From: Deltaproteobacteria bacterium GWC2_55_46 | GTDB taxonomy: Bacteria; Desulfobacterota; GWC2-55-46 | Assembly: GCA_001595385.3 (NCBI GenBank) | Contig: LVEI03000001.1 | Coordinates: forward strand, 1,703,501 to 1,767,500 | DNA: 64,000 bases | Direction: 5' to 3' | In this document: positions 1 to 64,000 of the stretch, one piece after another | How positions within the stretch are numbered: the stretch's first letter is position 1 | How the letters are laid out: every line of letters starts with the position of its first letter | Translations under genes and position numbers: made by a program | The notes under the pieces: generated by a model | Told to the model about the DNA's origin: nothing | The model's input: the letters and a program-made list of their open reading frames with translations, nothing else | Database searches by the model: none

Positions 1-1
1 G

Positions 2-793
2 AGGGAGAAATATCCGAACATCTCAAAGATAAGGTTCGGGGACGACACGCTCGCCCAGGACAAGGATTGGTTCAGGGAGCTTGTGAGGGAGTACAAGAAA
101 AGGGTGGCGCTTCCCTTTTCGACCAACGACAGGGTAAACAATATCAACGAGGAGACGGTCGCCCTTTATAAAGAGGCCGGTTGTTTCTGCGTTGATATGG
201 GCATAGAGAGCGGGAACGACTACATACGGAACAGTCTTTTTGACAGGCACGTATCGAAGGAGAAGATGATAAAGGCCTTTCACCTGCTCGAGAAAAACGG
301 GATACAGACAGGCTCGTTCAATATAATCGGCGCGCCCGGCGAGACCGTCTCGACAGTACTCGAAACGGTAAAGCTCAACGCGATATGCAGGCCGACGACC
401 AGCGTGAACTCATATCTGTTCCCCTTCCCAGGTTCGAAGATACTCTCGATATGCGATGAACGGGGGCTCGAGATCACAGGGCTCAAGAAGAGCCAGGTAG
501 AGCGTCCGACCATAAGGCTCAAGACCGCCACCGAAGAAGAGTTGGTCTTCGGCTTCAATTACTTCAGGACCCTTACGAGGCTCTATAAGTCCCTCTACAG
601 GTTGGGTTGGGCCGGGGGAAGGCTTGCCTCTGTTGCGGATACGGCCATCTGCTCACCATACTTCCCATACCGGTTCTTTAACCTCATATATCTCAACAAG
701 GCCGCGGTCTACTCTGAAAGATACCCAAGGCTTGTGGGCTTCGCAAAGAAGATATACCGGCGATACAAGCTCCTTTTCAATAAGGCGAAGTAG
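2..793 (+). CDS. Radical SAM protein, cobalamin-type, C-terminal part (cut by window edge)
   Basis: The frame is open to the left edge, so 263 residues of the C-terminal part are visible and the true start lies outside. The segment GIESGNDYIR and the later stretch FNIIGAPGETVSTV are typical of the second half of the radical SAM barrel in Elp3/MiaB-type enzymes that carry a B12-binding domain. The CxxxCxxC cluster must lie upstream. Two full-length relatives occur at 7304 and 8674, which suggests a common pathway. It ends one base before the next gene, so it is probably the upstream member of the same operon. The substrate is unknown; a C-methylation or similar carbon-centred chemistry on a glycan or lipid is inference from context only. 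Confidence 0.85.
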   Translation, partial: REKYPNISKIRFGDDTLAQDKDWFRELVREYKKRVALPFSTNDRVNNINEETVALYKEAGCFCVDMGIESGNDYIRNSLFDRHVSKEKMIKAFHLLEKNGIQTGSFNIIGAPGETVSTVLETVKLNAICRPTTSVNSYLFPFPGSKILSICDERGLEITGLKKSQVERPTIRLKTATEEELVFGFNYFRTLTRLYKSLYRLGWAGGRLASVADTAICSPYFPYRFFNLIYLNKAAVYSERYPRLVGFAKKIYRRYKLLFNKAK

Positions 794-794
794 C

Positions 795-1832
795 ATGAAA
801 GTGGCTGATATGATGGCAGGACGCTGGACCCCGATAGATGAGCCGGTAGTGAGGAGTGGGGCTCCCGAAGGATGGGACGGCCTCTCGGCCATAACCCCCG
901 GCATCTTCGCTGGCGGAGCCGGGAAAAAGTTCGGCATGTTCTATGTGGGCCTCTCTGCCCGCTCGGATACCTGGGGGATAGGCTATGCCGGGTCGGACGA
1001 TCTTCTCTCATGGGAGAAGCCTGGGGCAGACCCGCTCATAAGCTCTGAGGACGAGGAGAGTTGCGTTAGCTATGATTCCCCATGCCTTGTAAGAAAGGAT
1101 GGCAGGTTCCACCTCTTCTGCGAGGAGAAGAAGAAGAGCAAGAGCGCCGGGGCAAAGATAAAACACCTCCTGCCGCTGAAGCTTCGCATGGGCATCGGAA
1201 GGCTCCGGAGGTCTCTAAAGGGGAAAGAGGCGAGGGCGCTCTCTGTCCAGCACGCTGACAAGAGGTACTTCGTGAGCTTTTCGACGGACCGGCTCCTTGA
1301 ATGGGATACAGGCGCGAAGCGTATCGCATTTGATAAGGGCGAGGCAGGCTCATTCGACGCCGAAGGACTTTTTTCGCCTCAGGTACATGAGCTGGAAGGG
1401 CGGTACTATATGTTCTACGGAGGCTCTGACGGGTCCGCTACATCAACCGGGCTCGCCGTATCTGACGACCTGGTGAGTTGGGAAAGGCGCCCTTCACCTG
1501 TGCTCAAGACAGGCGGAAAGGGAGAGTGGGATGAGAAGAACGCGCTCATAGTAAGCGTACTAAAGGTGGATGACGGATACTGCGGCTTCTACGAGGGCGA
1601 GGACGCGAATAACACTTACAGTATAGGGCTTGCCGTATCCTCAGACCTCAAGGGATGGGAGAAGTTTGAAGGGAACCCGATAATCAAAAACGGCGGGAAA
1701 GGCTCGTTCAGTGAAAAGATGGCCTGCTCGCCTCACATATTCGCGGCTGAGGGGAAGGTGCTCCTCTTTTACACAGGCCACGACCGCTATATGCGAGGAT
1801 CATGCGGGGCAGCGATATTCGAGAAAAGTTAA
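795..1832 (+). CDS. Glycosidase-like five-bladed beta-propeller protein
   Basis: A 345-residue protein with repeated blades such as GLAVSDDLVSWERRPSPVL and GLAVSSDLKGWEKFEGNPI. This pattern of S/DDL-x-SWE followed by NPI/SPVL is characteristic of the GH43/GH32/GH68/GH130-like propeller superfamily. The ATG at 795 is chosen because it follows the upstream stop by one base; the frame is open further upstream, but that would run through the preceding gene. No signal peptide is visible, so it is probably cytoplasmic. In this glycan locus it may trim or sense a sugar intermediate. I could not identify the catalytic acids with confidence, so it may be a lectin-like or phosphorylase-like member rather than a hydrolase. 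Confidence 0.7.
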   Translation: MKVADMMAGRWTPIDEPVVRSGAPEGWDGLSAITPGIFAGGAGKKFGMFYVGLSARSDTWGIGYAGSDDLLSWEKPGADPLISSEDEESCVSYDSPCLVRKDGRFHLFCEEKKKSKSAGAKIKHLLPLKLRMGIGRLRRSLKGKEARALSVQHADKRYFVSFSTDRLLEWDTGAKRIAFDKGEAGSFDAEGLFSPQVHELEGRYYMFYGGSDGSATSTGLAVSDDLVSWERRPSPVLKTGGKGEWDEKNALIVSVLKVDDGYCGFYEGEDANNTYSIGLAVSSDLKGWEKFEGNPIIKNGGKGSFSEKMACSPHIFAAEGKVLLFYTGHDRYMRGSCGAAIFEKS

Positions 1833-1898
1833 ACAGGGAGACCGGGCCTGATTATTTGCAGAATGGACTTTTAAATCGATGGCCCAAAAAGGACGGGT

Positions 1899-3056
1899 AT
1901 GAACAGGATATTCAAAAAAATCAGGAACCATTTCGGCTTTGACGCCCCAGCGGACATAGATTTGAGGCACCTGGTCTATCCAAAAAGGTTCTATAACGTC
2001 CTGAAGTACGTCCTATGCAAGAACAAGAGGATGGAGAGGCTGCCATATTATCCGATCACATTGATGGTGGAGGTGAGTACCAAATGCAACCTCAAGTGCC
2101 CGGGATGCGAAAGGGAGCTTTACAAGTCAGACCCCAGGACAGGGGGCATACCCAGGGAGAACGTAAAGCTGGAAGACTTCAAAGGCCTCGAGAAGGTCCT
2201 GCCGTATGTGTACAGCACCTATTTTGTGGGCGGCCTCGGAGAGCCTTTCATGAACAAGGAGTTCTGGGATATACACAGGTTCTTCAAGCGCCACAAGGTG
2301 ATGACCGGCTACATATCGAACGGCATGCTCATCGAACCGGCTGATTGCGACAAAACGATACGAGAGGGCGTGAACCGGGTGATGATATCGATAGACAGCC
2401 ACGTAAAGGAGAAGTACGAGGGCATAAAGAAGAACGCGAAATTCGAAAAGGCGGTCGAGGTCGTAAGGGAGTTTGCGCATACCAAGCGAAGGCTGAACGC
2501 CAAAAGGTTCCAGATAGGGCTCAACTACATATTCAGGTCAGATAATTATAACGACGCGCTCGATTATCTGGACTTCGCGAAATCGCTCGGGGCCGAGTAC
2601 ATCATGTTCACATCCTTCATCACCCATATAGAGGCGGAAAAGGACAAACCCTTCTTTCTCGTTGAAGAAAAAGAAAAGGAAGATCTCTACCGGAAGCTCA
2701 AAGAGAAGGCCAGAAGGCTCGGGATAAGCGTGAGGCTGCCGAGTATCGCCCCCTCTAAAGGGTGCCTGTGCAACTCTCTCTGGCACGGGGCCTGTATCTT
2801 CTATAACGGGGATGTATGCGCGTGCCCGTTTTTCAGGACAACCCGGGAGTTCTACTACCATGTGGGCAGGGAGAACCGGGTGGAATACGCCAAGAGGGAG
2901 TGCCTCGACACGGTGATGGGCAATTACCGGACAGGAGTGAACTTTCTCGATATCTGGAACAGCGAAAAGGCGGTCGGCATGAGAAAGGCCGTGCTTGGCG
3001 GGGACTTCGGTTTCAACCCGTGCGGCACCTGCTATTACAAGCACGACCTGCATTGA
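1899..3056 (+). CDS. Radical SAM/SPASM protein
   Basis: A 385-residue radical SAM enzyme. The 4Fe-4S motif CxxxCxxC is at Cys63, Cys67 and Cys70 (CNLKCPGCE). A cysteine-rich C-terminal region (CLCNSLWHGACIF, later CACPFF and NPCGTCYYKHD) fits a SPASM domain carrying auxiliary clusters. SPASM proteins commonly modify peptides or sugars (AlbA, PqqE, the aminoglycoside enzyme BtrN), so the substrate cannot be assigned from family alone. No precursor-peptide gene was found nearby, which argues mildly against a RiPP role. A purine-rich stretch (AAGGACGGG) precedes the ATG. It lies 66 bases after the propeller gene and just upstream of a second SPASM gene. Confidence 0.85.
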   Translation: MNRIFKKIRNHFGFDAPADIDLRHLVYPKRFYNVLKYVLCKNKRMERLPYYPITLMVEVSTKCNLKCPGCERELYKSDPRTGGIPRENVKLEDFKGLEKVLPYVYSTYFVGGLGEPFMNKEFWDIHRFFKRHKVMTGYISNGMLIEPADCDKTIREGVNRVMISIDSHVKEKYEGIKKNAKFEKAVEVVREFAHTKRRLNAKRFQIGLNYIFRSDNYNDALDYLDFAKSLGAEYIMFTSFITHIEAEKDKPFFLVEEKEKEDLYRKLKEKARRLGISVRLPSIAPSKGCLCNSLWHGACIFYNGDVCACPFFRTTREFYYHVGRENRVEYAKRECLDTVMGNYRTGVNFLDIWNSEKAVGMRKAVLGGDFGFNPCGTCYYKHDLH

Positions 3057-3071
3057 CGCAGGAGGTGAGTG

Positions 3072-4241
3072 ATGTCGCTTTACCTTCAGGATGACAGCGC
3101 CCTTTTTTTCGGGCGAAAGAGCATCCTTGTGGCCGAGAAGGAGACACGGCTGAGCGATTACGAGCCATGTTACTTCCCGAAGAAGATGATAATGAGCCTT
3201 ACATCGAGGTGCAACCTGAGGTGCGCCCACTGCATGAGGAGCAGATGCGCTGATATGGGAGATAGCGCCATGACAAGGGAGATGGTAGACCATGTGGTCA
3301 GGACCTTTTTCCCGAAGATAACATGTATGCAGCTCGGCGGGATAGATTTCGGGGAGCAGATGCTCTCGCCTCACTTCGGCTACTTCCTCTCGAAGGTGCA
3401 AGAGTACGGCGTGGGCCTCGACCTTGTAACTAACGGGACGCTCATAAGAAAAGATAACGCCGGAGCGCTCGCCTCATCAGCCGCGAGGGTCATGCTCTCG
3501 GTCGAGGGCATTGGCCCCAACTACAAGAAGGTCCGCGGGGTGGGCTGGGAGAGGTTCAGGGGCAATATCGAGGCGCTCCTTGAGGCCCGGAGCTCCGCAG
3601 GCACGGATGACAGGGCCATAGTCTGCCTTAATATCTGCGCCATAAGGGAGTTCAGGGATGATTACTTCAGGCTCGCCGATTATTCAAAAGAGGCCGGGGT
3701 TGACCTAATGATACTCCGGGACCTCATCCCGAACAGGATCGGCGAGCGGGCCATGTCATTTCTCTACCATGAGCAAGAGCACAACGAGTTCTACTCCGAG
3801 TTAAAAGAGTACGCGGAAGGCCTCGGAGTAAAGATAGCCGTGCCGCCGCCGATACCGCTTGAGAAAAGAGCAAGGAATCAATTCAGGAGAAAGGCCTGCA
3901 CGTTGCCTTTCGAGGTCTTCGGCCTCCTCTCTGACGGCAAGATAGTGACCTGCTGCCTTGGCGAGGCCTTTGACCTGGGGCAGCTCTCTACCGATGACAA
4001 CGACATCATGCCCCTGTGGAATTCGGAGCGATACAAGCAGATCAGAAATAGCGTAAACACAATGGCCCCGCCTGAGCCGTGCAGGCTCTGCGAGGCGGTT
4101 AATTACAACGCCCTTGCCTACAGGCCCACGAAGGCCTATCTCATGATGAAGCAGCTCCTTACGGAGAGGCTTCCGGGCGCGAGACGCTTCAAGAACATAG
4201 TAAAAAAGGGCCGGAGGGCGCTTCTTGGACAAAGGACCTAA
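3072..4241 (+). CDS. Radical SAM/SPASM protein (second copy type)
   Basis: A 389-residue radical SAM protein with the cluster motif at Cys47, Cys51 and Cys54 (CNLRCAHC). SPASM-type cysteines lie near the C-terminus (RRKACTLPF, IVTCCLGEA, EPCRLCEAV). The ATG at 3072 is preferred over the GTG three bases upstream because a strong Shine-Dalgarno AGGAGGT sits at 3060-3066. Like its upstream neighbour it ends with a basic tail. The two proteins share architecture but not close sequence, so they may catalyse successive steps. Function unknown; modification of an amino sugar, nucleotide sugar or peptide is possible. Confidence 0.85.
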   Translation: MSLYLQDDSALFFGRKSILVAEKETRLSDYEPCYFPKKMIMSLTSRCNLRCAHCMRSRCADMGDSAMTREMVDHVVRTFFPKITCMQLGGIDFGEQMLSPHFGYFLSKVQEYGVGLDLVTNGTLIRKDNAGALASSAARVMLSVEGIGPNYKKVRGVGWERFRGNIEALLEARSSAGTDDRAIVCLNICAIREFRDDYFRLADYSKEAGVDLMILRDLIPNRIGERAMSFLYHEQEHNEFYSELKEYAEGLGVKIAVPPPIPLEKRARNQFRRKACTLPFEVFGLLSDGKIVTCCLGEAFDLGQLSTDDNDIMPLWNSERYKQIRNSVNTMAPPEPCRLCEAVNYNALAYRPTKAYLMMKQLLTERLPGARRFKNIVKKGRRALLGQRT

Positions 4242-4247
4242 CCGATA

Positions 4248-5444
4248 ATGATCGTAAGCTACTGGCAGATAATGGCGGCCTCGATGCTCCTGTTTTCCGC
4301 GGCCTTTGCCGTAGAGAATTATTTCAGCATAGTCCCGAAGTACGCCGTCACCATACCCGGCTTTATCCTGCTCTTTATCCTGGCTGCAGAGGCCGGGCAG
4401 GTGGAGCTTAAAAAGCTGCCGAAGGCGTCCAGGTGGCTTGGCATAAGGATACCGATGGCCATCCTCTTCTTCGGCAGTGTGATAGGGCTCTATAAGCTCG
4501 GGGACACATACCCGGTCTATTTTTTCGGTGATTTTTACGTCATAGCGCAGTTCATCGTAGTGGGGATGGTCTTCTCATTAAAAAGGATAGAGAGGCAGAC
4601 GGACAGGATATTCTGGGGCTACTTTCTATCGATCGCCGTCATATCGGTCGCGAAGTTCTACTTTAGCTTCACGAAATATTACGCCGAAGTCGGGAGGTTC
4701 ATCCCGTTTGACAACCTGCTGGTAATAACCTCCGCCTGGTTCGCCTTTTACAGGCTTAAGGTCAGCGCGCTCGCGGTGTTAAGTATCTTCCTCGTTCTTT
4801 CCGCGATGTCCGGGATGAGGCTCGGCTTTTTCCTGAGCCTCCTTATGACCATGGTTGTGATCTTCATCGCGAGGGAGAACGTTTTATCGCTCAACAGGGT
4901 AACCCTCGCGGCGGCTCTGCTGCTCCTGCTGGCTGTCGTAAACCTGTCGGCGGCATCGTCTTTCAAGACGGTCGAAAGGCTCTTTGGGGCATACGAGATG
5001 AACGAGGAGGAGATGATATCGACCACTTCACGCTTTAGCGAAGCGAGCGCCGCCGTAACTGAGCAGATGAACAACCCGATATTCAATGTCCTCTTCGGCA
5101 ACGGCCACGGCGCCCTCTACAGGGAGTACGTATTCTGGGATCTGGAGGTCAACATGACACCGAAGGGCACGCACAATATCCATATATCGCCCGCGCTCTT
5201 CTTTTTCCGCTACGGGCTGCTGGGGCTTGCGTGGTATCTGATGATCTTTTTCTACGCGATATCAAAGGCGAAACGGATGCTTTTCTTGAGAAGCGGAGGA
5301 TATGTGAACGACTGCAGGGTGATAAGCAGCCTCTACCTCTGCTCGATGCTCTTGAGCTCTTTTCTCGGCCAGAACAACTTCATCTACATGGACATCCCGA
5401 TAATGCTCTACCTGACGGGCATCTATGAGGAGGCATATGCGTAA
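4248..5444 (+). CDS. O-antigen polymerase/ligase-like membrane protein
   Basis: A 398-residue, highly hydrophobic protein with about ten predicted membrane segments. A long polar loop in the C-terminal half (around residues 245-310) contains FGNGHGALYREYVFW, followed by HNIHISPALFFFRYGLLGLAWY. This layout, a large periplasmic loop ahead of the last helices with an H-N-x-H motif, is that of Wzy/WaaL-type O-antigen polymerases and ligases. These proteins diverge too fast to assign polymerase versus ligase by eye. It begins six bases after the SPASM gene and overlaps the next gene, so it belongs to the same operon. Confidence 0.72.
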   Translation: MIVSYWQIMAASMLLFSAAFAVENYFSIVPKYAVTIPGFILLFILAAEAGQVELKKLPKASRWLGIRIPMAILFFGSVIGLYKLGDTYPVYFFGDFYVIAQFIVVGMVFSLKRIERQTDRIFWGYFLSIAVISVAKFYFSFTKYYAEVGRFIPFDNLLVITSAWFAFYRLKVSALAVLSIFLVLSAMSGMRLGFFLSLLMTMVVIFIARENVLSLNRVTLAAALLLLLAVVNLSAASSFKTVERLFGAYEMNEEEMISTTSRFSEASAAVTEQMNNPIFNVLFGNGHGALYREYVFWDLEVNMTPKGTHNIHISPALFFFRYGLLGLAWYLMIFFYAISKAKRMLFLRSGGYVNDCRVISSLYLCSMLLSSFLGQNNFIYMDIPIMLYLTGIYEEAYA

Positions 5445-6093
5445 GATAACGACGAAGATATCGAAACGGCTTTTATACGCCTACGCTATCGTCTCAGCCG
5501 CCGTTCTAATCGGCCAAGCGGTACTCATGTTCTCGCCGATAGTTACGGTGCTGGCCGAGGGGCTGCTTGTCGACCCGGAGGTCAAAAGGGCGGACGCGAT
5601 AATAATACTCGCCGGAGGCGCGTACAATAACGGCGCCCTTGACCGGTCCACCCTCACGAGGGTCATCCACGGCGTGGAGCTCTACAAAAAAGGCCTTGCC
5701 GAAAAGATAATCCTTAGCGGCGGCAACATGCCTGGGCGAAACAGGCTCGACATCACGATCTCAGAGAAGATGTCAGAGGCCGCCACCATCATGGGAGTCC
5801 CGCTCAAGGCGCAGATGATAGACGCCGTATCTTTAAGGACATACGAGAACGCGGTTGAGAGCGGAAGGATAATGGAAGAGAACGGCATGGATGACGCCAT
5901 CCTCGTTACCTCGGCTACCCATATGAAAAGGGCGCTCCTTACATTCAGGCGCCTTGGTATAAAGGTATACCCCGCCCCGGCGATAGCCTATGAGCCATTT
6001 GTCAGGGACCCGCTGGAGAGGCTTGGGATGTCAAAGACCGTGATGAGGGAGTACGCGGGCATGCTCTTTTACAGATGGAAAGGCTGGATATAA
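5437..6093 (+). CDS. YdcF/SanA-like DUF218 protein
   Basis: A 218-residue protein with one N-terminal membrane anchor (about residues 10-32, LLYAYAIVSAAVLIG) and a DUF218 fold: DAIIILAGGAYNNG, then KIILSGGN, then SLRTYENAVES and AILVTSATHMKRA. DUF218 proteins such as SanA, YdcF and ElyC act at the cell envelope and are linked to envelope polysaccharide metabolism, but their reaction is not settled. The ATG at 5437 has AGGAGG three bases upstream; the ATG at 5425 is an alternative that adds four residues. The gene overlaps the polymerase-like gene by eight bases, suggesting coupled translation. Confidence 0.8.
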   Translation: MRKITTKISKRLLYAYAIVSAAVLIGQAVLMFSPIVTVLAEGLLVDPEVKRADAIIILAGGAYNNGALDRSTLTRVIHGVELYKKGLAEKIILSGGNMPGRNRLDITISEKMSEAATIMGVPLKAQMIDAVSLRTYENAVESGRIMEENGMDDAILVTSATHMKRALLTFRRLGIKVYPAPAIAYEPFVRDPLERLGMSKTVMREYAGMLFYRWKGWI

Positions 6094-6096
6094 ACG

Positions 6097-7302
6097 GTGC
6101 TAAGACCATCTCCGCACAGGATAGTGGACAGGAAGAAGAGGGCGCTCGCCCTTATGCTTCATTACGCGCTCAGGCCGGCCTTCGATATACACAGATTATC
6201 ACGTGGGTTGAGGGTAACCGGCGGGAGGCGTTTCGGCGAGATGAAAAAGGTGCTTCTCATCAGGATAGACGGGCTCGGGGACATGGCGATGTCAGCGCCG
6301 GTCTTCTCTTCGGTAAGGAAGGTCTTCCCGAACGCCAGGATAACGCTCCTTACGGCGAGCTGGTCAAGGGGCATCGCAGAGGCGCTCGAAGGGCTGGACG
6401 AGATAATCTGCTTCGACGCGCCGTGGATGGTGAAGGGGAGGATCGAGAGAAAAGAGAGCGTTTTGAAGGTCATCAGAAGATTGAGAAAGGAAAGGTTCGA
6501 CCTTGCAGTGGACTTCAGGGGGGATTTCCGGAACAACATACTGATGTATCTCACGAAGGCTGAATACCGGGTCGGCTTCGACATCACGGGGTGCGGCTAT
6601 CTCCTTACAGACGTTGTCCCGTGTGACAGCGACCATCACCCTACAAAGATGTGCCTCGCGGCGATGAAGTACCTGGCACCGGCATGTGAAATAGCTTCGG
6701 AGCACAAGCTTAAGACTACGGAAGCCGACAGGGGCTATATCCACGAATTGCTGGCTCGTAACGGGGTATATCCCGCCGGGGCACCGGTCGTAGTGATCCA
6801 TCCCGGCGCCAAATGGGAGGGCAGGTGGTGGGAGGCGCGAAGGTATGCAGAGGTGGCGGACAGGCTGATAGAGGAGTACGGGGCAAGCATCGTCATATCG
6901 GGCGCGCCGGCAGACGTTCATCTGGCAGGGCAGATAGCGGGGCTCATGAAAAACAAGGCCGCCGTGGTAGCCGGGAAGACTTCACTGAGGCAGTTCCTGG
7001 CACTGCTTGATAGGAGCTGTCTTTTCATCGGTGTCGATTCAGGCCCCATGCACATGGCCGCCGCGATGGGGACAAGGGTGGTGGCCCTTTTCGGTCCGGC
7101 CCTCGCTCAGGCGGTCGGGCCGTACGGGAGCGGGCACATAGTGGTCACGAAGCAGAGGCTCTTCCCGTGCAGCCCGTGCGCCCAGACGGCATGCAAGATG
7201 GCCGATTTCAACTGCATGAAGGCGATAACGACGGAAGATGTCTGGGCAGCGGTCAGAGAGCAGATGGACGCTGTTATCCCGCGTAGAAGGCAAGGGGCGT
7301 AA
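6097..7302 (+). CDS. Glycosyltransferase family 9 (heptosyltransferase-like)
   Basis: A 401-residue GT9 protein. The N-terminal Rossmann motif VLLIRIDGLGDMAMSAPV begins at about residue 50. The donor-side motif FIGVDSGPMHMAAAMG is in the C-terminal half, as is WEGRWWEARRYAEVADRL. GT9 enzymes transfer ADP-heptose or related donors to lipopolysaccharide core or other glycans. The GTG at 6097 follows the upstream stop by three bases; a later ATG at 6241 (MKKVLLIR) would give the more usual family length, so the start is uncertain. The last part has a Cys-rich segment (FPCSPCAQTACKM), common in GT9 proteins of this kind. Confidence 0.85.
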   Translation: MLRPSPHRIVDRKKRALALMLHYALRPAFDIHRLSRGLRVTGGRRFGEMKKVLLIRIDGLGDMAMSAPVFSSVRKVFPNARITLLTASWSRGIAEALEGLDEIICFDAPWMVKGRIERKESVLKVIRRLRKERFDLAVDFRGDFRNNILMYLTKAEYRVGFDITGCGYLLTDVVPCDSDHHPTKMCLAAMKYLAPACEIASEHKLKTTEADRGYIHELLARNGVYPAGAPVVVIHPGAKWEGRWWEARRYAEVADRLIEEYGASIVISGAPADVHLAGQIAGLMKNKAAVVAGKTSLRQFLALLDRSCLFIGVDSGPMHMAAAMGTRVVALFGPALAQAVGPYGSGHIVVTKQRLFPCSPCAQTACKMADFNCMKAITTEDVWAAVREQMDAVIPRRRQGA

Positions 7303-7303
7303 G

Positions 7304-8677
7304 ATGAGAATACTCCTCATAAGCGCGATAAACCCGCATATGGAATCTGAGACGAGATATCCGCAGCTTGGGCTCGGCTACCTTGTGAGCTACGCGAGAA
7401 AAAAGCTCGGCGCTGATACACACGAGTTCAAGGTGATAAATCGCGATATAGAGGAGGCGGTTGAAGAGTTCAGGCCGGATATCGTTGGCATAAGCTGTTT
7501 TTCATCTAATTACGGCATCGTAAAAAGGTACGCCGCGTTCTGCAAAGGAAAGGGCATACCCGTCGTCATAGGGGGCATACACATCTCGCTCCTGCCGGAT
7601 TCGTTTACGAAAGAGATGGATATAGGCGCGCTGCATGAGGGCGAGGAGACCTTCGCAGAAGTAATCGAGCTCTATGACAGGACAGGAAGGTTCGACCCTG
7701 AAAGCTGCGCCTCGATAAAGGGGATAATCTATTGGGAGGACGGAAGGCTCAAGTTTACGGAGCGAAGGCCCCTTATAGATGACCTCGACGAGATACCGCG
7801 CCCGGCAAGGGAGCTTTTAAATGTAAGGGGAAGTCACCTTTCAATGTTCACCTCCCGCGGCTGCCCGTACCGCTGCGTATTTTGCGCCTCGAGCAGGTAC
7901 TGGACAAAGACCAGGTTCGCCTCCGCCAGCTACGTGGCAGAGGAGATAAAGGAGCTTTACTACGACTACGGCGCCAAGATCATAAGCTTCTACGACGACT
8001 TATTTATAGTCAACAGGAAGCGGGTAAAAGAGCTGAGAGACATACTTGACGCCGAAGGGCTCCTTGGCAAGGTGAGCTTTTCCTGCTCCGCGAGGGCGAA
8101 CCTTGTCGATGACGATATGGCAAGGCTCCTTAAGGACCTCAACGTCGTATCCGTGGCTCTGGGGCTTGAGTCCGGCCACCAGCGCGTGCTCAAATACCTG
8201 AAAGGCGGCAACATCTCGGTCGAGGCCAACAGGAGCGCAGTCGAGCTGCTCGCCAGGAACGGCATAACGCCGAACGCCGCCTTCATCATAGGCTCCCCCG
8301 ACGAGACAAGAGAAGAGATGATGGCCACATATGATTTCATCAGGTCCGTGCCTTTAAGGAACTTCAACGTGTACGTGATGACCCCGCTTCCAGGCACCCC
8401 TGTCTGGGCAGAGGCTGCCGGGAAGGGGCTTATCCAAAAGGACTTTGAGGACTGGGCGAGCCTGGACGCGGTCCATTTCTCAAAACATTACAGGAAGGCG
8501 ATAATCGTGTCAGAGACCATGTCGAGGGAAGAGATCCTCAAGGTCTACAGGAAGTTCCAGCGCCTGCGGTACTGGGTCTTCTTTAAAAACGTCCACCGCC
8601 ACCCGTTCGTAAAGGACGTGCCTAGGATGACGTTAGCCCTGGCAAGGGAAAGGATACTGGGGATGGTGAAAGGATGA
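7304..8677 (+). CDS. B12-binding domain radical SAM protein
   Basis: A 457-residue protein with an N-terminal cobalamin-binding-like Rossmann domain (DIVGISCFSSN, then VVIGGIHISLLPD) and a radical SAM domain whose CxxxCxxC is at Cys187, Cys191 and Cys194 (CPYRCVFC). No classic DxHxxG histidine motif is seen in the B12 domain; this is frequent in cobalamin-dependent radical SAM enzymes. Family members include methylases and ring-forming enzymes (HpnR, BchE, TsrM relatives). The start is one base after the GT9 stop; an in-frame upstream ATG would overlap GT9 and add residues without homology. Its stop overlaps the next start (ATGA). Confidence 0.88.
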   Translation: MRILLISAINPHMESETRYPQLGLGYLVSYARKKLGADTHEFKVINRDIEEAVEEFRPDIVGISCFSSNYGIVKRYAAFCKGKGIPVVIGGIHISLLPDSFTKEMDIGALHEGEETFAEVIELYDRTGRFDPESCASIKGIIYWEDGRLKFTERRPLIDDLDEIPRPARELLNVRGSHLSMFTSRGCPYRCVFCASSRYWTKTRFASASYVAEEIKELYYDYGAKIISFYDDLFIVNRKRVKELRDILDAEGLLGKVSFSCSARANLVDDDMARLLKDLNVVSVALGLESGHQRVLKYLKGGNISVEANRSAVELLARNGITPNAAFIIGSPDETREEMMATYDFIRSVPLRNFNVYVMTPLPGTPVWAEAAGKGLIQKDFEDWASLDAVHFSKHYRKAIIVSETMSREEILKVYRKFQRLRYWVFFKNVHRHPFVKDVPRMTLALARERILGMVKG

Positions 8678-10170
8678 AGATACTTCTTATAGACCCGCCA
8701 TTCTACAGGTTCATAAAGTACTTTAACCGCTTTTTTCCTCTTGGGCTTGCCTATCTCGCGGCCGTTATGCGCGAGCTGGGCCATGAGGTGTCCATATACG
8801 ACGCGGACGCAAATGTGGAGAGGGCTGAGGAGATGGATTTTTCAGCCCTTGAGGAGAGCTACCCTGTATACATAAAGCGCCTGAACGACCCCCTTGACCC
8901 TGTCTGGGAGGAGATGCGCAGCACGATACGGTCGGTGGGGCCGGACCTGGTCGGCATCAACGCCTATACGACCAGGGTAGCCTCCGCGTTCAGGACCGCC
9001 AGGATAGTAAAGGCGCTCTTCCCCGGTGTACCGGTAGTCATAGGGGGGCCGCACCCGTCTGTTAAGGCAGAGGAGTCGCTCGATATCTGCCCGTCGATCG
9101 ACTTCGCTCTCCGGGGAGAAGGGGAACGTTCTTTCGCCGGGCTCGTAGAGTGCCTGGAAAAAAAAGGCGACCTGAGGAGGATAAAGGGGCTGAGCTACAG
9201 GGGGGAGGGGGGGATCATCCATAACCCGGCCGTAGAGTTCATCGAGGACCTCGACAGCGTTCCTTATCCCGCGAGGGACCTCCTTATAAATAAAGGCTCG
9301 TACACGCCCGAGGACATGGGGCTCATCATGACCGGGCGCGGATGCCCGTATGAGTGCACCTTCTGCTCGTCGAGCGGGGTGTGGAACAGGCGCGTAAGGG
9401 CCAGGTCTCTCGGCAACGTGCTCGGCGAGATACGCAGGGTTAAGGCCCAATACGGCACCGTCCAGTTCAGCTTCAAGGACGACACCTTTACCCTGGATAG
9501 AAATAGGGTGAAGCATTTCTGCAGGGCGGTCCTGGACGAGGGCCTCAAGATAAATTGGGACTGCAACGTAAGGGTAAACCTCGTTGATTATGCTCTTCTC
9601 AAGCTGATGAAGTCCGCCGGGTGCAACGGCATCAAGATGGGGATAGAGTCCGGGAGCGACCGGGTATTGAAGGAGGTAATGAAAAAGGGCACGACGATAG
9701 AGCAGATAAAACGGGCGGCTCAGATAGCGCGAAAGGCCGGCATACACTGGACAGGCTACTTCATGATGGGCCTTCCGACAGAGAGCAGGGCTGAGATGAT
9801 CGATACGCTGAAGCTCCTTCACGATATAAGGCCGGACTTCGCTTCCATTTCCGTCTATGAGCCGTTTCCCGGTACCGGCCTTTTCAGGACCGGGGTCGCC
9901 TCCGGCCTCGTGGCCGAGAAGCGCACCCTTGACGATTACTGCTCCATATCCCCGAAGTACTACTTCATGAAGGACCAAAACAGGCGCATAGATAGCATGA
10001 CCGACGAGGAGTTCAGGGAGATGGAGCGGTTCATAAAGGAGAGCTTCCGAGATTACAACCGCTCCTTTTCGCGCATCTTCAAGAGGGCAAGGTCGCGAAG
10101 CGCCCTGTACCTCACAGAGCCCGCCGCGCTCTGGGGGGATTTTCAAAAGTTCATCGCGTGGATGAGGTGA
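8674..10170 (+). CDS. B12-binding domain radical SAM protein
   Basis: A 498-residue protein with an N-terminal cobalamin-type domain (PDLVGINAYTTR, then VVIGGPHPSVKAEE) and a radical SAM barrel with Cys224, Cys228 and Cys231 (CPYECTFC). Later motifs GIKMGIESGSDRVLK and GYFMMGLPTE are those of the Elp3-like barrel. The C-terminal 70 residues are basic. It is translationally coupled to the preceding paralogue through an ATGA overlap at 8674-8677. Two adjacent, non-identical B12 radical SAM enzymes suggest sequential modification of one molecule; this is inference. Confidence 0.88.
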   Translation: MKILLIDPPFYRFIKYFNRFFPLGLAYLAAVMRELGHEVSIYDADANVERAEEMDFSALEESYPVYIKRLNDPLDPVWEEMRSTIRSVGPDLVGINAYTTRVASAFRTARIVKALFPGVPVVIGGPHPSVKAEESLDICPSIDFALRGEGERSFAGLVECLEKKGDLRRIKGLSYRGEGGIIHNPAVEFIEDLDSVPYPARDLLINKGSYTPEDMGLIMTGRGCPYECTFCSSSGVWNRRVRARSLGNVLGEIRRVKAQYGTVQFSFKDDTFTLDRNRVKHFCRAVLDEGLKINWDCNVRVNLVDYALLKLMKSAGCNGIKMGIESGSDRVLKEVMKKGTTIEQIKRAAQIARKAGIHWTGYFMMGLPTESRAEMIDTLKLLHDIRPDFASISVYEPFPGTGLFRTGVASGLVAEKRTLDDYCSISPKYYFMKDQNRRIDSMTDEEFREMERFIKESFRDYNRSFSRIFKRARSRSALYLTEPAALWGDFQKFIAWMR

Positions 10171-10252
10171 CGTTTCGTCATATTGACAGGGGCTGAGGCC
10201 CAGAAAGGAGACAGCCGGGATATGCGACAGCATGGACAAAAATCGATAATCG

Positions 10253-11413
10253 ATGAAACAAAAAGGCGCAAAGACCAGGCGTGTACTCGTTACAGGGGGC
10301 GCGGGCTTCATCGGCTCTCACCTCGTTGACGACCTCGTCGCCCTTGGCCACGAGGTCACCGTTATCGACAACCTCGACCCTCAGGTCCACCCCGGAGGCC
10401 GCAGACCCGGGTACCTCAACAAGGGGGCGAACTTCATCGAGGCTGATATCAGGGACCCAGGCGTCCTCGAATCAGCGCTTCCGAAGACTGAAATATTATT
10501 TCATCTCGCGTCTTTGACCGCGGTAGGACAGTCGGCTTACCAGATAAACCGCTATGTGAACAACAACGTGCAGGCCACGGCCAGGCTGTGGGACCTCCTG
10601 GCCAATACCTCCCATTCGGTCCGCAAGGCCGTACTTGCCTCGTCGCGCGCGGTATACGGCGAGGGCATCTGTTTTTGCCCAGCGTGCTCGAAGGAGTTTG
10701 TGGCCTCCCCGAGGCTCGAGACCGACCTGAAAGACGGGATATGGGGCGTAAGATGCCCCGGCTGCTCCGGCTTTACCGAACCGCGCCACGTCCACGAAGG
10801 CATACCCCCTGTCCCCGCCTCCATCTACGCCATCACGAAGAGCACGCAGGAGGAGATATCCATCTGCTGCGCCAGGGCCATGGGCCTTCCAGCGGCGGTG
10901 CTCAGGTTCTCGAACGTCTACGGGGACAGGCAGTCCATGTCGAACCCTTACGTGGGCATATCATCGATATTCGCCTCCCGCGTTGTGAACGGGGAGCCGG
11001 TCGAGGTCTTCGAGGACGGCCACGAAAGCAGGGACTTCATATACGTAAAGGATGTCGTGCAGGCATGTCTTCTCGCGATGGAAAGCGACAAGGCCGATTA
11101 CGAGGTCTTCAACGTAGGAAGCGGAGAGGTGATAAGCGTCCTTGCCCTTGCGAAGAAGATCATCCGCGAGCTGAAATCTGACGCCCGGCCTGAGATAAGC
11201 GGCAGATACAGGGTAGGGGACATCAGGCACCTGTGGATGGATATCTCAAAGATAAAAAATGTGCTCGGCTTCTCCCCCGCTTATTCATTTGACCGCGGGA
11301 TGAGCTGCTTCATGGACTGGGTGCAGGCGGAAAGGCCCGACGACATTTACGGGAGGGTCAGGGAAGCCTGCAAAAAGGCAGCGGATACCAAACCAATGCG
11401 GGCCTGCACATGA
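10253..11413 (+). CDS. NAD-dependent nucleotide-sugar epimerase with Cys4 insertion
   Basis: A 386-residue extended short-chain dehydrogenase/reductase. The NAD-binding GxxGxxG is at Gly15, Gly18 and Gly21 (GGAGFIGSH), and the catalytic YxxxK is Tyr192/Lys196. Between the Ser of SSRAVYGEG and the Tyr lies an insertion with CxxC pairs at Cys142/Cys145 and Cys168/Cys171, a zinc-ribbon-like arrangement. I recall the same kind of insertion in proteins annotated as dTDP-L-rhamnose 4-epimerase (WbiB-like), so a dTDP-6-deoxysugar epimerase is the leading guess. UDP-sugar 4-epimerase is the alternative. It ends in an ATGA overlap with the GT2 gene. Confidence 0.82.
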   Translation: MKQKGAKTRRVLVTGGAGFIGSHLVDDLVALGHEVTVIDNLDPQVHPGGRRPGYLNKGANFIEADIRDPGVLESALPKTEILFHLASLTAVGQSAYQINRYVNNNVQATARLWDLLANTSHSVRKAVLASSRAVYGEGICFCPACSKEFVASPRLETDLKDGIWGVRCPGCSGFTEPRHVHEGIPPVPASIYAITKSTQEEISICCARAMGLPAAVLRFSNVYGDRQSMSNPYVGISSIFASRVVNGEPVEVFEDGHESRDFIYVKDVVQACLLAMESDKADYEVFNVGSGEVISVLALAKKIIRELKSDARPEISGRYRVGDIRHLWMDISKIKNVLGFSPAYSFDRGMSCFMDWVQAERPDDIYGRVREACKKAADTKPMRACT

Positions 11414-12327
11414 TAGACGCGTCTATAGTAATAGTGTCTTACAACAGCAGGGAGTATACGGAACGGTGCCTTAAGTCCATCTACGACAACGTAAAGGGGC
11501 TTTCCTTTGAGGTCATATGCGTTGACAACGGATCAAAGGACGGCTCTGCGGACATGATACGGAAAAAGTTCCCGCAAGTTGTCCTTTACGAAAGCAGGTT
11601 GAACATCGGCTACTCCAGGGGCAATAACCTCGGGCTGAGGATGAGCGCCGGGCGCTACGCGGTCCTCCTTAACAGCGATACCGTGATCCTCCCCGGGGCG
11701 CTTGAGACGGTAATCGAGTTCATGGAAAGGAACAGGGACGCGGGCGCCGCCAGCCCAAAGCTCCTCAATCCGGATGGCTCCATCCAGTACTGCGTGCGCA
11801 CCCTTCCGGACATAAAGACCGCGGTATTCCAGAGCCTGGGATGGCACAAGCTCTTCCCGCGCAGCAGGATAACCGCCAGGTATTATCGGACCGACCTGGA
11901 CTATGAGAAGGTCCTGTCGGTCGATTCGATAGGGACGACCTGCTATGCGATAAGGAGAGAGGTGCTTGAAAGGGTAGGCTTTCTCGACGAGGCTTTTTTC
12001 ATGTACAACGTCGACCTTGATTATAACAAGAGGATAAAGGATGCGGGCTTCAATATCTACTACCTCCCGGAGGCGAGGATAATACATTACGGGGGCATAA
12101 GCGTAAACCAGAACAACATACGCGGCCTCAAGGAGCAGCACCAGGGCATGTGGCTCATGTACAAGAAGCATTACTCGCCGAGGCGCCCGCCCGTGACAAA
12201 CGCCTTCGTATACGCCGCGATCCGCATGCGGCTGAGCGCAAAGCTCCTCCTGGCGCTCATAAGTAGCGACAAGCGGGTCATAAAAGGCCCCGGTGCTCCG
12301 CGAAGCGGGAAAGGGACCGCTCCCTGA
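11410..12327 (+). CDS. Glycosyltransferase family 2 (rhamnosyltransferase-like)
   Basis: A 305-residue GT-A fold transferase. It begins SIVIVSYNSREYTERCLKSI and has the metal-binding Asn88-Ser89-Asp90 (LLNSDTVIL). The acceptor-side segment FFMYNVDLDYNKRIKDAG is in the C-terminal half. This pattern is that of the WbbL/rhamnosyltransferase branch of GT2. A rhamnose-type donor would agree with the neighbouring epimerase, but this is inference. It is translationally coupled to the epimerase gene. The last 60 residues are basic, consistent with peripheral attachment to the inner membrane. Confidence 0.85.
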   Translation: MIDASIVIVSYNSREYTERCLKSIYDNVKGLSFEVICVDNGSKDGSADMIRKKFPQVVLYESRLNIGYSRGNNLGLRMSAGRYAVLLNSDTVILPGALETVIEFMERNRDAGAASPKLLNPDGSIQYCVRTLPDIKTAVFQSLGWHKLFPRSRITARYYRTDLDYEKVLSVDSIGTTCYAIRREVLERVGFLDEAFFMYNVDLDYNKRIKDAGFNIYYLPEARIIHYGGISVNQNNIRGLKEQHQGMWLMYKKHYSPRRPPVTNAFVYAAIRMRLSAKLLLALISSDKRVIKGPGAPRSGKGTAP

Positions 12328-12458
12328 AAAGAGATCCCGTGCGCCTGGTACGGGGTCATAAGCGAGAAGGTTACTGAAAACTCTACCCTTGTTAGAAGCA
12401 AAGCGTTCAGCGCGACCGTCAACTGTGAGTAACCCGAAGCAAAGGCGGTTACGCCACG

Positions 12459-13556
12459 ATGGTCATATCAGTTTTTATCGGAGCGTTCCTGATATCGTTT
12501 CTGGTCCAGTTCTGTTTCATAAAACACAGCTCGCTCCGTTGCCTCTTCAACGACTGTGAGCAGACACCCAAGCCGCAGAGGTTCCATTCAGAGCCCACCC
12601 CGAGGTCGGGGGGGCTCGGGGTCTTTGCCGCCTTCGCCGCCACAGGGCTTGCGCTGGCGTTAGCGAGAGGCGGGGAGATCGGCTCGGTCTTGCCATTTAT
12701 AGTCCTCGCCTCCATTCCGGCTTTCCTCGCCGGCATCTGCGAGGACTTCGGCATGAGCATCAATCCGAGGCTGAGGCTCGCGATGATAGGCGGGGGCGGG
12801 GTGCTTGCCATGATTTTGCTCCAGGTGAGTCTCAGTAACTTCGAGATCTTCAGGCTCCCGCACTGGATAGCGGTGCCTGTTACGGTGCTGGCCATAGCAG
12901 GGGTCACAAACGCCATAAATATAATCGACGGTTTCAACGGCCTGGCCTCAGGGGTCGCGTTGATAGCTCTCATCTCTTTCGCGTCCGTCTCCGTCATCTG
13001 CGGCGACCAGCTGGTGCTCGCGCTCTCTTTAACGCTCATGGCCTCGCTGCTCGGGTTTTTCGTCTGGAACTTCCCGAAGGGCAGGATCTTTCTCGGCGAC
13101 GGCGGGGCCTACTTTACGGGCTTCATGCTGGCCATAATATCCATCATGCTGGTAAACAGGAACGCCCCGGCGGAGTTCCCAGCCTATCTTGGCGCTCACG
13201 CGTCGAATTACGTCTCTCCATGGTTCCCGCTCGTAGTCATATCCTATCCTGTATTCGAGACCATCTTCTCCATATACAGGAAGAAGTTCAAAAGGGGAGG
13301 GTCGCCTTTCGAGCCTGACAGGGTCCATTTTCACATGCTGGTCTACAAGCGCGTGACCAAGAACAACCCCATGACATCGGTCTACCTGTGGGGCATAGTC
13401 ATCTTCTTTAACGCGGTCGCGATCCCCGCTCACAACCTGAATTTCGCCCTCATCCCGACCTTCATAATCTTCTCCGCGACATACGTATATCTCTACAGGA
13501 AGATAGTGAGGTTCAGGCGCCGTGGCGTTAAAGAGGCCTATGCGCAAAGGTCCTGA
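12459..13556 (+). CDS. WecA/MraY-family polyprenyl-phosphate sugar-1-phosphate transferase
   Basis: A 365-residue membrane protein with about ten helices. Family motifs are visible: CEDFGM followed by the RLRL segment, the catalytic loop IIDGFNGLASG (Asp157), GDGGAYFTGF, and the cytoplasmic histidine motif RVHFHMLVYKR near residue 285. Enzymes of this family load a sugar-1-phosphate on undecaprenyl phosphate and so start glycan synthesis; MraY itself is at 49954. It is separated from the GT2 gene by 131 bases that hold no gene. It most probably initiates the glycan made by the surrounding locus. Confidence 0.88.
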   Translation: MVISVFIGAFLISFLVQFCFIKHSSLRCLFNDCEQTPKPQRFHSEPTPRSGGLGVFAAFAATGLALALARGGEIGSVLPFIVLASIPAFLAGICEDFGMSINPRLRLAMIGGGGVLAMILLQVSLSNFEIFRLPHWIAVPVTVLAIAGVTNAINIIDGFNGLASGVALIALISFASVSVICGDQLVLALSLTLMASLLGFFVWNFPKGRIFLGDGGAYFTGFMLAIISIMLVNRNAPAEFPAYLGAHASNYVSPWFPLVVISYPVFETIFSIYRKKFKRGGSPFEPDRVHFHMLVYKRVTKNNPMTSVYLWGIVIFFNAVAIPAHNLNFALIPTFIIFSATYVYLYRKIVRFRRRGVKEAYAQRS

Positions 13557-15024
13557 GCGCGTGATGGCGCGGACGTCTCTTTTTCTGCTGGTAATATTCC
13601 TGGCGCTTGCCTCAGAAAGCGGCTCCGCTACATCCACGAACGTGCCTGTAGGGAGCCCTATATACGACGGCCTTGAAAGGCTTGAGGTAAAGGGTCTCCT
13701 GGGCGGGGGTATCTTAACGACAAAGCCGATTTCGAGAGGCGAGGTGGCAAGGCTTGCTCGGGAAGCGGAGAAGCTTATCAAAGATGGCGCGCGGGAGGCA
13801 GGCCCGCTCAGCATAGTAGAGAGTTTAAGGCGTGAGCTTTCATTTGAGATGAGCCGTGGTGGTGACAACCTGGGCGGCGGCTTCTATCTCAAAACATCAT
13901 ACAGAGATGGCAGGGCGAGTTTCGCCTCCATCAACGATAATGGGTACGTCCCTGAAGATGGGGCTGGCCTAAGGGGCGGGGCCGTACTGAGGGGCGGCCT
14001 TTACGATACCGCGTCGCTATACCTCAACCCCGAATACCGTCTGGATGAAGAAAGGTCAGAAATCGAGCTTCTGCATGGCTATGCGGTCATCAACATCGGG
14101 AATCTGGAGCTTCTTATAGGCAGAGACTCGATCTGGTGGGGGCCGGGCCGCCATGGTGGGCTTATAATGACAAATAACGCAAAGCCGTTTGACATGGTCA
14201 AGGTCTCATCGCAAAGGCATTTCATCCTCCCGTGGGCCTTCAAGTATCTCGGAGTGCTGCGCCCCGCCATCTTCCTCGCCCGCCTTGAGGAAGAAAGGGA
14301 TTACCCGCACGCCAACCTCCTCGGCATGAGGGTCGATCTCAAGCCTGCGCCATATCTTCAGGCGGGGCTTTCGAGGGTGATCATGTTTGGCGGAGAGGGC
14401 AGAAAAGCCTTAACCCCCTCCGACTGGGCAAAGGTCTTTATCGCCTCAGACGGCGCCGAGCACGCCGATTCGCCCATAAACGGGAACCAGATAATCGCCC
14501 TCGACCTCTCTTACGTCTACGTCAACAGAAATAGGTACATCCCTTTTGCGGGCGTGAAGCTTTATACCGAATGGGGCGCGGAGGACTCTTCCGGCAATAC
14601 CAAGACACCCTCAGGCAGGGCCAATATATACGGGATGTATATGGACGAGCCATTCCGTCAGAGCGGAGTCGACCTTCGGGTCGAATGGGCCAATACCGCC
14701 AGGAGCGCGAGATACGGCCCTTATTGGTATACGCACGGGGTCTACACCTCAGGCTACACCCATGAGGGGCGCGTCATAGGACATCACATGGGGGGAGACT
14801 CAAGGGACCTATTTCTCAGACTTCAATATCATATGCCGAGGGCTACCTTAGGTGTCGAGGCTGATATCGAAAGGTCGGGAGTACATTCAACGCCCGATGA
14901 TAAGAGATGGCTGGGCTTTGACGTCTCGTATGATGGTGATGGCCTTGATCTGCGAGGCAACGTGGGGTTTGAGGACAGCCCTGGCAATGTCTTTATTGGG
15001 CTTGGGATCGCTCGCGAGTTCTGA
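13540..15024 (+). CDS. Capsule assembly Wzi-family outer-membrane protein
   Basis: A protein of about 494 residues with an N-terminal signal peptide (ARTSLFLLVIFLALASESGSA). It then has a helical segment VGSPIYDGLERLEVKGLL, typical of Wzi-like proteins, and a long region of alternating beta strands ending in an aromatic-type C-terminus (GLGIAREF), as expected of an outer-membrane barrel. The conserved stretch LLIGRDSIWWGPGRHG is diagnostic of the family. Wzi binds or anchors surface polysaccharide. Two starts are possible: ATG 13540, which overlaps the upstream gene, and ATG 13564, which gives a shorter signal peptide. It closes the + strand glycan locus. Confidence 0.82.
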   Translation: MRKGPERVMARTSLFLLVIFLALASESGSATSTNVPVGSPIYDGLERLEVKGLLGGGILTTKPISRGEVARLAREAEKLIKDGAREAGPLSIVESLRRELSFEMSRGGDNLGGGFYLKTSYRDGRASFASINDNGYVPEDGAGLRGGAVLRGGLYDTASLYLNPEYRLDEERSEIELLHGYAVINIGNLELLIGRDSIWWGPGRHGGLIMTNNAKPFDMVKVSSQRHFILPWAFKYLGVLRPAIFLARLEEERDYPHANLLGMRVDLKPAPYLQAGLSRVIMFGGEGRKALTPSDWAKVFIASDGAEHADSPINGNQIIALDLSYVYVNRNRYIPFAGVKLYTEWGAEDSSGNTKTPSGRANIYGMYMDEPFRQSGVDLRVEWANTARSARYGPYWYTHGVYTSGYTHEGRVIGHHMGGDSRDLFLRLQYHMPRATLGVEADIERSGVHSTPDDKRWLGFDVSYDGDGLDLRGNVGFEDSPGNVFIGLGIAREF

Positions 15025-15031
15025 CGTGTGT

Positions 15032-15419
15032 CAGGCTGCTGAAAAGGCCAATCTGCGGCGTCGTCTTCAAAACGGTAAAAGCGGCGTACCAGCAGGATGT
15101 TGAAAAAGTCCATCCAGGACTTTTTCAACTACGATTTGGCCTGAGTGAATCAGTTCAAATTCTACAAATTGCACGGCTTTTCAAGTCTCGCAATCTGGCA
15201 ATCCGTCCATGGATTGCTTTAGCAGGCTGTTTTTCAACAGCCTGCCAGAAAAGTACGCCTCATTCCTCATTTTTGAAGATTCCCAGCTTCCGCGGGAATC
15301 TGCTACATGTAATGGAAAAGACAATCATTGCATTTCGCTCGCTTGATCTCGCAGTAAACTGCGAGGATTGCTCGCGGGCATGTTCGACTCCTTGCATCCT
15401 GATCTTTTTGAGCAGCCTG
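15032..15419. repeat. Palindromic intergenic repeat, copy A, split by a second element
   Basis: The left half (15032-15090) begins CAGGCTGCTGAAAAGGCC and ends GCGGCGTACC. The right half (15248-15419) begins AAAAGTACGCCTCATTCCTC and ends TTTTTGAGCAGCCTG. Together they match the organisation of copy B at 26054-26185. Between them, 15091-15247 holds a second element with a perfect 13-bp stem, GTTGAAAAAGTCC at 15099-15111 and its complement at 15117-15129. It ends in another perfect stem, GCAGGCTGTT at 15222-15231 and its complement at 15236-15245. The whole lies between two convergent gene ends. It codes for nothing and resembles the dispersed palindromic repeats known in deltaproteobacteria. 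Confidence 0.75.
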
Positions 15420-15445
15420 AATGTGATCTTGAGGACAATCGATGG

Positions 15446-15472
15446 GCAAGAGGTAACAATGTTACCTCTTGC
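15446..15472. repeat. Perfect 27-base palindrome
   Basis: The arm GCAAGAGGTAACA at 15446-15458 is exactly complementary to 15460-15472, with a single A at the centre. It lies in the convergent intergenic space between the Wzi-like and Wzz-like genes. There is no T-run on either side, so an intrinsic terminator is not clear. It could be a protein-binding site or part of the repeat complex. Confidence 0.75.
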
Positions 15473-15534
15473 TAAATAGACGGATTCAAACAAGTGTTTG
15501 CGGCAGGTTTTTCGGCAACCCGCTAAGACGCGTT

Positions 15535-16740
15535 TTAAGCCTGCCTCTGCTTCAAGCCCGCGTGCTTCCTTATCTCATCGAGCACGCCCCTGTTCCCCGG
15601 GTCTTTTGAGACCTTGCGGGCGTATTCGACCAGAAAGGAGCCAAATACCGAGGCTATAAAACCGGAAAAGGCGGCGATGGCAGCCATTACGCCCCTTTGA
15701 GGCCGCTCCTTTCTCTCGGACGCGACCGCCAGGTCGAGGACCTGAATGGTCACCGCCTCCCTTGCCTCGTCCAGTCGGGCCATCTCGTACTGCCTGGACA
15801 GTATCTCGAAGAGAGTTTCGTTGTATTTCAGCTCCCTTAGTTTCCTTACATGTCCAGTGCCCAGTTCTGGGAAGCTTTTGGTCGAAAGCAGAAGGTCGTG
15901 CTTGCCTGTGCCTCCGGCCTCTATCTTCGTGAGGGCATTTTTCATGCTCCTTATCTCTTCAGCTACCCTCTGCAGGTCCGGGTTCCTGGGCGTCGTGTAG
16001 CTCTTCATCACATCGAGCTCCACCTCTTTTGCCGATATTTTGGACTTGAGCCAGGTGACAGACTCTATGACGGCCTCGGCCTGCTTCTCAAGCTTTACCA
16101 CGCCGGTCCTCTGCTGAAAGGCGCGCATCGATTCTTCGGCGGCGATAAGGCTCTCTTTGACCCGTTTAAGCTGCTCCTCTACGAAAAGCCGCCGCTTGGC
16201 CGCCTCGGTCACGGCAAGGTCCTTTGTAAGTTCCTTGAGCTCCTCAATGAAGGCGTTCGCCATCTTAGCCGCCCTCTGAGGGTCGGTATCTTCGACGGAA
16301 ACAGAGATTATGCCGTCTTTTGAGCTGCTTACGGATACGTGCTCTGAAAGTCTTTTGCGCGCGTCCTCCCTGAAGCTTACGCCGTATAGCTCCATGAGGG
16401 CGAACCTGTCTATTACGCGCTCAGAGAGGGTCCTGCTCCGCAGTATGCCAAGGTATACGTCGTTCGGGTTCTTTAAGCCCACCGCCTTGTCGAGTAGCGA
16501 TGAGACCTCCCCTACCGCAAGGACCTGTTGGTTGACGGCCTGCTGCGGCGGGAGTATCCTGGTCTCGGCCCTGTATGACGGGCTTATGAGAAAGCTCGCG
16601 GCAAAGCCCGCGAGGCCGCAAAAAAAGGTCGCTCCGGTTATTACCCGTTTTTTCTTCAGGACTATCGCCGCGTAATTGAGCAGGTTTATATCTCCTGCCC
16701 TGCGTGGCGGCCGGCTTGAGTTTTTCCTTTGGTCAAGCAT
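15535..16740 (-). CDS. Wzz-type chain-length determinant protein
   Basis: A 401-residue inner-membrane protein with one helix near residues 33-52 and a second near 355-375. Between them is a long periplasmic region rich in coiled coil (around residues 165-330). The N-terminal segment INLLNYAAIVLKKKRVI and the following SPSYRAETRILPP are typical of Wzz/PCP proteins, which control polysaccharide chain length. There is no C-terminal tyrosine kinase domain, so this is not a Wzc-type fusion. It follows the Wza-like gene by 18 bases on the same strand and is probably cotranscribed with it. Confidence 0.85.
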   Translation of the reverse strand: MLDQRKNSSRPPRRAGDINLLNYAAIVLKKKRVITGATFFCGLAGFAASFLISPSYRAETRILPPQQAVNQQVLAVGEVSSLLDKAVGLKNPNDVYLGILRSRTLSERVIDRFALMELYGVSFREDARKRLSEHVSVSSSKDGIISVSVEDTDPQRAAKMANAFIEELKELTKDLAVTEAAKRRLFVEEQLKRVKESLIAAEESMRAFQQRTGVVKLEKQAEAVIESVTWLKSKISAKEVELDVMKSYTTPRNPDLQRVAEEIRSMKNALTKIEAGGTGKHDLLLSTKSFPELGTGHVRKLRELKYNETLFEILSRQYEMARLDEAREAVTIQVLDLAVASERKERPQRGVMAAIAAFSGFIASVFGSFLVEYARKVSKDPGNRGVLDEIRKHAGLKQRQA

Positions 16741-16758
16741 TACCAGTTCTCCCGAGCG

Positions 16759-18960
16759 TCAGAAGGCGACTAACAGTACCCCTGCAGAGACGGCTATCTG
16801 ATAGAATATCTGGGAGATGTCTTTGATCTCCCTCATCCAAGCTGTTTTATCAAGCCTGTCAGGGACTATTACCGTGTCTCCAGGGTCAAGGCCGGTCCCC
16901 CGGCTCCAGAATGCCCCTCCACCTGGTTTGAACGCCCGCCCGTCAGCCTTAAGCACATAGACCCGCCCGGTATCGGCGTTTTCGGTGTACCCGCCGGCCA
17001 TGTCGATATAGTCAGAGATATAGGTACCTCTATCAAAGATAAAAGCGGTCTGGTTGTATACCGACCCGATGACCTGGACGCTGTTTGGCGTCCTGGGCAC
17101 ATGCAGGCTGTCGCCGTCTTCCAGTGTTATGTCTGAACCCGCGCCATTGGGGCCGTCAAGCCTGATGACCATCCGCCCGTTTGCCTTGATATTCTTGAGC
17201 TTCGCTATGAATTCTTTCTTCTGGTTTAACTCATACTCCGATATCTTCGCGTTCTCCGGCGTAAGCATGGTAGAGCTGTCAACGGCCCCTTTCCCAAGAA
17301 GCTCCATCTCAAGCCTGTCCACCATCTCGTCTATCTGTTTTTGCTGAAGCTCCCTTACGAACTTCCTTGTGAAGATAGCGCCTTCGATGTAGGCCTCGCC
17401 AGTTGTGCCGCCCGCCCTCTTGATGAGAGAGGAGAGGCGTTCTCCTTTTTCGATCATGTAAGTGCCAGGGAACCTGACCTCGCCGCTTATCTTGACCACG
17501 CGGTAAAGCTCCCATTCCGGCACCGTCTTTACGGAGATGAAGTCGTTCTCCTGAAGGATGAAATCCTTATCACTCGCCCCGGAGAGCGCGCTCGCCAGGT
17601 CTATCGAAAACTTCTCCGTTTCGGGCCCTTTCTCCGTGACCGTGACCCTTGTGAGCTCGGCTTCTTTCGTGTACGCGTAATACTTGAGCCCTCCTGCCAT
17701 TGAAACCAGCTCCCTCAGGCTCATCCCCTGCTTATAGCCGTATTCCCCCTGCCCGTGGACAGCCCCTGAGACCCTGACCACCCTCCTGTCCTGGAAGACC
17801 GGAAAGATCCTTACGAGGTCGCCGGCATTGAGCTTAAGGACTGCGCCGTTTGCATCCTCGAGAGATGATTCGACGACTACCTGCCTTCTGCCGCCGTCTA
17901 TGCGCTCTATCTGCACCCTTCCCTTGAAGGCCAGCGGGCTCAAGCCCCCCGCAAGCGAGATTAGCTCTGGGATGGTGGACTCGTCCTTCAATTCATATAT
18001 GGCGGGGTTTGTCACGCTGCCTGTTATGGCGGCCTGCGGTCCAACAGGCGGTATGAATATCACGTCCTCGGCTTTAAGCCTTTCGTCTTTTACCTTGTCC
18101 CCCTTCAGGAAGAACTCGTACAGGTCGAGATGGGCTACGGTCTTCCCGTTCCTCTTAAGCTGTATGTCCCTCATAGACCCGGTCTTGAGCGGGCCTCCGG
18201 CGGCGAAAATGGCGTTTACCAGGGTTGAAAGGGATGAGACCGTGTAGGCCCCTGGCTTCTGCGCGCCCCCAACCACATAGACGGTCATCGAGCGGAGCGG
18301 CCCAAGGGAGACGTTCAGATCGAAACCTGTGTAGTAAAGAGAGAACTCTTTTTTGAGGAATTCCTTCAGCTCGTTGAAGGACAGGCCCGTGACGTTTAAC
18401 ACGCCGAGCTTGGGGAGGGTGATGTTCCCGTCCCTGTCGACCGTCAGGCGCCACTGCCCCTCGACCTTTCCCCAGACGCTTATTCTTATCTCGTCCCCGG
18501 GGCCAAGGACGTAGTCGGCGCTTACGGGTATTTTTTCGGCTGGCGCGAAGGTGGAGGGGGGCTGGCTGAAGAGTGCGTAGCCGAACTGTCTTATCTCTTT
18601 ACTCTCCTGCCTGCGGACATATTGCTCAAATTCGGATAGCTCCGGCTCTTCTTCAGGGTCGGCCTTTTCGTCATTACGGTTTTTTTTGACGGCAGGCTTT
18701 TCATCGTCCTTCTGCTTTTGTTCCCTGACCTCAGCCCCTTTTGGTTTTGGCTCGTCTTTGAAAGTAGCAGACTCTTGCCCTGACAGAGAGAAAAAATCAG
18801 GGCTTTTTTGTTCCTTTTTCTCGATTGCAGCTTCTTTTTTTTCTTCCGAAAGTGCCTGTTCGGACGCCGGTGCTGACACAGACGCCAACAGAAGGAGGAT
18901 CAGGCAAATAAAGGCGTATTTGCCGAAAAGAGAAATCGACGGGTTATGAGGGATGAGCAC
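16759..18960 (-). CDS. Polysaccharide export protein with multiple SLBB domains (Wza-like)
   Basis: A 733-residue protein. It has a signal peptide (about residues 14-35, AFICLILLLLASVSAPAS), then a charged Lys/Glu-rich linker (about 36-115), a polysaccharide-export domain starting at ADYVLGPGDEIRISVWGK, and several SLBB repeats recognisable by G-x-V-x-x-P-x-x-Y/T and AGG motifs. The C-terminus has a hydrophobic segment, IFYQIAVSAGVLLVAF. The signal peptide lacks a lipobox cysteine, unlike Wza, and the protein is about twice as long. It should form the export channel for the glycan of the neighbouring locus. It starts with GTG. Confidence 0.85.
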   Translation of the reverse strand: MLIPHNPSISLFGKYAFICLILLLLASVSAPASEQALSEEKKEAAIEKKEQKSPDFFSLSGQESATFKDEPKPKGAEVREQKQKDDEKPAVKKNRNDEKADPEEEPELSEFEQYVRRQESKEIRQFGYALFSQPPSTFAPAEKIPVSADYVLGPGDEIRISVWGKVEGQWRLTVDRDGNITLPKLGVLNVTGLSFNELKEFLKKEFSLYYTGFDLNVSLGPLRSMTVYVVGGAQKPGAYTVSSLSTLVNAIFAAGGPLKTGSMRDIQLKRNGKTVAHLDLYEFFLKGDKVKDERLKAEDVIFIPPVGPQAAITGSVTNPAIYELKDESTIPELISLAGGLSPLAFKGRVQIERIDGGRRQVVVESSLEDANGAVLKLNAGDLVRIFPVFQDRRVVRVSGAVHGQGEYGYKQGMSLRELVSMAGGLKYYAYTKEAELTRVTVTEKGPETEKFSIDLASALSGASDKDFILQENDFISVKTVPEWELYRVVKISGEVRFPGTYMIEKGERLSSLIKRAGGTTGEAYIEGAIFTRKFVRELQQKQIDEMVDRLEMELLGKGAVDSSTMLTPENAKISEYELNQKKEFIAKLKNIKANGRMVIRLDGPNGAGSDITLEDGDSLHVPRTPNSVQVIGSVYNQTAFIFDRGTYISDYIDMAGGYTENADTGRVYVLKADGRAFKPGGGAFWSRGTGLDPGDTVIVPDRLDKTAWMREIKDISQIFYQIAVSAGVLLVAF

Positions 18961-19016
18961 CTTGTTACCGCTTGAATGGAATTGCTCAGGTGCTTAAGTC
19001 CAGGATGGGTATATAA

Positions 19017-19044
19017 AGTCTAACCTTTTTTTTCAGGATGTCAA
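19017..19044 (-). promoter_or_regulatory. Sigma70-like promoter for the export operon
   Basis: Read on the - strand: TTGACA (19044-19039), a 16-base spacer containing an A-run, and TAGACT (19022-19017). It lies about 60 bases upstream of the GTG start at 18960. The -35 is perfect and the -10 matches four of six consensus positions. Confidence 0.5.
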
Positions 19045-19255
19045 CCCTAAATTGAATTTTTTTGCTAATTCTTTTCAGGTAATAGGAGTGTTGTGAAAAT
19101 ATGCAGTAAATTTATATGGTTGCGTCATTTGTTTTTAAGGCACGAATTTCATCAGTTCGTTACATTTTTTGCAGGCCCCGATAATATGGTCACCACTAAA
19201 TACAGGGGATGGCATGGTATTTCCCCCTGGAACGTGATAGGTTGACCGTCGCGCC

Positions 19256-19284
19256 TTGACAGTACTTTGGCCCGCGGTCAAAAT
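19256..19284 (+). promoter_or_regulatory. Candidate promoter for the FKBP gene
   Basis: TTGACA at 19256-19261, 17 bases, then CAAAAT at 19279-19284, about 80 bases before the ATG at 19365. The -35 is perfect and the -10 weak (four of six). Confidence 0.4.
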
Positions 19285-19364
19285 AAGATAAGGACAAAAA
19301 GGGAGATTTACGCCGAGCGGCCTTGAGGCGTTTGGCCTGTAAATAAAGTTTTGTGGAGGGAAAG

Positions 19365-19799
19365 ATGGAACAGGCAAAGCAAGGCGATGCCGTAAAGGTG
19401 CACTATACCGGCACCCTTGATGACGGCACCAGGTTCGATACTTCCGAGGGGAGCGACCCCTTGCAGTTCGTGATAGGGGAGGGGATGCTCATCCCGGCCT
19501 TCGAGCAGTCTGTAGTTGGCATGAACCCCGGCGAGTCAAAGGAGCTGCATATAGCGGCTGAAGAGGCCTATGGGCCGTACATGGATGAGCTGATACTCGA
19601 GGTGGACAGGAGCCAGATACCGCAGCATATCGAACCTGATGAGGGGACCCAGCTCCAGATAACCCAGGACGACGGCAGCTCTACGGTAGTCAAGGTCGTA
19701 AAGCTTACGCAGGATAAGGTCTATCTTGACGCAAACCACCCGCTTGCGGGCAAGGATCTCATCTTCAAGATCGAACTGGTCGGCATAGTGAATCACTGA
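19365..19799 (+). CDS. FKBP-type peptidyl-prolyl isomerase (SlyD-like)
   Basis: A 144-residue protein with the FKBP start VKVHYTGTLDDGTRFDTS, the segment FVIGEGMLIPAFEQSVVGM, and an inserted flap domain between about residues 70 and 120 (AYGPYMDELILEVDRSQIP) as in SlyD. It should catalyse cis-trans isomerisation of prolyl bonds and act as a chaperone. It lacks the long histidine-rich tail of E. coli SlyD. The ATG at 19365 has GGAGGG four bases upstream; a GTG 12 bases earlier lies within that ribosome binding site region. It stands alone and is followed by a clear terminator. Confidence 0.9.
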   Translation: MEQAKQGDAVKVHYTGTLDDGTRFDTSEGSDPLQFVIGEGMLIPAFEQSVVGMNPGESKELHIAAEEAYGPYMDELILEVDRSQIPQHIEPDEGTQLQITQDDGSSTVVKVVKLTQDKVYLDANHPLAGKDLIFKIELVGIVNH

Positions 19800-19811
19800 A
19801 GATTAAGGGAG

Positions 19812-19841
19812 GCCGGGTAAAACCCGGCTTTGGTTTTTTTT
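19812..19841 (+). terminator. Rho-independent terminator after the FKBP gene
   Basis: Stem GCCGGGT (19812-19818), loop AAA, stem ACCCGGC (19822-19828), followed by a T-rich tract with eight consecutive T at 19834-19841. Confidence 0.9.
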
Positions 19842-19856
19842 GAGGATGGGCTGATC

Positions 19857-22415
19857 TCAGCGCGATACCTTCTCCTTCATCTCTTCAGTAATAGCCTGCC
19901 TTATATCAAAGTACCCTTGCCAGGGGTCCTTTGTATCCCGTATCCTTTCCCTTATATTCGCGAGCGTAAAGGAGCCGGGCCCCACTCGCATAAGCTCATC
20001 CCACGTTAGGGGCGAAGCTACAGGCGCGCCCTTTTTGGCCCTTGTCGAGCAGGCCTCTATCGCGGTAGCCCCGCGTATGTTCCTCATATAGTCTATGAAT
20101 ATCTTCCCGGCCCTCCGGGACTTTGTCATCATGGAGGTGAACCTTCCCGGCAGCCCGCTGGAGATAAGCTCCGCGACAGCCTTTGAGAAGGCCTTGACCT
20201 CGTCCCAATCAAGGATAGGCTCAAGCGGGACTACGACGTGGAGCCCCTTGCCGCCGGTTGACTTCACAAATGACTTAAGGCCAAGCTCGACGAGAAGGTC
20301 CCTTATAAGGTATACCGCCTCGACGAGCCTTGCCCATTCGACACCCGCATCCGGGTCTATATCGAATACTATCCTGTCCGGGCTTTCGATTTTCACATAT
20401 CGGCTGTTCCATGTGTGCACCTCAAGGACTCCGAGCTGTACCAGGGCTATTATCCCCTCTGGCGAGTCCACCATCAGATATTCCGCGGGGGTGCCGTCGT
20501 TCTCCGTGACCTTTACCCGTTTTATCTCAGGCGGTATGTTCTGGTCGGTATGCTTCTGGAAGAAGCACTCCTTGTCATAGCCCTCAGGGCAGCGCACAAG
20601 TGTAAGGGGCCTTCCTATGAGGTGGGGGAGCATCAGCGGGGCTGCCTCTTCGTAATACTCGATGAGGTCGCGCTTCGTGAAGCCGTCTTCAGGATAGAAT
20701 ACCCTTTCGGGGTTTGTGACGCGGACGGCCTTTATGAGGCGCCCGGGCCCGGGCTCCGGCGGCGGGGTAGCGGCAAGCCCTTCTTCGGCCGGGCCTATCG
20801 CCTCCGTCAGTCTGCGGGGCTCTTCGTGGACCACCTCCTGGGCGCTCTTGTCCTCTCTTAGCCCCTGGAACGACGGATGGCGGAGCACCCCGTCCCTTGT
20901 CCATTGCGTGTACTCGACCTCGGCTACAAGCTCAGGCCTGACCCAGTGGACGCCTTTAGCCTCGGCCCCTGCGGGAGGGTTGTGGAACGCCGGTCCCGGC
21001 TCTTCTATTTCCTTAAGCCTCTTCCATATCTCCGTTATAGAGCGTTCATTGAAGCCGGTTCCGACCCTGCCGCTGTAGATGAACCTCCCAGCCGCGTCGA
21101 ATACACCGATAAGGAGCGCGCCGAAGCCCTTTCTGCCTCCGCCAGGTTCTGTAAAGCCGCCTATCACGAACTCCTGTCTCTCAAGGCATTTGACCTTGAC
21201 CCATGAGCTCGTCCGCCCCTGCACATAGGGCGCGTCCCTTCTCTTCGAGATAATCCCCTCAACGCGGTAGCCGCAGGCGTTCTCGAAAAAAGCCTCTCCG
21301 TTGCCTTCGATATGTTCACTGAAGCGCAGGATGGACCTGTCAGCCTTCACGGATCTAAGGAGCGATTGAACGAGTAGCTTCCGGTCGATAGTCGGCGAGC
21401 CCTCAAGCGAGTAGCCGTTATAATAGAGGGCGTCGAATATGATATAGATAAGCCCCGTGTCAGAACCCTCGGCGAGAGCGTGCTGAAGCCCCTCGAAGCT
21501 TGTGGAACCGTCCTTATCGATTGAGACCACCTCTCCGTCAAGCCATCCTTCTTCGAGAGGAAGCCTTGATAAGGCCTTCGCTATCGTGGGGAATCTTGCG
21601 GTCCAGTCGTTGCCATTACGGGTAATGAGGCCCACGCGCCCTCTTTCGACCCTGGCGAGTATCCTGTAACCGTCGTATTTTATCTCGTGGAGCCAGTCCT
21701 CTCCCGCTGGGGGAGTATCGATCTGTGTGGCAAGCTCCGGCCGGATGGCCGGGGGCATGGGGGCCTTCACGGGCCGCGTGCTTGCCGGGAGTATTTGTCT
21801 GTGCTCTTTCGCGCCGCTCCATATGCCCTGGGGGAGGGCAGCTACGTCCTCGACCGTTCGGTCGCTATCAACGCTCTTTGGCATCTCGGCCGTAATCTCT
21901 CCATCCTTCGAAGCCTCTTCGTCCTGCTCCTTGATGAGAAGCCAATCTTCCTTATCTTCGCCCGGGCCGCCGCCCATTCTTACGAGGGCCCACCTGCCCT
22001 TGAGCTTCCTGCCGCTTAAGATGAACTTCAGCGCGCCTTTCCTTAAGCCCTCAACCGGGTTTTCTTCCGGTATCCAGAAGCCCCTGTCCCACAATAATAC
22101 CGCCCCGCCGCCGTATTCTCCCCTTGGTATGACGCCTTCGAAGGCAGCGTACTCGGCAGGGTGGTCTTCTACGCGCACGGCAAGGCGCTTGTCATCAGGG
22201 TTAATGGACGGGCCTTTTGGCACAGCCCAGCTCTTTAGTACTCCGTGGAGTTCAAGACGGAGATCGTAATGGAGGGTGCGGCTTGAATGCTTCTGTACAA
22301 CAAAGACACCGGCGCCCTTGTTGCCGCTTACGCCGCCTTCAGGCTCCGGTGTGCGGGTGAAGTCCCTTTTGCCGCGGTAGTCGCCAAGGCTGTCGCTCTC
22401 ATCTGCTCTTGCCAT
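19857..22415 (-). CDS. ligD: Multifunctional DNA repair ligase LigD
   Basis: An 852-residue protein with three domains in the order phosphoesterase-ligase-polymerase. The 3'-phosphoesterase domain is about residues 25-160 (VVQKHSSRTLHYDLRLELHG with its histidines, HPAEYAAFEG, IPRGEYGGG). The ATP-dependent ligase domain is about 225-525, with the nucleotidyl-accepting Lys246 in EIKYDGYR. The primase-polymerase domain is about 565-845 and has the metal motif FDIDPD. Together with Ku it performs non-homologous end joining. The ku gene is 172 bases upstream on the same strand, separated by a palindromic repeat. Confidence 0.95.
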   Translation of the reverse strand: MARADESDSLGDYRGKRDFTRTPEPEGGVSGNKGAGVFVVQKHSSRTLHYDLRLELHGVLKSWAVPKGPSINPDDKRLAVRVEDHPAEYAAFEGVIPRGEYGGGAVLLWDRGFWIPEENPVEGLRKGALKFILSGRKLKGRWALVRMGGGPGEDKEDWLLIKEQDEEASKDGEITAEMPKSVDSDRTVEDVAALPQGIWSGAKEHRQILPASTRPVKAPMPPAIRPELATQIDTPPAGEDWLHEIKYDGYRILARVERGRVGLITRNGNDWTARFPTIAKALSRLPLEEGWLDGEVVSIDKDGSTSFEGLQHALAEGSDTGLIYIIFDALYYNGYSLEGSPTIDRKLLVQSLLRSVKADRSILRFSEHIEGNGEAFFENACGYRVEGIISKRRDAPYVQGRTSSWVKVKCLERQEFVIGGFTEPGGGRKGFGALLIGVFDAAGRFIYSGRVGTGFNERSITEIWKRLKEIEEPGPAFHNPPAGAEAKGVHWVRPELVAEVEYTQWTRDGVLRHPSFQGLREDKSAQEVVHEEPRRLTEAIGPAEEGLAATPPPEPGPGRLIKAVRVTNPERVFYPEDGFTKRDLIEYYEEAAPLMLPHLIGRPLTLVRCPEGYDKECFFQKHTDQNIPPEIKRVKVTENDGTPAEYLMVDSPEGIIALVQLGVLEVHTWNSRYVKIESPDRIVFDIDPDAGVEWARLVEAVYLIRDLLVELGLKSFVKSTGGKGLHVVVPLEPILDWDEVKAFSKAVAELISSGLPGRFTSMMTKSRRAGKIFIDYMRNIRGATAIEACSTRAKKGAPVASPLTWDELMRVGPGSFTLANIRERIRDTKDPWQGYFDIRQAITEEMKEKVSR

Positions 22416-22445
22416 TTGCGGCCTGCTGGATATTAGCCGGGTATT

Positions 22446-22562
22446 GTCATCGCGAGGAGTGTTTCTTGCGACGAAGCAATTTCAGCCGTTGTTTATATAG
22501 AGACGAGATCGCTTCCCGCCACGACTTCGCTCGCGGCTTCGGCTCACACGCTCGCAATGACG
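22446..22562. repeat. Inverted-repeat element between ku and ligD
   Basis: Ends TGTCATCGCGAG (near 22446) and CTCGCAATGACG (to about 22562) are complementary with one mismatch. Inner segments GACGAAGCAATTTC and GAGATCGCTTC also pair imperfectly. This is the pattern of a widely dispersed intergenic repeat seen in several bacterial phyla. It codes for nothing. Confidence 0.7.
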
Positions 22563-22587
22563 GTAAAATGGGTTTTTTCGCAGCCAG

Positions 22588-23418
22588 TCAACCGCCGGAG
22601 GCCTTCCGGGTTTTTACCTTTGCGGCCTCGGTCTCCTCTATGCTCTTTTTAAGGAGCGACATGAGGTCTATGACCTCGGCTTTGGGGCGAGCCGGGATCA
22701 CCTCTTCGACCTTGGCCGTCTCCCCTGCCGCGACCTTCTGTTTAATGTAGGAGAGTAGCTCTTTTCTATATGTGTCGCGGTACTTCCGCGGCTGCCAGCC
22801 GCCTATCATCGATTCGATGAGGCGTTCCGCCATCTCAAGCTCTTTGCCGGTCACGCCAAGTCTTTTCAGGTCCTCTTCCGGCACGTCCAGCTCCAACGGG
22901 TCTTTTATCTCATCCACGTACCTTACGAGGTCAAGCACAAGGACCTTCCCGTATGGGATGACCGCGCCGATATACTCCTTCGAGTGGATGACCACCTTTG
23001 CCACCCCCGCCTTGCCGGTCTTCTTGAGCGCCTCTCTTAAAAGAGCATAGCCCTTCTCGCCCCTGCCCACCGGCGCGAGGAAGTATGGTTTCTCGAAAAA
23101 TACGGGGTGTATCTCAGAGGCGTCCACGAAGTCGAGTATCTCTACCGTCTGGGTCGCCTTCGGGTTTGCGCGCTTGAAGTCCTCTTCGGTCAATACGACG
23201 TACAGGCCGCGGTCGAACTCATAGCCCTTGATCATATCTCCGGGGCCTACCTCCTGGCCTGTCCTCTTGTTTATCTTCTTGTATCCGATGGGGGAAAGGT
23301 CGTTCTTGTCGAGGAGGTGAAAGTCGAGCCTCTCCTCCTTGCCTTCGGCTGTAAAAAGGCCGACAGGTATATTGACAAGGCCGAAGCTTATGCTTCCTTT
23401 CCAGATGGGACGGGCCAT
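22588..23418 (-). CDS. ku: Prokaryotic Ku protein
   Basis: A 276-residue protein that begins MARPIWKGSISFGLVNIPVG, the hallmark of bacterial Ku. It continues with the beta-barrel core (GYEFDRGLYVVLTEEDF, then PVFFEKPYFLAPVGRGEKGYALL) and a basic C-terminal extension (KVKTRKASGG). Ku forms a homodimeric ring on DNA ends and recruits LigD, which is the next gene on the strand. Length and domain match the family. The GYKKINKRTGQEV segment is the usual zinc-ribbon-like region without cysteines. Confidence 0.95.
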   Translation of the reverse strand: MARPIWKGSISFGLVNIPVGLFTAEGKEERLDFHLLDKNDLSPIGYKKINKRTGQEVGPGDMIKGYEFDRGLYVVLTEEDFKRANPKATQTVEILDFVDASEIHPVFFEKPYFLAPVGRGEKGYALLREALKKTGKAGVAKVVIHSKEYIGAVIPYGKVLVLDLVRYVDEIKDPLELDVPEEDLKRLGVTGKELEMAERLIESMIGGWQPRKYRDTYRKELLSYIKQKVAAGETAKVEEVIPARPKAEVIDLMSLLKKSIEETEAAKVKTRKASGG

Positions 23419-23533
23419 GGCAAAACCTCTTCTCTTGGCCGCATGAGAGGCTTAAGGGGCGAATCTATTTTGATTGTATTGTAAAACAGGGGGGAGTCAA
23501 GTAAGGGGGTAATGGGTCAGGGGTTTTTTGCTG

Positions 23534-23558
23534 GAGTTCAGGGTTTAACCCTGAACTC
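23534..23558. repeat. Perfect 25-base palindrome at the methyltransferase stop
   Basis: GAGTTCAGGGTT (23534-23545) pairs exactly with 23547-23558 around one T. It overlaps the first bases of the stop codon of the - strand methyltransferase. On that strand no T-run follows, so it is at best an unusual terminator; another possibility is a binding site. Confidence 0.6.
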
Positions 23559-24543
23559 ACGGTTGAGCCTTTCTCAGGTAGAAGCAGGCCATGTCGCCTT
23601 TGCCGGTTTCATTCAACTCCATGGCCTTTAGCCTGAAGCCCCTGAGCGTCGCCTTGTCAAAGGGCTCGTTCTTGCGCAAGTACCCCTTATGCTCTTCGAT
23701 AGGCACACCGGCCCTGCATAATTCGCTGCCGACGAACTGGAACTCCCATGAGTCGTAGACGGTCTTGAAGACTTGAAGCCCGTTTTCAGCGGCAAGGAGC
23801 CTTATGCTCTCTTCGGAGTGCAGATAGAGGTGCCTCGGCGGGTCGAGCTGCACCCAGTCCGCGCCGTACTCATCCCAGGCAAGCGAGGTGCCCATGGGCA
23901 CCCTCACCATGGCGGTCCCTTCGTCCTTTAAAAGCCTGGTTATATGACCGAAGGCCTCATGCTGGTCTATCATGTGCTCGAGGGAGTGGTTGAGCATCAT
24001 GAAGTCGAAAAGCCCGCGCCCCGCGAGGTCGCCCATCGAGCCCTTCCTTATCCTGAGGCCGTTTGGGTAGGTTATGTCCTTGTCCAGGAAGGGCTCGAGG
24101 CCCATCGCCCCCCTGAACCCCTCCTTTGCTACCCTCAGGAGAAGCTCGCCGCTTCCGCAGCCTACATCGAGTATGGCCGAGCTGAACGTGGCGTTGCCCG
24201 TGACGAACCATTCGTGGTGAGTGGGAAGGGTGAATATCTTCTTCAGGCGTTCATGCCAATTCTTCCTGAAAGCGACCCTGGCGGCGGAGCGCCTCAAAAG
24301 CCCTTTCAGGAAATTGTCGGCCCGCTTTCTCTCTGGTGCCGCCTTGAGCGAATAATATTCAGAGGTGTAAAGGCCGCTTGCGTCTGATGGCATGTCGAGG
24401 TTCTGCAGGCAGCCGCAGGAGGCGCACTTGAAATATGTATACTCAATACGCTCTGTGCCCCGTAAGTCCCTGACCGTCCAGGCCTGGTGAGGGCCGAGGC
24501 TGCCGCAGATGCGGCATGGTTTTTCTGAAGTCTGCTTCATCAT
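23557..24543 (-). CDS. Class I SAM-dependent methyltransferase with N-terminal zinc-binding motif
   Basis: A 328-residue protein. An N-terminal Cys4 element (CRICGS near residue 10 and CASCGC near residue 40) precedes a methyltransferase domain whose SAM-binding motif is ILDVGCGSGELLLRVA, near residue 120. LNHSLEHMID is motif IV-like. The arrangement resembles the sugar C-methyltransferase and methyltransferase-12/13 families. It stands apart from the glycan locus by 8 kb, so a sugar role is only a guess. Two ATG codons are adjacent at the start; either could be used. Confidence 0.8.
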   Translation of the reverse strand: MMKQTSEKPCRICGSLGPHQAWTVRDLRGTERIEYTYFKCASCGCLQNLDMPSDASGLYTSEYYSLKAAPERKRADNFLKGLLRRSAARVAFRKNWHERLKKIFTLPTHHEWFVTGNATFSSAILDVGCGSGELLLRVAKEGFRGAMGLEPFLDKDITYPNGLRIRKGSMGDLAGRGLFDFMMLNHSLEHMIDQHEAFGHITRLLKDEGTAMVRVPMGTSLAWDEYGADWVQLDPPRHLYLHSEESIRLLAAENGLQVFKTVYDSWEFQFVGSELCRAGVPIEEHKGYLRKNEPFDKATLRGFRLKAMELNETGKGDMACFYLRKAQP

Positions 24544-24622
24544 CCTGTTTCAATGGCTGAGATATCAAGAAGAACGAGCGCAAGGATACCACGCCCGTTG
24601 TTATCGGATGGCCTTATGTTTA

Positions 24623-24652
24623 TTGTTGGGTTAGCGGAGCGCAACCCAACAA
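24623..24652. repeat. Inverted repeat with 10-bp stem
   Basis: TTGTTGGGTT (24623-24632) pairs exactly with 24643-24652 across a 10-base loop. It lies immediately downstream of the beta-CASP gene (- strand). No T-run follows on that strand. Repeats of this wording (GTTGGGTT...AACCCAAC) are commonly dispersed in bacterial genomes. Confidence 0.6.
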
Positions 24653-24657
24653 AAACC

Positions 24658-26040
24658 CTATATCTCCACCGTCTCTCCGTCCTTTGGCCGGTGGGTGTTG
24701 AAGCCGTACTTCTCCTTCACGAGCTTTGAGAATGACTCTGCCGATTCGTCCTCGCCGTGGACGATGAATATGGTCGGGGTGTCGTCAAAGGCCGAAAGCC
24801 ATTCAACGAGCTCTTCCCTCCCGGCGTGCGCCGAGAAGCCGTTGATGGTATATATCGAAGCCCTCACCAGTACCTCCTCGCCGAGGACGTTTACCGACCT
24901 GGCCCCGTCGATTATCCTCCTGCCAAGAGTGTTCTCCGCCTGGTAGCCAACGAATATGACGCTGCACTCCGACCTCCAGAGGTTGTGCTTCAGGTGGTGC
25001 TTGATCCTTCCGCCCTCGCACATGCCGCTTCCGGCGATGATGATGTTGCCGGATTTCAACCTGTTGAGCTTCATCGACTCTTCAGCCGTTCTCACGAAGT
25101 GGAGCCTCATCGAGGTATCGGACTGCCGGGTCGTAAAAAGCCTTCTCGCCTCGTCGTCGAAGCATTCGGGGTGGGCCACATAGACCCTCGTGACCTCCTC
25201 GGCAAGCGGGCTGTCGAGGTAGACGTCGATTCTATAGAGCCTGCCCTCGCGCACAAGGTTATTTATGATGTACAAAAGGTCCTGCGACCTGCCCACGGCG
25301 AAGGAGGGGATGTAGACGTTCCCGCCCTTTCTAAAGGTCGTTTTGATGGCGCTCACAAGCTCGTTTATCGATTCGGCAAGCGGCCTGTGCGACCTGTTGC
25401 CGTATGTCGATTCCATAACGACATAATCGGCCATGGAAGGGGCAGAGGGGTCTTTTATGATGGGGTTCCCCTTCTTCCCGATATCCCCTGAGAAGACTAT
25501 CTTCTTCTCTTTGTCACTGTCCTGATACCATATTTCAAGAGAGGCGGAGCCGAGTATGTGCCCTGCGTCTAAAAACCTGAACTTCACCCCGCCGCCGAGG
25601 TGATATATCTTGTTGTACTCCTTGACCTCGAAGAGCGGCAAGACCTTCTCAACGTCCTCGGTGGTATAAAGGGGCTGGGCGGGCGGCCTGCCGGTGCGCA
25701 TGGCCCTTCGCGTGAGCCACTCGCTGTCGCTCTCCTGGATGCTGGCCGCGTCGTAGAGCATCGGCTCAAGGAGGTCTTTTGTGGCCGCCGTGGATATTAC
25801 CTTCCCCATGAAGCCGTCCCTTACCGCCTTCGGGAGCATGCCTGAATGGTCTATGTGCGCGTGGGTTACGAAGATGAGGTCAAGCTCGGCGGGGTTGAAG
25901 GGGTAGGGGTTCCTGTTCAGCTCATCAGAGCCGTTTCCCTGGTGGAGGCCGCATTCCACAAGAAACTTGAACTTCCCGACCTGGAGATGATAGCAGGAGC
26001 CGGTTACGGTGCTTGCCCCGCCTACAAACGTTAGCTTCAT
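24658..26040 (-). CDS. Metallo-beta-lactamase fold beta-CASP RNase-like protein
   Basis: A 460-residue protein. The zinc motif HxHxDH is His60, His62, Asp64 and His65 (THAHIDHSG). Further family features are VFSGDIGKKGNPI, the beta-CASP region IPSFAVGRSQDLLYII, IIAGSGMCEGGRIKHHL, and the C-terminal SAHAGREEL of the RMMBL part. Such proteins act as ribonucleases in RNA processing or decay; the exact substrate is unknown. The length is normal for the single-domain bacterial type without a KH domain. The gene stands alone, with a palindromic repeat just upstream of its start. Confidence 0.9.
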   Translation of the reverse strand: MKLTFVGGASTVTGSCYHLQVGKFKFLVECGLHQGNGSDELNRNPYPFNPAELDLIFVTHAHIDHSGMLPKAVRDGFMGKVISTAATKDLLEPMLYDAASIQESDSEWLTRRAMRTGRPPAQPLYTTEDVEKVLPLFEVKEYNKIYHLGGGVKFRFLDAGHILGSASLEIWYQDSDKEKKIVFSGDIGKKGNPIIKDPSAPSMADYVVMESTYGNRSHRPLAESINELVSAIKTTFRKGGNVYIPSFAVGRSQDLLYIINNLVREGRLYRIDVYLDSPLAEEVTRVYVAHPECFDDEARRLFTTRQSDTSMRLHFVRTAEESMKLNRLKSGNIIIAGSGMCEGGRIKHHLKHNLWRSECSVIFVGYQAENTLGRRIIDGARSVNVLGEEVLVRASIYTINGFSAHAGREELVEWLSAFDDTPTIFIVHGEDESAESFSKLVKEKYGFNTHRPKDGETVEI

Positions 26041-26401
26041 ACTGGCCCCCGAACAGGCTGCTCCAAAAGTCCATCTGCTTTGTTGGCTTCAGAAGCCGGC
26101 TACTACGGCGTACCAAAGAAGTACGCCGCATTCCTCACTCCCCGGTTTAATGGGGCTCTCGCATATGGAGCTTTTTGAGCAGCCGAACAAAGTCTCTGTT
26201 TTTCAGCAACCTGCTAAGAAATAAGAGCCCCAGTATAGCATTTTCAGAGTGTCTTTTGGAGACAAAAAGCGGCAGATCCCTCGTAAAACCGGCCCGGGGG
26301 TTGACTGATTCTTGAAAAGATGTCCTAATTTATATAGGTGGATCAAGCCCTTGTGGCGCTCTGCCGGGCAGATGACCTTTTATGAGGAGGGATGGAAGCT
26401 G
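26041..26401. other. Divergent intergenic region holding repeat copy B
   Basis: About 360 bases between the beta-CASP gene and the SAP protein gene. The left half is occupied by the palindromic repeat at 26054-26185 and a shared tail GTTTTTCAGCAACCTGCTAAG-like segment near 26198-26218. A weak promoter candidate follows: TTGACT at 26301-26306 and CTAATT at 26325-26330 (18-base spacer). No other gene was found. Confidence 0.6.
26054..26185. repeat. Palindromic intergenic repeat, copy B (uninterrupted)
   Basis: The left end CAGGCTGCTCCAAAAGTCC and right end GAGCTTTTTGAGCAGCC pair imperfectly. The centre has a perfect 8-bp stem CGGCGTAC (26106-26113), 7-base loop, GTACGCCG (26121-26128). Copy A at 15032-15419 has the same ends and centre. 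About 13 bases downstream is a tail that matches 15507-15527 at 19 of 21 positions. Confidence 0.75.
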
Positions 26402-26581
26402 ATGCAGATGGAGAAGGTAAGAGAGAAGGCGAAAAAGCTGGGGTTAAAGACGGCGAAGATGAAAAAGCAGGAGCTCATAAGGGCGATACAGAGCGCGGAG
26501 GGCAACTTCCCCTGTTTCGGCACGGCTGAAGGTCACTGCGACCAATCGGGCTGCTGCTGGATCGAGGACTGCGTAGAGTAG
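26402..26581 (+). CDS. Small SAP-like domain protein with C-terminal cysteines
   Basis: A 59-residue protein. The N-terminal half (EKVREKAKKLGLKTAKMKKQ, then ELIRAIQSAEG) matches the SAP helix-extended-loop-helix fold, a nucleic-acid-binding motif. The C-terminal third has five cysteines (Cys-x7-Cys-x4-CysCys-x4-Cys). Proteins of this form recur as small ORFs in deltaproteobacteria. The ATG at 26402 (or 26408) is chosen because AGGAGGG lies about 11 bases upstream; the open frame extends further upstream without a family match. The metal-binding role of the cysteines is inference. Confidence 0.7.
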   Translation: MQMEKVREKAKKLGLKTAKMKKQELIRAIQSAEGNFPCFGTAEGHCDQSGCCWIEDCVE

Positions 26582-26619
26582 TTTCGAAGCAGAAGTGAAA
26601 ATTAGAAAGGAGGTGCGCC

Positions 26620-26772
26620 ATGCCTACCGATCCTGTCTGCAAGATGGAGGTAAGCGTTAAAGAGGCAGAGGCTACGGCCGAGTACAAGAACAAGACCTAC
26701 TATTTTTGCAGCGAGGCATGCAAGGATGCCTTCGAGAAGACACCCGACCGCTTCGTGAGAAAGACGGCCTGA
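26620..26772 (+). CDS. YHS domain protein
   Basis: A 50-residue protein that begins MPTDPVCKMEV and continues YKNKTYYFCSEACKDAFEK, the complete YHS pattern with the pair DPVC and FCS-x2-C. YHS domains bind metal, and are found in copper and heavy-metal handling proteins and as free-standing small proteins. A near-perfect ribosome binding site AAAGGAGGT lies seven bases upstream. It follows the SAP gene by 38 bases and is likely cotranscribed. A bidirectional terminator follows. Confidence 0.88.
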   Translation: MPTDPVCKMEVSVKEAEATAEYKNKTYYFCSEACKDAFEKTPDRFVRKTA

Positions 26773-26791
26773 GCAAAACGGCAAGAGACAA

Positions 26792-26824
26792 AAAAAGCGC
26801 GACCTGATGCGGGCCGCGCTTTTT
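26792..26824. terminator. Bidirectional terminator between YHS and NifU-like genes
   Basis: AAAAAGCGCG (26792-26801) pairs with CGCGCTTTTT (26815-26824) across 13 bases. It gives a T-run at the 3' side on both strands, which suits the convergent genes on either side. Confidence 0.85.
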
Positions 26825-26847
26825 ATAAAAGATAAGGCGTCTCGGGG

Positions 26848-27330
26848 CTATACAGGCTCCACGCCCTCTATCTCAGGGGCAGCTTTCCTGACCTGTGCCT
26901 CGACCCCGGACTTAAGGGTCATCGAGGCCGAAGGGCATCCGCCGCAGGCCCCTGTAAGGCGCACCTTCACGACCATCCGCTCCTCGTCTATTTCCACAAG
27001 CTCCACATCCCCGCCGTCAGCCACAAGGTGCGGCCTCACCTTGTCGAGGCCTGCAAGCACCTTCTTCTTAAGCTCCTCTCCCCTGGCAACAGGGCCCTTG
27101 AGCTTTTTTATGTTCACGACCCATTCTGAAGGACCTTCGGTAACCGGTTCCCAGGTGTATTTGCCGCTCTGCTCTGATTCGAGCTGATACTTGAGCATCC
27201 TTGGGTCGTGGTCGTTCGTTATCTGAAGGACCTCATCCGCCTTTAGCCCTTCCCATTTGTCGAATATGAGGGGATGGCGCTGGAACATGGGTGTCTCCCT
27301 CAGGTCGAGCTTTAAGATAGTGTCTGACAT
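26848..27330 (-). CDS. DUF2249-NifU C-terminal domain fusion protein
   Basis: A 160-residue protein of two parts. Residues 5-75 match DUF2249 ([44 protein letters not shown]). Residues 85-158 are a NifU/NfuA-type Fe-S scaffold domain with [17 protein letters not shown] and the cluster-binding Cys129-x-x-Cys132 in [10 protein letters not shown]. It should carry or deliver Fe-S clusters. DUF2249 occurs near nitric-oxide and redox stress genes, so the fusion may link assembly to redox state; this is inference. It stands alone. Confidence 0.88.
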
Positions 27331-27416
27331 CTATTTCTCCCTTTGCGATATTCCCCTACAATATACAATATTTCGGGGGAAGGGTCACATGATTATTGTG
27401 AAGGGATTGTGGAAGG

Positions 27417-28712
27417 TTACGCTGTGAGGTAGGCTTGAGGGAAGCTTATTTCATCCGGCCTTTTGGAGTTCGTTATCCACTTGCCGTCAGCCGTAAGGTC
27501 TGCCACAACGGGCTTGGGGAAGGGGACCTGTTCCCTGTCGGATATAAGAAGGACCACCGGCTGGAGCGGATGGGCATGGTTTATCATCTTGACGATGGCG
27601 TTCTCCCCGGTATTGAGCTCTACCAGAGTGCCTATGGGGTAGACGCCCAGGCATTTTATGAGCCTCTCGACCATTTCGGGGTCGAAAAACGACCCGCGCA
27701 TCTGATAAAGCCTCTTGAGCGCGTCCTCACGCGGCATGCCAAGCTGGTATACCCTGTTGCTTGTCATGGCGTCGTAGACGTCCGCCACGGCCGCTATCCT
27801 GCCGAAAAGGCCGATATAGTCCCCCGCGAGGCCGCAGTAGTAGCCGCTGCCGTCATAGCGCTCATGGTGCTGGGTCACGACCTCAAGCGACTGTTCGCTT
27901 AAAAAGCCCATGCCGGAGAGAAATTCGCCTCCAAGCTCGGCATGCCTCTTCATGAGCGAGAACTCCTCCTCGGTAAGGCGCCCAGGCTTGTTAAGCACAT
28001 GGCTCGGGATGAGCATCTTTCCGATGTCGTGGAGTATGGCCCCGAGCCCAAGCTGGTAGAGGCTCTCTTTGGAAAGTCCCATGTGCCTGCCGAGGGCGAG
28101 GGAGAGTATGCAGACGTTCACGCAGTGGGCGAAGGTGTAATCGTCAAAGCTTTTAAGCCGTGCGAGGCTTGTCAGGGCGTCCTGGTTCCTCATGACCGAA
28201 TCGACCATCTTTCCGACGGTCTCTTCGACCTTCCCTGATTCTATCTTCTTACCGACCCTGGCGTTCTGGAGAAAGCCCCTGACCAGCTGCTCGGCCTCAT
28301 GTCTTATCTCCTTGGCCTCGACGAGCTCTTCTTCGAACTCCGTGCAGGCGGAAGCTCCGCCGTCCGGGGCGCAAATCGAAGGCGCGGCCTCCTCTTTTTC
28401 ACATGGCGCCCCAAGCGCGGCGCTCTCATCTGTCACCATGCAGACGAGGAAGGCATTCTCGTCCCGCTCGCCTTCTGAAGGCTCCGCGATGTCGGCCTCG
28501 GTCTGCCCGGCGGCCTCAGCGGAAACTGCCGGCATCTCGTCGTTTACGGATATGTAGACGCTGGCGTAGCCCTTCGCGCGTATCCTTTCAAGGTCTTCCG
28601 CGGAATTGATAAGGATATCGTTCATAAGGAATACCGGGCTGCAGCCGCTTCTTTCCATGCCGCAGACATACATCCCTTTATCGATATCTTCTATGCCTAT
28701 TTTTTTTATCAT
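27417..28712 (-). CDS. HD-GYP domain protein with N-terminal DUF3391
   Basis: A 431-residue protein. Residues 1-60 match DUF3391 (IGIEDIDKGMYVCGMERSG), followed by an acidic linker (about 60-150) and an HD-GYP domain (about 190-345). The HD pair is His228-Asp229 in ILHDIGKMLIP, and HHERYDGSGYYCGL carries the signature. The canonical GYP is here Gly290-Tyr291-Tyr292, so the proline is replaced. HD-GYP proteins hydrolyse cyclic di-GMP or sense it. The metal ligands appear intact, so hydrolysis is still possible. A region of about 80 residues follows the HD domain. The gene is divergent from the DUF1540 gene. Confidence 0.9.
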   Translation of the reverse strand: MIKKIGIEDIDKGMYVCGMERSGCSPVFLMNDILINSAEDLERIRAKGYASVYISVNDEMPAVSAEAAGQTEADIAEPSEGERDENAFLVCMVTDESAALGAPCEKEEAAPSICAPDGGASACTEFEEELVEAKEIRHEAEQLVRGFLQNARVGKKIESGKVEETVGKMVDSVMRNQDALTSLARLKSFDDYTFAHCVNVCILSLALGRHMGLSKESLYQLGLGAILHDIGKMLIPSHVLNKPGRLTEEEFSLMKRHAELGGEFLSGMGFLSEQSLEVVTQHHERYDGSGYYCGLAGDYIGLFGRIAAVADVYDAMTSNRVYQLGMPREDALKRLYQMRGSFFDPEMVERLIKCLGVYPIGTLVELNTGENAIVKMINHAHPLQPVVLLISDREQVPFPKPVVADLTADGKWITNSKRPDEISFPQAYLTA

Positions 28713-28782
28713 CTTGTGATTTTAGAGGGTTCTCCCGCCTATTCATGTTATCGGCAGGGCATGGAAAACCTTTAGCCCTAAA

Positions 28783-28810
28783 TTGACACTGCCCGGAACC
28801 GGGCTATACT
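28783..28810 (+). promoter_or_regulatory. Sigma70 promoter with a palindrome in the spacer
   Basis: TTGACA (28783-28788), 16 bases, TATACT (28805-28810), about 50 bases before the DUF1540 start. The spacer contains the perfect 14-base dyad GCCCGGAACCGGGC at 28791-28804. A dyad between -35 and -10 is a usual operator position. Confidence 0.75.
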
Positions 28811-28861
28811 TTACATTACGGGGTAAAGTAAGGAAAAACATAATGAAAGGGGGATGTACAA

Positions 28862-29152
28862 ATGGCTATAACGATGCCAAAGATACTAAGCTGCACTGTC
28901 CTTGAATGCGCATATAATAAAAACAGCGAATGCCACACCCTGGCTATAACAGTGGGCGACGGCGGGCACGCCTCTTGCGACACCTTCTTCAAGGCCGGCA
29001 ACAAGGGCGGCGCGGACGTGACCGGCGGCGTTGGCGCGTGCAGGGCTTACGAGTGCTCCTTCAACAAGGGGTTTGAGTGTACGGCCTCAGGCATAAACGT
29101 CTCCCACCACAGCGAGCACGCTGACTGCAAGACCTTCTCGCCCAGGAAATAA
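28862..29152 (+). CDS. DUF1540 protein with two Cys-rich repeats
   Basis: A 96-residue protein with two copies of the DUF1540 pattern. The first is about residues 8-43 (LSCTVLECAYNKNSECHTLA, then CDTFF) and the second about 58-92 (GACRAYECSFNKGFECTASG, then CKTFS). Each has four cysteines spaced like a small metal-binding knuckle. The function of DUF1540 is not known; metal binding is inferred from the cysteines. No signal peptide is visible. A strong promoter lies upstream and a perfect terminator downstream, so it is a single-gene transcript. Confidence 0.88.
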   Translation: MAITMPKILSCTVLECAYNKNSECHTLAITVGDGGHASCDTFFKAGNKGGADVTGGVGACRAYECSFNKGFECTASGINVSHHSEHADCKTFSPRK

Positions 29153-29169
29153 GCGCTCCCCAATAGATA

Positions 29170-29198
29170 AAAGGCTGAAGGTCATTCCTTCAGCCTTT
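29170..29198 (+). terminator. Terminator after the DUF1540 gene
   Basis: Perfect 12-bp stem AAAGGCTGAAGG (29170-29181), 5-base loop, complement to 29198, ending CCTTT and followed by ATTTG. Confidence 0.85.
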
Positions 29199-29293
29199 AT
29201 TTGTTTGCATGAAATCAGGAAAGGCGCGCATTGTATGTCCCTTTCTTATGAGGGGCTTTATCCAGCCACGCTTTCATGATATAGGTTCCTTTC

Positions 29294-30079
29294 ATGGGAA
29301 GGATAATAACTCTTACCACGGATTTCGGGCTGAAGGACCCCTACCAGGGGGCCATGAAAGGCGCCATCCTGACGGTTGCCCCCGGCGCCAGCATAGTCGA
29401 CATAACACATCTCGTCGAGCCTGGCAACATACTCGAGGGCGCGTTCGTGCTCCTTGGGGCCTGCCGGTATTTCCCTCCAGGGACCATACATGTGGGGGTT
29501 GTCGACCCCGGCGTGGGTGGGGAAAGAAAGACAGTGCTCATCGAGACCGGCAGATATATCTTTGTCGGCCCGGACAACGGCCTGTTGAGCCTTGCCGCGC
29601 GAGAGGACGGCATAAAAAGGGTTTTAGAGCTTAAAAATAAGGATTTTTTCAGAGAAGAAGTAAGCGACACCTTTCACGGCAGGGACATCTTTGGCCCGGT
29701 GGCGGCCCACCTGAGCATGGGCGCCGCCATTTATGAAATGGGGCAGGGGATAGACGATATAAGGGCGCTCGACCTGCCCAGGCCTGTGACCGGGGGCGGG
29801 GATATAAAAGGCGAGGTCATCTATATCGATTCTTTCGGGAACCTCATCACCAACATACGGCGCGAGGAGATCCCGGCTTCCAGGGCCGAAACTATTGAGG
29901 TGCTCGTAAAAGGGTTCGCGCTGAAAGGGATCAAAAGGACGTACAGCATGGAAGAGCAGGGCTCGCCTCTGGCCCTCATCGGCAGCACCGGGTTTCTTGA
30001 GATAGCCGTAAACTCCGGCAGCGCGTCAAGGACGCTCGGCGCGCATGTCGGGGAGAGCGTGCTTTTAAGGACAGGATGA
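29294..30079 (+). CDS. S-adenosyl-L-methionine hydroxide adenosyltransferase (DUF62 family)
   Basis: A 261-residue protein that begins RIITLTTDFGLKDPYQGAMK, the start of the SAM hydroxide adenosyltransferase family. Other conserved stretches are VHVGVVDPGVGG-like (IHVGVVDPGVGGERK), FVGPDNGLLS, DTFHGRDIFGPVAAHL and YIDSFGNLITNI. The family splits SAM with water to adenosine and methionine and is related to fluorinases and chlorinases. The FGNLITN segment in place of the halogenase-type pattern supports the hydroxide-using branch. Length is standard. It lies alone between two + strand genes. Confidence 0.9.
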   Translation: MGRIITLTTDFGLKDPYQGAMKGAILTVAPGASIVDITHLVEPGNILEGAFVLLGACRYFPPGTIHVGVVDPGVGGERKTVLIETGRYIFVGPDNGLLSLAAREDGIKRVLELKNKDFFREEVSDTFHGRDIFGPVAAHLSMGAAIYEMGQGIDDIRALDLPRPVTGGGDIKGEVIYIDSFGNLITNIRREEIPASRAETIEVLVKGFALKGIKRTYSMEEQGSPLALIGSTGFLEIAVNSGSASRTLGAHVGESVLLRTG

Positions 30080-30159
30080 AATAAAAATAGCCGGTCTGCA
30101 GCCATAACCCCTCTTCTGCTATCCTTAGGGTATATCCTTGAGTGACGGGGGCGTACCCT

Positions 30160-32112
30160 ATGGCTGAAGGAAAAAAAAGGATCAGAAGGAAGCTTTTCGG
30201 CCCGCCCAAGCAGCTGACCGAGTCTGTCTTCCAGAAGATATCCCTCATACCTTTGCTTGCGTGGGTCGGCCTCGGCGCGGACGGCCTCTCATCTTCGGCT
30301 TACGGCCCTGAGGAGGCGTACAAGGCCCTTGGCGAGCACGCATATCTCTCGATCGCGCTGGCGGGCGCGGCGGCCTTTACCGTCTTCGTCATCTCCTACG
30401 CGTATTCGCGCATAATAGAGCATTTCCCACACGGCGGCGGCGGTTACATAGTGGCAACAAGCCTCCTGGGGGAGAAGGCCGGCGTGGTCTCCGGAAGCGC
30501 CCTGCTGGTCGACTATGTCTTCACCATTACGGTCTCTCTTGCCGCCTGTTCTGACGCCATCTTCAGTTTCCTTCCAGCCGGGATGCACAAATACAAGGTG
30601 ATCTTCGCCGGGGTCCTCATCATCCTTCTTATGGTCATGAACATAAGGGGGGTGAAGGAATCTATCTTCGTCCTCACCCCCATATTCATGGTATTCATCT
30701 CGACGCACGCGCTCCTCCTCGTAGACGGGCTTTATACCCATTACGACCGCTTCGGGGTCCTTTTAAGCGACTTCTCCACCGGCCTGTCTTCAGACCTGTC
30801 ATCCGTCGGGTTCTGGGGGGTGGCCGCGGTCCTGCTTCGGGCCTACTCTCTCGGCGCCGGCACATATACAGGGATAGAGGCGGTCTCCAACGGCCTCCCG
30901 ATAATGCGGGAGCCGAAGGTGAGGACCGGAAAACGCACAATGGCCTACATGGCCCTTTCTCTCGCCTTCACCGCCGGGGTCCTCCTCATAAGCTATCCCC
31001 TGATAGGCGTTCTCCCGGTCGAGGGGATGACGCTCAACGCCGTCCTCGCCGAAGAGCTTTACGGCGACTGGCCCTTTGGCGTGGGCCTTGCCTTCATAAC
31101 CATCTTCTCGGAGGGGGCGCTCCTTCTTGTGGCGGCTCAGGCCGGTTTCACCGACGGGCCGCGCGTCATGGCCAACATGGCCGTAGACTCGTGGCTGCCC
31201 CACAGGTTCTCGGCCCTGTCCGAGAGGCTCAGCATGCAGAACGGGATAGTCCTCATGAGTGTAGCCGCACTCGCGGTGCTCATATATACGAACGGTTCGG
31301 TATCGGCGCTCGTGGTGATGTATTCGATAAACGTCTTCATAACATTCTCCCTTTCCCAGCTCGGCATGTCCCGCTTCTATATAAAAAGGAGAAAGACCGA
31401 CAGAAAATGGATTCAGCACCTGAGCGTCCATGCCGTTGGCTTCATCCTCTGCGCCACTATCCTTGTAATAATGTCCTTTGAGAAGTTCCTCGATGGAGGG
31501 TGGCTGACCCTGTTCATAACCGGGGCTGTCATAGGGCTCTGTTATGTGATCCGGTCCCATTATCAGAAGGTAAGGACAGGGGCCGCCAAGCTCGACGAGA
31601 TACTCATGGGCGTACCCGTCTTCGGGCCCATAAATACGGATCCGCTAAACCCCAGGGAGATGACCGCCGTGCAGCTTGTGAACGGCTTTAACGGCTTCGG
31701 TATTCATACGCTGCTGTCGACCGCGTCGAACTTCCCGCAGATGAAGAACTTCGTCTTCGTATCGATAGCGGTCATAGACTCCGGCTCGTTCAAGGGGATA
31801 GAGGAGGTAGAGGCGCTCAAGGCCTCCGTCAGGAGCTCGCTTCAGCAGTATGTCGAGCTTGCGAGGAAGCTCGGCTTCCCTGCTGAGTACAGGATGGGCG
31901 TGGGCACAGACGTAGTGGAAGGCGTAGAGGAGATAAGCAAGGGGCTTTCCGCCGAGTTCAAGAGGATGATGGTCTTTACGGGGCAGCTCACATTCAGGCT
32001 CGAGAAGTTCTACCACAGGCTCCTGCATAACGAGACCGCCTTCGCCATACAGAGGAGGCTACAGTGGAGCGGTATCACGACCATAATACTTCCGATAAGG
32101 GTGCAGGTGTAG
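30160..32112 (+). CDS. APC superfamily permease (KimA/YdaO-like)
   Basis: A 650-residue membrane protein. About twelve transmembrane helices occupy residues 35-465. The signature GLGADGLSSSAYGPEEAY in helix 1 and FPHGGGGYIVAT in helix 3 are typical of the APC permeases related to the potassium importer KimA. A cytoplasmic C-terminal domain of about 180 residues follows. Transport of potassium or an amino acid is possible; the substrate cannot be fixed here. The ATG at 30160 has GGGGG upstream at a good distance; a GTG 18 bases earlier is the alternative. The gene appears monocistronic. Confidence 0.82.
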   Translation: MAEGKKRIRRKLFGPPKQLTESVFQKISLIPLLAWVGLGADGLSSSAYGPEEAYKALGEHAYLSIALAGAAAFTVFVISYAYSRIIEHFPHGGGGYIVATSLLGEKAGVVSGSALLVDYVFTITVSLAACSDAIFSFLPAGMHKYKVIFAGVLIILLMVMNIRGVKESIFVLTPIFMVFISTHALLLVDGLYTHYDRFGVLLSDFSTGLSSDLSSVGFWGVAAVLLRAYSLGAGTYTGIEAVSNGLPIMREPKVRTGKRTMAYMALSLAFTAGVLLISYPLIGVLPVEGMTLNAVLAEELYGDWPFGVGLAFITIFSEGALLLVAAQAGFTDGPRVMANMAVDSWLPHRFSALSERLSMQNGIVLMSVAALAVLIYTNGSVSALVVMYSINVFITFSLSQLGMSRFYIKRRKTDRKWIQHLSVHAVGFILCATILVIMSFEKFLDGGWLTLFITGAVIGLCYVIRSHYQKVRTGAAKLDEILMGVPVFGPINTDPLNPREMTAVQLVNGFNGFGIHTLLSTASNFPQMKNFVFVSIAVIDSGSFKGIEEVEALKASVRSSLQQYVELARKLGFPAEYRMGVGTDVVEGVEEISKGLSAEFKRMMVFTGQLTFRLEKFYHRLLHNETAFAIQRRLQWSGITTIILPIRVQV

Positions 32113-32123
32113 GCTACTCCTGT

Positions 32124-32152
32124 TTGACACTCGCGCGCTTAGGTGGTAATTT
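32124..32152 (+). promoter_or_regulatory. Sigma70-like promoter upstream of the YjbQ remnant and pfkB-type gene
   Basis: TTGACA (32124-32129), 17 bases, TAATTT (32147-32152). A start of transcription about seven bases on would fall at the ATG of the YjbQ remnant (32159). This would leave a leader of about 134 bases for the kinase gene at 32293. Confidence 0.6.
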
Positions 32153-32158
32153 TTCCCC

Positions 32159-32296
32159 ATGAACCATTCCGCCTGCATCGACATAAGCTCAAAGGGCTTT
32201 GCCGACGTCATCGACATCACCCCGAGGGTGGAGGCGGCCTTGCGTGAATCAGGGCCGAGGAAGCGGCGGATAGTCGTGCAGGCGGTGGGGCAGTGA
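32159..32296 (+). pseudogene. Truncated YjbQ/UPF0047-like remnant
   Basis: A 45-codon frame, MNHSACIDISSKGFADVIDI followed by TPRVEAALRESGPRKRRIVV. It resembles the N-terminus of YjbQ/UPF0047 proteins (S-x-K-G-F-x-D-x-I-D-I-T-x-x-V-x-x-A-L-x-E-S-G). The normal family protein has about 130-140 residues; here the frame stops soon after the first third and runs into the kinase start, with a 4-base overlap (GTGA). No continuation was found in the other frames. It looks like a deletion remnant that may now serve only as a leader. The alternative is a translated leader peptide. Confidence 0.6.
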
Positions 32297-33183
32297 AGGT
32301 GGTAGGGCTCGGCCAATGCTCGATAGACTATATAGCCCTGGTAGACGGCTACCCTGAGGAGGATACCAAAAAAGAGGTGCTGGGCTTTGTCATGCAGGGC
32401 GGCGGGCCTGCGGCTACCGCCCTGGTGGCATTGAGCCGTCTTGGAGTTAAGACCTCTATAATAGGGCGTGTCTCGGATGACAGGGCTGGAAGCCTGATAA
32501 GAAGCGGGCTTAAGGAAGAAGGCGTCGATGTAAAGGGCCTCATTACCAGGGAAGGCGGCTCATCACAGCAGGCGTTCATAACGGTCAGCAGGAAAAACGG
32601 GACGAGGACGATCCTCTGGCAGCGGCCCACCGTCAAGCCGGTGGCGCCCGGCGAAGTGGAGCCGTCTTTTTTAAAGGGCGCGGACTTTCTCCTCCTGGAC
32701 GGGCTTATGCTCGAGGCCTCATACAGGGGCGCGGAGATCGCCTCGAAGATGGATATCCCGATAATGCTTGACGCGGGCAGCCTCCGCCCCGGCATGCTCA
32801 AGCTCGCCTCCATGTGCGATTACGTGGTCTGCTCGGAGCGGTTCATCTCAGGGCTGGGCTTGAGCCTCAAGGACGCGCTCAAAAAACTCGCTAAAGGAAG
32901 GACCAGGGCGGTAACCGTGACCTTCGGGGACAAGGGGAGCTTTACCTATCATAACGGCAGGGTCTTTCTCCAGAAGGCGTTCAAGGTAAAGACGCTTGAT
33001 ACGACCGGGGCAGGGGATGTATTTCACGGGGCCTATGTTTACGCCCTTCTTCAGGGCTGGGACTTGAAGAGGACGGTAAGGTTCGCCTCTGCCGTGGCGG
33101 CGATGAAGTGCACAGAGCTCGGCGGAAGGGCGGGGATACCGGATCTTCCCGAGGCGTTGAAGTTTTTAGAAGAATCGAAATAA
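32293..33183 (+). CDS. PfkB-family carbohydrate kinase
   Basis: A 296-residue sugar kinase. The N-terminal glycine motif VMQGGGPAATALVALSRLG lies near residue 36. The C-terminal signature TTGAGDVFHGAYVYALLQG contains the catalytic base Asp242. Family members phosphorylate ribose, fructose phosphates, nucleosides or related sugars; the residues seen do not fix the substrate. The GTG start overlaps the stop of the YjbQ remnant, giving likely translational coupling. A strong bidirectional terminator follows. Confidence 0.88.
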   Translation: MKVVGLGQCSIDYIALVDGYPEEDTKKEVLGFVMQGGGPAATALVALSRLGVKTSIIGRVSDDRAGSLIRSGLKEEGVDVKGLITREGGSSQQAFITVSRKNGTRTILWQRPTVKPVAPGEVEPSFLKGADFLLLDGLMLEASYRGAEIASKMDIPIMLDAGSLRPGMLKLASMCDYVVCSERFISGLGLSLKDALKKLAKGRTRAVTVTFGDKGSFTYHNGRVFLQKAFKVKTLDTTGAGDVFHGAYVYALLQGWDLKRTVRFASAVAAMKCTELGGRAGIPDLPEALKFLEESK

Positions 33184-33184
33184 A

Positions 33185-33214
33185 AAACGGGGGACGGTCT
33201 CCCGTCCCCCGTTT
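33185..33214. terminator. Bidirectional terminator between kinase and cytochrome genes
   Basis: Perfect 13-bp stem AAACGGGGGACGG (33185-33197), loop TCTC, complement 33202-33214. A-run and T-run flank it on the two strands. Confidence 0.85.
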
Positions 33215-33223
33215 CATGACCTT

Positions 33224-33694
33224 TCAGTGCCTGAACTTCTCATGGCAGGCGTTACAGCTCTTAATGAGCCTGGAGAGGTTCATAAGGGCCTTGTCCCTGT
33301 CGCCCGCCTCCGCAGAGGCGGCGAGGTCATCAGCCGACTTGTGGACGGCCATGCCAAAGGCCAGAAAATCCTTCTCGCCCGTCATCTCGCTTACGGCAGA
33401 GCACCTTTTTTCCTCTTCAGCAGACCAGCCGAGCCCCCGCGCCGCGGCAGAGGCCTTGGCCATGTCTCCGCTTGAGAGCGCGAGGGTAATTTCCCCCACC
33501 GTATCGAGGTGCTGGCGCATCATACGTTTTTGCATGACCTTCATCGCATCCGGGAGTTTTAGCTCTACCCTGTCGTCTGCCTTTGGACCGCCGGCCTTCA
33601 TCATCTTCTCGTGCATCGACGAATGGTCCTCGGCGAAAGAAGGCGCGGCTGCCAGAAGCCCTGTTATCAAAAGCCCTAAAACAGTCTTTCTCAT
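33224..33694 (-). CDS. Cytochrome c-type protein with one C-terminal haem motif
   Basis: A 156-residue secreted protein. The signal peptide is about residues 1-21 (MRKTVLGLLITGLLAAAPSF). A helical region rich in Met and His follows, and the single haem-attachment motif CNACH is at Cys147-Cys150-His151, close to the C-terminus. A C-terminal CxxCH in a four-helix protein is the pattern of cytochrome c prime/c556-like proteins. It is periplasmic and probably an electron carrier or a ligand-binding cytochrome. The start at 33694 is chosen because AGGAGG lies upstream. Confidence 0.82.
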   Translation of the reverse strand: MRKTVLGLLITGLLAAAPSFAEDHSSMHEKMMKAGGPKADDRVELKLPDAMKVMQKRMMRQHLDTVGEITLALSSGDMAKASAAARGLGWSAEEEKRCSAVSEMTGEKDFLAFGMAVHKSADDLAASAEAGDRDKALMNLSRLIKSCNACHEKFRH

Positions 33695-33801
33695 CCTCTC
33701 CTCCTTCAAAAAACGGGGTTGCCCGACACATCCAACTCAGCAGGCCGCCGGGTAGCTTGCCCCCAAGTTCTTCATAAAACGGATTTTCAGGAATGCGCGG
33801 A

Positions 33802-35988
33802 TTATACCATGAGCCTGGAGAGGTCCGCAATTTCAAAATAGAGGCCCCTTACCGAGTTGAGGAGCCTCAGGCGGTTTGTCCTTATCCGCTCGTCCTCTGC
33901 CATGACCATCACATGGTCGAAAAAGACGTCTATCCTGTCCTTTATCGAGGCGAGGGCCTCGAAGGCCTTTTCGTACTCGCCCCTGCCGCGGTGGGCCTCC
34001 ATGAGTGGGGCTATCTCTGAGCTCGCCTTGAAGAGCTCCGTTTCCTGAGATTCGCTGAAGAGCGAGGCTTCAGGGGCGCTCTTGTCAGTGGCGACATTTT
34101 TAAGGATATTGGAGACGCGCTTGAATGCGGTCACGAGCCTCGCGCAGTCAGGATGCGACTTGAAGGCTTCGAGGGCCTTGATCCTCTTTACCGCGTCTGG
34201 CAGGTCGGACCACGGGGCCGAGAGTACCGCGTCTATTGAGTCGTGCGAGAGCCCCTGTGAGAGGAGCTGGTTCCTGAGCCGTTCCTTGAAGAACTCCAGC
34301 ACGTCTGAGCGCACTTCATCCGCGGGCCTGGTAAGCTTCGAGGAAAGAAGGCCCAGGGATGAATCGACAAGCCCATCGAGGGACAGGCGCAGCTCTTTGT
34401 CGAGGATAATGGCTATGACGCCCAGCGCCTGCCTTCTCAGCGCGTAGGGGTCCTGCGCTCCTGTGGGGATGAGCCCCACGCCGAAGCAGCCGGTTATGGT
34501 GTCGGTCTTGTCGGCTATGCTCACTATCGCGCCGGGGATGGAGGCCGGGAGCGCCCCACCGGAGGCTGTCGGCAGGTAATGCTCGTATATGGCGGTGCTT
34601 ACCTCCGGGGCCTCACCGTTTTTTGCCGCGTAGACCGAGCCCATGATGCCCTGGAGCTTCGGGAACTCGCCTACGACCCCTGATGTAAGGTCGGCTTTCG
34701 CAAGTATCGCCGCCCTTCCTATTATGTATTTGGAGTAAAGGCCTGGGGCTGTCGCCTTTCGGTCATATTTGGCGGGGTTGAAACGTTCGGTCGCGTAATC
34801 GGATGGCTTCTCTTCGGCCTCCATGGCTTTTGAAAGACCAAGCATGGCGCCTATGGAAAGGGCCAGAGAGGTGAACCTCTCGACCTTCTCGTAAGAGGTG
34901 CCGAGCCTGGCCTGGAAGACTACCCCCCTGAGCTTCTCGACGCGCTCTACAAGCGGCCTGTGCACGTCCTGCTCATAGTAGAACTTGGCGTCGTTGAGAC
35001 GGGCCCTCAGTACGCGCTCGTTCCCCTTCCTCACCACGTCCATGTCGGTTGCGAGGGTGTTGGCTACAGTTATGAAGTACGGAAGGAGGGCGCCTTCGGG
35101 GCCGGCGATGGAGAAGTACCTCTGGTGCTCGCGCATGGCGTTCACGATGATATCCCTCGGCAGCTCTAAAAACTCGCGGTCAAAGGAGCCTCTCAAGACC
35201 ACAGGGTATTCGACAAGGTAGGCGATCTCCTCAAGAAGGCCCTCGTCCGCCACGACCTCGCCACCGGCCTCCCTTGCCGCCTTCTCTATCCCCTCGGCGA
35301 TTATCTTCTTCCTCTCGGCAGGGTCCGTTATCACATAGGCCTTACGGAGCCCCTCGATGTATGAATCCACGGAGCCCACTTTTATGGGCTTGAGCCCGGA
35401 GGCCGTTCTTTCGGAAAGGAACCTGTGGCCGTAGGTCAGGTTAGAGCTTTTTATGTGGCCATACGCAAGGTCTACCGTCTCCCCGCCGAATATGACGAGC
35501 ATCCAGTGGATAGGCCTTGAAAACGATATGTCGTAGGAGCCCCATCTCATGGATTTGGGCATGAACTCCTGGGAGATGGTGTTTATGATGACGTCAGGGA
35601 GTATCTTCGCCGTATCTTCTCCCGTTACTTCCTTTACGGCCATCACGTACTCGCCCTTGTCGGTCTTGACGTTTTTTATGTCCTTGATGTCAACGCCCTG
35701 CGACTTCGCGAAGCCGAGGAGCGCGCCCGTAGGCTTTCCTGCCGCGTCATAGGCGGCCTTAATCTGCGGGCCTTTTACCTCCAGCCTCGAATCGGGCTGC
35801 CTCTCGGCGAGCCCCTCCACTATAAGGGTAAGGCGCCTCGGCGTCCCAAGCGTCCTTATGGAGCTGAAGGTGAGCCTCCTCGTCTCAAGCCCTTTTCTGA
35901 GGAATCCAACGAGCGCTGAAAGCGCCCTCGGGACAACGCCCGCCGGGAGTTCTTCGGTCCCTATCTCGAAAAGGAGGTCTTTAGCCAT
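33802..35988 (-). CDS. glyS: Glycyl-tRNA synthetase beta subunit
   Basis: A 728-residue protein that begins MAKDLLFEIGTEELPAGVV, the standard start of GlyS. It continues with LGTPRRLTLIVEGLAER, DISFSRPIHWML, and a C-terminal anticodon-binding-like part (EAPEASLFSESQE-type region followed by a helical end). GlyS pairs with the alpha subunit GlyQ to charge tRNA-Gly. glyQ is usually directly upstream, but here the upstream neighbour is a divergent response regulator. The ATG at 35988 has AGAGGG upstream; an in-frame extension of 20 residues is unlikely. Confidence 0.95.
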   Translation of the reverse strand: MAKDLLFEIGTEELPAGVVPRALSALVGFLRKGLETRRLTFSSIRTLGTPRRLTLIVEGLAERQPDSRLEVKGPQIKAAYDAAGKPTGALLGFAKSQGVDIKDIKNVKTDKGEYVMAVKEVTGEDTAKILPDVIINTISQEFMPKSMRWGSYDISFSRPIHWMLVIFGGETVDLAYGHIKSSNLTYGHRFLSERTASGLKPIKVGSVDSYIEGLRKAYVITDPAERKKIIAEGIEKAAREAGGEVVADEGLLEEIAYLVEYPVVLRGSFDREFLELPRDIIVNAMREHQRYFSIAGPEGALLPYFITVANTLATDMDVVRKGNERVLRARLNDAKFYYEQDVHRPLVERVEKLRGVVFQARLGTSYEKVERFTSLALSIGAMLGLSKAMEAEEKPSDYATERFNPAKYDRKATAPGLYSKYIIGRAAILAKADLTSGVVGEFPKLQGIMGSVYAAKNGEAPEVSTAIYEHYLPTASGGALPASIPGAIVSIADKTDTITGCFGVGLIPTGAQDPYALRRQALGVIAIILDKELRLSLDGLVDSSLGLLSSKLTRPADEVRSDVLEFFKERLRNQLLSQGLSHDSIDAVLSAPWSDLPDAVKRIKALEAFKSHPDCARLVTAFKRVSNILKNVATDKSAPEASLFSESQETELFKASSEIAPLMEAHRGRGEYEKAFEALASIKDRIDVFFDHVMVMAEDERIRTNRLRLLNSVRGLYFEIADLSRLMV

Positions 35989-36032
35989 TTTCCCTCTGGT
36001 CAAAGTGTAAGTTGCAGACCAATTTATCAAAA

Positions 36033-36078
36033 ATATGATTATTTTCAACCCCTTTTCGCTCAGGGGCTATAATCATAT
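36033..36078. promoter_or_regulatory. Large dyad in the glyS/response regulator divergent promoter region
   Basis: ATATGATTAT (36033-36042) pairs exactly with ATAATCATAT (36069-36078). Inside is a second dyad, CCCCT...AGGGG. The right arm overlaps TATAAT (36068-36073), a candidate -10 for the + strand regulator. On the - strand TTGAAA, 16 bases, TAAATT within this region is a candidate promoter for glyS. The dyad could be an operator or a hairpin. Confidence 0.55.
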
Positions 36079-36088
36079 TGTGAGGCCC

Positions 36089-37402
36089 ATGCGAAAGGTG
36101 CTTATCACAACCGACGACAGCCGCACATTGGGCGCACTGCGCTTGCATCTCGGGAGATACTGCGCCCTTGCGTCCTCGGCCTTAAGCGAGGCCGCCGAGG
36201 CCTTTGCCGCTACCCGGCCCGATGCCGTGATACTGGACCTTGACGGCGCGGGGGTAAGGGCGATCGAGGAGGTCCGCTCGATAGACCCGGGGGCCAATAT
36301 CATCGTGCTTACCTCAAGGCACGAGCTTGAGACGACCGTGGAGGTCATCAGAAAGGGCGCTTTCGACTGCCTCTTCAACCCGTTGGACTTGGATGAACTC
36401 GATGAGTCCCTTAAAAGGGTCTTCAACGGATTGGACCTCCACCGGAGTCTCGGCGATATAACGCCCTTGGCGGAATACAGGGCAGAGACGATAGTTGGCG
36501 GGAGCAGGGCCATGGAGGAGATATTCAAGACCATCGGCATCGCATCCCAGTCAAAGGTGACGATACTCATACAGGGCGAAAGCGGCACCGGAAAAGAGCT
36601 TATCGCCAGGGCCATACACTCAAGCTCGGAAGACAGGACAAGGCCTTTCGTAGCGATAAACTGCTCTGCCCTCGTCGAGACCCTCCTTGAAAGCGAGCTC
36701 TTCGGCCATGAGAAAGGCGCTTTCACCGGCGCGCTTTTCAGGAAGGAGGGCAAGTTCGAGGCCGCCCGCGGCGGCACGGTATTCCTTGACGAGATTGGCG
36801 AGATGAGCCAGGCCCTGCAGGTTAAGTTGCTGCGGGTGCTGCAGGAGAGGAGCTTTGAGCGCGTTGGCGGGAGCGAGACCATAAGGACCGACGTAAGGGT
36901 CATCGCCGCTACCAACAGCGACCTTAAAACACTTACCGCCGGGGGCGCCTTCAGGGAGGACCTCTACTACAGGCTCAAGGTCATAACGATAGACGTGCCG
37001 CCTTTGAGGCAGAGGAAAGAGGATATTCCTCTGCTTGCAGCTTACCTCCTTGAGAAGGCCAACAGGGAGCTGCACAAAAAGGTCACGAAGGCGCCTCAAG
37101 AGGTGATCGACAGGCTTATAACCTACGGTTGGCCGGGCAACGTCCGTGAGCTGGAGAATGTCATAACCAGGGGGGTAGTGCTCGCCAGGGGGGATGTCCT
37201 CTCCGATGTCTGCATGGCTGAAGGCGGGGAAGGCAGCCTTGAGGAGGTGTGGTCGCCCGCAACGCTTTCCGACGTCGAGCGCGCGCACATCTCAAAGACC
37301 CTTATACAGACCCGCTGGAACAAGTCGAGGGCGGCCGTGCTCCTGGGTGTATCGCTTCCGAGGCTTGAAAGGAAGATAGTCAAATACGGCCTTAAGCCCT
37401 AA
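36089..37402 (+). CDS. Sigma54-dependent NtrC-family response regulator
   Basis: A protein of 437 residues. A receiver domain (1-120) carries Asp50 in VILDLDG as the likely phosphorylation site. An AAA+ domain (about 140-370) has Walker A GESGTGKE (Lys169), the sigma54-contact loop GAFTGA near residue 212, and Walker B GGTVFLDEIGEM. A Fis-type helix-turn-helix is at the end (RWNKSRAAVLLGVSLPRLER). The receiver has Asn97 where a lysine is conserved (LFNP instead of x-x-K-P), which may weaken phosphorylation-driven switching. No sensor kinase is adjacent. Stop codons of this and the convergent gene overlap. Confidence 0.92.
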   Translation: MRKVLITTDDSRTLGALRLHLGRYCALASSALSEAAEAFAATRPDAVILDLDGAGVRAIEEVRSIDPGANIIVLTSRHELETTVEVIRKGAFDCLFNPLDLDELDESLKRVFNGLDLHRSLGDITPLAEYRAETIVGGSRAMEEIFKTIGIASQSKVTILIQGESGTGKELIARAIHSSSEDRTRPFVAINCSALVETLLESELFGHEKGAFTGALFRKEGKFEAARGGTVFLDEIGEMSQALQVKLLRVLQERSFERVGGSETIRTDVRVIAATNSDLKTLTAGGAFREDLYYRLKVITIDVPPLRQRKEDIPLLAAYLLEKANRELHKKVTKAPQEVIDRLITYGWPGNVRELENVITRGVVLARGDVLSDVCMAEGGEGSLEEVWSPATLSDVERAHISKTLIQTRWNKSRAAVLLGVSLPRLERKIVKYGLKP

Positions 37403-38169
37403 CGCTCCTCTTCCCCTGATACAAGCGGCGGGACGAATATCTTGCGCCTCTGCAGGATTACGGAGAGCGAGGCGGCCGATATCGGGTCGTATAGCTTGAG
37501 CCCTGAGACAGCCTCTATCCCGTTTATCTCCCGCGACCAGACGATAAGGCCCCTGCTCCTGACGCTTAGAAGCCTTATGATGACGAAGACCGTGGCATCG
37601 GCGTTCAGCGGGGCCCCCATGTACCTTATCCTTATGCCGTGCTTCGAGATGTCAGAGGTCTGCGCGAAAGGCCTGGACGGGGATGCATCGTCTTCTACCA
37701 GGCAATCCTCCGCCCAGCACAGGCGCCTCTCTTTTCTCCTGTTATCGTCAAGGCCCCTGTACATGGCGAAAAACGCCGAGAGGTTCGCTCCTGTCGCCCC
37801 CTCGACCTTCTTCAGGAGCTCTTTCACGTCAAAGGGCTTTATGAGGTATTTTTCGTTGAGCATTGTGATGACGGAGTGGCCTTCGAGATCGGCGCAGGCG
37901 TCTTCGGTCATGAAAAGGAATTTTTCCTTCATGCTGGCGTAGGCCTTGAGGGTATTCAGGTAAAGCCCCATGCCGTCGAGCCCCGGAAGGCGCATGCCGG
38001 TTATCACCAGGTCGAACTCCGACTCTTTGATCTTCCAGTACGCCTCAGTGCCGTCCGAGGCGGCAACCACGTTGTAGCCTGCATTGGTCAGGACCTCCGA
38101 GCACAGGCTCCGTAAGCCTTCGTCATCGTCAACGAAAAGAATGCGCTTTTTCTCGATCTGTTCTTCCAT
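37399..38169 (-). CDS. Degenerate receiver domain-PilZ-like protein
   Basis: A 256-residue protein. The receiver (about 8-120) keeps the acidic patch (VDDDEG) and the conserved Lys111 (LIKPFD). The phosphoacceptor is replaced by Gly58 (LVITGMRLPG instead of LVITDM). The C-terminal half has RRKERR followed by TSDISKHGIRI, the RxxxR and D-x-S-x-x-G pattern of PilZ, which binds cyclic di-GMP. It probably acts without phosphorylation, as a c-di-GMP effector or protein-binding module. The ATG at 38169 has AAAAGGTG upstream. It converges on the NtrC-type gene with a 4-base overlap. Confidence 0.82.
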   Translation of the reverse strand: MEEQIEKKRILFVDDDEGLRSLCSEVLTNAGYNVVAASDGTEAYWKIKESEFDLVITGMRLPGLDGMGLYLNTLKAYASMKEKFLFMTEDACADLEGHSVITMLNEKYLIKPFDVKELLKKVEGATGANLSAFFAMYRGLDDNRRKERRLCWAEDCLVEDDASPSRPFAQTSDISKHGIRIRYMGAPLNADATVFVIIRLLSVRSRGLIVWSREINGIEAVSGLKLYDPISAASLSVILQRRKIFVPPLVSGEEER

Positions 38170-38308
38170 GTGCACCTTTTCAGGGCGGCTTTTGTCTCTG
38201 GGCAGGACTCTGGAAGCGCGGGGGGAAGACGCGGGAATGGTCGAACGGGGAACCGGTTGCCGGAGGATCCGTTATTGGAGAGTTTTGGCAAGCCGCCTTC
38301 TCAAATTA

Positions 38309-38336
38309 ACTGTAATGCTTGAATATTTTTTGTCAA
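38309..38336 (-). promoter_or_regulatory. Candidate promoter for the receiver-PilZ gene
   Basis: Read on the - strand: TTGACA (38336-38331), 16 bases, TACAGT (38314-38309), about 140 bases upstream of the start codon. Perfect -35, moderate -10. Confidence 0.45.
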
Positions 38337-38383
38337 GGTGGTTTCTCGCGCCGCTAAAAGGCGCGCCCCCTGTCAGAAACGCC

Positions 38384-38413
38384 TTGACAAGGAAAGGTTA
38401 TATTTCATAAAAT
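38384..38413 (+). promoter_or_regulatory. Promoter for the tRNA and downstream genes
   Basis: TTGACA (38384-38389), 18 bases, TAAAAT (38408-38413), about 90 bases before the tRNA. It may also drive the zinc-ribbon, RNase H and RNase P genes behind it. Confidence 0.6.
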
Positions 38414-38502
38414 ACATTGTCGAAGTAAGGACAACCCCGATTTCAGTTCCGCAGCCGGCATGGGCCGGGCGGTTCCGGCACGGTTTTCCCGAATCCCCCC
38501 GA

Positions 38503-38578
38503 GGGCCCATAGCTCAGTTGGAAGAGCCACCGGCTCATAACCGGTCGGTCCCTGGTTCGAGCCCAGGTGGGCCCACCA
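38503..38578 (+). tRNA. tRNA with CAT anticodon (Ile2 or elongator Met)
   Basis: A 76-base cloverleaf: acceptor GGGCCCA/TGGGCCC, D-stem GCTC/GAGC, anticodon stem ACCGG/CCGGT with loop CTCATAA, T-arm CCTGG-TTCGAGC-CCAGG, discriminator A and encoded CCA. It is not the initiator, because position 1 pairs with 72 and the anticodon stem lacks the three G:C pairs. The acceptor pairs C4:G69 and C5:G68 match determinants known for TilS recognition in E. coli tRNA-Ile2, so lysidine-modified tRNA-Ile is a serious alternative to elongator Met. Confidence 0.93.
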
Positions 38579-38602
38579 AAACAATCAGCCCCGGAGGCTT
38601 TA

Positions 38603-39331
38603 TTGATAAACACCTTGAGAGTCCTTGAACAGATACAGAGGATAGACCTCGAAGTCAAGGCCATCGAGGACGAGGAAAAGCAGTACGTCGCTGAAATGGA
38701 CGCGCTCGGCGCCGAGCTCAAGGCGGCAACAGAGGCCATCGAGGCCATTGAAGCCCAGGCGGAAGCGTTGAGGACGCAGCTCAAGGAGATAGACGAGAAG
38801 ATAAGGGAGAGCTCCGAGAGGGTGGCGAAGGACGAGCGCAGGCTCAACTCGGTCAAGAACGACCGTGAGCTCAACGCCATAACAAAAGAGATAAACGGCG
38901 CGAACAAGAGCAAGAAGCAGGGGGAGCAGGACAAGTCCACGCTCGCCGCAAAGATCTCTGAAAAGGAGAGCGCGCTTAATCTAAGGAAAGAGGCCGCCAG
39001 GGCCAGGGAAGAGGAATTCGGAAGGCTCTCCGGCGGGGTCGAGGGCAAGAGAAGCGGCTGGAAAGAGGCCGTTGACGCGAAGCTCAAGTCGAAGGACGAG
39101 ATAAAGAATCGTCTGAGGCCCGATATATATAAGAAGTACGAGATGATACGTTCCAGGAGAGGCGGCCTGGGTCTCGTGACCGTAAAGAACGAAATATGCC
39201 AGGGCTGCTTCACGCACATCCCCCCGCAGGTCTACATAATGCTCAAGAGAGGGACTGAAGAGCTTCAGTCCTGCCCCCACTGCCACCGGCTGCTGTACGT
39301 TGAGACCCCTACAGAGTTAGAGGCCGTCTGA
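38603..39331 (+). CDS. Coiled-coil protein with C4-type zinc ribbon
   Basis: A 242-residue protein. Residues 5-175 form a long charged coiled coil. The C-terminal part has CQGC and CPHC pairs (ICQGCFTHIPPQV, then QSCPHCHRLLY), a C4 zinc ribbon of the COG1579 type. The function is poorly defined; nucleic-acid binding has been suggested for the family. The TTG at 38603 is preferred because GGAGG lies five bases upstream. An in-frame ATG at 38567 would place the start inside the tRNA. The next gene starts two bases after the stop. Confidence 0.85.
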   Translation: MINTLRVLEQIQRIDLEVKAIEDEEKQYVAEMDALGAELKAATEAIEAIEAQAEALRTQLKEIDEKIRESSERVAKDERRLNSVKNDRELNAITKEINGANKSKKQGEQDKSTLAAKISEKESALNLRKEAARAREEEFGRLSGGVEGKRSGWKEAVDAKLKSKDEIKNRLRPDIYKKYEMIRSRRGGLGLVTVKNEICQGCFTHIPPQVYIMLKRGTEELQSCPHCHRLLYVETPTELEAV

Positions 39332-39333
39332 AG

Positions 39334-39909
39334 ATGTCCCAAAGGGACGACGACCTGGCAAGAAGATTTCTAAAAGAGATTTCAAAGACACTCGATGTCT
39401 GCGCTGCCGCTAAAAAAGTCGGCATCACGGAAGACGAGGCAAGGTCCATATTCAAAGGCCTTGCCGGAGAGCCTGTCCAGGAGCCCCTCTTCAAGGCCCC
39501 GGTTTCGGGTCTTTACGAGATAAGGGTAGACGGGGCCTCTCGCGGCAACCCTGGCCAGGCTGGCGCGGGGGCGATAATAAAAGACCCCCAGGGCAATATC
39601 GTAAGAGAGCTCAGGAAGTACCTCGGGGTGACCACCAACAACATGGCCGAGTATCATGCGCTTGTCATGGCCCTTACAGAGGCCGTATCCATGGGGGTCG
39701 CAGAGGTAGAGGTCTTCGCCGACTCAGAGCTTATGGTAAAGCAGGTCACAGGGGTCTACAGGGTCAAGAGCGAGGACTTGAGGCCCCTTTTCGAAGAGGC
39801 CAAAAGGCTTTTTAAAGGCTTCAGGGCCTCAAAGATAGTCCACGTTTACAGGGAGGAGAACAGCCTTGCCGACAAGCTGGCCAACGAGGCCATCGAGCGG
39901 CGGGCTTGA
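39334..39909 (+). CDS. RNase HI-like protein
   Basis: A 191-residue protein. The first 50 residues are helical and Lys/Asp-rich and may form a helix-turn-helix. Residues 60-190 are an RNase H domain with all four acidic catalytic residues: Asp66 (VDGASRGNPG), Glu106 (NNMAEYHAL), Asp130 (VFADSEL) and Asp180 (NSLADKLA). It should cleave RNA in RNA-DNA hybrids. It resembles the shorter RNase H type without the basic protrusion of the E. coli enzyme. It sits directly between the zinc-ribbon gene and RNase P RNA. Confidence 0.88.
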   Translation: MSQRDDDLARRFLKEISKTLDVCAAAKKVGITEDEARSIFKGLAGEPVQEPLFKAPVSGLYEIRVDGASRGNPGQAGAGAIIKDPQGNIVRELRKYLGVTTNNMAEYHALVMALTEAVSMGVAEVEVFADSELMVKQVTGVYRVKSEDLRPLFEEAKRLFKGFRASKIVHVYREENSLADKLANEAIERRA

Positions 39910-39935
39910 AAGTTTTCTTATCATCAGGCGGCAAC

Positions 39936-40317
39936 GCCGGAGGATGCCGGGCGGCCGCTGGCTTTTAAGCCAGAGGAAAGTCCGGACACCATAGGGCAGG
40001 GAGGTCGCTAACGGCGACCGGGGGCGACCCCAGGGAAAGGGCCACAGAAAATATACCGCCGCGCGTCGAGCGCGGTAAGGGTGAAAAGGCGGGGTAAGAG
40101 CCCACCAGCCTGCCGGGTGACCGGCAGGGCTTGGCAACCCCCTCCCGGTGCAAGGCCAAATAGGTTCCGCTTCAAGGACGGCCCGTCCTTCATCCCTCAA
40201 GGAGGGCGGAACGGGTTGGCTGCTCGAGCCTGCTGGCAACAGCAGGCCCAGATGAATGGCCGCCGCCCGGTTTCGACCGGGAACAAGATCCGGCTTATGG
40301 CATCCTCCGGCTTTTTT
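39936..40317 (+). ncRNA. rnpB: RNase P RNA, bacterial class A
   Basis: The conserved core is visible: GAGGAAAGTCCGGACACC near the 5' side, CACAGAAAAT, AACCCCCTCCCGG, and the 3' AGATGAATGGCCGCC with ACAAGATCCGGCTTAT. The P1 helix is formed by GCCGGAGGATGCC (39936-39948) and its exact complement at 40299-40311. A run of six T follows at once and marks the end of the transcript. It is the catalytic RNA that matures tRNA 5' ends. The 5' end is placed at P1; a few bases of uncertainty remain. Confidence 0.95.
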
Positions 40318-40624
40318 GCTCTATAATAGAACGACAAACAGGAGACGGGACAGGCTTCCTCCCCCGCGGCTCTACCCGTGCCCGCATGGATCTTTGATCT
40401 TTTGATCTTTTTGATCCAGGGGGGCGCCGGGATCTGTTCTTCCAGCCTTATCCTCTCCGTTTAAGTCTCTCATGCGCGCGGGTTTGCTTTAAGTGGTCTG
40501 TCACCGGTTTTTTGCGCGTATCCTCTTAACATGACGCTTTTTTGACAACTCGGTCCCCATGCTTTCGGATGCGGCTCTTTGAGTCTTTGCAGGGCCGGCA
40601 ACAATCTATCGGGTCAATGCTCAG
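40318..40624 (+). other. Leader region of the cyclase gene with GATC ladder
   Basis: About 305 bases without a gene. TATAAT occurs at 40322-40327, without a clear -35. At 40389-40416 four GATC sites are separated by three, four and five T in order. No other gene was found. Confidence 0.55.
40389..40416. repeat. GATC ladder with growing T spacers
   Basis: GATC at 40389, 40396, 40404 and 40413, with spacers T3, T4 and T5. Four GATC sites in 28 bases is far above chance. The cause may be slippage of a short repeat or a cluster of methylation sites. Confidence 0.7.
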
Positions 40625-42064
40625 GTGAAGATAGGCATCAAGATAAAGCTGGCGGTCATACTCTCCATCCTCCTCTTTGTGACCACCTTTACCATTGGCG
40701 CGATCCTGATCGCACACCAGAAGTCCTCCCTCGAGGAGCAGCTCCGGGCGATGGCAAGCACCATTACCCGCGAGTTCGCGAACGGCTCGAAGATACCCTT
40801 CATGCAAAAGGACAGCCTGGCCATGAACCTGGCCGTCCAGAACATACTCAAATACCCCGGCATACATGACGCCTATATCCTGAACCACAGCTTCCAGGTG
40901 GAGGCCCACAGGAACCTGCTGGAGGCGGGCACGGACTTTACCGGGTTCGGCAAGCCGCTCATCGAAGGCAAGCGGGAGGCCCCTCCGTGGCTCGTAAACG
41001 ACGGCGGCGCGGGCCTCATAACCTTTGTGGCGCCGGTCGTGTTCAGGGGCACTACCGTCGGCTATACCGTCGTCTCCTTCTCAAAAAGCTTCATCCAGGC
41101 GCAGGTGAGGCAGGCCGTCAAAAGGGTCGCCGTAATAGGTCTCGCGGCGGTCGTAGTCGTAACACTCATCTCCATACCGCTGGCCTCAGGGCTCCTGCGT
41201 CCGGTATTCAGGCTCTTCCGTGGCACAAGGGAGATCGCCATGGGCAACCTCGACTACCGTATCCCGGAGATACGGAAGGACGAGATAGGGGACCTCGTGA
41301 CCTCGTTTAACAAGATGGCGACGGAGTTAAAGAAAAAAGAGGTCATGAAGGGCGTCTTCAACCGCTATGTGAGCCAGCATGTGGCAGACGAGATATTCAG
41401 GGACCCGGAGCGGATAAGGCTCGGAGGGGACAGGCGCGAGGTCACGGTCTTCTTCGCCGACATCCGCGGCTTCACAGCCATATCGAGGAAGATGGAGCCT
41501 GAGGAGATAGTGGAGCTCCTTAACAGGTACTTCACCGTCATAACCGACGTTGTCTTCCGTTTCGAGGGCACCATAGACAAGTTCATAGGGGACGCCGTGA
41601 TGAGCGTTTTCGGCTCTCCCATTATAAGCCCAGGCCACCTCGAGCAGGGGATAAAGGCCTCGATGGCAGTAAAGTTGGCTGTCGAGAAGCTCAATAGGGA
41701 AAGGATGGCGTATGGCGCCGCCGCCCTTCATATGGGCATAGGACTGGACTCCGGAGAGGTGATAGTGGGGAACATGGGGTCGAGCGTAAGGATGGAGTAC
41801 ACCGCGGTCGGGGATACCGTCAACACCGCGTCAAGACTTACGGACCTCGCCAGGGGCGGCGACATCCTGGTAAACGAGTACGTCTACAGGATGGTGGCGG
41901 ATAACGTGGTGGCAGAGGAGATAAAGGGGGTCTCCATAAAAGGCTTCGACAAGCAGGTAACGCTCTACAACATAAGGGAGCTCTGCGGCCTGTGGAGCAG
42001 GGAGGTCGAGGGGATGGTCAGCCTCGCCTTCACTGAGCTTGAAAGGGAGGGCGTCGTTGTTTAA
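40625..42064 (+). CDS. HAMP-domain class III nucleotidyl cyclase
   Basis: A 479-residue membrane protein. One helix lies at about residues 8-28, a periplasmic sensor region at about 30-160, a second helix at about 165-190, a HAMP domain at about 190-245, and a class III cyclase domain at about 265-450. Metal ligands are Asp279 (FFADIRGF) and Asp323 (GDAVMSVFG), with the base-selecting Lys319 before it. VGDTVNTASRL is also present. Lys319 supports ATP, and hence cyclic AMP, as the product. It starts with GTG and its end overlaps the lipoprotein gene, so the two are probably coupled. Confidence 0.9.
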   Translation: MKIGIKIKLAVILSILLFVTTFTIGAILIAHQKSSLEEQLRAMASTITREFANGSKIPFMQKDSLAMNLAVQNILKYPGIHDAYILNHSFQVEAHRNLLEAGTDFTGFGKPLIEGKREAPPWLVNDGGAGLITFVAPVVFRGTTVGYTVVSFSKSFIQAQVRQAVKRVAVIGLAAVVVVTLISIPLASGLLRPVFRLFRGTREIAMGNLDYRIPEIRKDEIGDLVTSFNKMATELKKKEVMKGVFNRYVSQHVADEIFRDPERIRLGGDRREVTVFFADIRGFTAISRKMEPEEIVELLNRYFTVITDVVFRFEGTIDKFIGDAVMSVFGSPIISPGHLEQGIKASMAVKLAVEKLNRERMAYGAAALHMGIGLDSGEVIVGNMGSSVRMEYTAVGDTVNTASRLTDLARGGDILVNEYVYRMVADNVVAEEIKGVSIKGFDKQVTLYNIRELCGLWSREVEGMVSLAFTELEREGVVV

Positions 42065-42863
42065 GCTATTCATCATAGCGCTGGCCGCGCTTATGGCCGG
42101 CTGTACGCAGATGTCGTCGCGCTACGCGCGCGGCACCGAGTATGACCGCGCGGTAATACTCTACGAGAACGGCATGCTCGCCGAGGCGCGGGAGAAGGCG
42201 AGGTCGATTACAAGGAAGTCGCCCGAATACGCCTCGGCAAGGAAGCTCGTCGCGGACATAAACGTTATATCCATGCAGCTTTCCAGGCGGCACATGGAGA
42301 TCGGAGAGGACTACGAGAGGGCAGGCATCTTCGCAAAGGCCGCCTTCGAGTACAGCGAGGCGCTCAAGTTCAACCCTTCCAACATGATCGCCAGGCAGAG
42401 GCTCAGCTTCCTTAACGACGCGATAAGCTCTGGAGAGCGCCGCGAACATCCCGACAGGAAAGCCTCTGCCGCGCCGGCGAAAAAAACCGGGCGTGATGAG
42501 CCCGAGGACTTTGCCAATACCCACTACCTCAAGGGCAAGGTCTACCTCGAATCAAAGGCCTACGCGAAGGCCATAGACGAGTTTACCGCCGCAATCAAGA
42601 TAGTGCCTTCATACATGAACTCCAGAGAGCTCCTCGACAGGGCCAGGGCAGAGCGCGACAAGGCCATGGACAAGCACCTTATGAAAGGCATAGCCTATTT
42701 CCAGAGCGAGCAGATGGAGCTTGCGATAAAGGAGTGGGACGCGGTCCTTGAGCTTGACCCGTCGAACAGGGTGGCTGCCGACTACAAGTACAGGGCCGAG
42801 GTCATACTGGAGAGGCTCAAAAAGATCAGAGAGAAGCAGTCGGCCACCGGAGCCGCCTCTTAA
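42057..42863 (+). CDS. TPR-repeat lipoprotein
   Basis: A 268-residue protein. A short lipoprotein signal with lipobox LMAGC (Cys16) opens the sequence. Tetratricopeptide-like repeats follow around residues 70-110 (AGIFAKAAFEYSEALKFNPS), 155-190 (SKAYAKAIDEFTAAIKIVPS) and 205-240 (QMELAIKEWDAVLELDPS). Two FNPS/LDPS-type ends mark TPR helix B. The TTG at 42057 is preferred because GGGAGGG lies six bases upstream; it overlaps the cyclase stop by eight bases. TPR lipoproteins serve as envelope scaffolds; a role with the cyclase is inferred from the overlap. Confidence 0.82.
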   Translation: MFKLFIIALAALMAGCTQMSSRYARGTEYDRAVILYENGMLAEAREKARSITRKSPEYASARKLVADINVISMQLSRRHMEIGEDYERAGIFAKAAFEYSEALKFNPSNMIARQRLSFLNDAISSGERREHPDRKASAAPAKKTGRDEPEDFANTHYLKGKVYLESKAYAKAIDEFTAAIKIVPSYMNSRELLDRARAERDKAMDKHLMKGIAYFQSEQMELAIKEWDAVLELDPSNRVAADYKYRAEVILERLKKIREKQSATGAAS

Positions 42864-43046
42864 AGAGAACTACTGTCTTTTTAAGAAATAGCCATACATA
42901 TCCAATTCATCTCCCCAGGTCTTTAACCCCAGGTTTATCATACACCTCAGAATCTGGCACAACTGATACCGCCCAGGACCCTCTTCTTTGCCATAACCTC
43001 CAAAAAATAATAGTTTTTTTATCCAATTTGCGGTTTTAGATTTCGC

Positions 43047-43075
43047 TTGACAAAAAAAAACAGCGGGAATATAGT
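43047..43075 (+). promoter_or_regulatory. Sigma70 promoter of the dcw cluster
   Basis: TTGACA (43047-43052), 17-base spacer with an A8 run, TATAGT (43070-43075). The predicted transcription start is near 43082, about 125 bases before mraZ and just ahead of the GTGG repeats. Confidence 0.8.
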
Positions 43076-43086
43076 TAGCCCATTGC

Positions 43087-43141
43087 GTGGTATAAAGTGG
43101 TATGAAGTGGTATGAAGCTGTTCAAAAGTGGGATGGAGTGG
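43087..43141 (+). promoter_or_regulatory. MraZ operator: 10-base periodic GTGG repeats
   Basis: GTGG occurs at 43087, 43097, 43107, 43128 and 43138, with a degenerate unit GCTG at 43117. The first three units read GTGGTATAAA, GTGGTATGAA and GTGGTATGAA. MraZ of E. coli binds directly repeated GTGGG-N5 units in front of its own operon, so this should be the autoregulatory site. A further AAGTGG lies at 43185-43190, closer to the start codon. Confidence 0.75.
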
Positions 43142-43205
43142 CGATTTAACCCCGAACAATCCACAAGATAGGCTCATCTGGCCAAAGTGGATAAAGTGTT
43201 GATAA

Positions 43206-43640
43206 ATGTTCAAAGGCAGGTTCGAACACCTAATCGATTCCAAGGGCAGGCTCAGCATCCCGTCGAGGTTCAGGGAGACGCTGAACGAGAGGTATGATTC
43301 CCGCCTCGTCGTGACCAACTACGACAGCTGCCTCATCGCCTACCCGCTCGCCGAATGGCAGAAGCTGGAGGAGAAGATATCCCTTCTGCCCGAATTCAAG
43401 AAAGACACCAAGGCCTTTTTGAGGTTCTTCTATTCCAGCGCCACCGATTGCGCCATAGACAAGCTCGGGAGGATACTCCTCCCGCAAACTCTCAGGGACT
43501 ACGCGAAGCTCGAAAAGGACGTGGTCCTTATAGGCGCCTTCAGGCACATGGAGATATGGAGCAAGTCTCTGTGGGAGCAGGCCGCCTCTGCCGCCTCTCA
43601 GGAGGACATCGTCAACACCCTCGAGCGGTTGGGGCTGTAG
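43206..43640 (+). CDS. mraZ: Transcriptional regulator MraZ
   Basis: A 144-residue protein with two AbrB-like halves. The DNA-binding loops are IDSKGRLSIPSRFRE (about residues 10-24) and IDKLGRILLPQTLRD (about 82-96), both with the DxxxR pattern. MraZ represses the dcw operon through repeats in its leader, which are present upstream. It is the first gene of the cluster and is followed by rsmH after four bases. Confidence 0.95.
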   Translation: MFKGRFEHLIDSKGRLSIPSRFRETLNERYDSRLVVTNYDSCLIAYPLAEWQKLEEKISLLPEFKKDTKAFLRFFYSSATDCAIDKLGRILLPQTLRDYAKLEKDVVLIGAFRHMEIWSKSLWEQAASAASQEDIVNTLERLGL

Positions 43641-43644
43641 CCCG

Positions 43645-44577
43645 ATGGAGTTCGGCCACCTCTCCGTGATGCCAGCCGAGGTGATAGAGTACCTCGGTTG
43701 TACGCGCGCCGGCACTTATGTTGACGGCACGGTAGGCGGCGGCGGGCACGCGGCCTGGATACTCAGGGCGAACCCTGAGAACAGGCTCATCGGCATAGAC
43801 AGGGATTCGGATGCGCTTGGGGCCGCCGAGGGCGCGCTCGCCTCTTTCGGCGGCAGGTACGTGCTCGTAAAGGATAACTTCAGGAACGTGAAGGCCGTAC
43901 TCTCTCAGCTCGGCCAGGGGCCTGTCGATGGCATGCTCCTCGATCTCGGCGTCTCCTCCTACCAGCTTGAGCGCGCGGAGCGGGGCTTCAGTTTCAGGTT
44001 TAACGCAAGGCTCGACATGAGGATGGACAAGAGCGAGGCCGGGAGCGCGTATGACCTCGTCAACACCCTCGATGAAAGGGAGCTTGAGCGCGTATTCAGG
44101 GACTACGGGGAAGAGGCGCATTCAAGAAGGATCGCCAGGGCCATCCTGAGGGCCCGGTCATCAAAACCGATAGAGACGACCTGGGAGTTGGCGGAAATAG
44201 TGGCTGGGGCCGTGCCGGCCAGATTCCACGGGCAGAGGATCCACCCGGCGACCCGTGTATTCCAGGCCCTGAGGATAGCGGTAAATGACGAGCTCGGAAG
44301 CCTGATGGACGGGCTCTCCGACGGAGTTGCCTCGCTGAAGCCGGGCGGAAGGATGGTGGCGATATCCTTCCACTCTCTCGAGGACAGGATAGTGAAGAAC
44401 GCGTTCAGGGACGCCTCAACCGGCTGCGTATGCCCGCCGAGGATCCCGAAATGCGTATGCGGAAAGACCCCGCAGGCTGTAGTTATGACAAGGAAGGTCG
44501 TCTTGCCCTCGGAGGCGGAGGTGAACAGTAACCCCAGGGCCAGGAGCGCCAAGCTCAGGGCCCTGGAGAAGCTCTAG
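43645..44577 (+). CDS. rsmH: 16S rRNA (cytosine1402-N4)-methyltransferase
   Basis: A 310-residue protein that begins HLSVMPAEVIEYLGCTRAGT, with the SAM-binding region YVDGTVGGGGHAAWIL. Other family stretches are DGMLLDLGVSSYQLERAERG, RIHPATRVFQALRIAVN and VAISFHSLEDRIVKN. It methylates N4 of C1402 in 16S rRNA. It is the second gene of the dcw cluster, as is usual. The C-terminal NPRARSAKLR is the conserved end of the family. Confidence 0.95.
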   Translation: MEFGHLSVMPAEVIEYLGCTRAGTYVDGTVGGGGHAAWILRANPENRLIGIDRDSDALGAAEGALASFGGRYVLVKDNFRNVKAVLSQLGQGPVDGMLLDLGVSSYQLERAERGFSFRFNARLDMRMDKSEAGSAYDLVNTLDERELERVFRDYGEEAHSRRIARAILRARSSKPIETTWELAEIVAGAVPARFHGQRIHPATRVFQALRIAVNDELGSLMDGLSDGVASLKPGGRMVAISFHSLEDRIVKNAFRDASTGCVCPPRIPKCVCGKTPQAVVMTRKVVLPSEAEVNSNPRARSAKLRALEKL

Positions 44578-44604
44578 CAGGATGTTGCCCAAAGGAGGTC
44601 CGTT

Positions 44605-44949
44605 ATGTCGGAAGTGGTAAGCAAAAAAATGGAATTCCCCGGCGTGCTCATCGGGCAGGACGTCAAGGCGAAGAGGGACCCCAAGGACCTGAACTTCCTC
44701 TATGTAGCCGTCATATCAGCGTTCGCGGCCGTGCTCATAATCTTTGCCTTCGTCTGGAGCAGGCTGATGGTCGTGAACACCGGCTACGAGATATCGAAGG
44801 TGAATTCGGCGCGCTCGGCGCTTATAGAGCAGAACAAGAGGCTCAAGCTCGAGTACATGCGCCTTAAGTCCCCTGAGAGGATCGAGGCTATAGCCGCCGA
44901 ACTCGGATTCGTAAACCCGACAAGCGAGCAGATAGTCGTCCTTAGATGA
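44605..44949 (+). CDS. ftsL: Cell division protein FtsL
   Basis: A 114-residue protein with a cytoplasmic N-terminus, one membrane helix at about residues 29-49 (LYVAVISAFAAVLIIFAFVW) and a periplasmic leucine-zipper-like coiled coil at about 58-95. These features, and the position between rsmH and ftsI, identify FtsL, whose sequence is poorly conserved. It forms the FtsQLB complex. A good ribosome binding site (AAAGGAGG) precedes it. Its stop overlaps the ftsI start (ATGA). Confidence 0.88.
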   Translation: MSEVVSKKMEFPGVLIGQDVKAKRDPKDLNFLYVAVISAFAAVLIIFAFVWSRLMVVNTGYEISKVNSARSALIEQNKRLKLEYMRLKSPERIEAIAAELGFVNPTSEQIVVLR

Positions 44950-46904
44950 AGCGAAAGAGAGCCAGAGAGCCGAGAGGGGACCTGAAGCTCCGTATATTCC
45001 TTGTCCTTGGCTTCTTCATCGCCGTCTTTTGCGTGATCCTCTTCAGGGCCGCCCAGCTCCAGATCATAAAGGGCCCGGAGCTTAAGAAGATGGCGTCGAG
45101 GCAGCACAACAAGATCCTCAATCTGCAGTCAAAGAGGGGGGACATATACGACAGGAACCTGAAGGAGCTGGCCGTAAGCATCGAGGTAGACTCGGTCTTC
45201 GCCCAGCCTGACAAGATGGGATCCCGTCGGACGGCGGCAAAGGTCCTTTCGCCCATACTCGGGATATCGTCGCAGGAGATCGAGAAGAAGCTCAGGGGCG
45301 AGGCCAGGTTCGTATGGCTCAAGCGCCAGGTGGACCTTAACGAGGCGCAAAGGGCGGTAGTAGGCTCTCTTGACGGAATTGGCATTATAAAGGAGAGCAG
45401 GAGGTTCTATCCGAACAAGCAGCTCGCCTCGAACATAATAGGCTTTACCGGCCTTGACGCAAACGGGCTCGAGGGGGTGGAGAAGTACTACGACACGATG
45501 CTCAAGGGCTCTTCCGCGAGGCTTACCGGGGAGAAGGACGCGATAGGGAGGGTGCTCCTTTACGAGGACCTCGACAAGACCGTGCCGCTTAAGGGCATGG
45601 AGGTCGAGCTCACTATCGACAAGACCATCCAGTATGTAGCCGAGAAGGCTTTAAAGAGGGCGGTCGACGAGTCGAACGCGAAGGGCGGCACCGCCATTGT
45701 GATGGACCCCTCAACAGGGGAGATACTCGCGATGGCAAACCAGCCCTCCTTCGACCCTAACGAGCATAAGAAGTTCGGGCAGCAGCACTGGAGGAACCGC
45801 GCCATAGCCGACCTCTTTGAGCCCGGTTCGACGTTGAAGCTTTTCCTGATAGCGGCGGCCATGGAAGAGAACCTTGTGAAGCCGACGAGCCGCTTTTTCT
45901 GCGAGAACGGCAGCTACAGGGTCGCCGACAGGGTCTTCCACGACCATCACCCTTACGGCTGGCTCACGGTCTCCGAGATACTCAAGTACTCAAGCAACAT
46001 CTGCAGCGCCAAGATAGGAGAGGCGCTCGGCAAGGTCCAGCTATACAGGTACATGAAGGGTTTTGGCTTCGGCTCAAAGAACGGGATAGACCTCCCGGGC
46101 GAGGCATCGGGCCTTTTGAGGCACTACAATAACTGGTCGAAGGTGAGCCTCCATACGATCTCCTTCGGCCAGGGCATCTCGGTTTCAGGGTTGCAGCTGG
46201 TCACGGCGCTTTCCTCGATAGCAAACGGAGGGTTCCTGATGCAGCCTTACGTGGTGAGGTCGGTAAAGGGCCCCAGTGGGGTTGTTGTGACCGAATCCCA
46301 CCCTGTGATCGTAAGAAGGACCATGTCGGAAGCGACATCGAAAGAGCTTACAAAGATGATGACTGGCGTAACCGAGGAGAACGGCACAGGCACAAAGGCG
46401 GCGCTCGAGGATTTCGATGTCGCGGGAAAGACCGGCACAGCGCAGAAGCCTGATTTCAAGAGGGGCGGCTACGCACGCGGGGCTTACATGGCCTCCTTCA
46501 TGGGCTTTGTGCCAGCCGATAACCCGAGGCTCGCTATCCTCGTATCGATAGATGAGCCCAAAGGTGAATATTACGGCGGTCTTGTCGCTGGCCCCGTATT
46601 CAGGGAGATAGCCCAGGAGTCCCTTGCCTACCTCGGTGTCTTCAAGGAGAACTCGAACGCCCCGAAGGCCGAGGAGGAAGAAGAGCCGTCTAAAGATGAC
46701 GCTGGGCTGACGCAAGCTGCGGTTGAGATAGGCCCAATGGCGGTCCCGGATTTTTCCGGCAAGTCGGTCAGGATGGTCATAAGGATGGCAAAGGAGAGGT
46801 CCTTTGACGTGGAGGTAAATGGCAGCGGCAGGGCCGTGGCCCAGGCCCCTACTCCCGGCTCGTCCATACCGTCGAAGGGGCCAGTGGTGGTGGAATTCCG
46901 GTAA
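44946..46904 (+). CDS. ftsI: Septal peptidoglycan transpeptidase FtsI (PBP3) with PASTA domain
   Basis: A 652-residue penicillin-binding protein. One membrane helix lies at about residues 15-38, the dimerisation domain at about 55-220, and the transpeptidase at about 250-560 with active Ser295 (PGSTLK), the SxN motif Ser349-Asn351 and the KTG motif Lys495-Thr496-Gly497. A single PASTA domain (about 597-652, VPDFSGKSVRMVIR) ends it. FtsI cross-links septal peptidoglycan together with FtsW. The C-terminal PASTA is less common in Gram-negative FtsI of enterobacteria but usual in deltaproteobacteria (Spo-type PBPs). Confidence 0.95.
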   Translation: MKRKRAREPRGDLKLRIFLVLGFFIAVFCVILFRAAQLQIIKGPELKKMASRQHNKILNLQSKRGDIYDRNLKELAVSIEVDSVFAQPDKMGSRRTAAKVLSPILGISSQEIEKKLRGEARFVWLKRQVDLNEAQRAVVGSLDGIGIIKESRRFYPNKQLASNIIGFTGLDANGLEGVEKYYDTMLKGSSARLTGEKDAIGRVLLYEDLDKTVPLKGMEVELTIDKTIQYVAEKALKRAVDESNAKGGTAIVMDPSTGEILAMANQPSFDPNEHKKFGQQHWRNRAIADLFEPGSTLKLFLIAAAMEENLVKPTSRFFCENGSYRVADRVFHDHHPYGWLTVSEILKYSSNICSAKIGEALGKVQLYRYMKGFGFGSKNGIDLPGEASGLLRHYNNWSKVSLHTISFGQGISVSGLQLVTALSSIANGGFLMQPYVVRSVKGPSGVVVTESHPVIVRRTMSEATSKELTKMMTGVTEENGTGTKAALEDFDVAGKTGTAQKPDFKRGGYARGAYMASFMGFVPADNPRLAILVSIDEPKGEYYGGLVAGPVFREIAQESLAYLGVFKENSNAPKAEEEEEPSKDDAGLTQAAVEIGPMAVPDFSGKSVRMVIRMAKERSFDVEVNGSGRAVAQAPTPGSSIPSKGPVVVEFR

Positions 46905-47022
46905 AAGTTTGGTTTGAAAACAGAAGTGCTCTTGTGAGACAATATCATGTTGAGACCAGGCCGCTTCCCCGGTTGAGCCGGAGGCGCAAGTAGCCGGTTT
47001 CCCAAGTGTTTTAAGAGGCAGT

Positions 47023-48537
47023 ATGAAACTTAGCAAGATAACGCCTTTTCTCGGCTGCGAAGTCCTCGGAAGCGTTGACATAGAGATAACCGGCATCACC
47101 TCTGACTCAAGGAATATCGAGAAAGACCCCCGTCCTGGTTTCGGCCCCCTTTTCGCGGCAATACCCGGAGAGCACGTCGATGGCCATTCCTTCATCCCTG
47201 CGGCCTCGTCCGCCGGGGCCGCCGCAGTCCTGGCGGAAAGGGAGACGGCGTCGGTATCCGCGACCCAGGTCATAGTGCCGGAGATAAAGGAGGCCCTCTC
47301 AATGGCCTCCGACGTTTTCTACGGCGAGCCGTCGAAGGGGCTCTTCGTGATAGGCGTTACAGGCACGAACGGAAAGACGACCACGACCTATCTTGTAGAA
47401 TCGGTGCTCAGGCAGGCGGGCTTTAACCCGGGCGTCATCGGCACGGTGAACTACCGCTACAGCGGTAAGACCTTCCCGGCCCCGCACACGACACCTCAGT
47501 CCCCTGAGCTTCAGTCGATGCTCAAAGAGATGCTCGACGCCGGGGTAACGCACTGCGTAATGGAAGTATCATCCCATGCCCTCGAGCAGAAGAGGGCGGC
47601 CCACTGCAGGTTTAAGACAGGCGTTTTCACGAACCTTACTCACGACCACCTCGACTATCATAAGACGATGGATGAGTACTTCAGGTGCAAGTCCATCCTT
47701 TTTGACATGCTTCGCGCCTCGGGCGGCGCTTCCATAATAAACGTGGACGACCCCTGGGGAAGGAAGCTCGCTTCTGTGACCCCGGGAGCCATCACCTTCA
47801 GCCTCAGGGAGGGCGCGTCAATATGCCCGAAGAAGTACTCTCTCCTTGAAGGGAGGACAGAGGCCGAGGTCTCGACACCCGCCGGGGATATAGAGATATC
47901 GTCGCACCTGGTCGGCGAGTACAACCTCTACAACATCCTCGGCGCGATAGGTGTTGCGATATCCGCGCGTATAAAGCCTGACGCGATAGCGTCTGGCATA
48001 AATTCCCTTGAGCGCGTGCCCGGAAGGCTTGAGAAGATCGAGTCCGCCGGCAGCGGCTTCAGGGCCTATGTCGATTACGCGCATACAGGGGACGCCCTTG
48101 AAAGGGCGCTCCTTGCGTTAAGGCCGGTCACGAGCGGCAGGCTCATAACGGTCTTCGGCTGCGGCGGCAACAGGGACAGGCTCAAGAGGCCCAGGATGGG
48201 TGAGATAGCATCGAGGCTTTCTGACCTTACTATCGTAACGTCCGACAACCCGAGGGACGAAGAGCCGCTTGAGATAATCAAGGAAATAGAGGCCGGCATA
48301 CAGGGCATATCCAAGCTGCCTTCGAATGAGAGGCCGGTTAAAAGATGCTACATGGTCATACCCGACCGGAGGGAGGCCATAATGAAGGCGGTCGGGGCCG
48401 CGGGCAAGGGAGATACCATACTGGTGGCCGGCAAGGGGCATGAGGACTACCAGATAATAAAGGGCGTGAAGCACCATTTCGACGACTTCGAGGTGCTCTG
48501 CGATTCGATACGCGGCGCGGCTGCCGCTGGGGCCTGA
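47023..48537 (+). CDS. murE: UDP-MurNAc-tripeptide synthetase MurE
   Basis: A 504-residue Mur ligase. The ATP-binding loop is [11 protein letters not shown] with Lys118. The carbamylated lysine is Lys223 (YFRCKS). The substrate motif is Asp408-Asn409-Pro410-Arg411, the DNPR box that selects meso-diaminopimelate. The reaction adds meso-DAP to UDP-MurNAc-L-Ala-D-Glu in the cytoplasm. It lies 118 bases after ftsI with no strong internal promoter seen, and overlaps murF by one base. Confidence 0.96.
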   Translation: MKLSKITPFLGCEVLGSVDIEITGITSDSRNIEKDPRPGFGPLFAAIPGEHVDGHSFIPAASSAGAAAVLAERETASVSATQVIVPEIKEALSMASDVFYGEPSKGLFVIGVTGTNGKTTTTYLVESVLRQAGFNPGVIGTVNYRYSGKTFPAPHTTPQSPELQSMLKEMLDAGVTHCVMEVSSHALEQKRAAHCRFKTGVFTNLTHDHLDYHKTMDEYFRCKSILFDMLRASGGASIINVDDPWGRKLASVTPGAITFSLREGASICPKKYSLLEGRTEAEVSTPAGDIEISSHLVGEYNLYNILGAIGVAISARIKPDAIASGINSLERVPGRLEKIESAGSGFRAYVDYAHTGDALERALLALRPVTSGRLITVFGCGGNRDRLKRPRMGEIASRLSDLTIVTSDNPRDEEPLEIIKEIEAGIQGISKLPSNERPVKRCYMVIPDRREAIMKAVGAAGKGDTILVAGKGHEDYQIIKGVKHHFDDFEVLCDSIRGAAAAGA

Positions 48538-49928
48538 TGAGACCTTTGACTGTAGCGGAGATAGCCTCTGTCGTAAGCGGCGGGCTCAAGGGCTCGGGGC
48601 AGACGATCGTGTCCGGGGTCTCGACCGATTCCCGGAATGTCGCCACAGGGGAGATATTCTTCGCGCTCAAGGGGCCCAACTTTGACGGCCACGCCTTTGT
48701 GGCCCAGGTCTTCGCGAAGGGGGCCTCTGCCGCTGTCGTGGAAACAACAGCGGGGCTCGAAGGGCTTCCCGCATCCGCCGTGGTCATCGTCGTAAAGGAT
48801 ACGCTTCGGGCCCTTGGCGCGCTCGCCTCATACGTAAGGAGACTCTACAGGATACCTTTTGTGGCTGTAACGGGCAGCGCTGGCAAGACAACGACCAAGG
48901 AGATGATAGCCTCGATACTTTCAAGGTCGAGGAACGTTCTTAAGACCGAGGGGAACAAGAACAACCTGATAGGCGTCCCGCTTACGCTTTTCAGGCTCGA
49001 ACCCGCGCATGATGCCGCTGTCATAGAACTCGGCATAAGCGAGGACTGGGAGATGGAGCGGCTCGTAGACATGTGCGCCCCCGATGTGGCGGTCATAACG
49101 AATATAGGCAGGGGACATCTTGCCACGCTCGGCTCGCTCGATGGGGTGGCAAGGGCCAAGGGGCCGCTCTATACGCGCTTGGGCGCTCACGGGGTAAAGG
49201 TCGTGAACCTTGACGACCCCTGGGTCGTCAAGGCCGCTGGCGCTGGCGGGGCCTCGGTCACATATGGCTTAAAGCAAAAAGCGGACGTTTCGGTTGAAAG
49301 CTACAGGGTCGAGGAAGGGTTCGGGGGCGTTACCGCGGTCTATGACGTTGGCGGGAGGAAAGTAGAGGCCAGGTTTACTACCCCGGGCATCACCAACGTT
49401 GTGAACGGCGCGGCCGCCATAGCGGCGACCCTTGCGCTGGGCGCGCCTTTAGAGGATATGGCAGAGGGGTTGCGGGCCTACTCACCCGTGAAGGGCAGGA
49501 TGACGGTCGTTGTGGCGGGCGGATTGACTATCCTTGACGACACCTATAACGCCAACCCCGAGTCTATGGCCTCCGCGTTAAGAACACTCGGCGCCGCGAG
49601 GGGGAGGAAGGTGGCGGTCCTCGGGGACATGCTCGAGCTCGGAGAGGCAAGCGAGAGCGAGCACGCCTCTATCGGGGCGCTCGCCGCCGGTGTCGGGGTA
49701 GACGTGCTCGTGGCCATAGGGGCCCTGTCCGCCAGGACAGCCGAAGGGGCGCGCTCCGCTGGTTTGAGGGCGGTATTCGATTTCAGGGATAAAAAAACGG
49801 CCCTCGCTTCCCTTCGGGCCATAGTCGCGGAAGGCGATACGGTGCTTGTGAAGGGTTCCAGGGGTGTCGCTCTCGAAGATGTTGTCGAAGGGCTTAAAGA
49901 GCTTGCCCCGTCAAGGGAGTGCGTGTAA
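48537..49928 (+). CDS. murF: UDP-MurNAc-pentapeptide synthetase MurF
   Basis: A 463-residue Mur ligase with the ATP loop VTGSAGKTTTKEMIASIL near residue 110. NLIGVPLTLFRLEP, ELGISEDWEMERLVDMCAPD, and the central LDDTYNANPESM are typical of MurF. It adds D-Ala-D-Ala to the UDP-MurNAc-tripeptide. The start codon overlaps the murE stop by one base (TGATGA). Length is normal. Confidence 0.96.
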   Translation: MRPLTVAEIASVVSGGLKGSGQTIVSGVSTDSRNVATGEIFFALKGPNFDGHAFVAQVFAKGASAAVVETTAGLEGLPASAVVIVVKDTLRALGALASYVRRLYRIPFVAVTGSAGKTTTKEMIASILSRSRNVLKTEGNKNNLIGVPLTLFRLEPAHDAAVIELGISEDWEMERLVDMCAPDVAVITNIGRGHLATLGSLDGVARAKGPLYTRLGAHGVKVVNLDDPWVVKAAGAGGASVTYGLKQKADVSVESYRVEEGFGGVTAVYDVGGRKVEARFTTPGITNVVNGAAAIAATLALGAPLEDMAEGLRAYSPVKGRMTVVVAGGLTILDDTYNANPESMASALRTLGAARGRKVAVLGDMLELGEASESEHASIGALAAGVGVDVLVAIGALSARTAEGARSAGLRAVFDFRDKKTALASLRAIVAEGDTVLVKGSRGVALEDVVEGLKELAPSRECV

Positions 49929-49953
49929 CTTTTAAGAAGGAAAGAAGCAAGGG

Positions 49954-51027
49954 ATGCTCTATTATTTTCTTTACCCGCTGGCGAAGTACTATACGATATT
50001 CAACCTGTTCCAGTACATCACGTTCAGGACGATATACGCGGCCATAACCGCGCTCGTCCTGAGCTTCGTCGTAGGCCCTTATCTTATAGAGAAGCTCCGC
50101 GCCCTCAAGGTCGGCGAGGTCGTAAGGGATTGCGGGCCGTCAAACCACCAGAGCAAGGCCGGTACTCCCACGATGGGCGGGGCGATAATACTCCTGGTGG
50201 TGGTCACATCCGTACTCCTCTGGGGCAATATCACAAACGAGTATATATGGCTCCTGACGTTCGTGACCCTCGGCATGGGAGCCATAGGTTTTGTGGACGA
50301 CTACAGCAAGGTCGTCCAGAAAAAGAAGGGCGGCATGAGGGCCAGGACCAAATTCAGCCTTCAGGTCCTCGTTGCGCTCGTGGCCGCGCTCTTTCTGTAC
50401 TATAACGGGGCGGATACCGTCGTATCGGTGCCTTTCCTCAAGGACACGGCCATAGACCTGAAGGCGTTGTACATCCCGTTCGTGGTCTTCGTCATCGTCG
50501 GCACATCGAACGCGGTGAACCTGACCGACGGATTGGACGGGTTGGCCATAGGTCCGATGATAATAGCGGCCGCGACCTATATGCTCCTTGCTTACCTTGT
50601 GGGACATGTGAAGATAGCGAACTACCTCCATATAATGTACGTTCCCAAGGCCGGAGAGCTGACGGTATTCGCCGGGGCGATGGTCGGGGCCTCCCTGGGT
50701 TTTCTCTGGTTCAACTCCTACCCGGCGCAGGTCTTCATGGGAGACGTCGGGTCGCTTTCGCTCGGGGGCGCGCTCGGGACGCTCGCGGTCATCACAAAAA
50801 ACGAGATACTGCTCCTCCTTGTGGGGGGCATCTTCGTGGTCGAGGCGCTTTCGGTCATCTTCCAGGTGGGCTCTTTCAAGCTCACCGGTAAAAGGGTCTT
50901 CGCCATGGCCCCGATACACCACCATTACGAGCTTAAGGGCTGGCCTGAGCCGAAGATAATAGTAAGGTTCTGGATAATATCGATAATACTCGCCCTGGTG
51001 GCGATAAGCACGCTGAAGATCAGATGA
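49954..51027 (+). CDS. mraY: Phospho-MurNAc-pentapeptide translocase MraY
   Basis: A 357-residue membrane protein with ten helices. Catalytic motifs are VDDYSK (about residue 113), the loop [16 protein letters not shown], and the final [15 protein letters not shown]. It transfers phospho-MurNAc-pentapeptide to undecaprenyl phosphate, giving lipid I. The N-terminal segment [20 protein letters not shown] and GTPTMGG are standard. It overlaps murD by four bases. Confidence 0.97.
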
Positions 51028-52415
51028 TACAGGGCGCGGTCAAAAAAGGTGATTGCCTTCTCGCCGCGAAGGCGGCCCTCAAGGGGAAGAGCGCGGTAGC
51101 GATAGGCCTCGGCGCGACCGGCATCTCGGTTGCGAGGTTCCTCCATAAATGCGGCGCGAAGGTCGTTGCGACAGATTTCAAGGAGGCTGCAGCGATACCG
51201 GGCGTTCAATCGCTTGCTTCGATAGGCGTTGAGGTCAAGGCCGGCGGGCATTCAGGGGTGAGCCTTAAAGGGGTAGAGCTCGTTGTCGTAAGCCCCGGCG
51301 TGCCGTATGACCTGCCCTTCTTAAACGATGCCAGGGTAGCTGGAGCGGAGGTCATAAGCGAGATAGAGCTCGCGTGGCGGTTTATAGACGCCCCCGTGCT
51401 CGCCATCGCCGGGACGAACGGCAAGACGACCACTACCACCCTTCTTGGCGAGGTATTGAAGGAGGCTGGCTTTAATGTCTTTGTCGGCGGCAACATAGGC
51501 ACCCCGGCTGTCGAATATGTGGAGGAAGGCGGCGGCGCGGACCTGTGCGTCCTTGAGATATCGAGCTTTCACCTTGAGACGACAAGATATTTCAACCCCC
51601 ATGTCGGGGTGCTGCTCAACATCACCGAGGACCATCTCGACAGGTACAGGGATTTTGAACATTACGCCGCAACGAAGCTCAGGCTCTTCGAGAACCAGGC
51701 CGAAGGGGACTTCGCGGTCATCAACGTGAACGACCCGGAGATAGCGAAGAGGACGGCCTCCATAGGCAGGGGAAGGGTAGTGCCCTTCACGGTCGAAGGG
51801 CGTCTAAAAGAGGGGCTTTTCATGGAAGACGGGTCGATTGTGCACCTCTTTGAAGGCTTGAGAGAAGAATACCCGGTCGAGGGGATAAGGCTCAAGGGGC
51901 TGCATAACATCGAAAACGTCATGGCTGTTATAGCGGCCGCGCGGCGCGCAGGCGCGACAAAAGAGGTAATATCGAAGACCCTTTCAGGCTTTTCAGGCCT
52001 CCACCACCGGATGGAGTTCGTAAGGGAGCTTGACGGGGTCACATACATAGACGACTCCAAGGGCACGAACATAGGAGCCCTCATGATGGCGTTGAGGGGG
52101 ATTCACGGAAAGGTCGTCCTCATAGCCGGCGGCGTGGACAAGGGCGGCGATTACAGGGCTCTCTCGGAGCTTGTAAAAGAGAAGGTGAGGCTCATGGTCC
52201 TTCTCGGCGAGGCCAGGTTCAAGATAAACGAGGCCCTTGGGGGGCTGACCGGTTCGGTCATCGCCGGATCGTTCGAAGAGGCCGTTAGTATCGCGCGCGA
52301 GGGAGCGCAAAATGGCGACACCGTCCTTCTCTGCCCTGCGTGCTCGAGCTTTGACATGTTCAGGAACTACAAGGAAAGAGGCGAGAGGTTCAAGGCTTTA
52401 GTGGAGGCCCTTTGA
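51024..52415 (+). CDS. murD: UDP-MurNAc-L-Ala:D-Glu ligase MurD
   Basis: A 463-residue Mur ligase. It has an N-terminal UDP-binding Rossmann part ([20 protein letters not shown]), the ATP loop [13 protein letters not shown] near residue 133, and the C-terminal [17 protein letters not shown]. It adds D-glutamate to UDP-MurNAc-L-Ala. The ATG start overlaps the mraY stop. The first 16 residues extend a little beyond the usual start but no better ribosome binding site was seen. Confidence 0.95.
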
Positions 52416-53512
52416 TAAAGTTCAAGGACACAGACAGGCTCCTTATAATTTCGACCCTCCTTCTGGTAGTCCTCGGCGTCGTCATGGTCTACTCGACGAG
52501 CTATGTCGTTGCCATGAAGCGCTTCGGCGACGAGTACTTCTTCGTGAAAAAGCACCTGACCTACGCCCTTGCCGGCGTGGTCATGATGATAATATCGTCA
52601 AGGCTCCCTTATGAGTTCTACAGGAAGATGGCCTACCCGATACTGATAGTGGCGGCCCTCTTCCTCATCTGCATATACATACCCGGCATAGGATTTACCG
52701 CGGGCGGGGCTCGCAGATGGATAAGGCTTGGGCCGATCGCTTTCCAGCCTTCTGAGCCGGCCAAGCTCGCCGTCATCTTCTTCCTCGCCTACTCGCTTGC
52801 CGTAAAGAGGGACAAGATAAAGACATTCTCGCCGGGCTTTCTCCCGAATATCGTGATACCCGGCGTGATAATCGGCCTTATCATGTTCGAGACCGACCTC
52901 GGCACCTCGCTCGCCCTGGCAGCGATCGTATTCCTTATGAACTTTTCGGCGGGCGTGAGGAAGAGATACCTTTTCGGCTCGCTCGCGCTCCTTGGCATGG
53001 GCCTGTGGTTCGTGGTCCATAACTTCAGCTACATGATGGACCGCATACTCATATTCCTCGACCCATGGAAAGACCCGGAAGGCAAGGGCTTCCAGATGGT
53101 ACAGTCCTTCCTGGCATTCGGCTCCGGGGGTATATCCGGCGTCGGCCTGGGAGAGGGCAGGCAGAAGCTCTTCTTTCTGCCGGAGGCGCACACGGATTTC
53201 ATACTCTCCGTCATAGGAGAGGAGCTGGGGCTTATCGGTGTGGCGGGCGTCATCGCCTTCTACGTGCTCTTCCTCGTCTGCGGCGTGAAGGTCGCCCTCA
53301 AGGCAAGGGACCTGCATGGCCAGTACCTGGCTCTCGGCCTTACCTTCATGATAGTCATGCAGGCCGCGATGAATATGGCGGTGGTGATGGGGCTTCTGCC
53401 CCCCAAGGGGCTTCCCCTGCCGTTCATAAGCTATGGGGGGACAGCCCTGATGGTGAACATGATCGCGGTCGGGATACTCTTGAACATCTACATCAGGGAA
53501 AACGAGGCCTGA
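52412..53512 (+). CDS. ftsW: Septal glycan polymerase FtsW
   Basis: A 366-residue SEDS-family membrane protein with about ten helices. Key segments are GVVMVYSTSYVVAMKRFGDE, WIRLGPIAFQPSEPAKLAVI, and GLLPPKGLPLPFISYGGTAL, which are diagnostic. It polymerises septal peptidoglycan with FtsI. It starts with TTG and overlaps the murD stop by four bases; GGAGG lies five bases upstream. Confidence 0.96.
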   Translation: MIKFKDTDRLLIISTLLLVVLGVVMVYSTSYVVAMKRFGDEYFFVKKHLTYALAGVVMMIISSRLPYEFYRKMAYPILIVAALFLICIYIPGIGFTAGGARRWIRLGPIAFQPSEPAKLAVIFFLAYSLAVKRDKIKTFSPGFLPNIVIPGVIIGLIMFETDLGTSLALAAIVFLMNFSAGVRKRYLFGSLALLGMGLWFVVHNFSYMMDRILIFLDPWKDPEGKGFQMVQSFLAFGSGGISGVGLGEGRQKLFFLPEAHTDFILSVIGEELGLIGVAGVIAFYVLFLVCGVKVALKARDLHGQYLALGLTFMIVMQAAMNMAVVMGLLPPKGLPLPFISYGGTALMVNMIAVGILLNIYIRENEA

Positions 53513-53541
53513 GAAGGCTTTCGGGACAGTAATGGCGGGCT

Positions 53542-54642
53542 GTGGGAGACGCGGAAAAAAAACTTAAGCTTGTATTTGCCGGAGGGGGTACGGGAGGGCA
53601 TCTGTTCCCGGCTATCGCCCTCGCCGAGGAGTTCAGGCGTAAAGACCCCGGTGTTGAAGTCGCCTTCGTGGGCGGCAAGGGCGGCCTTGAGGAGAAGGTG
53701 GTCCCGAAGTACGGGTATCCGATCAGGGTCTTCAACGTAGAGGGCATAAAAAGAAGGCGCGGCCTTGAAAGGATAAGGGCCATCGCAAAGGCCGTAAAGT
53801 CGACGATTGAGGCCCTTCAATACTTGAGGTCAATGCGTCCCGACGGGGTCATCGGAAGCGGCAGCTACTCTTCAGCCCCGGTAGTCACCGCCGCGAGGCT
53901 CTTGGGGATCAAGACCGCGATATTGGAGCAGAACGCCCTGCCTGGGCTTACCAACAGGCTCCTCGGCAGGTTCGTGGACAGGGTCTATATCTCCTTTGAG
54001 GAATCCAGGCGGTTCTTCCCCGGCGGGCGGACGATACTGAGCGGCAACCCGGTCAGAAGGGAGATCATAAGGAAGATCGAGGACGGGAGGGTGGCTGAGA
54101 AGTTCACCATCCTGGTCTTCGGCGGAAGCCAGGGCGCAACCGCCATAAACGCCGCCTTCCTGGACGCCATAGAGTTTCTGACCGAGATATGGAGCGGCCT
54201 GAGGGTGATGCACCAGACCGGCAGCGAAGGGTACGAGATGGTCTGCGCGGCATACAGGAGGAAGAACCTTAAGGTCGAGGTCTTCAAGTTCATAGAGGAC
54301 ATGGGCGCTGCGTACAGCTCTGCCGACCTTGTCGTATGCAGGGCGGGGGCAACATCCCTTGCCGAGATAACCGCGGCGGGACTGCCGGCCATACTGATAC
54401 CGTACCCGTTCGCCTCGGACGACCATCAGACCGTCAACGCCAGGTGCCTTGAGAAGGCAGGCGCCGCGGTGATGATAAAGCAGGACAAGCTTACGGGGGC
54501 GGCCCTGGCCGAGTCCGTAAGGAGACTTTACGAGAACAGGCAGGCCTTGAGGCTCATGCGGGATAAATCCAAGGCCATGGGCAGGCCGAGAGCGGCCCAG
54601 GAGATAGCTGAGAACTTCTCCGGGACCCTACATAAGAGGTGA
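53542..54642 (+). CDS. murG: UDP-GlcNAc:lipid I transferase MurG
   Basis: A 366-residue GT28 protein. The N-terminal loop [35 protein letters not shown], and the C-terminal donor site [20 protein letters not shown] followed by [14 protein letters not shown] identify MurG. It makes lipid II at the inner face of the membrane. A GTG start is used; it lies 29 bases after ftsW. Confidence 0.96.
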
Positions 54643-54646
54643 TCGA

Positions 54647-56032
54647 GTGTACAGAGGCAGGATAAAGAAGATACATTTCGTCGGCGTGGGCGGCAGCGGC
54701 ATGAACGGCATAGCCGAGGTCCTCGTCAACATGGGGTACAAGGTGACCGGCTCTGACCTCGCGGACGGCGAGACAACGAAGAGGCTCCGCGGCCTGGGGG
54801 TCACGATATTCACGGGCCACAGGGAGGAGAACGTCATCGGCGCGGACTGCGTCGTCTACTCGTCGGCGGTCAAGAAGGAGAACCCTGAGATAAAAGAGGC
54901 GACCTCGCGCCAGATACCCATCATACCGAGGGCCGAGATGCTCGCCGAGCTTATGAGGATGAAGTACGGGATCGCCATCGCCGGGACGCACGGCAAGACC
55001 ACGACGACGTCGATGGTGTCGATGATACTCGCCGCGGCGAACATGGACCCGACCATCGTGACCGGAGGCAAGCTCAACAGCCTTGGCGCGAACGCGAAGC
55101 TCGGGGGCGGGGACTTCCTCGTGGCAGAGGCCGACGAAAGCGACGGCAGTTTCCTGAAGCTCTCCCCAACGATAGCCGTCGTGACGAACATAGACCGGGA
55201 GCACATGGACCATTACAGCGACATGGAAGAGGTAAAGGGCGCGTTCCTTGATTTTATGAACAAGGTCCCGTTCTACGGCTGCGCCGTCATATGCCTCGAC
55301 CACCCTGTCATACAGGGGCTCATACCGAAGATAACGAGGAGGTTCAGCTCATACGGCTTCACCGCCCAGGCCGACTTCCACGCAAGGAAGATAACGCACG
55401 ACGGCATGAAGACCTCATTCGAGGTCTGGCATGAGAACAGGTGCCTGGGCTCCGTGACGCTTAACCTCCCCGGAGAGCACAACGTCTACAACTCGCTTGC
55501 CGCCATAACCGTAGGCAGGGAGCTTGAGATACCTTTCGACAGGATAAAGGCGGGGCTCGAAGGCTTCACCGGGGTAGAGCGCCGCTTCCATGTGAGGGGA
55601 GAGGCCGGCGGTATTACGGTCGTCGACGACTACGGCCACCACCCGGAGGAGATAAAGGCGGTATTGAGGGCGGCCAGGAAGGGCTGGCCGAACAGGATCG
55701 TAGCGGTCTTCCAGCCGCACAGGTACTCGAGGACGAAGGACCTCTTCAACGAGTTCCTCTCCGCCTTCAACGACGCCGACAAGCTCATACTGACTGAAGT
55801 CTACGCCGCCGGCGAGGAAAAGATCGAGGGGGCCTCCGGCGAGGCGCTCTACAAGGGCATCAAGGGGTACGGGCACAAGGACGTCGCCTATGTGCCTGAG
55901 ACGAGCAAGATCCCGTCTTATCTCGAGAGCATCGTCCAGCCTGGCGACATCGTGATAACGCTCGGCGCCGGGGACGTCTGGAAGGCCGGGGTCATGTTCG
56001 TGGAATCCTTGAAGAGCAGGGCAGGGGCTTAA
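54647..56032 (+). CDS. murC: UDP-MurNAc:L-Ala ligase MurC
   Basis: A 461-residue Mur ligase with an N-terminal Rossmann motif ([20 protein letters not shown]), the ATP loop [14 protein letters not shown] near residue 112, [12 protein letters not shown], and [16 protein letters not shown]. It adds L-alanine to UDP-MurNAc, the first step of the peptide stem. A GTG start lies four bases after murG, and murB follows after eight bases. Confidence 0.96.
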
Positions 56033-56040
56033 ACACTTAA

Positions 56041-56982
56041 GTGATAATGGGCATGCGCAAGGGAGAAGAGAAGGCTTCGATGCAGTATTCGCTATTTTTC
56101 ATACAGCGCTTCAAGGGCAAGGTGCTCTTTAACGTGCCAATGAGCGAGCACACATCCTTCAGGATCGGCGGCCCGGCTGACGTAATGGCCTTCCCCAAGG
56201 ACGAGGGCGACCTTAAGGACCTGATCGCCTTCGCGGAGTCGAAGGGCTTCCCCTTTCACGTGCTTGGCGCGGGGACGAACCTCCTTGTGAGGGACGGGGG
56301 CGTAAGGGGCATCGTCGTCAATATCTGCGAGGGCTTTAAAGATATCAGCTGGCTTGAGGGCGGCAAGGCCACGGTGGGCGCAGGCGTTAAGCTTATAGAG
56401 CTTGTAAACCAGTCGAGGGACAGGGGGCTTTCGGGCCTTGAGTTCGCTGTGAGCATACCGGGGACCGTGGGCGGCGCGGTCATAATGAATGCCGGCGCCT
56501 ACGGCGGAGAAATGAAGGATATCGTCGAAGGGGTCGAGATAATAGGGCGCAAGGGGCACAAGGGCTTCATACCCAAGAGCGAGCTCAACTTCTCGTACAG
56601 GAGGGCGGAGCTTCCGAAAGGCGCGATCGTCACCAGGGCGCACATGCGCTTTAGCGAAAAGGACGCCGAGGATATAAAGGAACGCATGAGGGAGTTCAGG
56701 GAAAAAAGAAAGGCGACGAGCGCCATCCCGTTCCCGAACGCGGGCTCCATATTCAAGAACCCCGAAGGCAAGGTGGCGGGAAGGCTCATAGACGAGGCAG
56801 GGCTCAAGGGCGAGCGCTCGGGCGGGGCCCAGGTCTCGGAGACGCATGCCAACTACATAGTGAACACGGGCGGGGCGAAGGCAAAGGACGTGCTCGCCCT
56901 CATGGCCCTCATAAGGGACAGGATCTATAGCCTCAAGGGCATAGTCCTTGAGCCTGAGATAAAGGTGATAGGAGAGGATTAG
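56041..56982 (+). CDS. murB: UDP-N-acetylenolpyruvoylglucosamine reductase MurB
   Basis: A 313-residue FAD enzyme. The FAD-binding half has EHTSFRIGGPADVM, LGAGTNLLVRDGGVRGIV, and GLEFAVSIPGTVGGAVIMNAG. The C-terminal part has PFPNAGSIFKNPEGK, with the catalytic serine. The short form lacking the tyrosine loop is type II MurB. The start is either the GTG at 56041 or the ATG codons a few bases on. Confidence 0.95.
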   Translation: MIMGMRKGEEKASMQYSLFFIQRFKGKVLFNVPMSEHTSFRIGGPADVMAFPKDEGDLKDLIAFAESKGFPFHVLGAGTNLLVRDGGVRGIVVNICEGFKDISWLEGGKATVGAGVKLIELVNQSRDRGLSGLEFAVSIPGTVGGAVIMNAGAYGGEMKDIVEGVEIIGRKGHKGFIPKSELNFSYRRAELPKGAIVTRAHMRFSEKDAEDIKERMREFREKRKATSAIPFPNAGSIFKNPEGKVAGRLIDEAGLKGERSGGAQVSETHANYIVNTGGAKAKDVLALMALIRDRIYSLKGIVLEPEIKVIGED

Positions 56983-56986
56983 GATA

Positions 56987-57901
56987 TTGACGAAAGCTGC
57001 TTTAAGGAAGAAAAGGATAGGCGTGCTGATGGGCGGCCTCTCCGAGGAAAGGGAGATATCTCTCAAGACCGGCATGGCGATACTCGCGTCTCTCCGGGTA
57101 AAGGGCTATAAGGCCGTCGCGATAGACGCCGGCAGGGACCTTGCAACGGCATTGAGGAAGAAAAGAGTAGAGGTGGCCTTCCTCGCGCTCCACGGCAGGT
57201 ACGGCGAGGACGGCTGCGTGCAGGGCCTCCTTGAGGTCATGGGCATACCCTACACGGGCTCAGGCGTCAAGGCATCGGCCATGGCGATGGACAAGGCGAC
57301 AGCCAAGAAGGTGATGCTGTGCCACGGTGTCTCCACCCCGCCGTCGTGCGCATATGGTGAGAAAAAGGGGATGACGATCAAGCCGCCGCTCGTCGTAAAG
57401 CCCGCATCCCAGGGCTCGGCAATAGGCGTGAGCATAGTTAAAAAGAGCTCCGGGATAAAACGGGCGGTCGAGGGCGCGATGAGATTCGGCGGCGGAGTGC
57501 TCATCGAGAAGTTCATAGAGGGCAGGGAGCTTACGGTATCCATACTCGACGGCAGGGCCCTGCCGACTATAGAGATAAGGCCCAAGAAGGGCTTTTACGA
57601 TTACACGGCCAAGTACACGAAGGGCGCAACCGACTTTGTCGTCCCCGCGCCCCTTAAAAAATCTGTCGATAACAGGGTTGCAAAGGAGGCCCTTGCCGCC
57701 TACAACGCCCTCGGGTGCAGCGGCGCTGCGAGGGTCGACGTGATGCTCGATAAAAAGGAGACCCCCTACGTGCTCGAGGTCAATACCATCCCGGGCATGA
57801 CTAATTTGAGTCTCTTCCCCCGGGCGGCTGCGGCAGCCGGCATGGATTACCCGGCGCTTGTAGAGGAGATGCTCAAGGGCGCGGGGCTTAATAAGTTCTG
57901 A
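56987..57901 (+). CDS. ddl: D-alanine--D-alanine ligase
   Basis: A 304-residue ATP-grasp enzyme. It opens with IGVLMGGLSEEREISLKTG, followed by LHGRYGEDGCVQGLLEVMGI, PYTGSGVKASAMAMDKATAK, and the C-terminal VLEVNTIPGMTNLSLFPRAA with the metal ligands Glu and Asn. It makes D-Ala-D-Ala for MurF. A TTG start lies four bases after murB. Confidence 0.95.
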   Translation: MTKAALRKKRIGVLMGGLSEEREISLKTGMAILASLRVKGYKAVAIDAGRDLATALRKKRVEVAFLALHGRYGEDGCVQGLLEVMGIPYTGSGVKASAMAMDKATAKKVMLCHGVSTPPSCAYGEKKGMTIKPPLVVKPASQGSAIGVSIVKKSSGIKRAVEGAMRFGGGVLIEKFIEGRELTVSILDGRALPTIEIRPKKGFYDYTAKYTKGATDFVVPAPLKKSVDNRVAKEALAAYNALGCSGAARVDVMLDKKETPYVLEVNTIPGMTNLSLFPRAAAAAGMDYPALVEEMLKGAGLNKF

Positions 57902-57902
57902 C

Positions 57903-58742
57903 ATGATGAAAAGGACGATAAAACCCAAAAAGGCAAACAGGAGGCACAGGGAGCCCTTCAGGCGCCGGGCCTCGAGGTTCTTGGGCTCAACGGCAAAGCT
58001 CCTCGCGTTCGCGCTGCCATTGCCGCTCCTTGCCATCGGGGGCTGGTGGGCGTACGGCCAGATAACGACATCGCCGTACCTTGAGATAGCGAGCATCGGT
58101 GTTTCAGGCGTTGAAAGGGTAGCCAGGGAAGACGTGGTCGAGCTCTCCGGCATCAGGGAGGGGCAGAACATACTGGCCATCTCGAACGATGCCGTCGCCG
58201 CCAGGCTGAAGTCAAACCCGTGGATAGAGTCGGTCGAGGTCGACAGGCACCTGCCCGATACCGTTGAGATTATCGTAAAGGAGCGGCAGCCCTCTGTGCT
58301 CGTGAAGCTTGAAACGCTCTACCTGATGGATGCCCGCGGGGTCATATTTAAAAGGTACTCGGCTGAGGAGGACTCCCTCGACCTGCCTGTGGTGACGGGT
58401 CTGAGCCCCAGGGACCTTGGGAACAGGGGCAGCCGGCTGGAGGGAAGGCTCCTTGAGCTGATATCCGTGTTGACGAAGAGGAACGGGTTCAACATAACGA
58501 AGGTATCGGAGATAAGCGTGGACGCTGACCACGGGCTCTCTGTCTTCACCCTCGAAGAGGGAGTGAGGCTGGACGTTGGGCTCGACGGGTTCGAGGACAA
58601 GCTCGCCTCCTTCGAGAAGATACTCGCGACAAGGGACGGGATACTGCGCGGCATAGAGGCTTTCGACCTCAATGACCATCGCGAGGTCATAGTAAGGTTT
58701 TCTACAGACGTAGTAAAAAAAGGCGGTGATGCGAATGGCTAA
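57903..58742 (+). CDS. ftsQ: Cell division protein FtsQ
   Basis: A 279-residue protein with a basic cytoplasmic N-terminus, one membrane helix at about residues 32-55 (LLAFALPLPLLAIGGWWAYG), a POTRA domain at about 60-130 (YLEIASIGVSGVERVAREDV) and an FtsQ beta domain. It belongs to the FtsQLB divisome complex. It starts one base after ddl and overlaps ftsA by eight bases. Confidence 0.92.
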   Translation: MMKRTIKPKKANRRHREPFRRRASRFLGSTAKLLAFALPLPLLAIGGWWAYGQITTSPYLEIASIGVSGVERVAREDVVELSGIREGQNILAISNDAVAARLKSNPWIESVEVDRHLPDTVEIIVKERQPSVLVKLETLYLMDARGVIFKRYSAEEDSLDLPVVTGLSPRDLGNRGSRLEGRLLELISVLTKRNGFNITKVSEISVDADHGLSVFTLEEGVRLDVGLDGFEDKLASFEKILATRDGILRGIEAFDLNDHREVIVRFSTDVVKKGGDANG

Positions 58743-59964
58743 AAGGGATAACATCATAGTCGGGCTCGACATAGGCACGACCAAGATCTGCGCCATAGTC
58801 GGCGAGAAGACCAGGGACGGGGTAGAGATAATCGGCATAGGCACCCACTCTTCCAGGGGCCTCCGAAAAGGCGTGGTCGTGAACATCGAGAGCACGGTGG
58901 ATTCCATAAGAAAGGCCGTCGAAGAGGCCGAGCTCATGGCGGGCTGCGAGATCAACAGGGTCTACTGCGGCATCGCCGGCAGCCATATACGGGCCTTCAA
59001 CAGCCACGGCGTCATCGCGATAAAGAACAGGGAGATAAACCAGGCCGACATAGACAGGGTAATCGAGGCGGCCCAGGCCGTCGTCATCCCGCCAGACAGG
59101 GAGGTCATACACGTAATACCTCAGGAGTACATCGTCGACGACCAGGAGGGCATTCAGGAGCCCATGGGCATGATAGGCATAAGGCTCGAGGTGAAGGTAC
59201 ATATCGTGACAGCCGCTGTGACCTCCGCGCAGAACATAGTGAAGTGCGCGAACAAGGCGGGCCTGGACGTCGCGGATATCGCGCTCCAGCAGATAGCATC
59301 GAGCGAAGCGGTCCTGAATCCCGATGAGAAGGAAATAGGCGTCGTGCTGGTCGATATAGGCGGCGGAACCACTGATATTGCCCTTTACCACGGAGGCACA
59401 ATAAAGTATACTACGGTAATTTCTTTAGGCGGGAACCAGGTCACAGGGGACATTTCCGTCGGACTTCGCACCACCGCGAGCGAGGCTGAGAAGCTAAAGC
59501 GCGAGAACGGGTGCGCTATGACGGCGATGGTCTCAAGGGACGACTGCATGGAGGTCCAAAGCGTCGGGGGGAACACCTCCAAGACGGTCTCCCGCTACAT
59601 GCTCTGCGAGATAATCGAACCGAGGATAGAGGAGATATTCCAGCTCGTCAAGCGCGAGATCATGAAGTCCGGCTACGAGAACCTGGTCTCCTCTGGAATA
59701 GTCCTTACCGGCGGCACCGCGGCGATGGAAGGCATAACCGAGCTTGCCGAGCAGGTCTTCAACCTCCCGGTGAGGAGGGGGCTCCCGATAGGCATAACCG
59801 GCCTCGTCGATGTAGTCAAGAGCCCGATGTATTCAACCGGCGTAGGGCTCGTCCTTTACGGAGGGAAGAACCTCGACGGCACCAAGTTCCAGAGGGGTAA
59901 CGACAGCACCCTTTTCAACAAGCTTACTTCCAGGATGAAGGGCTGGATGAAAGAGTTCTTCTGA
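58735..59964 (+). CDS. ftsA: Cell division protein FtsA
   Basis: A 409-residue actin-like protein. The phosphate loop is VGLDIGTTKICAIVGEK, and the second is VLVDIGGGTTDIALYHGG. SRGLRKGVVVNIESTVDSIR and the C-terminal amphipathic helix (TSRMKGWMKEFF) anchor FtsZ to the membrane. The ATG at 58735 (MAKRDN) is preferred to the GTG nine bases upstream. Confidence 0.96.
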   Translation: MAKRDNIIVGLDIGTTKICAIVGEKTRDGVEIIGIGTHSSRGLRKGVVVNIESTVDSIRKAVEEAELMAGCEINRVYCGIAGSHIRAFNSHGVIAIKNREINQADIDRVIEAAQAVVIPPDREVIHVIPQEYIVDDQEGIQEPMGMIGIRLEVKVHIVTAAVTSAQNIVKCANKAGLDVADIALQQIASSEAVLNPDEKEIGVVLVDIGGGTTDIALYHGGTIKYTTVISLGGNQVTGDISVGLRTTASEAEKLKRENGCAMTAMVSRDDCMEVQSVGGNTSKTVSRYMLCEIIEPRIEEIFQLVKREIMKSGYENLVSSGIVLTGGTAAMEGITELAEQVFNLPVRRGLPIGITGLVDVVKSPMYSTGVGLVLYGGKNLDGTKFQRGNDSTLFNKLTSRMKGWMKEFF

Positions 59965-60062
59965 CAGGCTGAATAGAAAGTTTATAAGCGAACAGCTAAA
60001 GCGTAAGGCGAAATTTTAAATTCGACAAAACTCGGCGGCGGCTATTACCAAGGAGGTGGACG

Positions 60063-61223
60063 ATGGTGATTGAGATGGACGAGAACTTCAACAGCGGTGC
60101 GAGGCTCAAGGTCATAGGTATCGGGGGCTGCGGCGGAAACGCTGTAAATACCATGATAGAAAGCGGCCTTGACGGGATAGAGTTCATGGCCGCCAACACC
60201 GACAGCCAGGCGCTCGAGAAGTCCCTTGCAGGCATAAGGGTACAGCTCGGGGCCGGACTCACCAAAGGGCTCGGCGCCGGGGCGAACCCGGAGGTCGGCA
60301 GGAACGCGGCCCTTGAGAGCAAGGAGCAGCTCACCGAGGCCATTCGCGGCGCGGACATGGTCTTCGTGACCGCCGGAATGGGCGGCGGCACCGGGACAGG
60401 CGCGGGCCCGGTAGTGGCCGAGGCCGCCAGGGCAGCCGGAGCTCTCGTGGTAGCTGTCGTGACGAAGCCATTCGCCTTCGAAGGCCAGAAGAAGATGAAG
60501 CAGGCCGAAGATGGGCTCAAGAGGCTCCGCGAGGTCGTCGATACCGTCATCACCATCCCCAACCAGAGGCTCCTGTCCATTTCAAGCAAGAACACCTCCC
60601 TTAAGGAGGCCTTCATGAGGGCCGACGAAGTGCTCATGCAGGCCGTAAAGGGCATCTCCGACGTCATCACCATCCCCGGGCTCGTGAACGTGGACTTCGC
60701 CGACGTCCGCACCATCATGTCCGAGATGGGCCAGGCCCTTATGGGCAGCGGCACCGCCAGGGGCGAGAACAGGGCAGCTGAGGCCGCCCGCAAGGCCATC
60801 TCCTCGCCGCTCCTCGAGGACATATCAATAAGCGGAGCCAAAGGCATACTCATCAACATCACCGGCTCCTCCGACATGACCATCCATGACGTGGACGAGG
60901 CCTCAAGCCTCATACACGAGGAGGCCCACGAGGACGCCAATATCATCTTCGGCGCGGTCATAGACGAGTCGATGGGCGAAGAGGTGAGGGTCACCGTCAT
61001 CGCTACGGGCTTCGGCAAGGAAAAGTCCCAGAAAGAGATCATCGCCCCGGCTATGATCATCGAGGAGAACCTCGATGTCCCGACCGTGCTCCGTCGCGGC
61101 ATGGACAGGGGCGGAGAGCTTAAGAGCAACGAGATAAGAAGGCTCGGAAAGCTCGGCGGCTTCAACGTCGACGACGAGGACCTCTATGATACGCCGACCT
61201 TCCTCCGTAAGCAGGCCGACTGA
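60063..61223 (+). CDS. ftsZ: Cell division protein FtsZ
   Basis: A 386-residue tubulin-like GTPase. The GTP-binding signature is [10 protein letters not shown] (Gly107-Gly113 and on). The N-terminal [18 protein letters not shown] and the T7-loop region [11 protein letters not shown] are present. The C-terminal conserved peptide [12 protein letters not shown] binds FtsA. AGGAGGTGG lies just before the ATG. It is the last gene of the dcw cluster. Confidence 0.98.
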
Positions 61224-61302
61224 GGTCTTTGATCTGTTGTTGCCGTAAAGCCGGGCCTGCCATCCGGGCCGGCTTGGGCTGGTTTTCTTAAAGTCGTTTT
61301 GA

Positions 61303-61336
61303 AAAGGGTTTAAGCCCTTTGGGCGGGTGTTTTTTT
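61303..61336 (+). terminator. Probable terminator after ftsZ
   Basis: AAAGGG (61303-61308) pairs with CCCTTT (61315-61320). An alternative short stem GCCC-TTT-GGGC overlaps it. A run of seven T follows at 61330-61336. The gap before the T-run makes this moderate only. Confidence 0.45.
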
Positions 61337-61396
61337 CTTAAGACCATGCCGCCCGGGGGCTTTCGTATTTTTGCTGCCCGGACGACCCCTCCCGCC

Positions 61397-61425
61397 TTGT
61401 AAACCCGTTTATTCTATGGGATAAT
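61397..61425 (+). promoter_or_regulatory. Candidate promoter before the post-ftsZ radical SAM gene
   Basis: TTGTAA (61397-61402), 17 bases, GATAAT (61420-61425). It suggests that the two radical SAM genes have their own transcript. Confidence 0.5.
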
Positions 61426-61438
61426 TTTTCAATGGCCG

Positions 61439-63172
61439 TTGGCCATAATTATTTTTTTCCGGAGGTTCTTTATATCCTGGGGTCTTAAAAAGAAGATAAG
61501 GGAGAGGCTCTCTATGGAGAGCGGGACCGTCTACAAGGAGCACGGGGGAAGGCTTAAGGTCTGCCTTGTCTATCCGAACACCTATTCCGTCGGCATGGCA
61601 AACCTGGGCTTCCAGTCGGTTTACATGCTCATTAACGCTATCGAAGGATGCGTCTGCGAACGGGCCTTTCTCCCCGAAAAGGATCTGCTCCAGGAGCACG
61701 CGAGGACCTGTACGCCTCTTTTCTCTTACGAGTCCCAGACGCCTCTTAAGGATTTCGACCTCGTTGCCTTCTCTGCCCCATTCGAAGAGGATTACGTCAA
61801 TATACTGAAGATACTGGCGCTTGCTGGCATCGAGCCCCGGTCCGCTCCGCGCAGCTCCTGGCCCATTGTCGCGGCGGGCGGCGTAGCTGTATCTTTGAAC
61901 CCGGAACCCATCGCCGATTTTCTGGACTTCTTCTTCATCGGAGAGGCGGAAGGGGCCTTTGAGCCTGTGGTCGAGCTGTTGAAAGAGAGCCGCTCTGGCG
62001 GAGGTGAAAAGAAAGATACCCTTTCAAGGCTCGACTCTCTCGACTGGGTCTATGTGCCTTCGTTTTATAATGTCGTCTACGAAGGCATAAGGATTAAAGA
62101 GGTCGTGGCCGCAAAGGGCGCAAAGGCCTCCGTAAAGTCCGCGAAGACGGGGGATCTCAGCAAGGCTCCGGTACCCCAGAGCTTTGTATATACCCCTCAG
62201 ACCGAGTTCAGGGAGACCTATTGCGTTGAGGTGGAAAGGGGCTGCGGCAAGGGGTGCAGGTTCTGCGCCGCCGGCTTCCTCTATCTCCCGCCCAGGATGA
62301 GGGATGCCGCAGCGGTGCTCGAATCGGTCAGCAAGGGGCTGGAAAGCTCAGGCAAGGTAGGTCTTGTTGGCACCGCTGTATCAGAGTACCCGGAGATAAA
62401 AGAGGTATTGAGGCGCGGCATCGGCAGGAACGCGACCTTGACGCTGTCTTCGCTACGCCTCGACGAGCTCGACTCCGAGTTCCTTGCCCTTCTTAAAGAT
62501 GCCGGTTACAGGACCATGACTCTCGCCCCTGAGGCGGGCACAGAGCGCATGCGCGATATCATCAACAAGGGGATAACCGGGGAAGAGATAATGGAGTCTG
62601 TCCGGCTCATCGCCGACGCAGGCATCAGGAGGGTAAGGCTCTACTTCCTTGTGGGCCTGCCCGGAGAGACCGACGAGGACGTCCAGGGCATCGTCGACCT
62701 CTCGATAGAGATACGGAAGGCGTTAAAGGGCGGCGAGGTCAACTTGAGCGTAAACCCGTTCATCCCCAAGCCCTGCACCCCTTTCCAGTGGCACGGCTTC
62801 GAGAGTATTGACGTCATAGAAAGAAGGCTCGGGATAATAAAGAAGAGCCTCGGCAAGGCCGGGATCATGGTACGTGAGATGTCCGCGAGGGAGGCCTTTT
62901 TGCAGGCCTATCTTTCGAGGGCGGACAGGCGCGCAGGCGAGATCATCCTGGCGGCGGCGGACTCCGGCTGGAGGAAGGCGATGAAGGGAAAAGAGGCGTT
63001 CATCGCGGAATCGGTCCACTCGGCGAGGGATAAGGATGATATACTGCCCTGGGACATAATAGACCACGGTGTGAAAAAAGATTATTTCTGGAAGGAATAT
63101 CAGAGGGGTCTGGGGGGAAAAACAACCCCGCCTTGCGACGTTGGCAGGTGCTCAAGGTGCGGGGTCTGCTGA
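61439..63172 (+). CDS. B12-binding domain radical SAM protein
   Basis: A protein of up to 577 residues. The N-terminal segment VCLVYPNTYSVGMANLGFQS and the later AAGGVAVSLNPEPIADFLDF form the B12-type domain. The radical SAM motif is VERGCGKGCRFCAAGFLY. It ends in a cysteine-rich tail (CDVGRCSRCGVC). It is related to the TIGR03960 family, as is the next gene. The start is unclear: TTG 61439 lacks a ribosome binding site; GGAGG at 61461-61465 has only ATA at a good distance; ATG 61514 has GGGAGAGG upstream but would remove part of the family region. Confidence 0.82.
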   Translation: MAIIIFFRRFFISWGLKKKIRERLSMESGTVYKEHGGRLKVCLVYPNTYSVGMANLGFQSVYMLINAIEGCVCERAFLPEKDLLQEHARTCTPLFSYESQTPLKDFDLVAFSAPFEEDYVNILKILALAGIEPRSAPRSSWPIVAAGGVAVSLNPEPIADFLDFFFIGEAEGAFEPVVELLKESRSGGGEKKDTLSRLDSLDWVYVPSFYNVVYEGIRIKEVVAAKGAKASVKSAKTGDLSKAPVPQSFVYTPQTEFRETYCVEVERGCGKGCRFCAAGFLYLPPRMRDAAAVLESVSKGLESSGKVGLVGTAVSEYPEIKEVLRRGIGRNATLTLSSLRLDELDSEFLALLKDAGYRTMTLAPEAGTERMRDIINKGITGEEIMESVRLIADAGIRRVRLYFLVGLPGETDEDVQGIVDLSIEIRKALKGGEVNLSVNPFIPKPCTPFQWHGFESIDVIERRLGIIKKSLGKAGIMVREMSAREAFLQAYLSRADRRAGEIILAAADSGWRKAMKGKEAFIAESVHSARDKDDILPWDIIDHGVKKDYFWKEYQRGLGGKTTPPCDVGRCSRCGVC

Positions 63173-63257
63173 AGGTCTCCGCCCGCCCGTTCCATGTGGG
63201 AGAGGGGTTGTTTTAAAAAGATTTTTTCAGCTTACGATGTATTAGAGCCACCAGGAA

Positions 63258-63339
63258 CCCCTCTTTTTTAAAGAGGGGTATGGGGAGATTATTTAACAGT
63301 TTTTTATAATCCCCATTCATCCCCCTTTAGAAAAGGGGG
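63258..63339. repeat. Inverted-repeat element with two hairpins
   Basis: CCCCTCTTT (63258-63266) pairs with 63270-63278, and CCCCCTTT (63321-63328) pairs with 63332-63339. The outer segments (AATCCCCATTCATCCCCC against GAGGGGTATGGGGAGATT) also pair imperfectly with each other. Such CCCCT/AGGGG units are a common class of dispersed intergenic repeat. It lies between the two radical SAM genes. Confidence 0.7.
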
Positions 63340-63368
63340 AAAATAAATTTGAGGATAATTGTCGACGT

Positions 63369-64000
63369 ATGACAACGGACATAAAAAAACTCCTTCCCCT
63401 CGTAAGGAAGCCTTCGCGCTATACAGGCGGAGAGGTCAACTCGGTCAAGAAAGACCTCTCAAAGGTGAGGCTTACCTTTGGCATGGGCTTCCCGGACGCC
63501 TATGAGATAGGCATGAGCCATCTCGGCATCCAGATACTCTATCAGATATTGAACGCCCGGGAGGATATCGCCTGCGAAAGGGTATTCGCCCCGTGGACCG
63601 ACATGGAAGGGCTTTTGAGGAAGCGGGGCTTGAGGCTTACTACCCTCGAGTCCGGCATACCGTTAAACGGCCTCGACATACTCGGGATATCCCTCCAGTA
63701 TGAGCTATCCTACACCAATATCCTCAATATGCTCGACCTTGGCGGCATACCGTTTTTTTCCAGGGACAGGGTCGATGGCGCCACCTTTGTCATCGGCGGC
63801 GGCCCAGTTGCCTTCAACCCCGAGCCTGTGGCGGAGTTCTTTGACGCTCTTCTCCTGGGCGACGGCGAGGAGGCTATCCTTGAGATAGCCGACGCGGTCG
63901 CTGAAGGTATGGAGAAGGGCGAGGGCAGGGTAGAGATACTCAAAAGGCTCGCCCGCATACCCGGCGTCTATGTCCCCTCTTTTTTCGATATCGAATATAA
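63369..64000 (+). CDS. TIGR03960-type B12-binding radical SAM protein, N-terminal part (cut by window edge)
   Basis: The frame runs from the ATG at 63369 to the right edge, showing 210 residues. It starts DIKKLLPLVRKPSRYTGGEV and continues with LTFGMGFPDAYEIGMSHLG and FVIGGGPVAFNPEPVAEFFD. This is the N-terminal B12-type domain of the TIGR03960 family; the radical SAM cluster would lie beyond the window. In other genomes this family is near ribosome or cell-wall genes; its reaction is unknown. It is the second such gene in a row behind ftsZ. Confidence 0.88.
   Translation, partial: MTTDIKKLLPLVRKPSRYTGGEVNSVKKDLSKVRLTFGMGFPDAYEIGMSHLGIQILYQILNAREDIACERVFAPWTDMEGLLRKRGLRLTTLESGIPLNGLDILGISLQYELSYTNILNMLDLGGIPFFSRDRVDGATFVIGGGPVAFNPEPVAEFFDALLLGDGEEAILEIADAVAEGMEKGEGRVEILKRLARIPGVYVPSFFDIEY

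Follow-up and report, generated by a model that had tools for sequence, protein, structure and literature searches.

Between positions 15032 and 15419 of the window (the whole 64,000-nucleotide stretch of Deltaproteobacteria bacterium GWC2_55_46 DNA analysed here), one palindromic repeat appears to be interrupted by another. Does this arrangement record the insertion of one small mobile element into a second, what would have moved the two, and why is the fold of the inserted element kept? The inserted element (B) did enter the interrupted one (A); we consider it probable that both are IS5-type MITEs moved in trans and, with less assurance, that the hairpin chain of B is kept for its spread.

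A mini-transposon inside a mini-transposon

Analysis of the junctions revealed that the interruption of A by B, proposed in the earlier note, is real. The left part of A (CAGGCTGCTGAAAAGGCC...GGCGTACCAG; 15032..15092, plus strand), which A copies elsewhere match from query base 5 or 8 to base 67, ends in the first copy of a CCAG duplication (15089..15092). B follows at 15093..15244 (plus strand; 152 bp; ends CAGGATGTTGAAAAAGTCC and TTTTTCAACAGCCTG), delimited by its copies, its relatives and structure model R1. The second CCAG (15245..15248) opens the right part of A, which is recognised from A copies elsewhere and runs up to the inner repeat GAGCAGCCTG (15245..15419, plus strand). CCAG therefore stands on both sides of B at the predicted junction 15090/15248, and B-free A copies have it once, as in L034 (GTACCAGAGAAGTACGCC). 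With one CCAG, the pre-insertion join reads GCGGCGTACCAGAAAAGTACGCC and resembles GCGGCGTACCAGAGAAGTACGCC of L034. R1 matches the window B at C1:1718593-1718744 with 170.7 bits, this copy being among R1's own sources.

The element and one 4-bp duplicate together add 156 bp, close to the 157 first claimed, and the insert does possess perfect stems of its own (13/13 bp and 10/10 bp at its ends). Its insertion point is the loop edge of A's inner hairpin (GGCGTAC...GTACGCC). Folded as DNA, the interrupted stretch reaches -80.8 kcal/mol, compared with -51.5 +/- 4.6 kcal/mol for 100 shuffles (z -6.3). The locus also occupies gene-free space, as described, between a plus-strand ORF ending at 15024 and a minus-strand ORF ending at 15535; only two ORFs of at least 60 aa reach into B (83 and 99 aa), and both lie mostly outside it.

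If A and B formed one composite repeat, as the earlier note had allowed, genome copies would always hold both parts together. Each is instead found alone many times, and these separate copies, B-free A copies among them, refute the composite reading, which retains practically no probability. B is a discrete gene-less element that inserted into an older A element, and the locus is confirmed as a mini-transposon inside a mini-transposon with a 4-base footprint left behind.

Copies and extent of the two elements

The source genome (2.79 Mb, 3 contigs) was searched with window 15025-15430 as query. This search identified 12 further near-full copies of B without A (87-95% identity), besides several partial copies; R1 counts 19 B copies, the window copy included. 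Across the 59 genomes searched, 23 carry B, counting the source genome itself: 5/5 of the genus, 15/24 of the family, 1/18 of the order and 1/11 of the class. Most matches in relatives start and stop at identical bases. In a MAG labelled Nitrospiria, L217 is a copy with 85.5% identity to B. An exact B pattern found no match in named genomes, a search that may leave out near records, and plasmids searched with B and with the GAG-type element described below matched neither.

Several B loci have unusual forms. Shortened B elements at L068, L069 and L079 have their two end hairpins almost joined, and L115 (C1:1392042, minus strand) is a solo end hairpin reading CTAA CAGGCTGTTGAAAAACAGCCTG GTAAAG. 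At L142 (G016), a B copy with a damaged left end lies inside a different inverted repeat, GACGTAC...AAGTACGCC. Five B copies of relatives (L127, L148, L163, L169, L175) have an A-like element within 300 bp.

For A, the comparison copy at 26054 is intact and without insert (26054..26213, plus strand), but its end, first placed at 26185, lies at 26213, the family extending to TTTTTCAGCAACCTG. Likewise, the two halves of the window A are A-like when joined, but the 26054 copy represents a shorter subfamily: like most A copies, it lacks some 105-110 nt of the window A's right half. The nearest intact relative, also without insert, is C1:608395-608639 (86-87% identity). TTTTTCAGCAACCTG closes A copies elsewhere, and with a degenerate TTTTTCGGCAACCCG present at 15508-15522 the window A may extend to about 15522; TTTTTCGGCAACCCG, followed by CTAA, would then be its displaced right terminal repeat (15508..15522, plus strand). 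Apart from this putative repeat, the region 15425-15545 is single-copy in the genome. A perfect palindrome with 13-bp arms (GCAAGAGGTAACA/TGTTACCTCTTGC) occupies 15446-15472 inside the presumed A tail; being single-copy, it was rejected as a third repeat.

As a query against the source genome, the 26054 copy gave 42 matches, itself and two short inverted matches counted. Pieces of A without B occur at many sites, some of which hold the pre-insertion sequence. By eye, 4-bp repeats flank 4/14 A copies (CTAA at L064, TTAA at L065, TTGG at L027, TCAG at L021); around the window A, which has GTGT to its left, no duplication is clear.

Target duplication, empty sites and insertion context

Flanks were counted for 90/94 B copies, two being skipped by the pattern and others having short or broken flanks; the count includes one copy twice (L094 = L145), and its statistics ignore kinship. 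The 4-mer before CAGG equalled the 4-mer after CCTG in 40/90 copies versus 25.0 under permutation (0/2000 permutations reached 40), and in 8/12 copies of the source genome versus 5.5 (p 0.035). The left flank was CTAA in 42/90 copies, and unequal 4-mers flanked 50/90. Part of the flank similarity is structural, since in 89/90 copies (67.3 under permutation) the first base beyond CCTG has an internal pairing partner. Plain duplication does not explain the pairing of internal positions -2..-8 with the 3' flank (309 versus 277 permuted). The consensus of IS5 target duplications is YTAR; a YTAR-like 4-bp duplication accompanies B, though not in every copy, and the window CCAG is itself not YTAR.

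For three B copies of the source genome, empty sites were read in relatives of the same genus. B is absent from site L004 in 5/5 genus genomes (G003 has nine N there) and from site L010 in G003, G004 and G005; in G005 a single TTAA stands where the filled L010 reads CTAA[B]CTAA. Site L009 seems empty in G001, with a left anchor of 18 bases.

Among 29 sites with long flanks, 17 were intergenic, 6 lay at a stop codon and 6 were genic, compared with 327 genic among 410 control sites. By rough gene calls, insertion exactly at stop codons occurred in 6/29 sites versus 7/410 control CTA[ATG] sites, and in 6/23 versus 7/83 when non-genic sites are compared, which is only suggestive of a preference for stop codons. 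A first stop-codon count (21 and 20 of 89) was inflated because the target contains TAA, and was set aside. Hairpin loops were rejected as a preferred target: a stem score of at least 7 was found at 1/89 sites, the window copy, versus 3.7% of controls. The H2 covariation, hairpin-target and gene-location counts left out L094 and copies of unusual length.

IS5-type ends and a candidate mobiliser

Both B and A carry IS5-type ends (CAGGNTGTTGAAAAA); B's terminal inverted repeats match those of IS5 elements, and its 152 bp contain no transposase gene. Judged by sequence, B and A are thus MITEs of the IS5 end type, and the 4-bp duplication that goes with them is mostly CTAA. The end type CAGGNTG(C/T)(T/G)GAAAAA is shared by B, A and the IS5-family elements ISAzs10 (L331), ISAtc5 (L333) and those of Azospirillum (L336), Thiolapillus (L332) and Dethiosulfatarculus sandiegensis (L308). 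Unlike B and A, these IS5 elements are about 1.3 kb long and encode a transposase. A 4-bp duplication, TTAG or GTAG, flanks L331, L332, L333 and L336, whereas the flanks of L308 are unequal (CTAG/TTGG). Among plasmid IS5 elements, such ends with equal 4-bp flanks (TTAG or GTAG) were present at 4/7 loci; at the other 3/7 no such ends were seen.

Named genomes were scanned for the end-repeat pattern, which gave at least 114 stretches, and among those listed 88/114 held, by eye, an inward pair of ends 20-320 bp apart. Seven longer-spaced stretches were read by their ORFs, and a transposase was seen only in D. sandiegensis L308. This protein scans as DUF772 + DDE_Tnp_1 and its element has the same ends as B; the IS is single-copy and interrupted by a stop. 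G054, of the same class as the source genome, includes a DUF772 stretch, L373, whose ends are related. In Nitrospira and Nitrospinota, L254, L265, L269, L276, L294 and L309 contain two right ends 77 bp apart, and the fold of L265 is rather A-like.

The source genome gave no match to PF01609 or PF05598 (DDE_Tnp_1 and DUF772), and this search found no autonomous partner for B there. DUF772 is absent from the source genome and the genus and present in 8/59 genomes; DDE_Tnp_1 is absent from the same two and present in 1/30. A DDE_Tnp_1 fragment in G018 was rejected, lying at a contig end with no such end repeat within 1.9 kb. By eye, no autonomous element with exact end repeats was recognised among 63 sites of the source genome. 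Outside known copies, the scan of this genome gave two inward pairs 0.7-6 kb apart (147784/153223 and 2186059/2188703), the former with ordinary ORFs between; at 13 end-repeat stretches, the 200 bases after each site were read. As no such transposase was found in the source genome, we infer the mobiliser from the ends. B and A would both have moved as MITEs by cut-and-paste, and a DDE transposase of IS5 type (DUF772 + DDE_Tnp_1) would act in trans; this putative mobiliser is not now found in the source genome.

A chain of five hairpins

B folds into five hairpins, all given here on the plus strand. H1 (15099..15129) contains most of the left terminal repeat and has a perfect stem (13/13 bp, 15099-15111/15117-15129) and the apical loop ATCCA; H5 (15223..15244) contains the right terminal repeat. 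Both are supported by folding and covariation. Between them lie H2 (15133..15161; covariation), H3 (15165..15197; structure model and covariation) and H4 (15198..15217; structure model and loop count), the last with apical loop TCCA. The right end stem, 15222-15231/15236-15245, pairs at 10/10 bp, and its last base is the first base of the duplication. The core H2-H4 (15131..15218) matches the ends-free model R3 at 96.8 bits, by construction, the window copy L001 being among the 12 model sequences.

Covariation was assessed in alignments of B. Alignment A1 comprises 15 rows (12 from the source genome and relatives, 3 from named contigs), with L097 = L225 entered twice; the five-hairpin structure has 36 both-side-changed cells in it versus 12.2 when shuffled (0/500). 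Without the duplicate row, 32 such cells remain versus 10.8, with a maximum of 19. Alignment A2 (12 rows) holds the same duplicate pair. In A3 (58 aligned matches), both-side changes occur in 53/55 pairs, a count that kept all 58 rows, and 609 cells are changed on both sides versus 144.5 shuffled and at most 166 when the structure is slid; A3 was obtained by fitting to the model and consists of related rows, and the model sources match by construction. Mismatches and loops were counted in 53 A3 rows, the last 5, weak reverse-strand matches, being left out. UCC lies strictly within the H1 apical loop in 50/53 elements, within that of H4 in 48/53 and within both in 46/53, and in the apical loops of H2, H3 and H5 in 0, 1 and 3 of 53.

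The chain carries different ends

When 100 of the 114 listed end-selected loci were scanned with R1, full-length matches were detected in Sedimenticola, Muproteobacteria, a gammaproteobacterial MAG and Balneolaceae; the Sedimenticola, Muproteobacteria and Balneolaceae loci were chosen by their end repeat and come from MAGs, in which mis-binning is possible. Four R1 matches that were examined scored 70-80 bits with structure versus 25-32 with sequence alone. The number, order and spacing of the five hairpins are kept across phyla. Among 148 genomes of the phylum drawn regardless of ends, with no more than 20 candidates scored per genome under stricter filters, 4 match R1 at E <= 1e-8: the source genome (19 copies) and three of another family (at least 20, 11 and 11).

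G074 and G146, of this other family, carry B's chain in elements of 209-211 bp with the ends GAGRSTGCTGCACGG...CCGTGCAGCRGCCTC. Such GAG-ended elements with B's chain are L385, L389, L393-L409, L412, L414, L416 and L417, and equal 5-bp flanks surround 20/23 GAG-ended copies (of 24 examined, one lacked a right end). G146 carries CAGG-ended copies as well. The R3 core model matches all 13 GAG-type or related copies given to it (10 of the 23 flank-scored copies, L385, L389 and L415) at 52-76 bits; it scores 47.5 bits on a Muproteobacteria element and up to 36 bits on Sedimenticola, and matches Balneolaceae weakly (E 0.001). In G174 (L390, L423) the ends are of a third type, flanked on either side by CTAG.

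According to these models, the hairpin chain is related independently of its ends. One chain with two duplication lengths probably implies two transposases, and we infer that one chassis has probably used different ones. More tentatively, with slightly less than an even chance in our estimation, the chain may be a cross-phylum mobile DNA chassis with two fixed UCC loops, whose ends are borrowed from different transposases (CAGG with a 4-bp and GAGRSTGCTGCACGG with a 5-bp duplication) and whose spread would involve a host or transposase factor that recognises the folded DNA.

Why the fold is kept

The DNA hairpins and the two UCC loops would matter for the spread of the element and not for the host site, a step of which we are less sure. 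The hairpins could instead be a by-product, with template switching correcting arm to arm and perfecting quasi-palindromes in the absence of structural selection; we regard this as unlikely, though it is the strongest of the rivals. Such a DNA-level process predicts balanced mismatches, and G.T and A.C numbered 78 and 71 (54 and 64 without loop-closing pairs). Pairing of the H5 stem extends into flanking sequence, and 30 private stem changes within genomes are compensated versus 0.9 expected by chance, a count that suits arm-to-arm correction but hidden subfamilies too. Against it stand 142 one-sided private changes, 96 of them pair-breaking, which suit the decay of single copies; moreover, correction of stems alone would not keep the number, order and spacing of the hairpins or the UCC loops of H1 and H4. 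Between genomes, 90 stem changes are both-sided and 112 one-sided (42 still paired), counted pairwise and not independent. The same mismatches bear on the proposal that B gives rise to a structured RNA, such as a minus-strand transcript with two GGA loops bound by a CsrA-type protein. GGA loops are binding sites of such proteins, and on the minus strand the UCC loops of H1 and H4 read GGA. If one RNA strand were under selection, G.T should, however, be the favoured mismatch, and its balance with A.C points to DNA hairpins as likelier than one-strand RNA; the control, 19 tRNAs with G.T 18 versus A.C 0, is biased in that the program may draw allowed pairs only. Gene orientation around the copies of the source genome is inconsistent, an Rfam scan of the elements gave no family at gathering score (best lax hit E 0.031, sub-threshold), and a CsrA search of loci including 336 kb of the source genome found no match. 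We consider an RNA function improbable.

Two further proposals concern movement. Single-strand transposition of IS200/IS605 type, with a CTAA cleavage site read by an internal TTAG guide, agrees with the pairing of internal TTAG with 3' CTAA above permutation. The window copy, however, has CCAG on both sides and the internal sequence TTTAG, and clean 5-bp duplications border relatives of the chassis; IS200/IS605 elements are not known to duplicate their target, whereas B has a duplication. With Y1 genes also not found in six B-bearing genomes, this mode appears very improbable. Scarcer still are the prospects of a REP/BIME element moved by RAYT (TnpA-REP), at which the earlier note had hinted. 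B is palindromic, mostly intergenic and present in many copies, and the source genome has one weak Y1_Tnp ORF, below the family cut-off (L031, C1:1243813-1244175, minus strand, about 180 aa). This lone ORF adjoins a different palindrome, GTAGGTTGGGTTAGCGAAGCGTAACCCAAC, and B is a 152-bp element with end repeats and duplication. Y1_Tnp was absent at E <= 0.01 from G003, G005, G016, G023, G027 and G028 (6/23 B-bearing genomes), of which G003, G023 and G027 are 61-77% complete and G005 and G028 are rated 100%; the hint is not supported. Insertion of B into A as MITEs mobilised in trans by an IS5-type enzyme remains the preferred reading.

Relation to known elements and significance

Nested MITEs are already known, and the nested insertion by itself is ordinary. 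Bacterial MITEs such as Chunjie of Geobacter uraniireducens are described in a review (PMC10969869); they resemble B in being short, gene-less and intergenic, with inverted ends, partial copies and direct repeats that fade as the copies grow old. B differs in two ways: its five local hairpins are kept across lineages by covariation, and each end repeat is folded into a hairpin of its own. The BOX, RUP and SPRITE elements of Streptococcus pneumoniae are likewise small and nested in one another (PMC10969869); they are other elements in another host, likened to A and B by description, and beyond that comparison the duplication and empty sites were read for A/B. REP palindromes share with B their palindromic, extragenic and repeated nature but measure 20-40 bp (PMC3733652), whereas B has 152 bp, end repeats and a duplication. 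For a structure-conserved chassis with exchanged ends, searches of open PMC papers and of Rfam brought up no description.

If the chassis reading is true, a gene-less element holds on to a precise multi-hairpin fold in distant lineages, though the end repeats and the length of the duplication differ. The reasons for the folding of small non-autonomous elements would then become testable, and B would represent a parasite of transposases that is able to switch enzyme.
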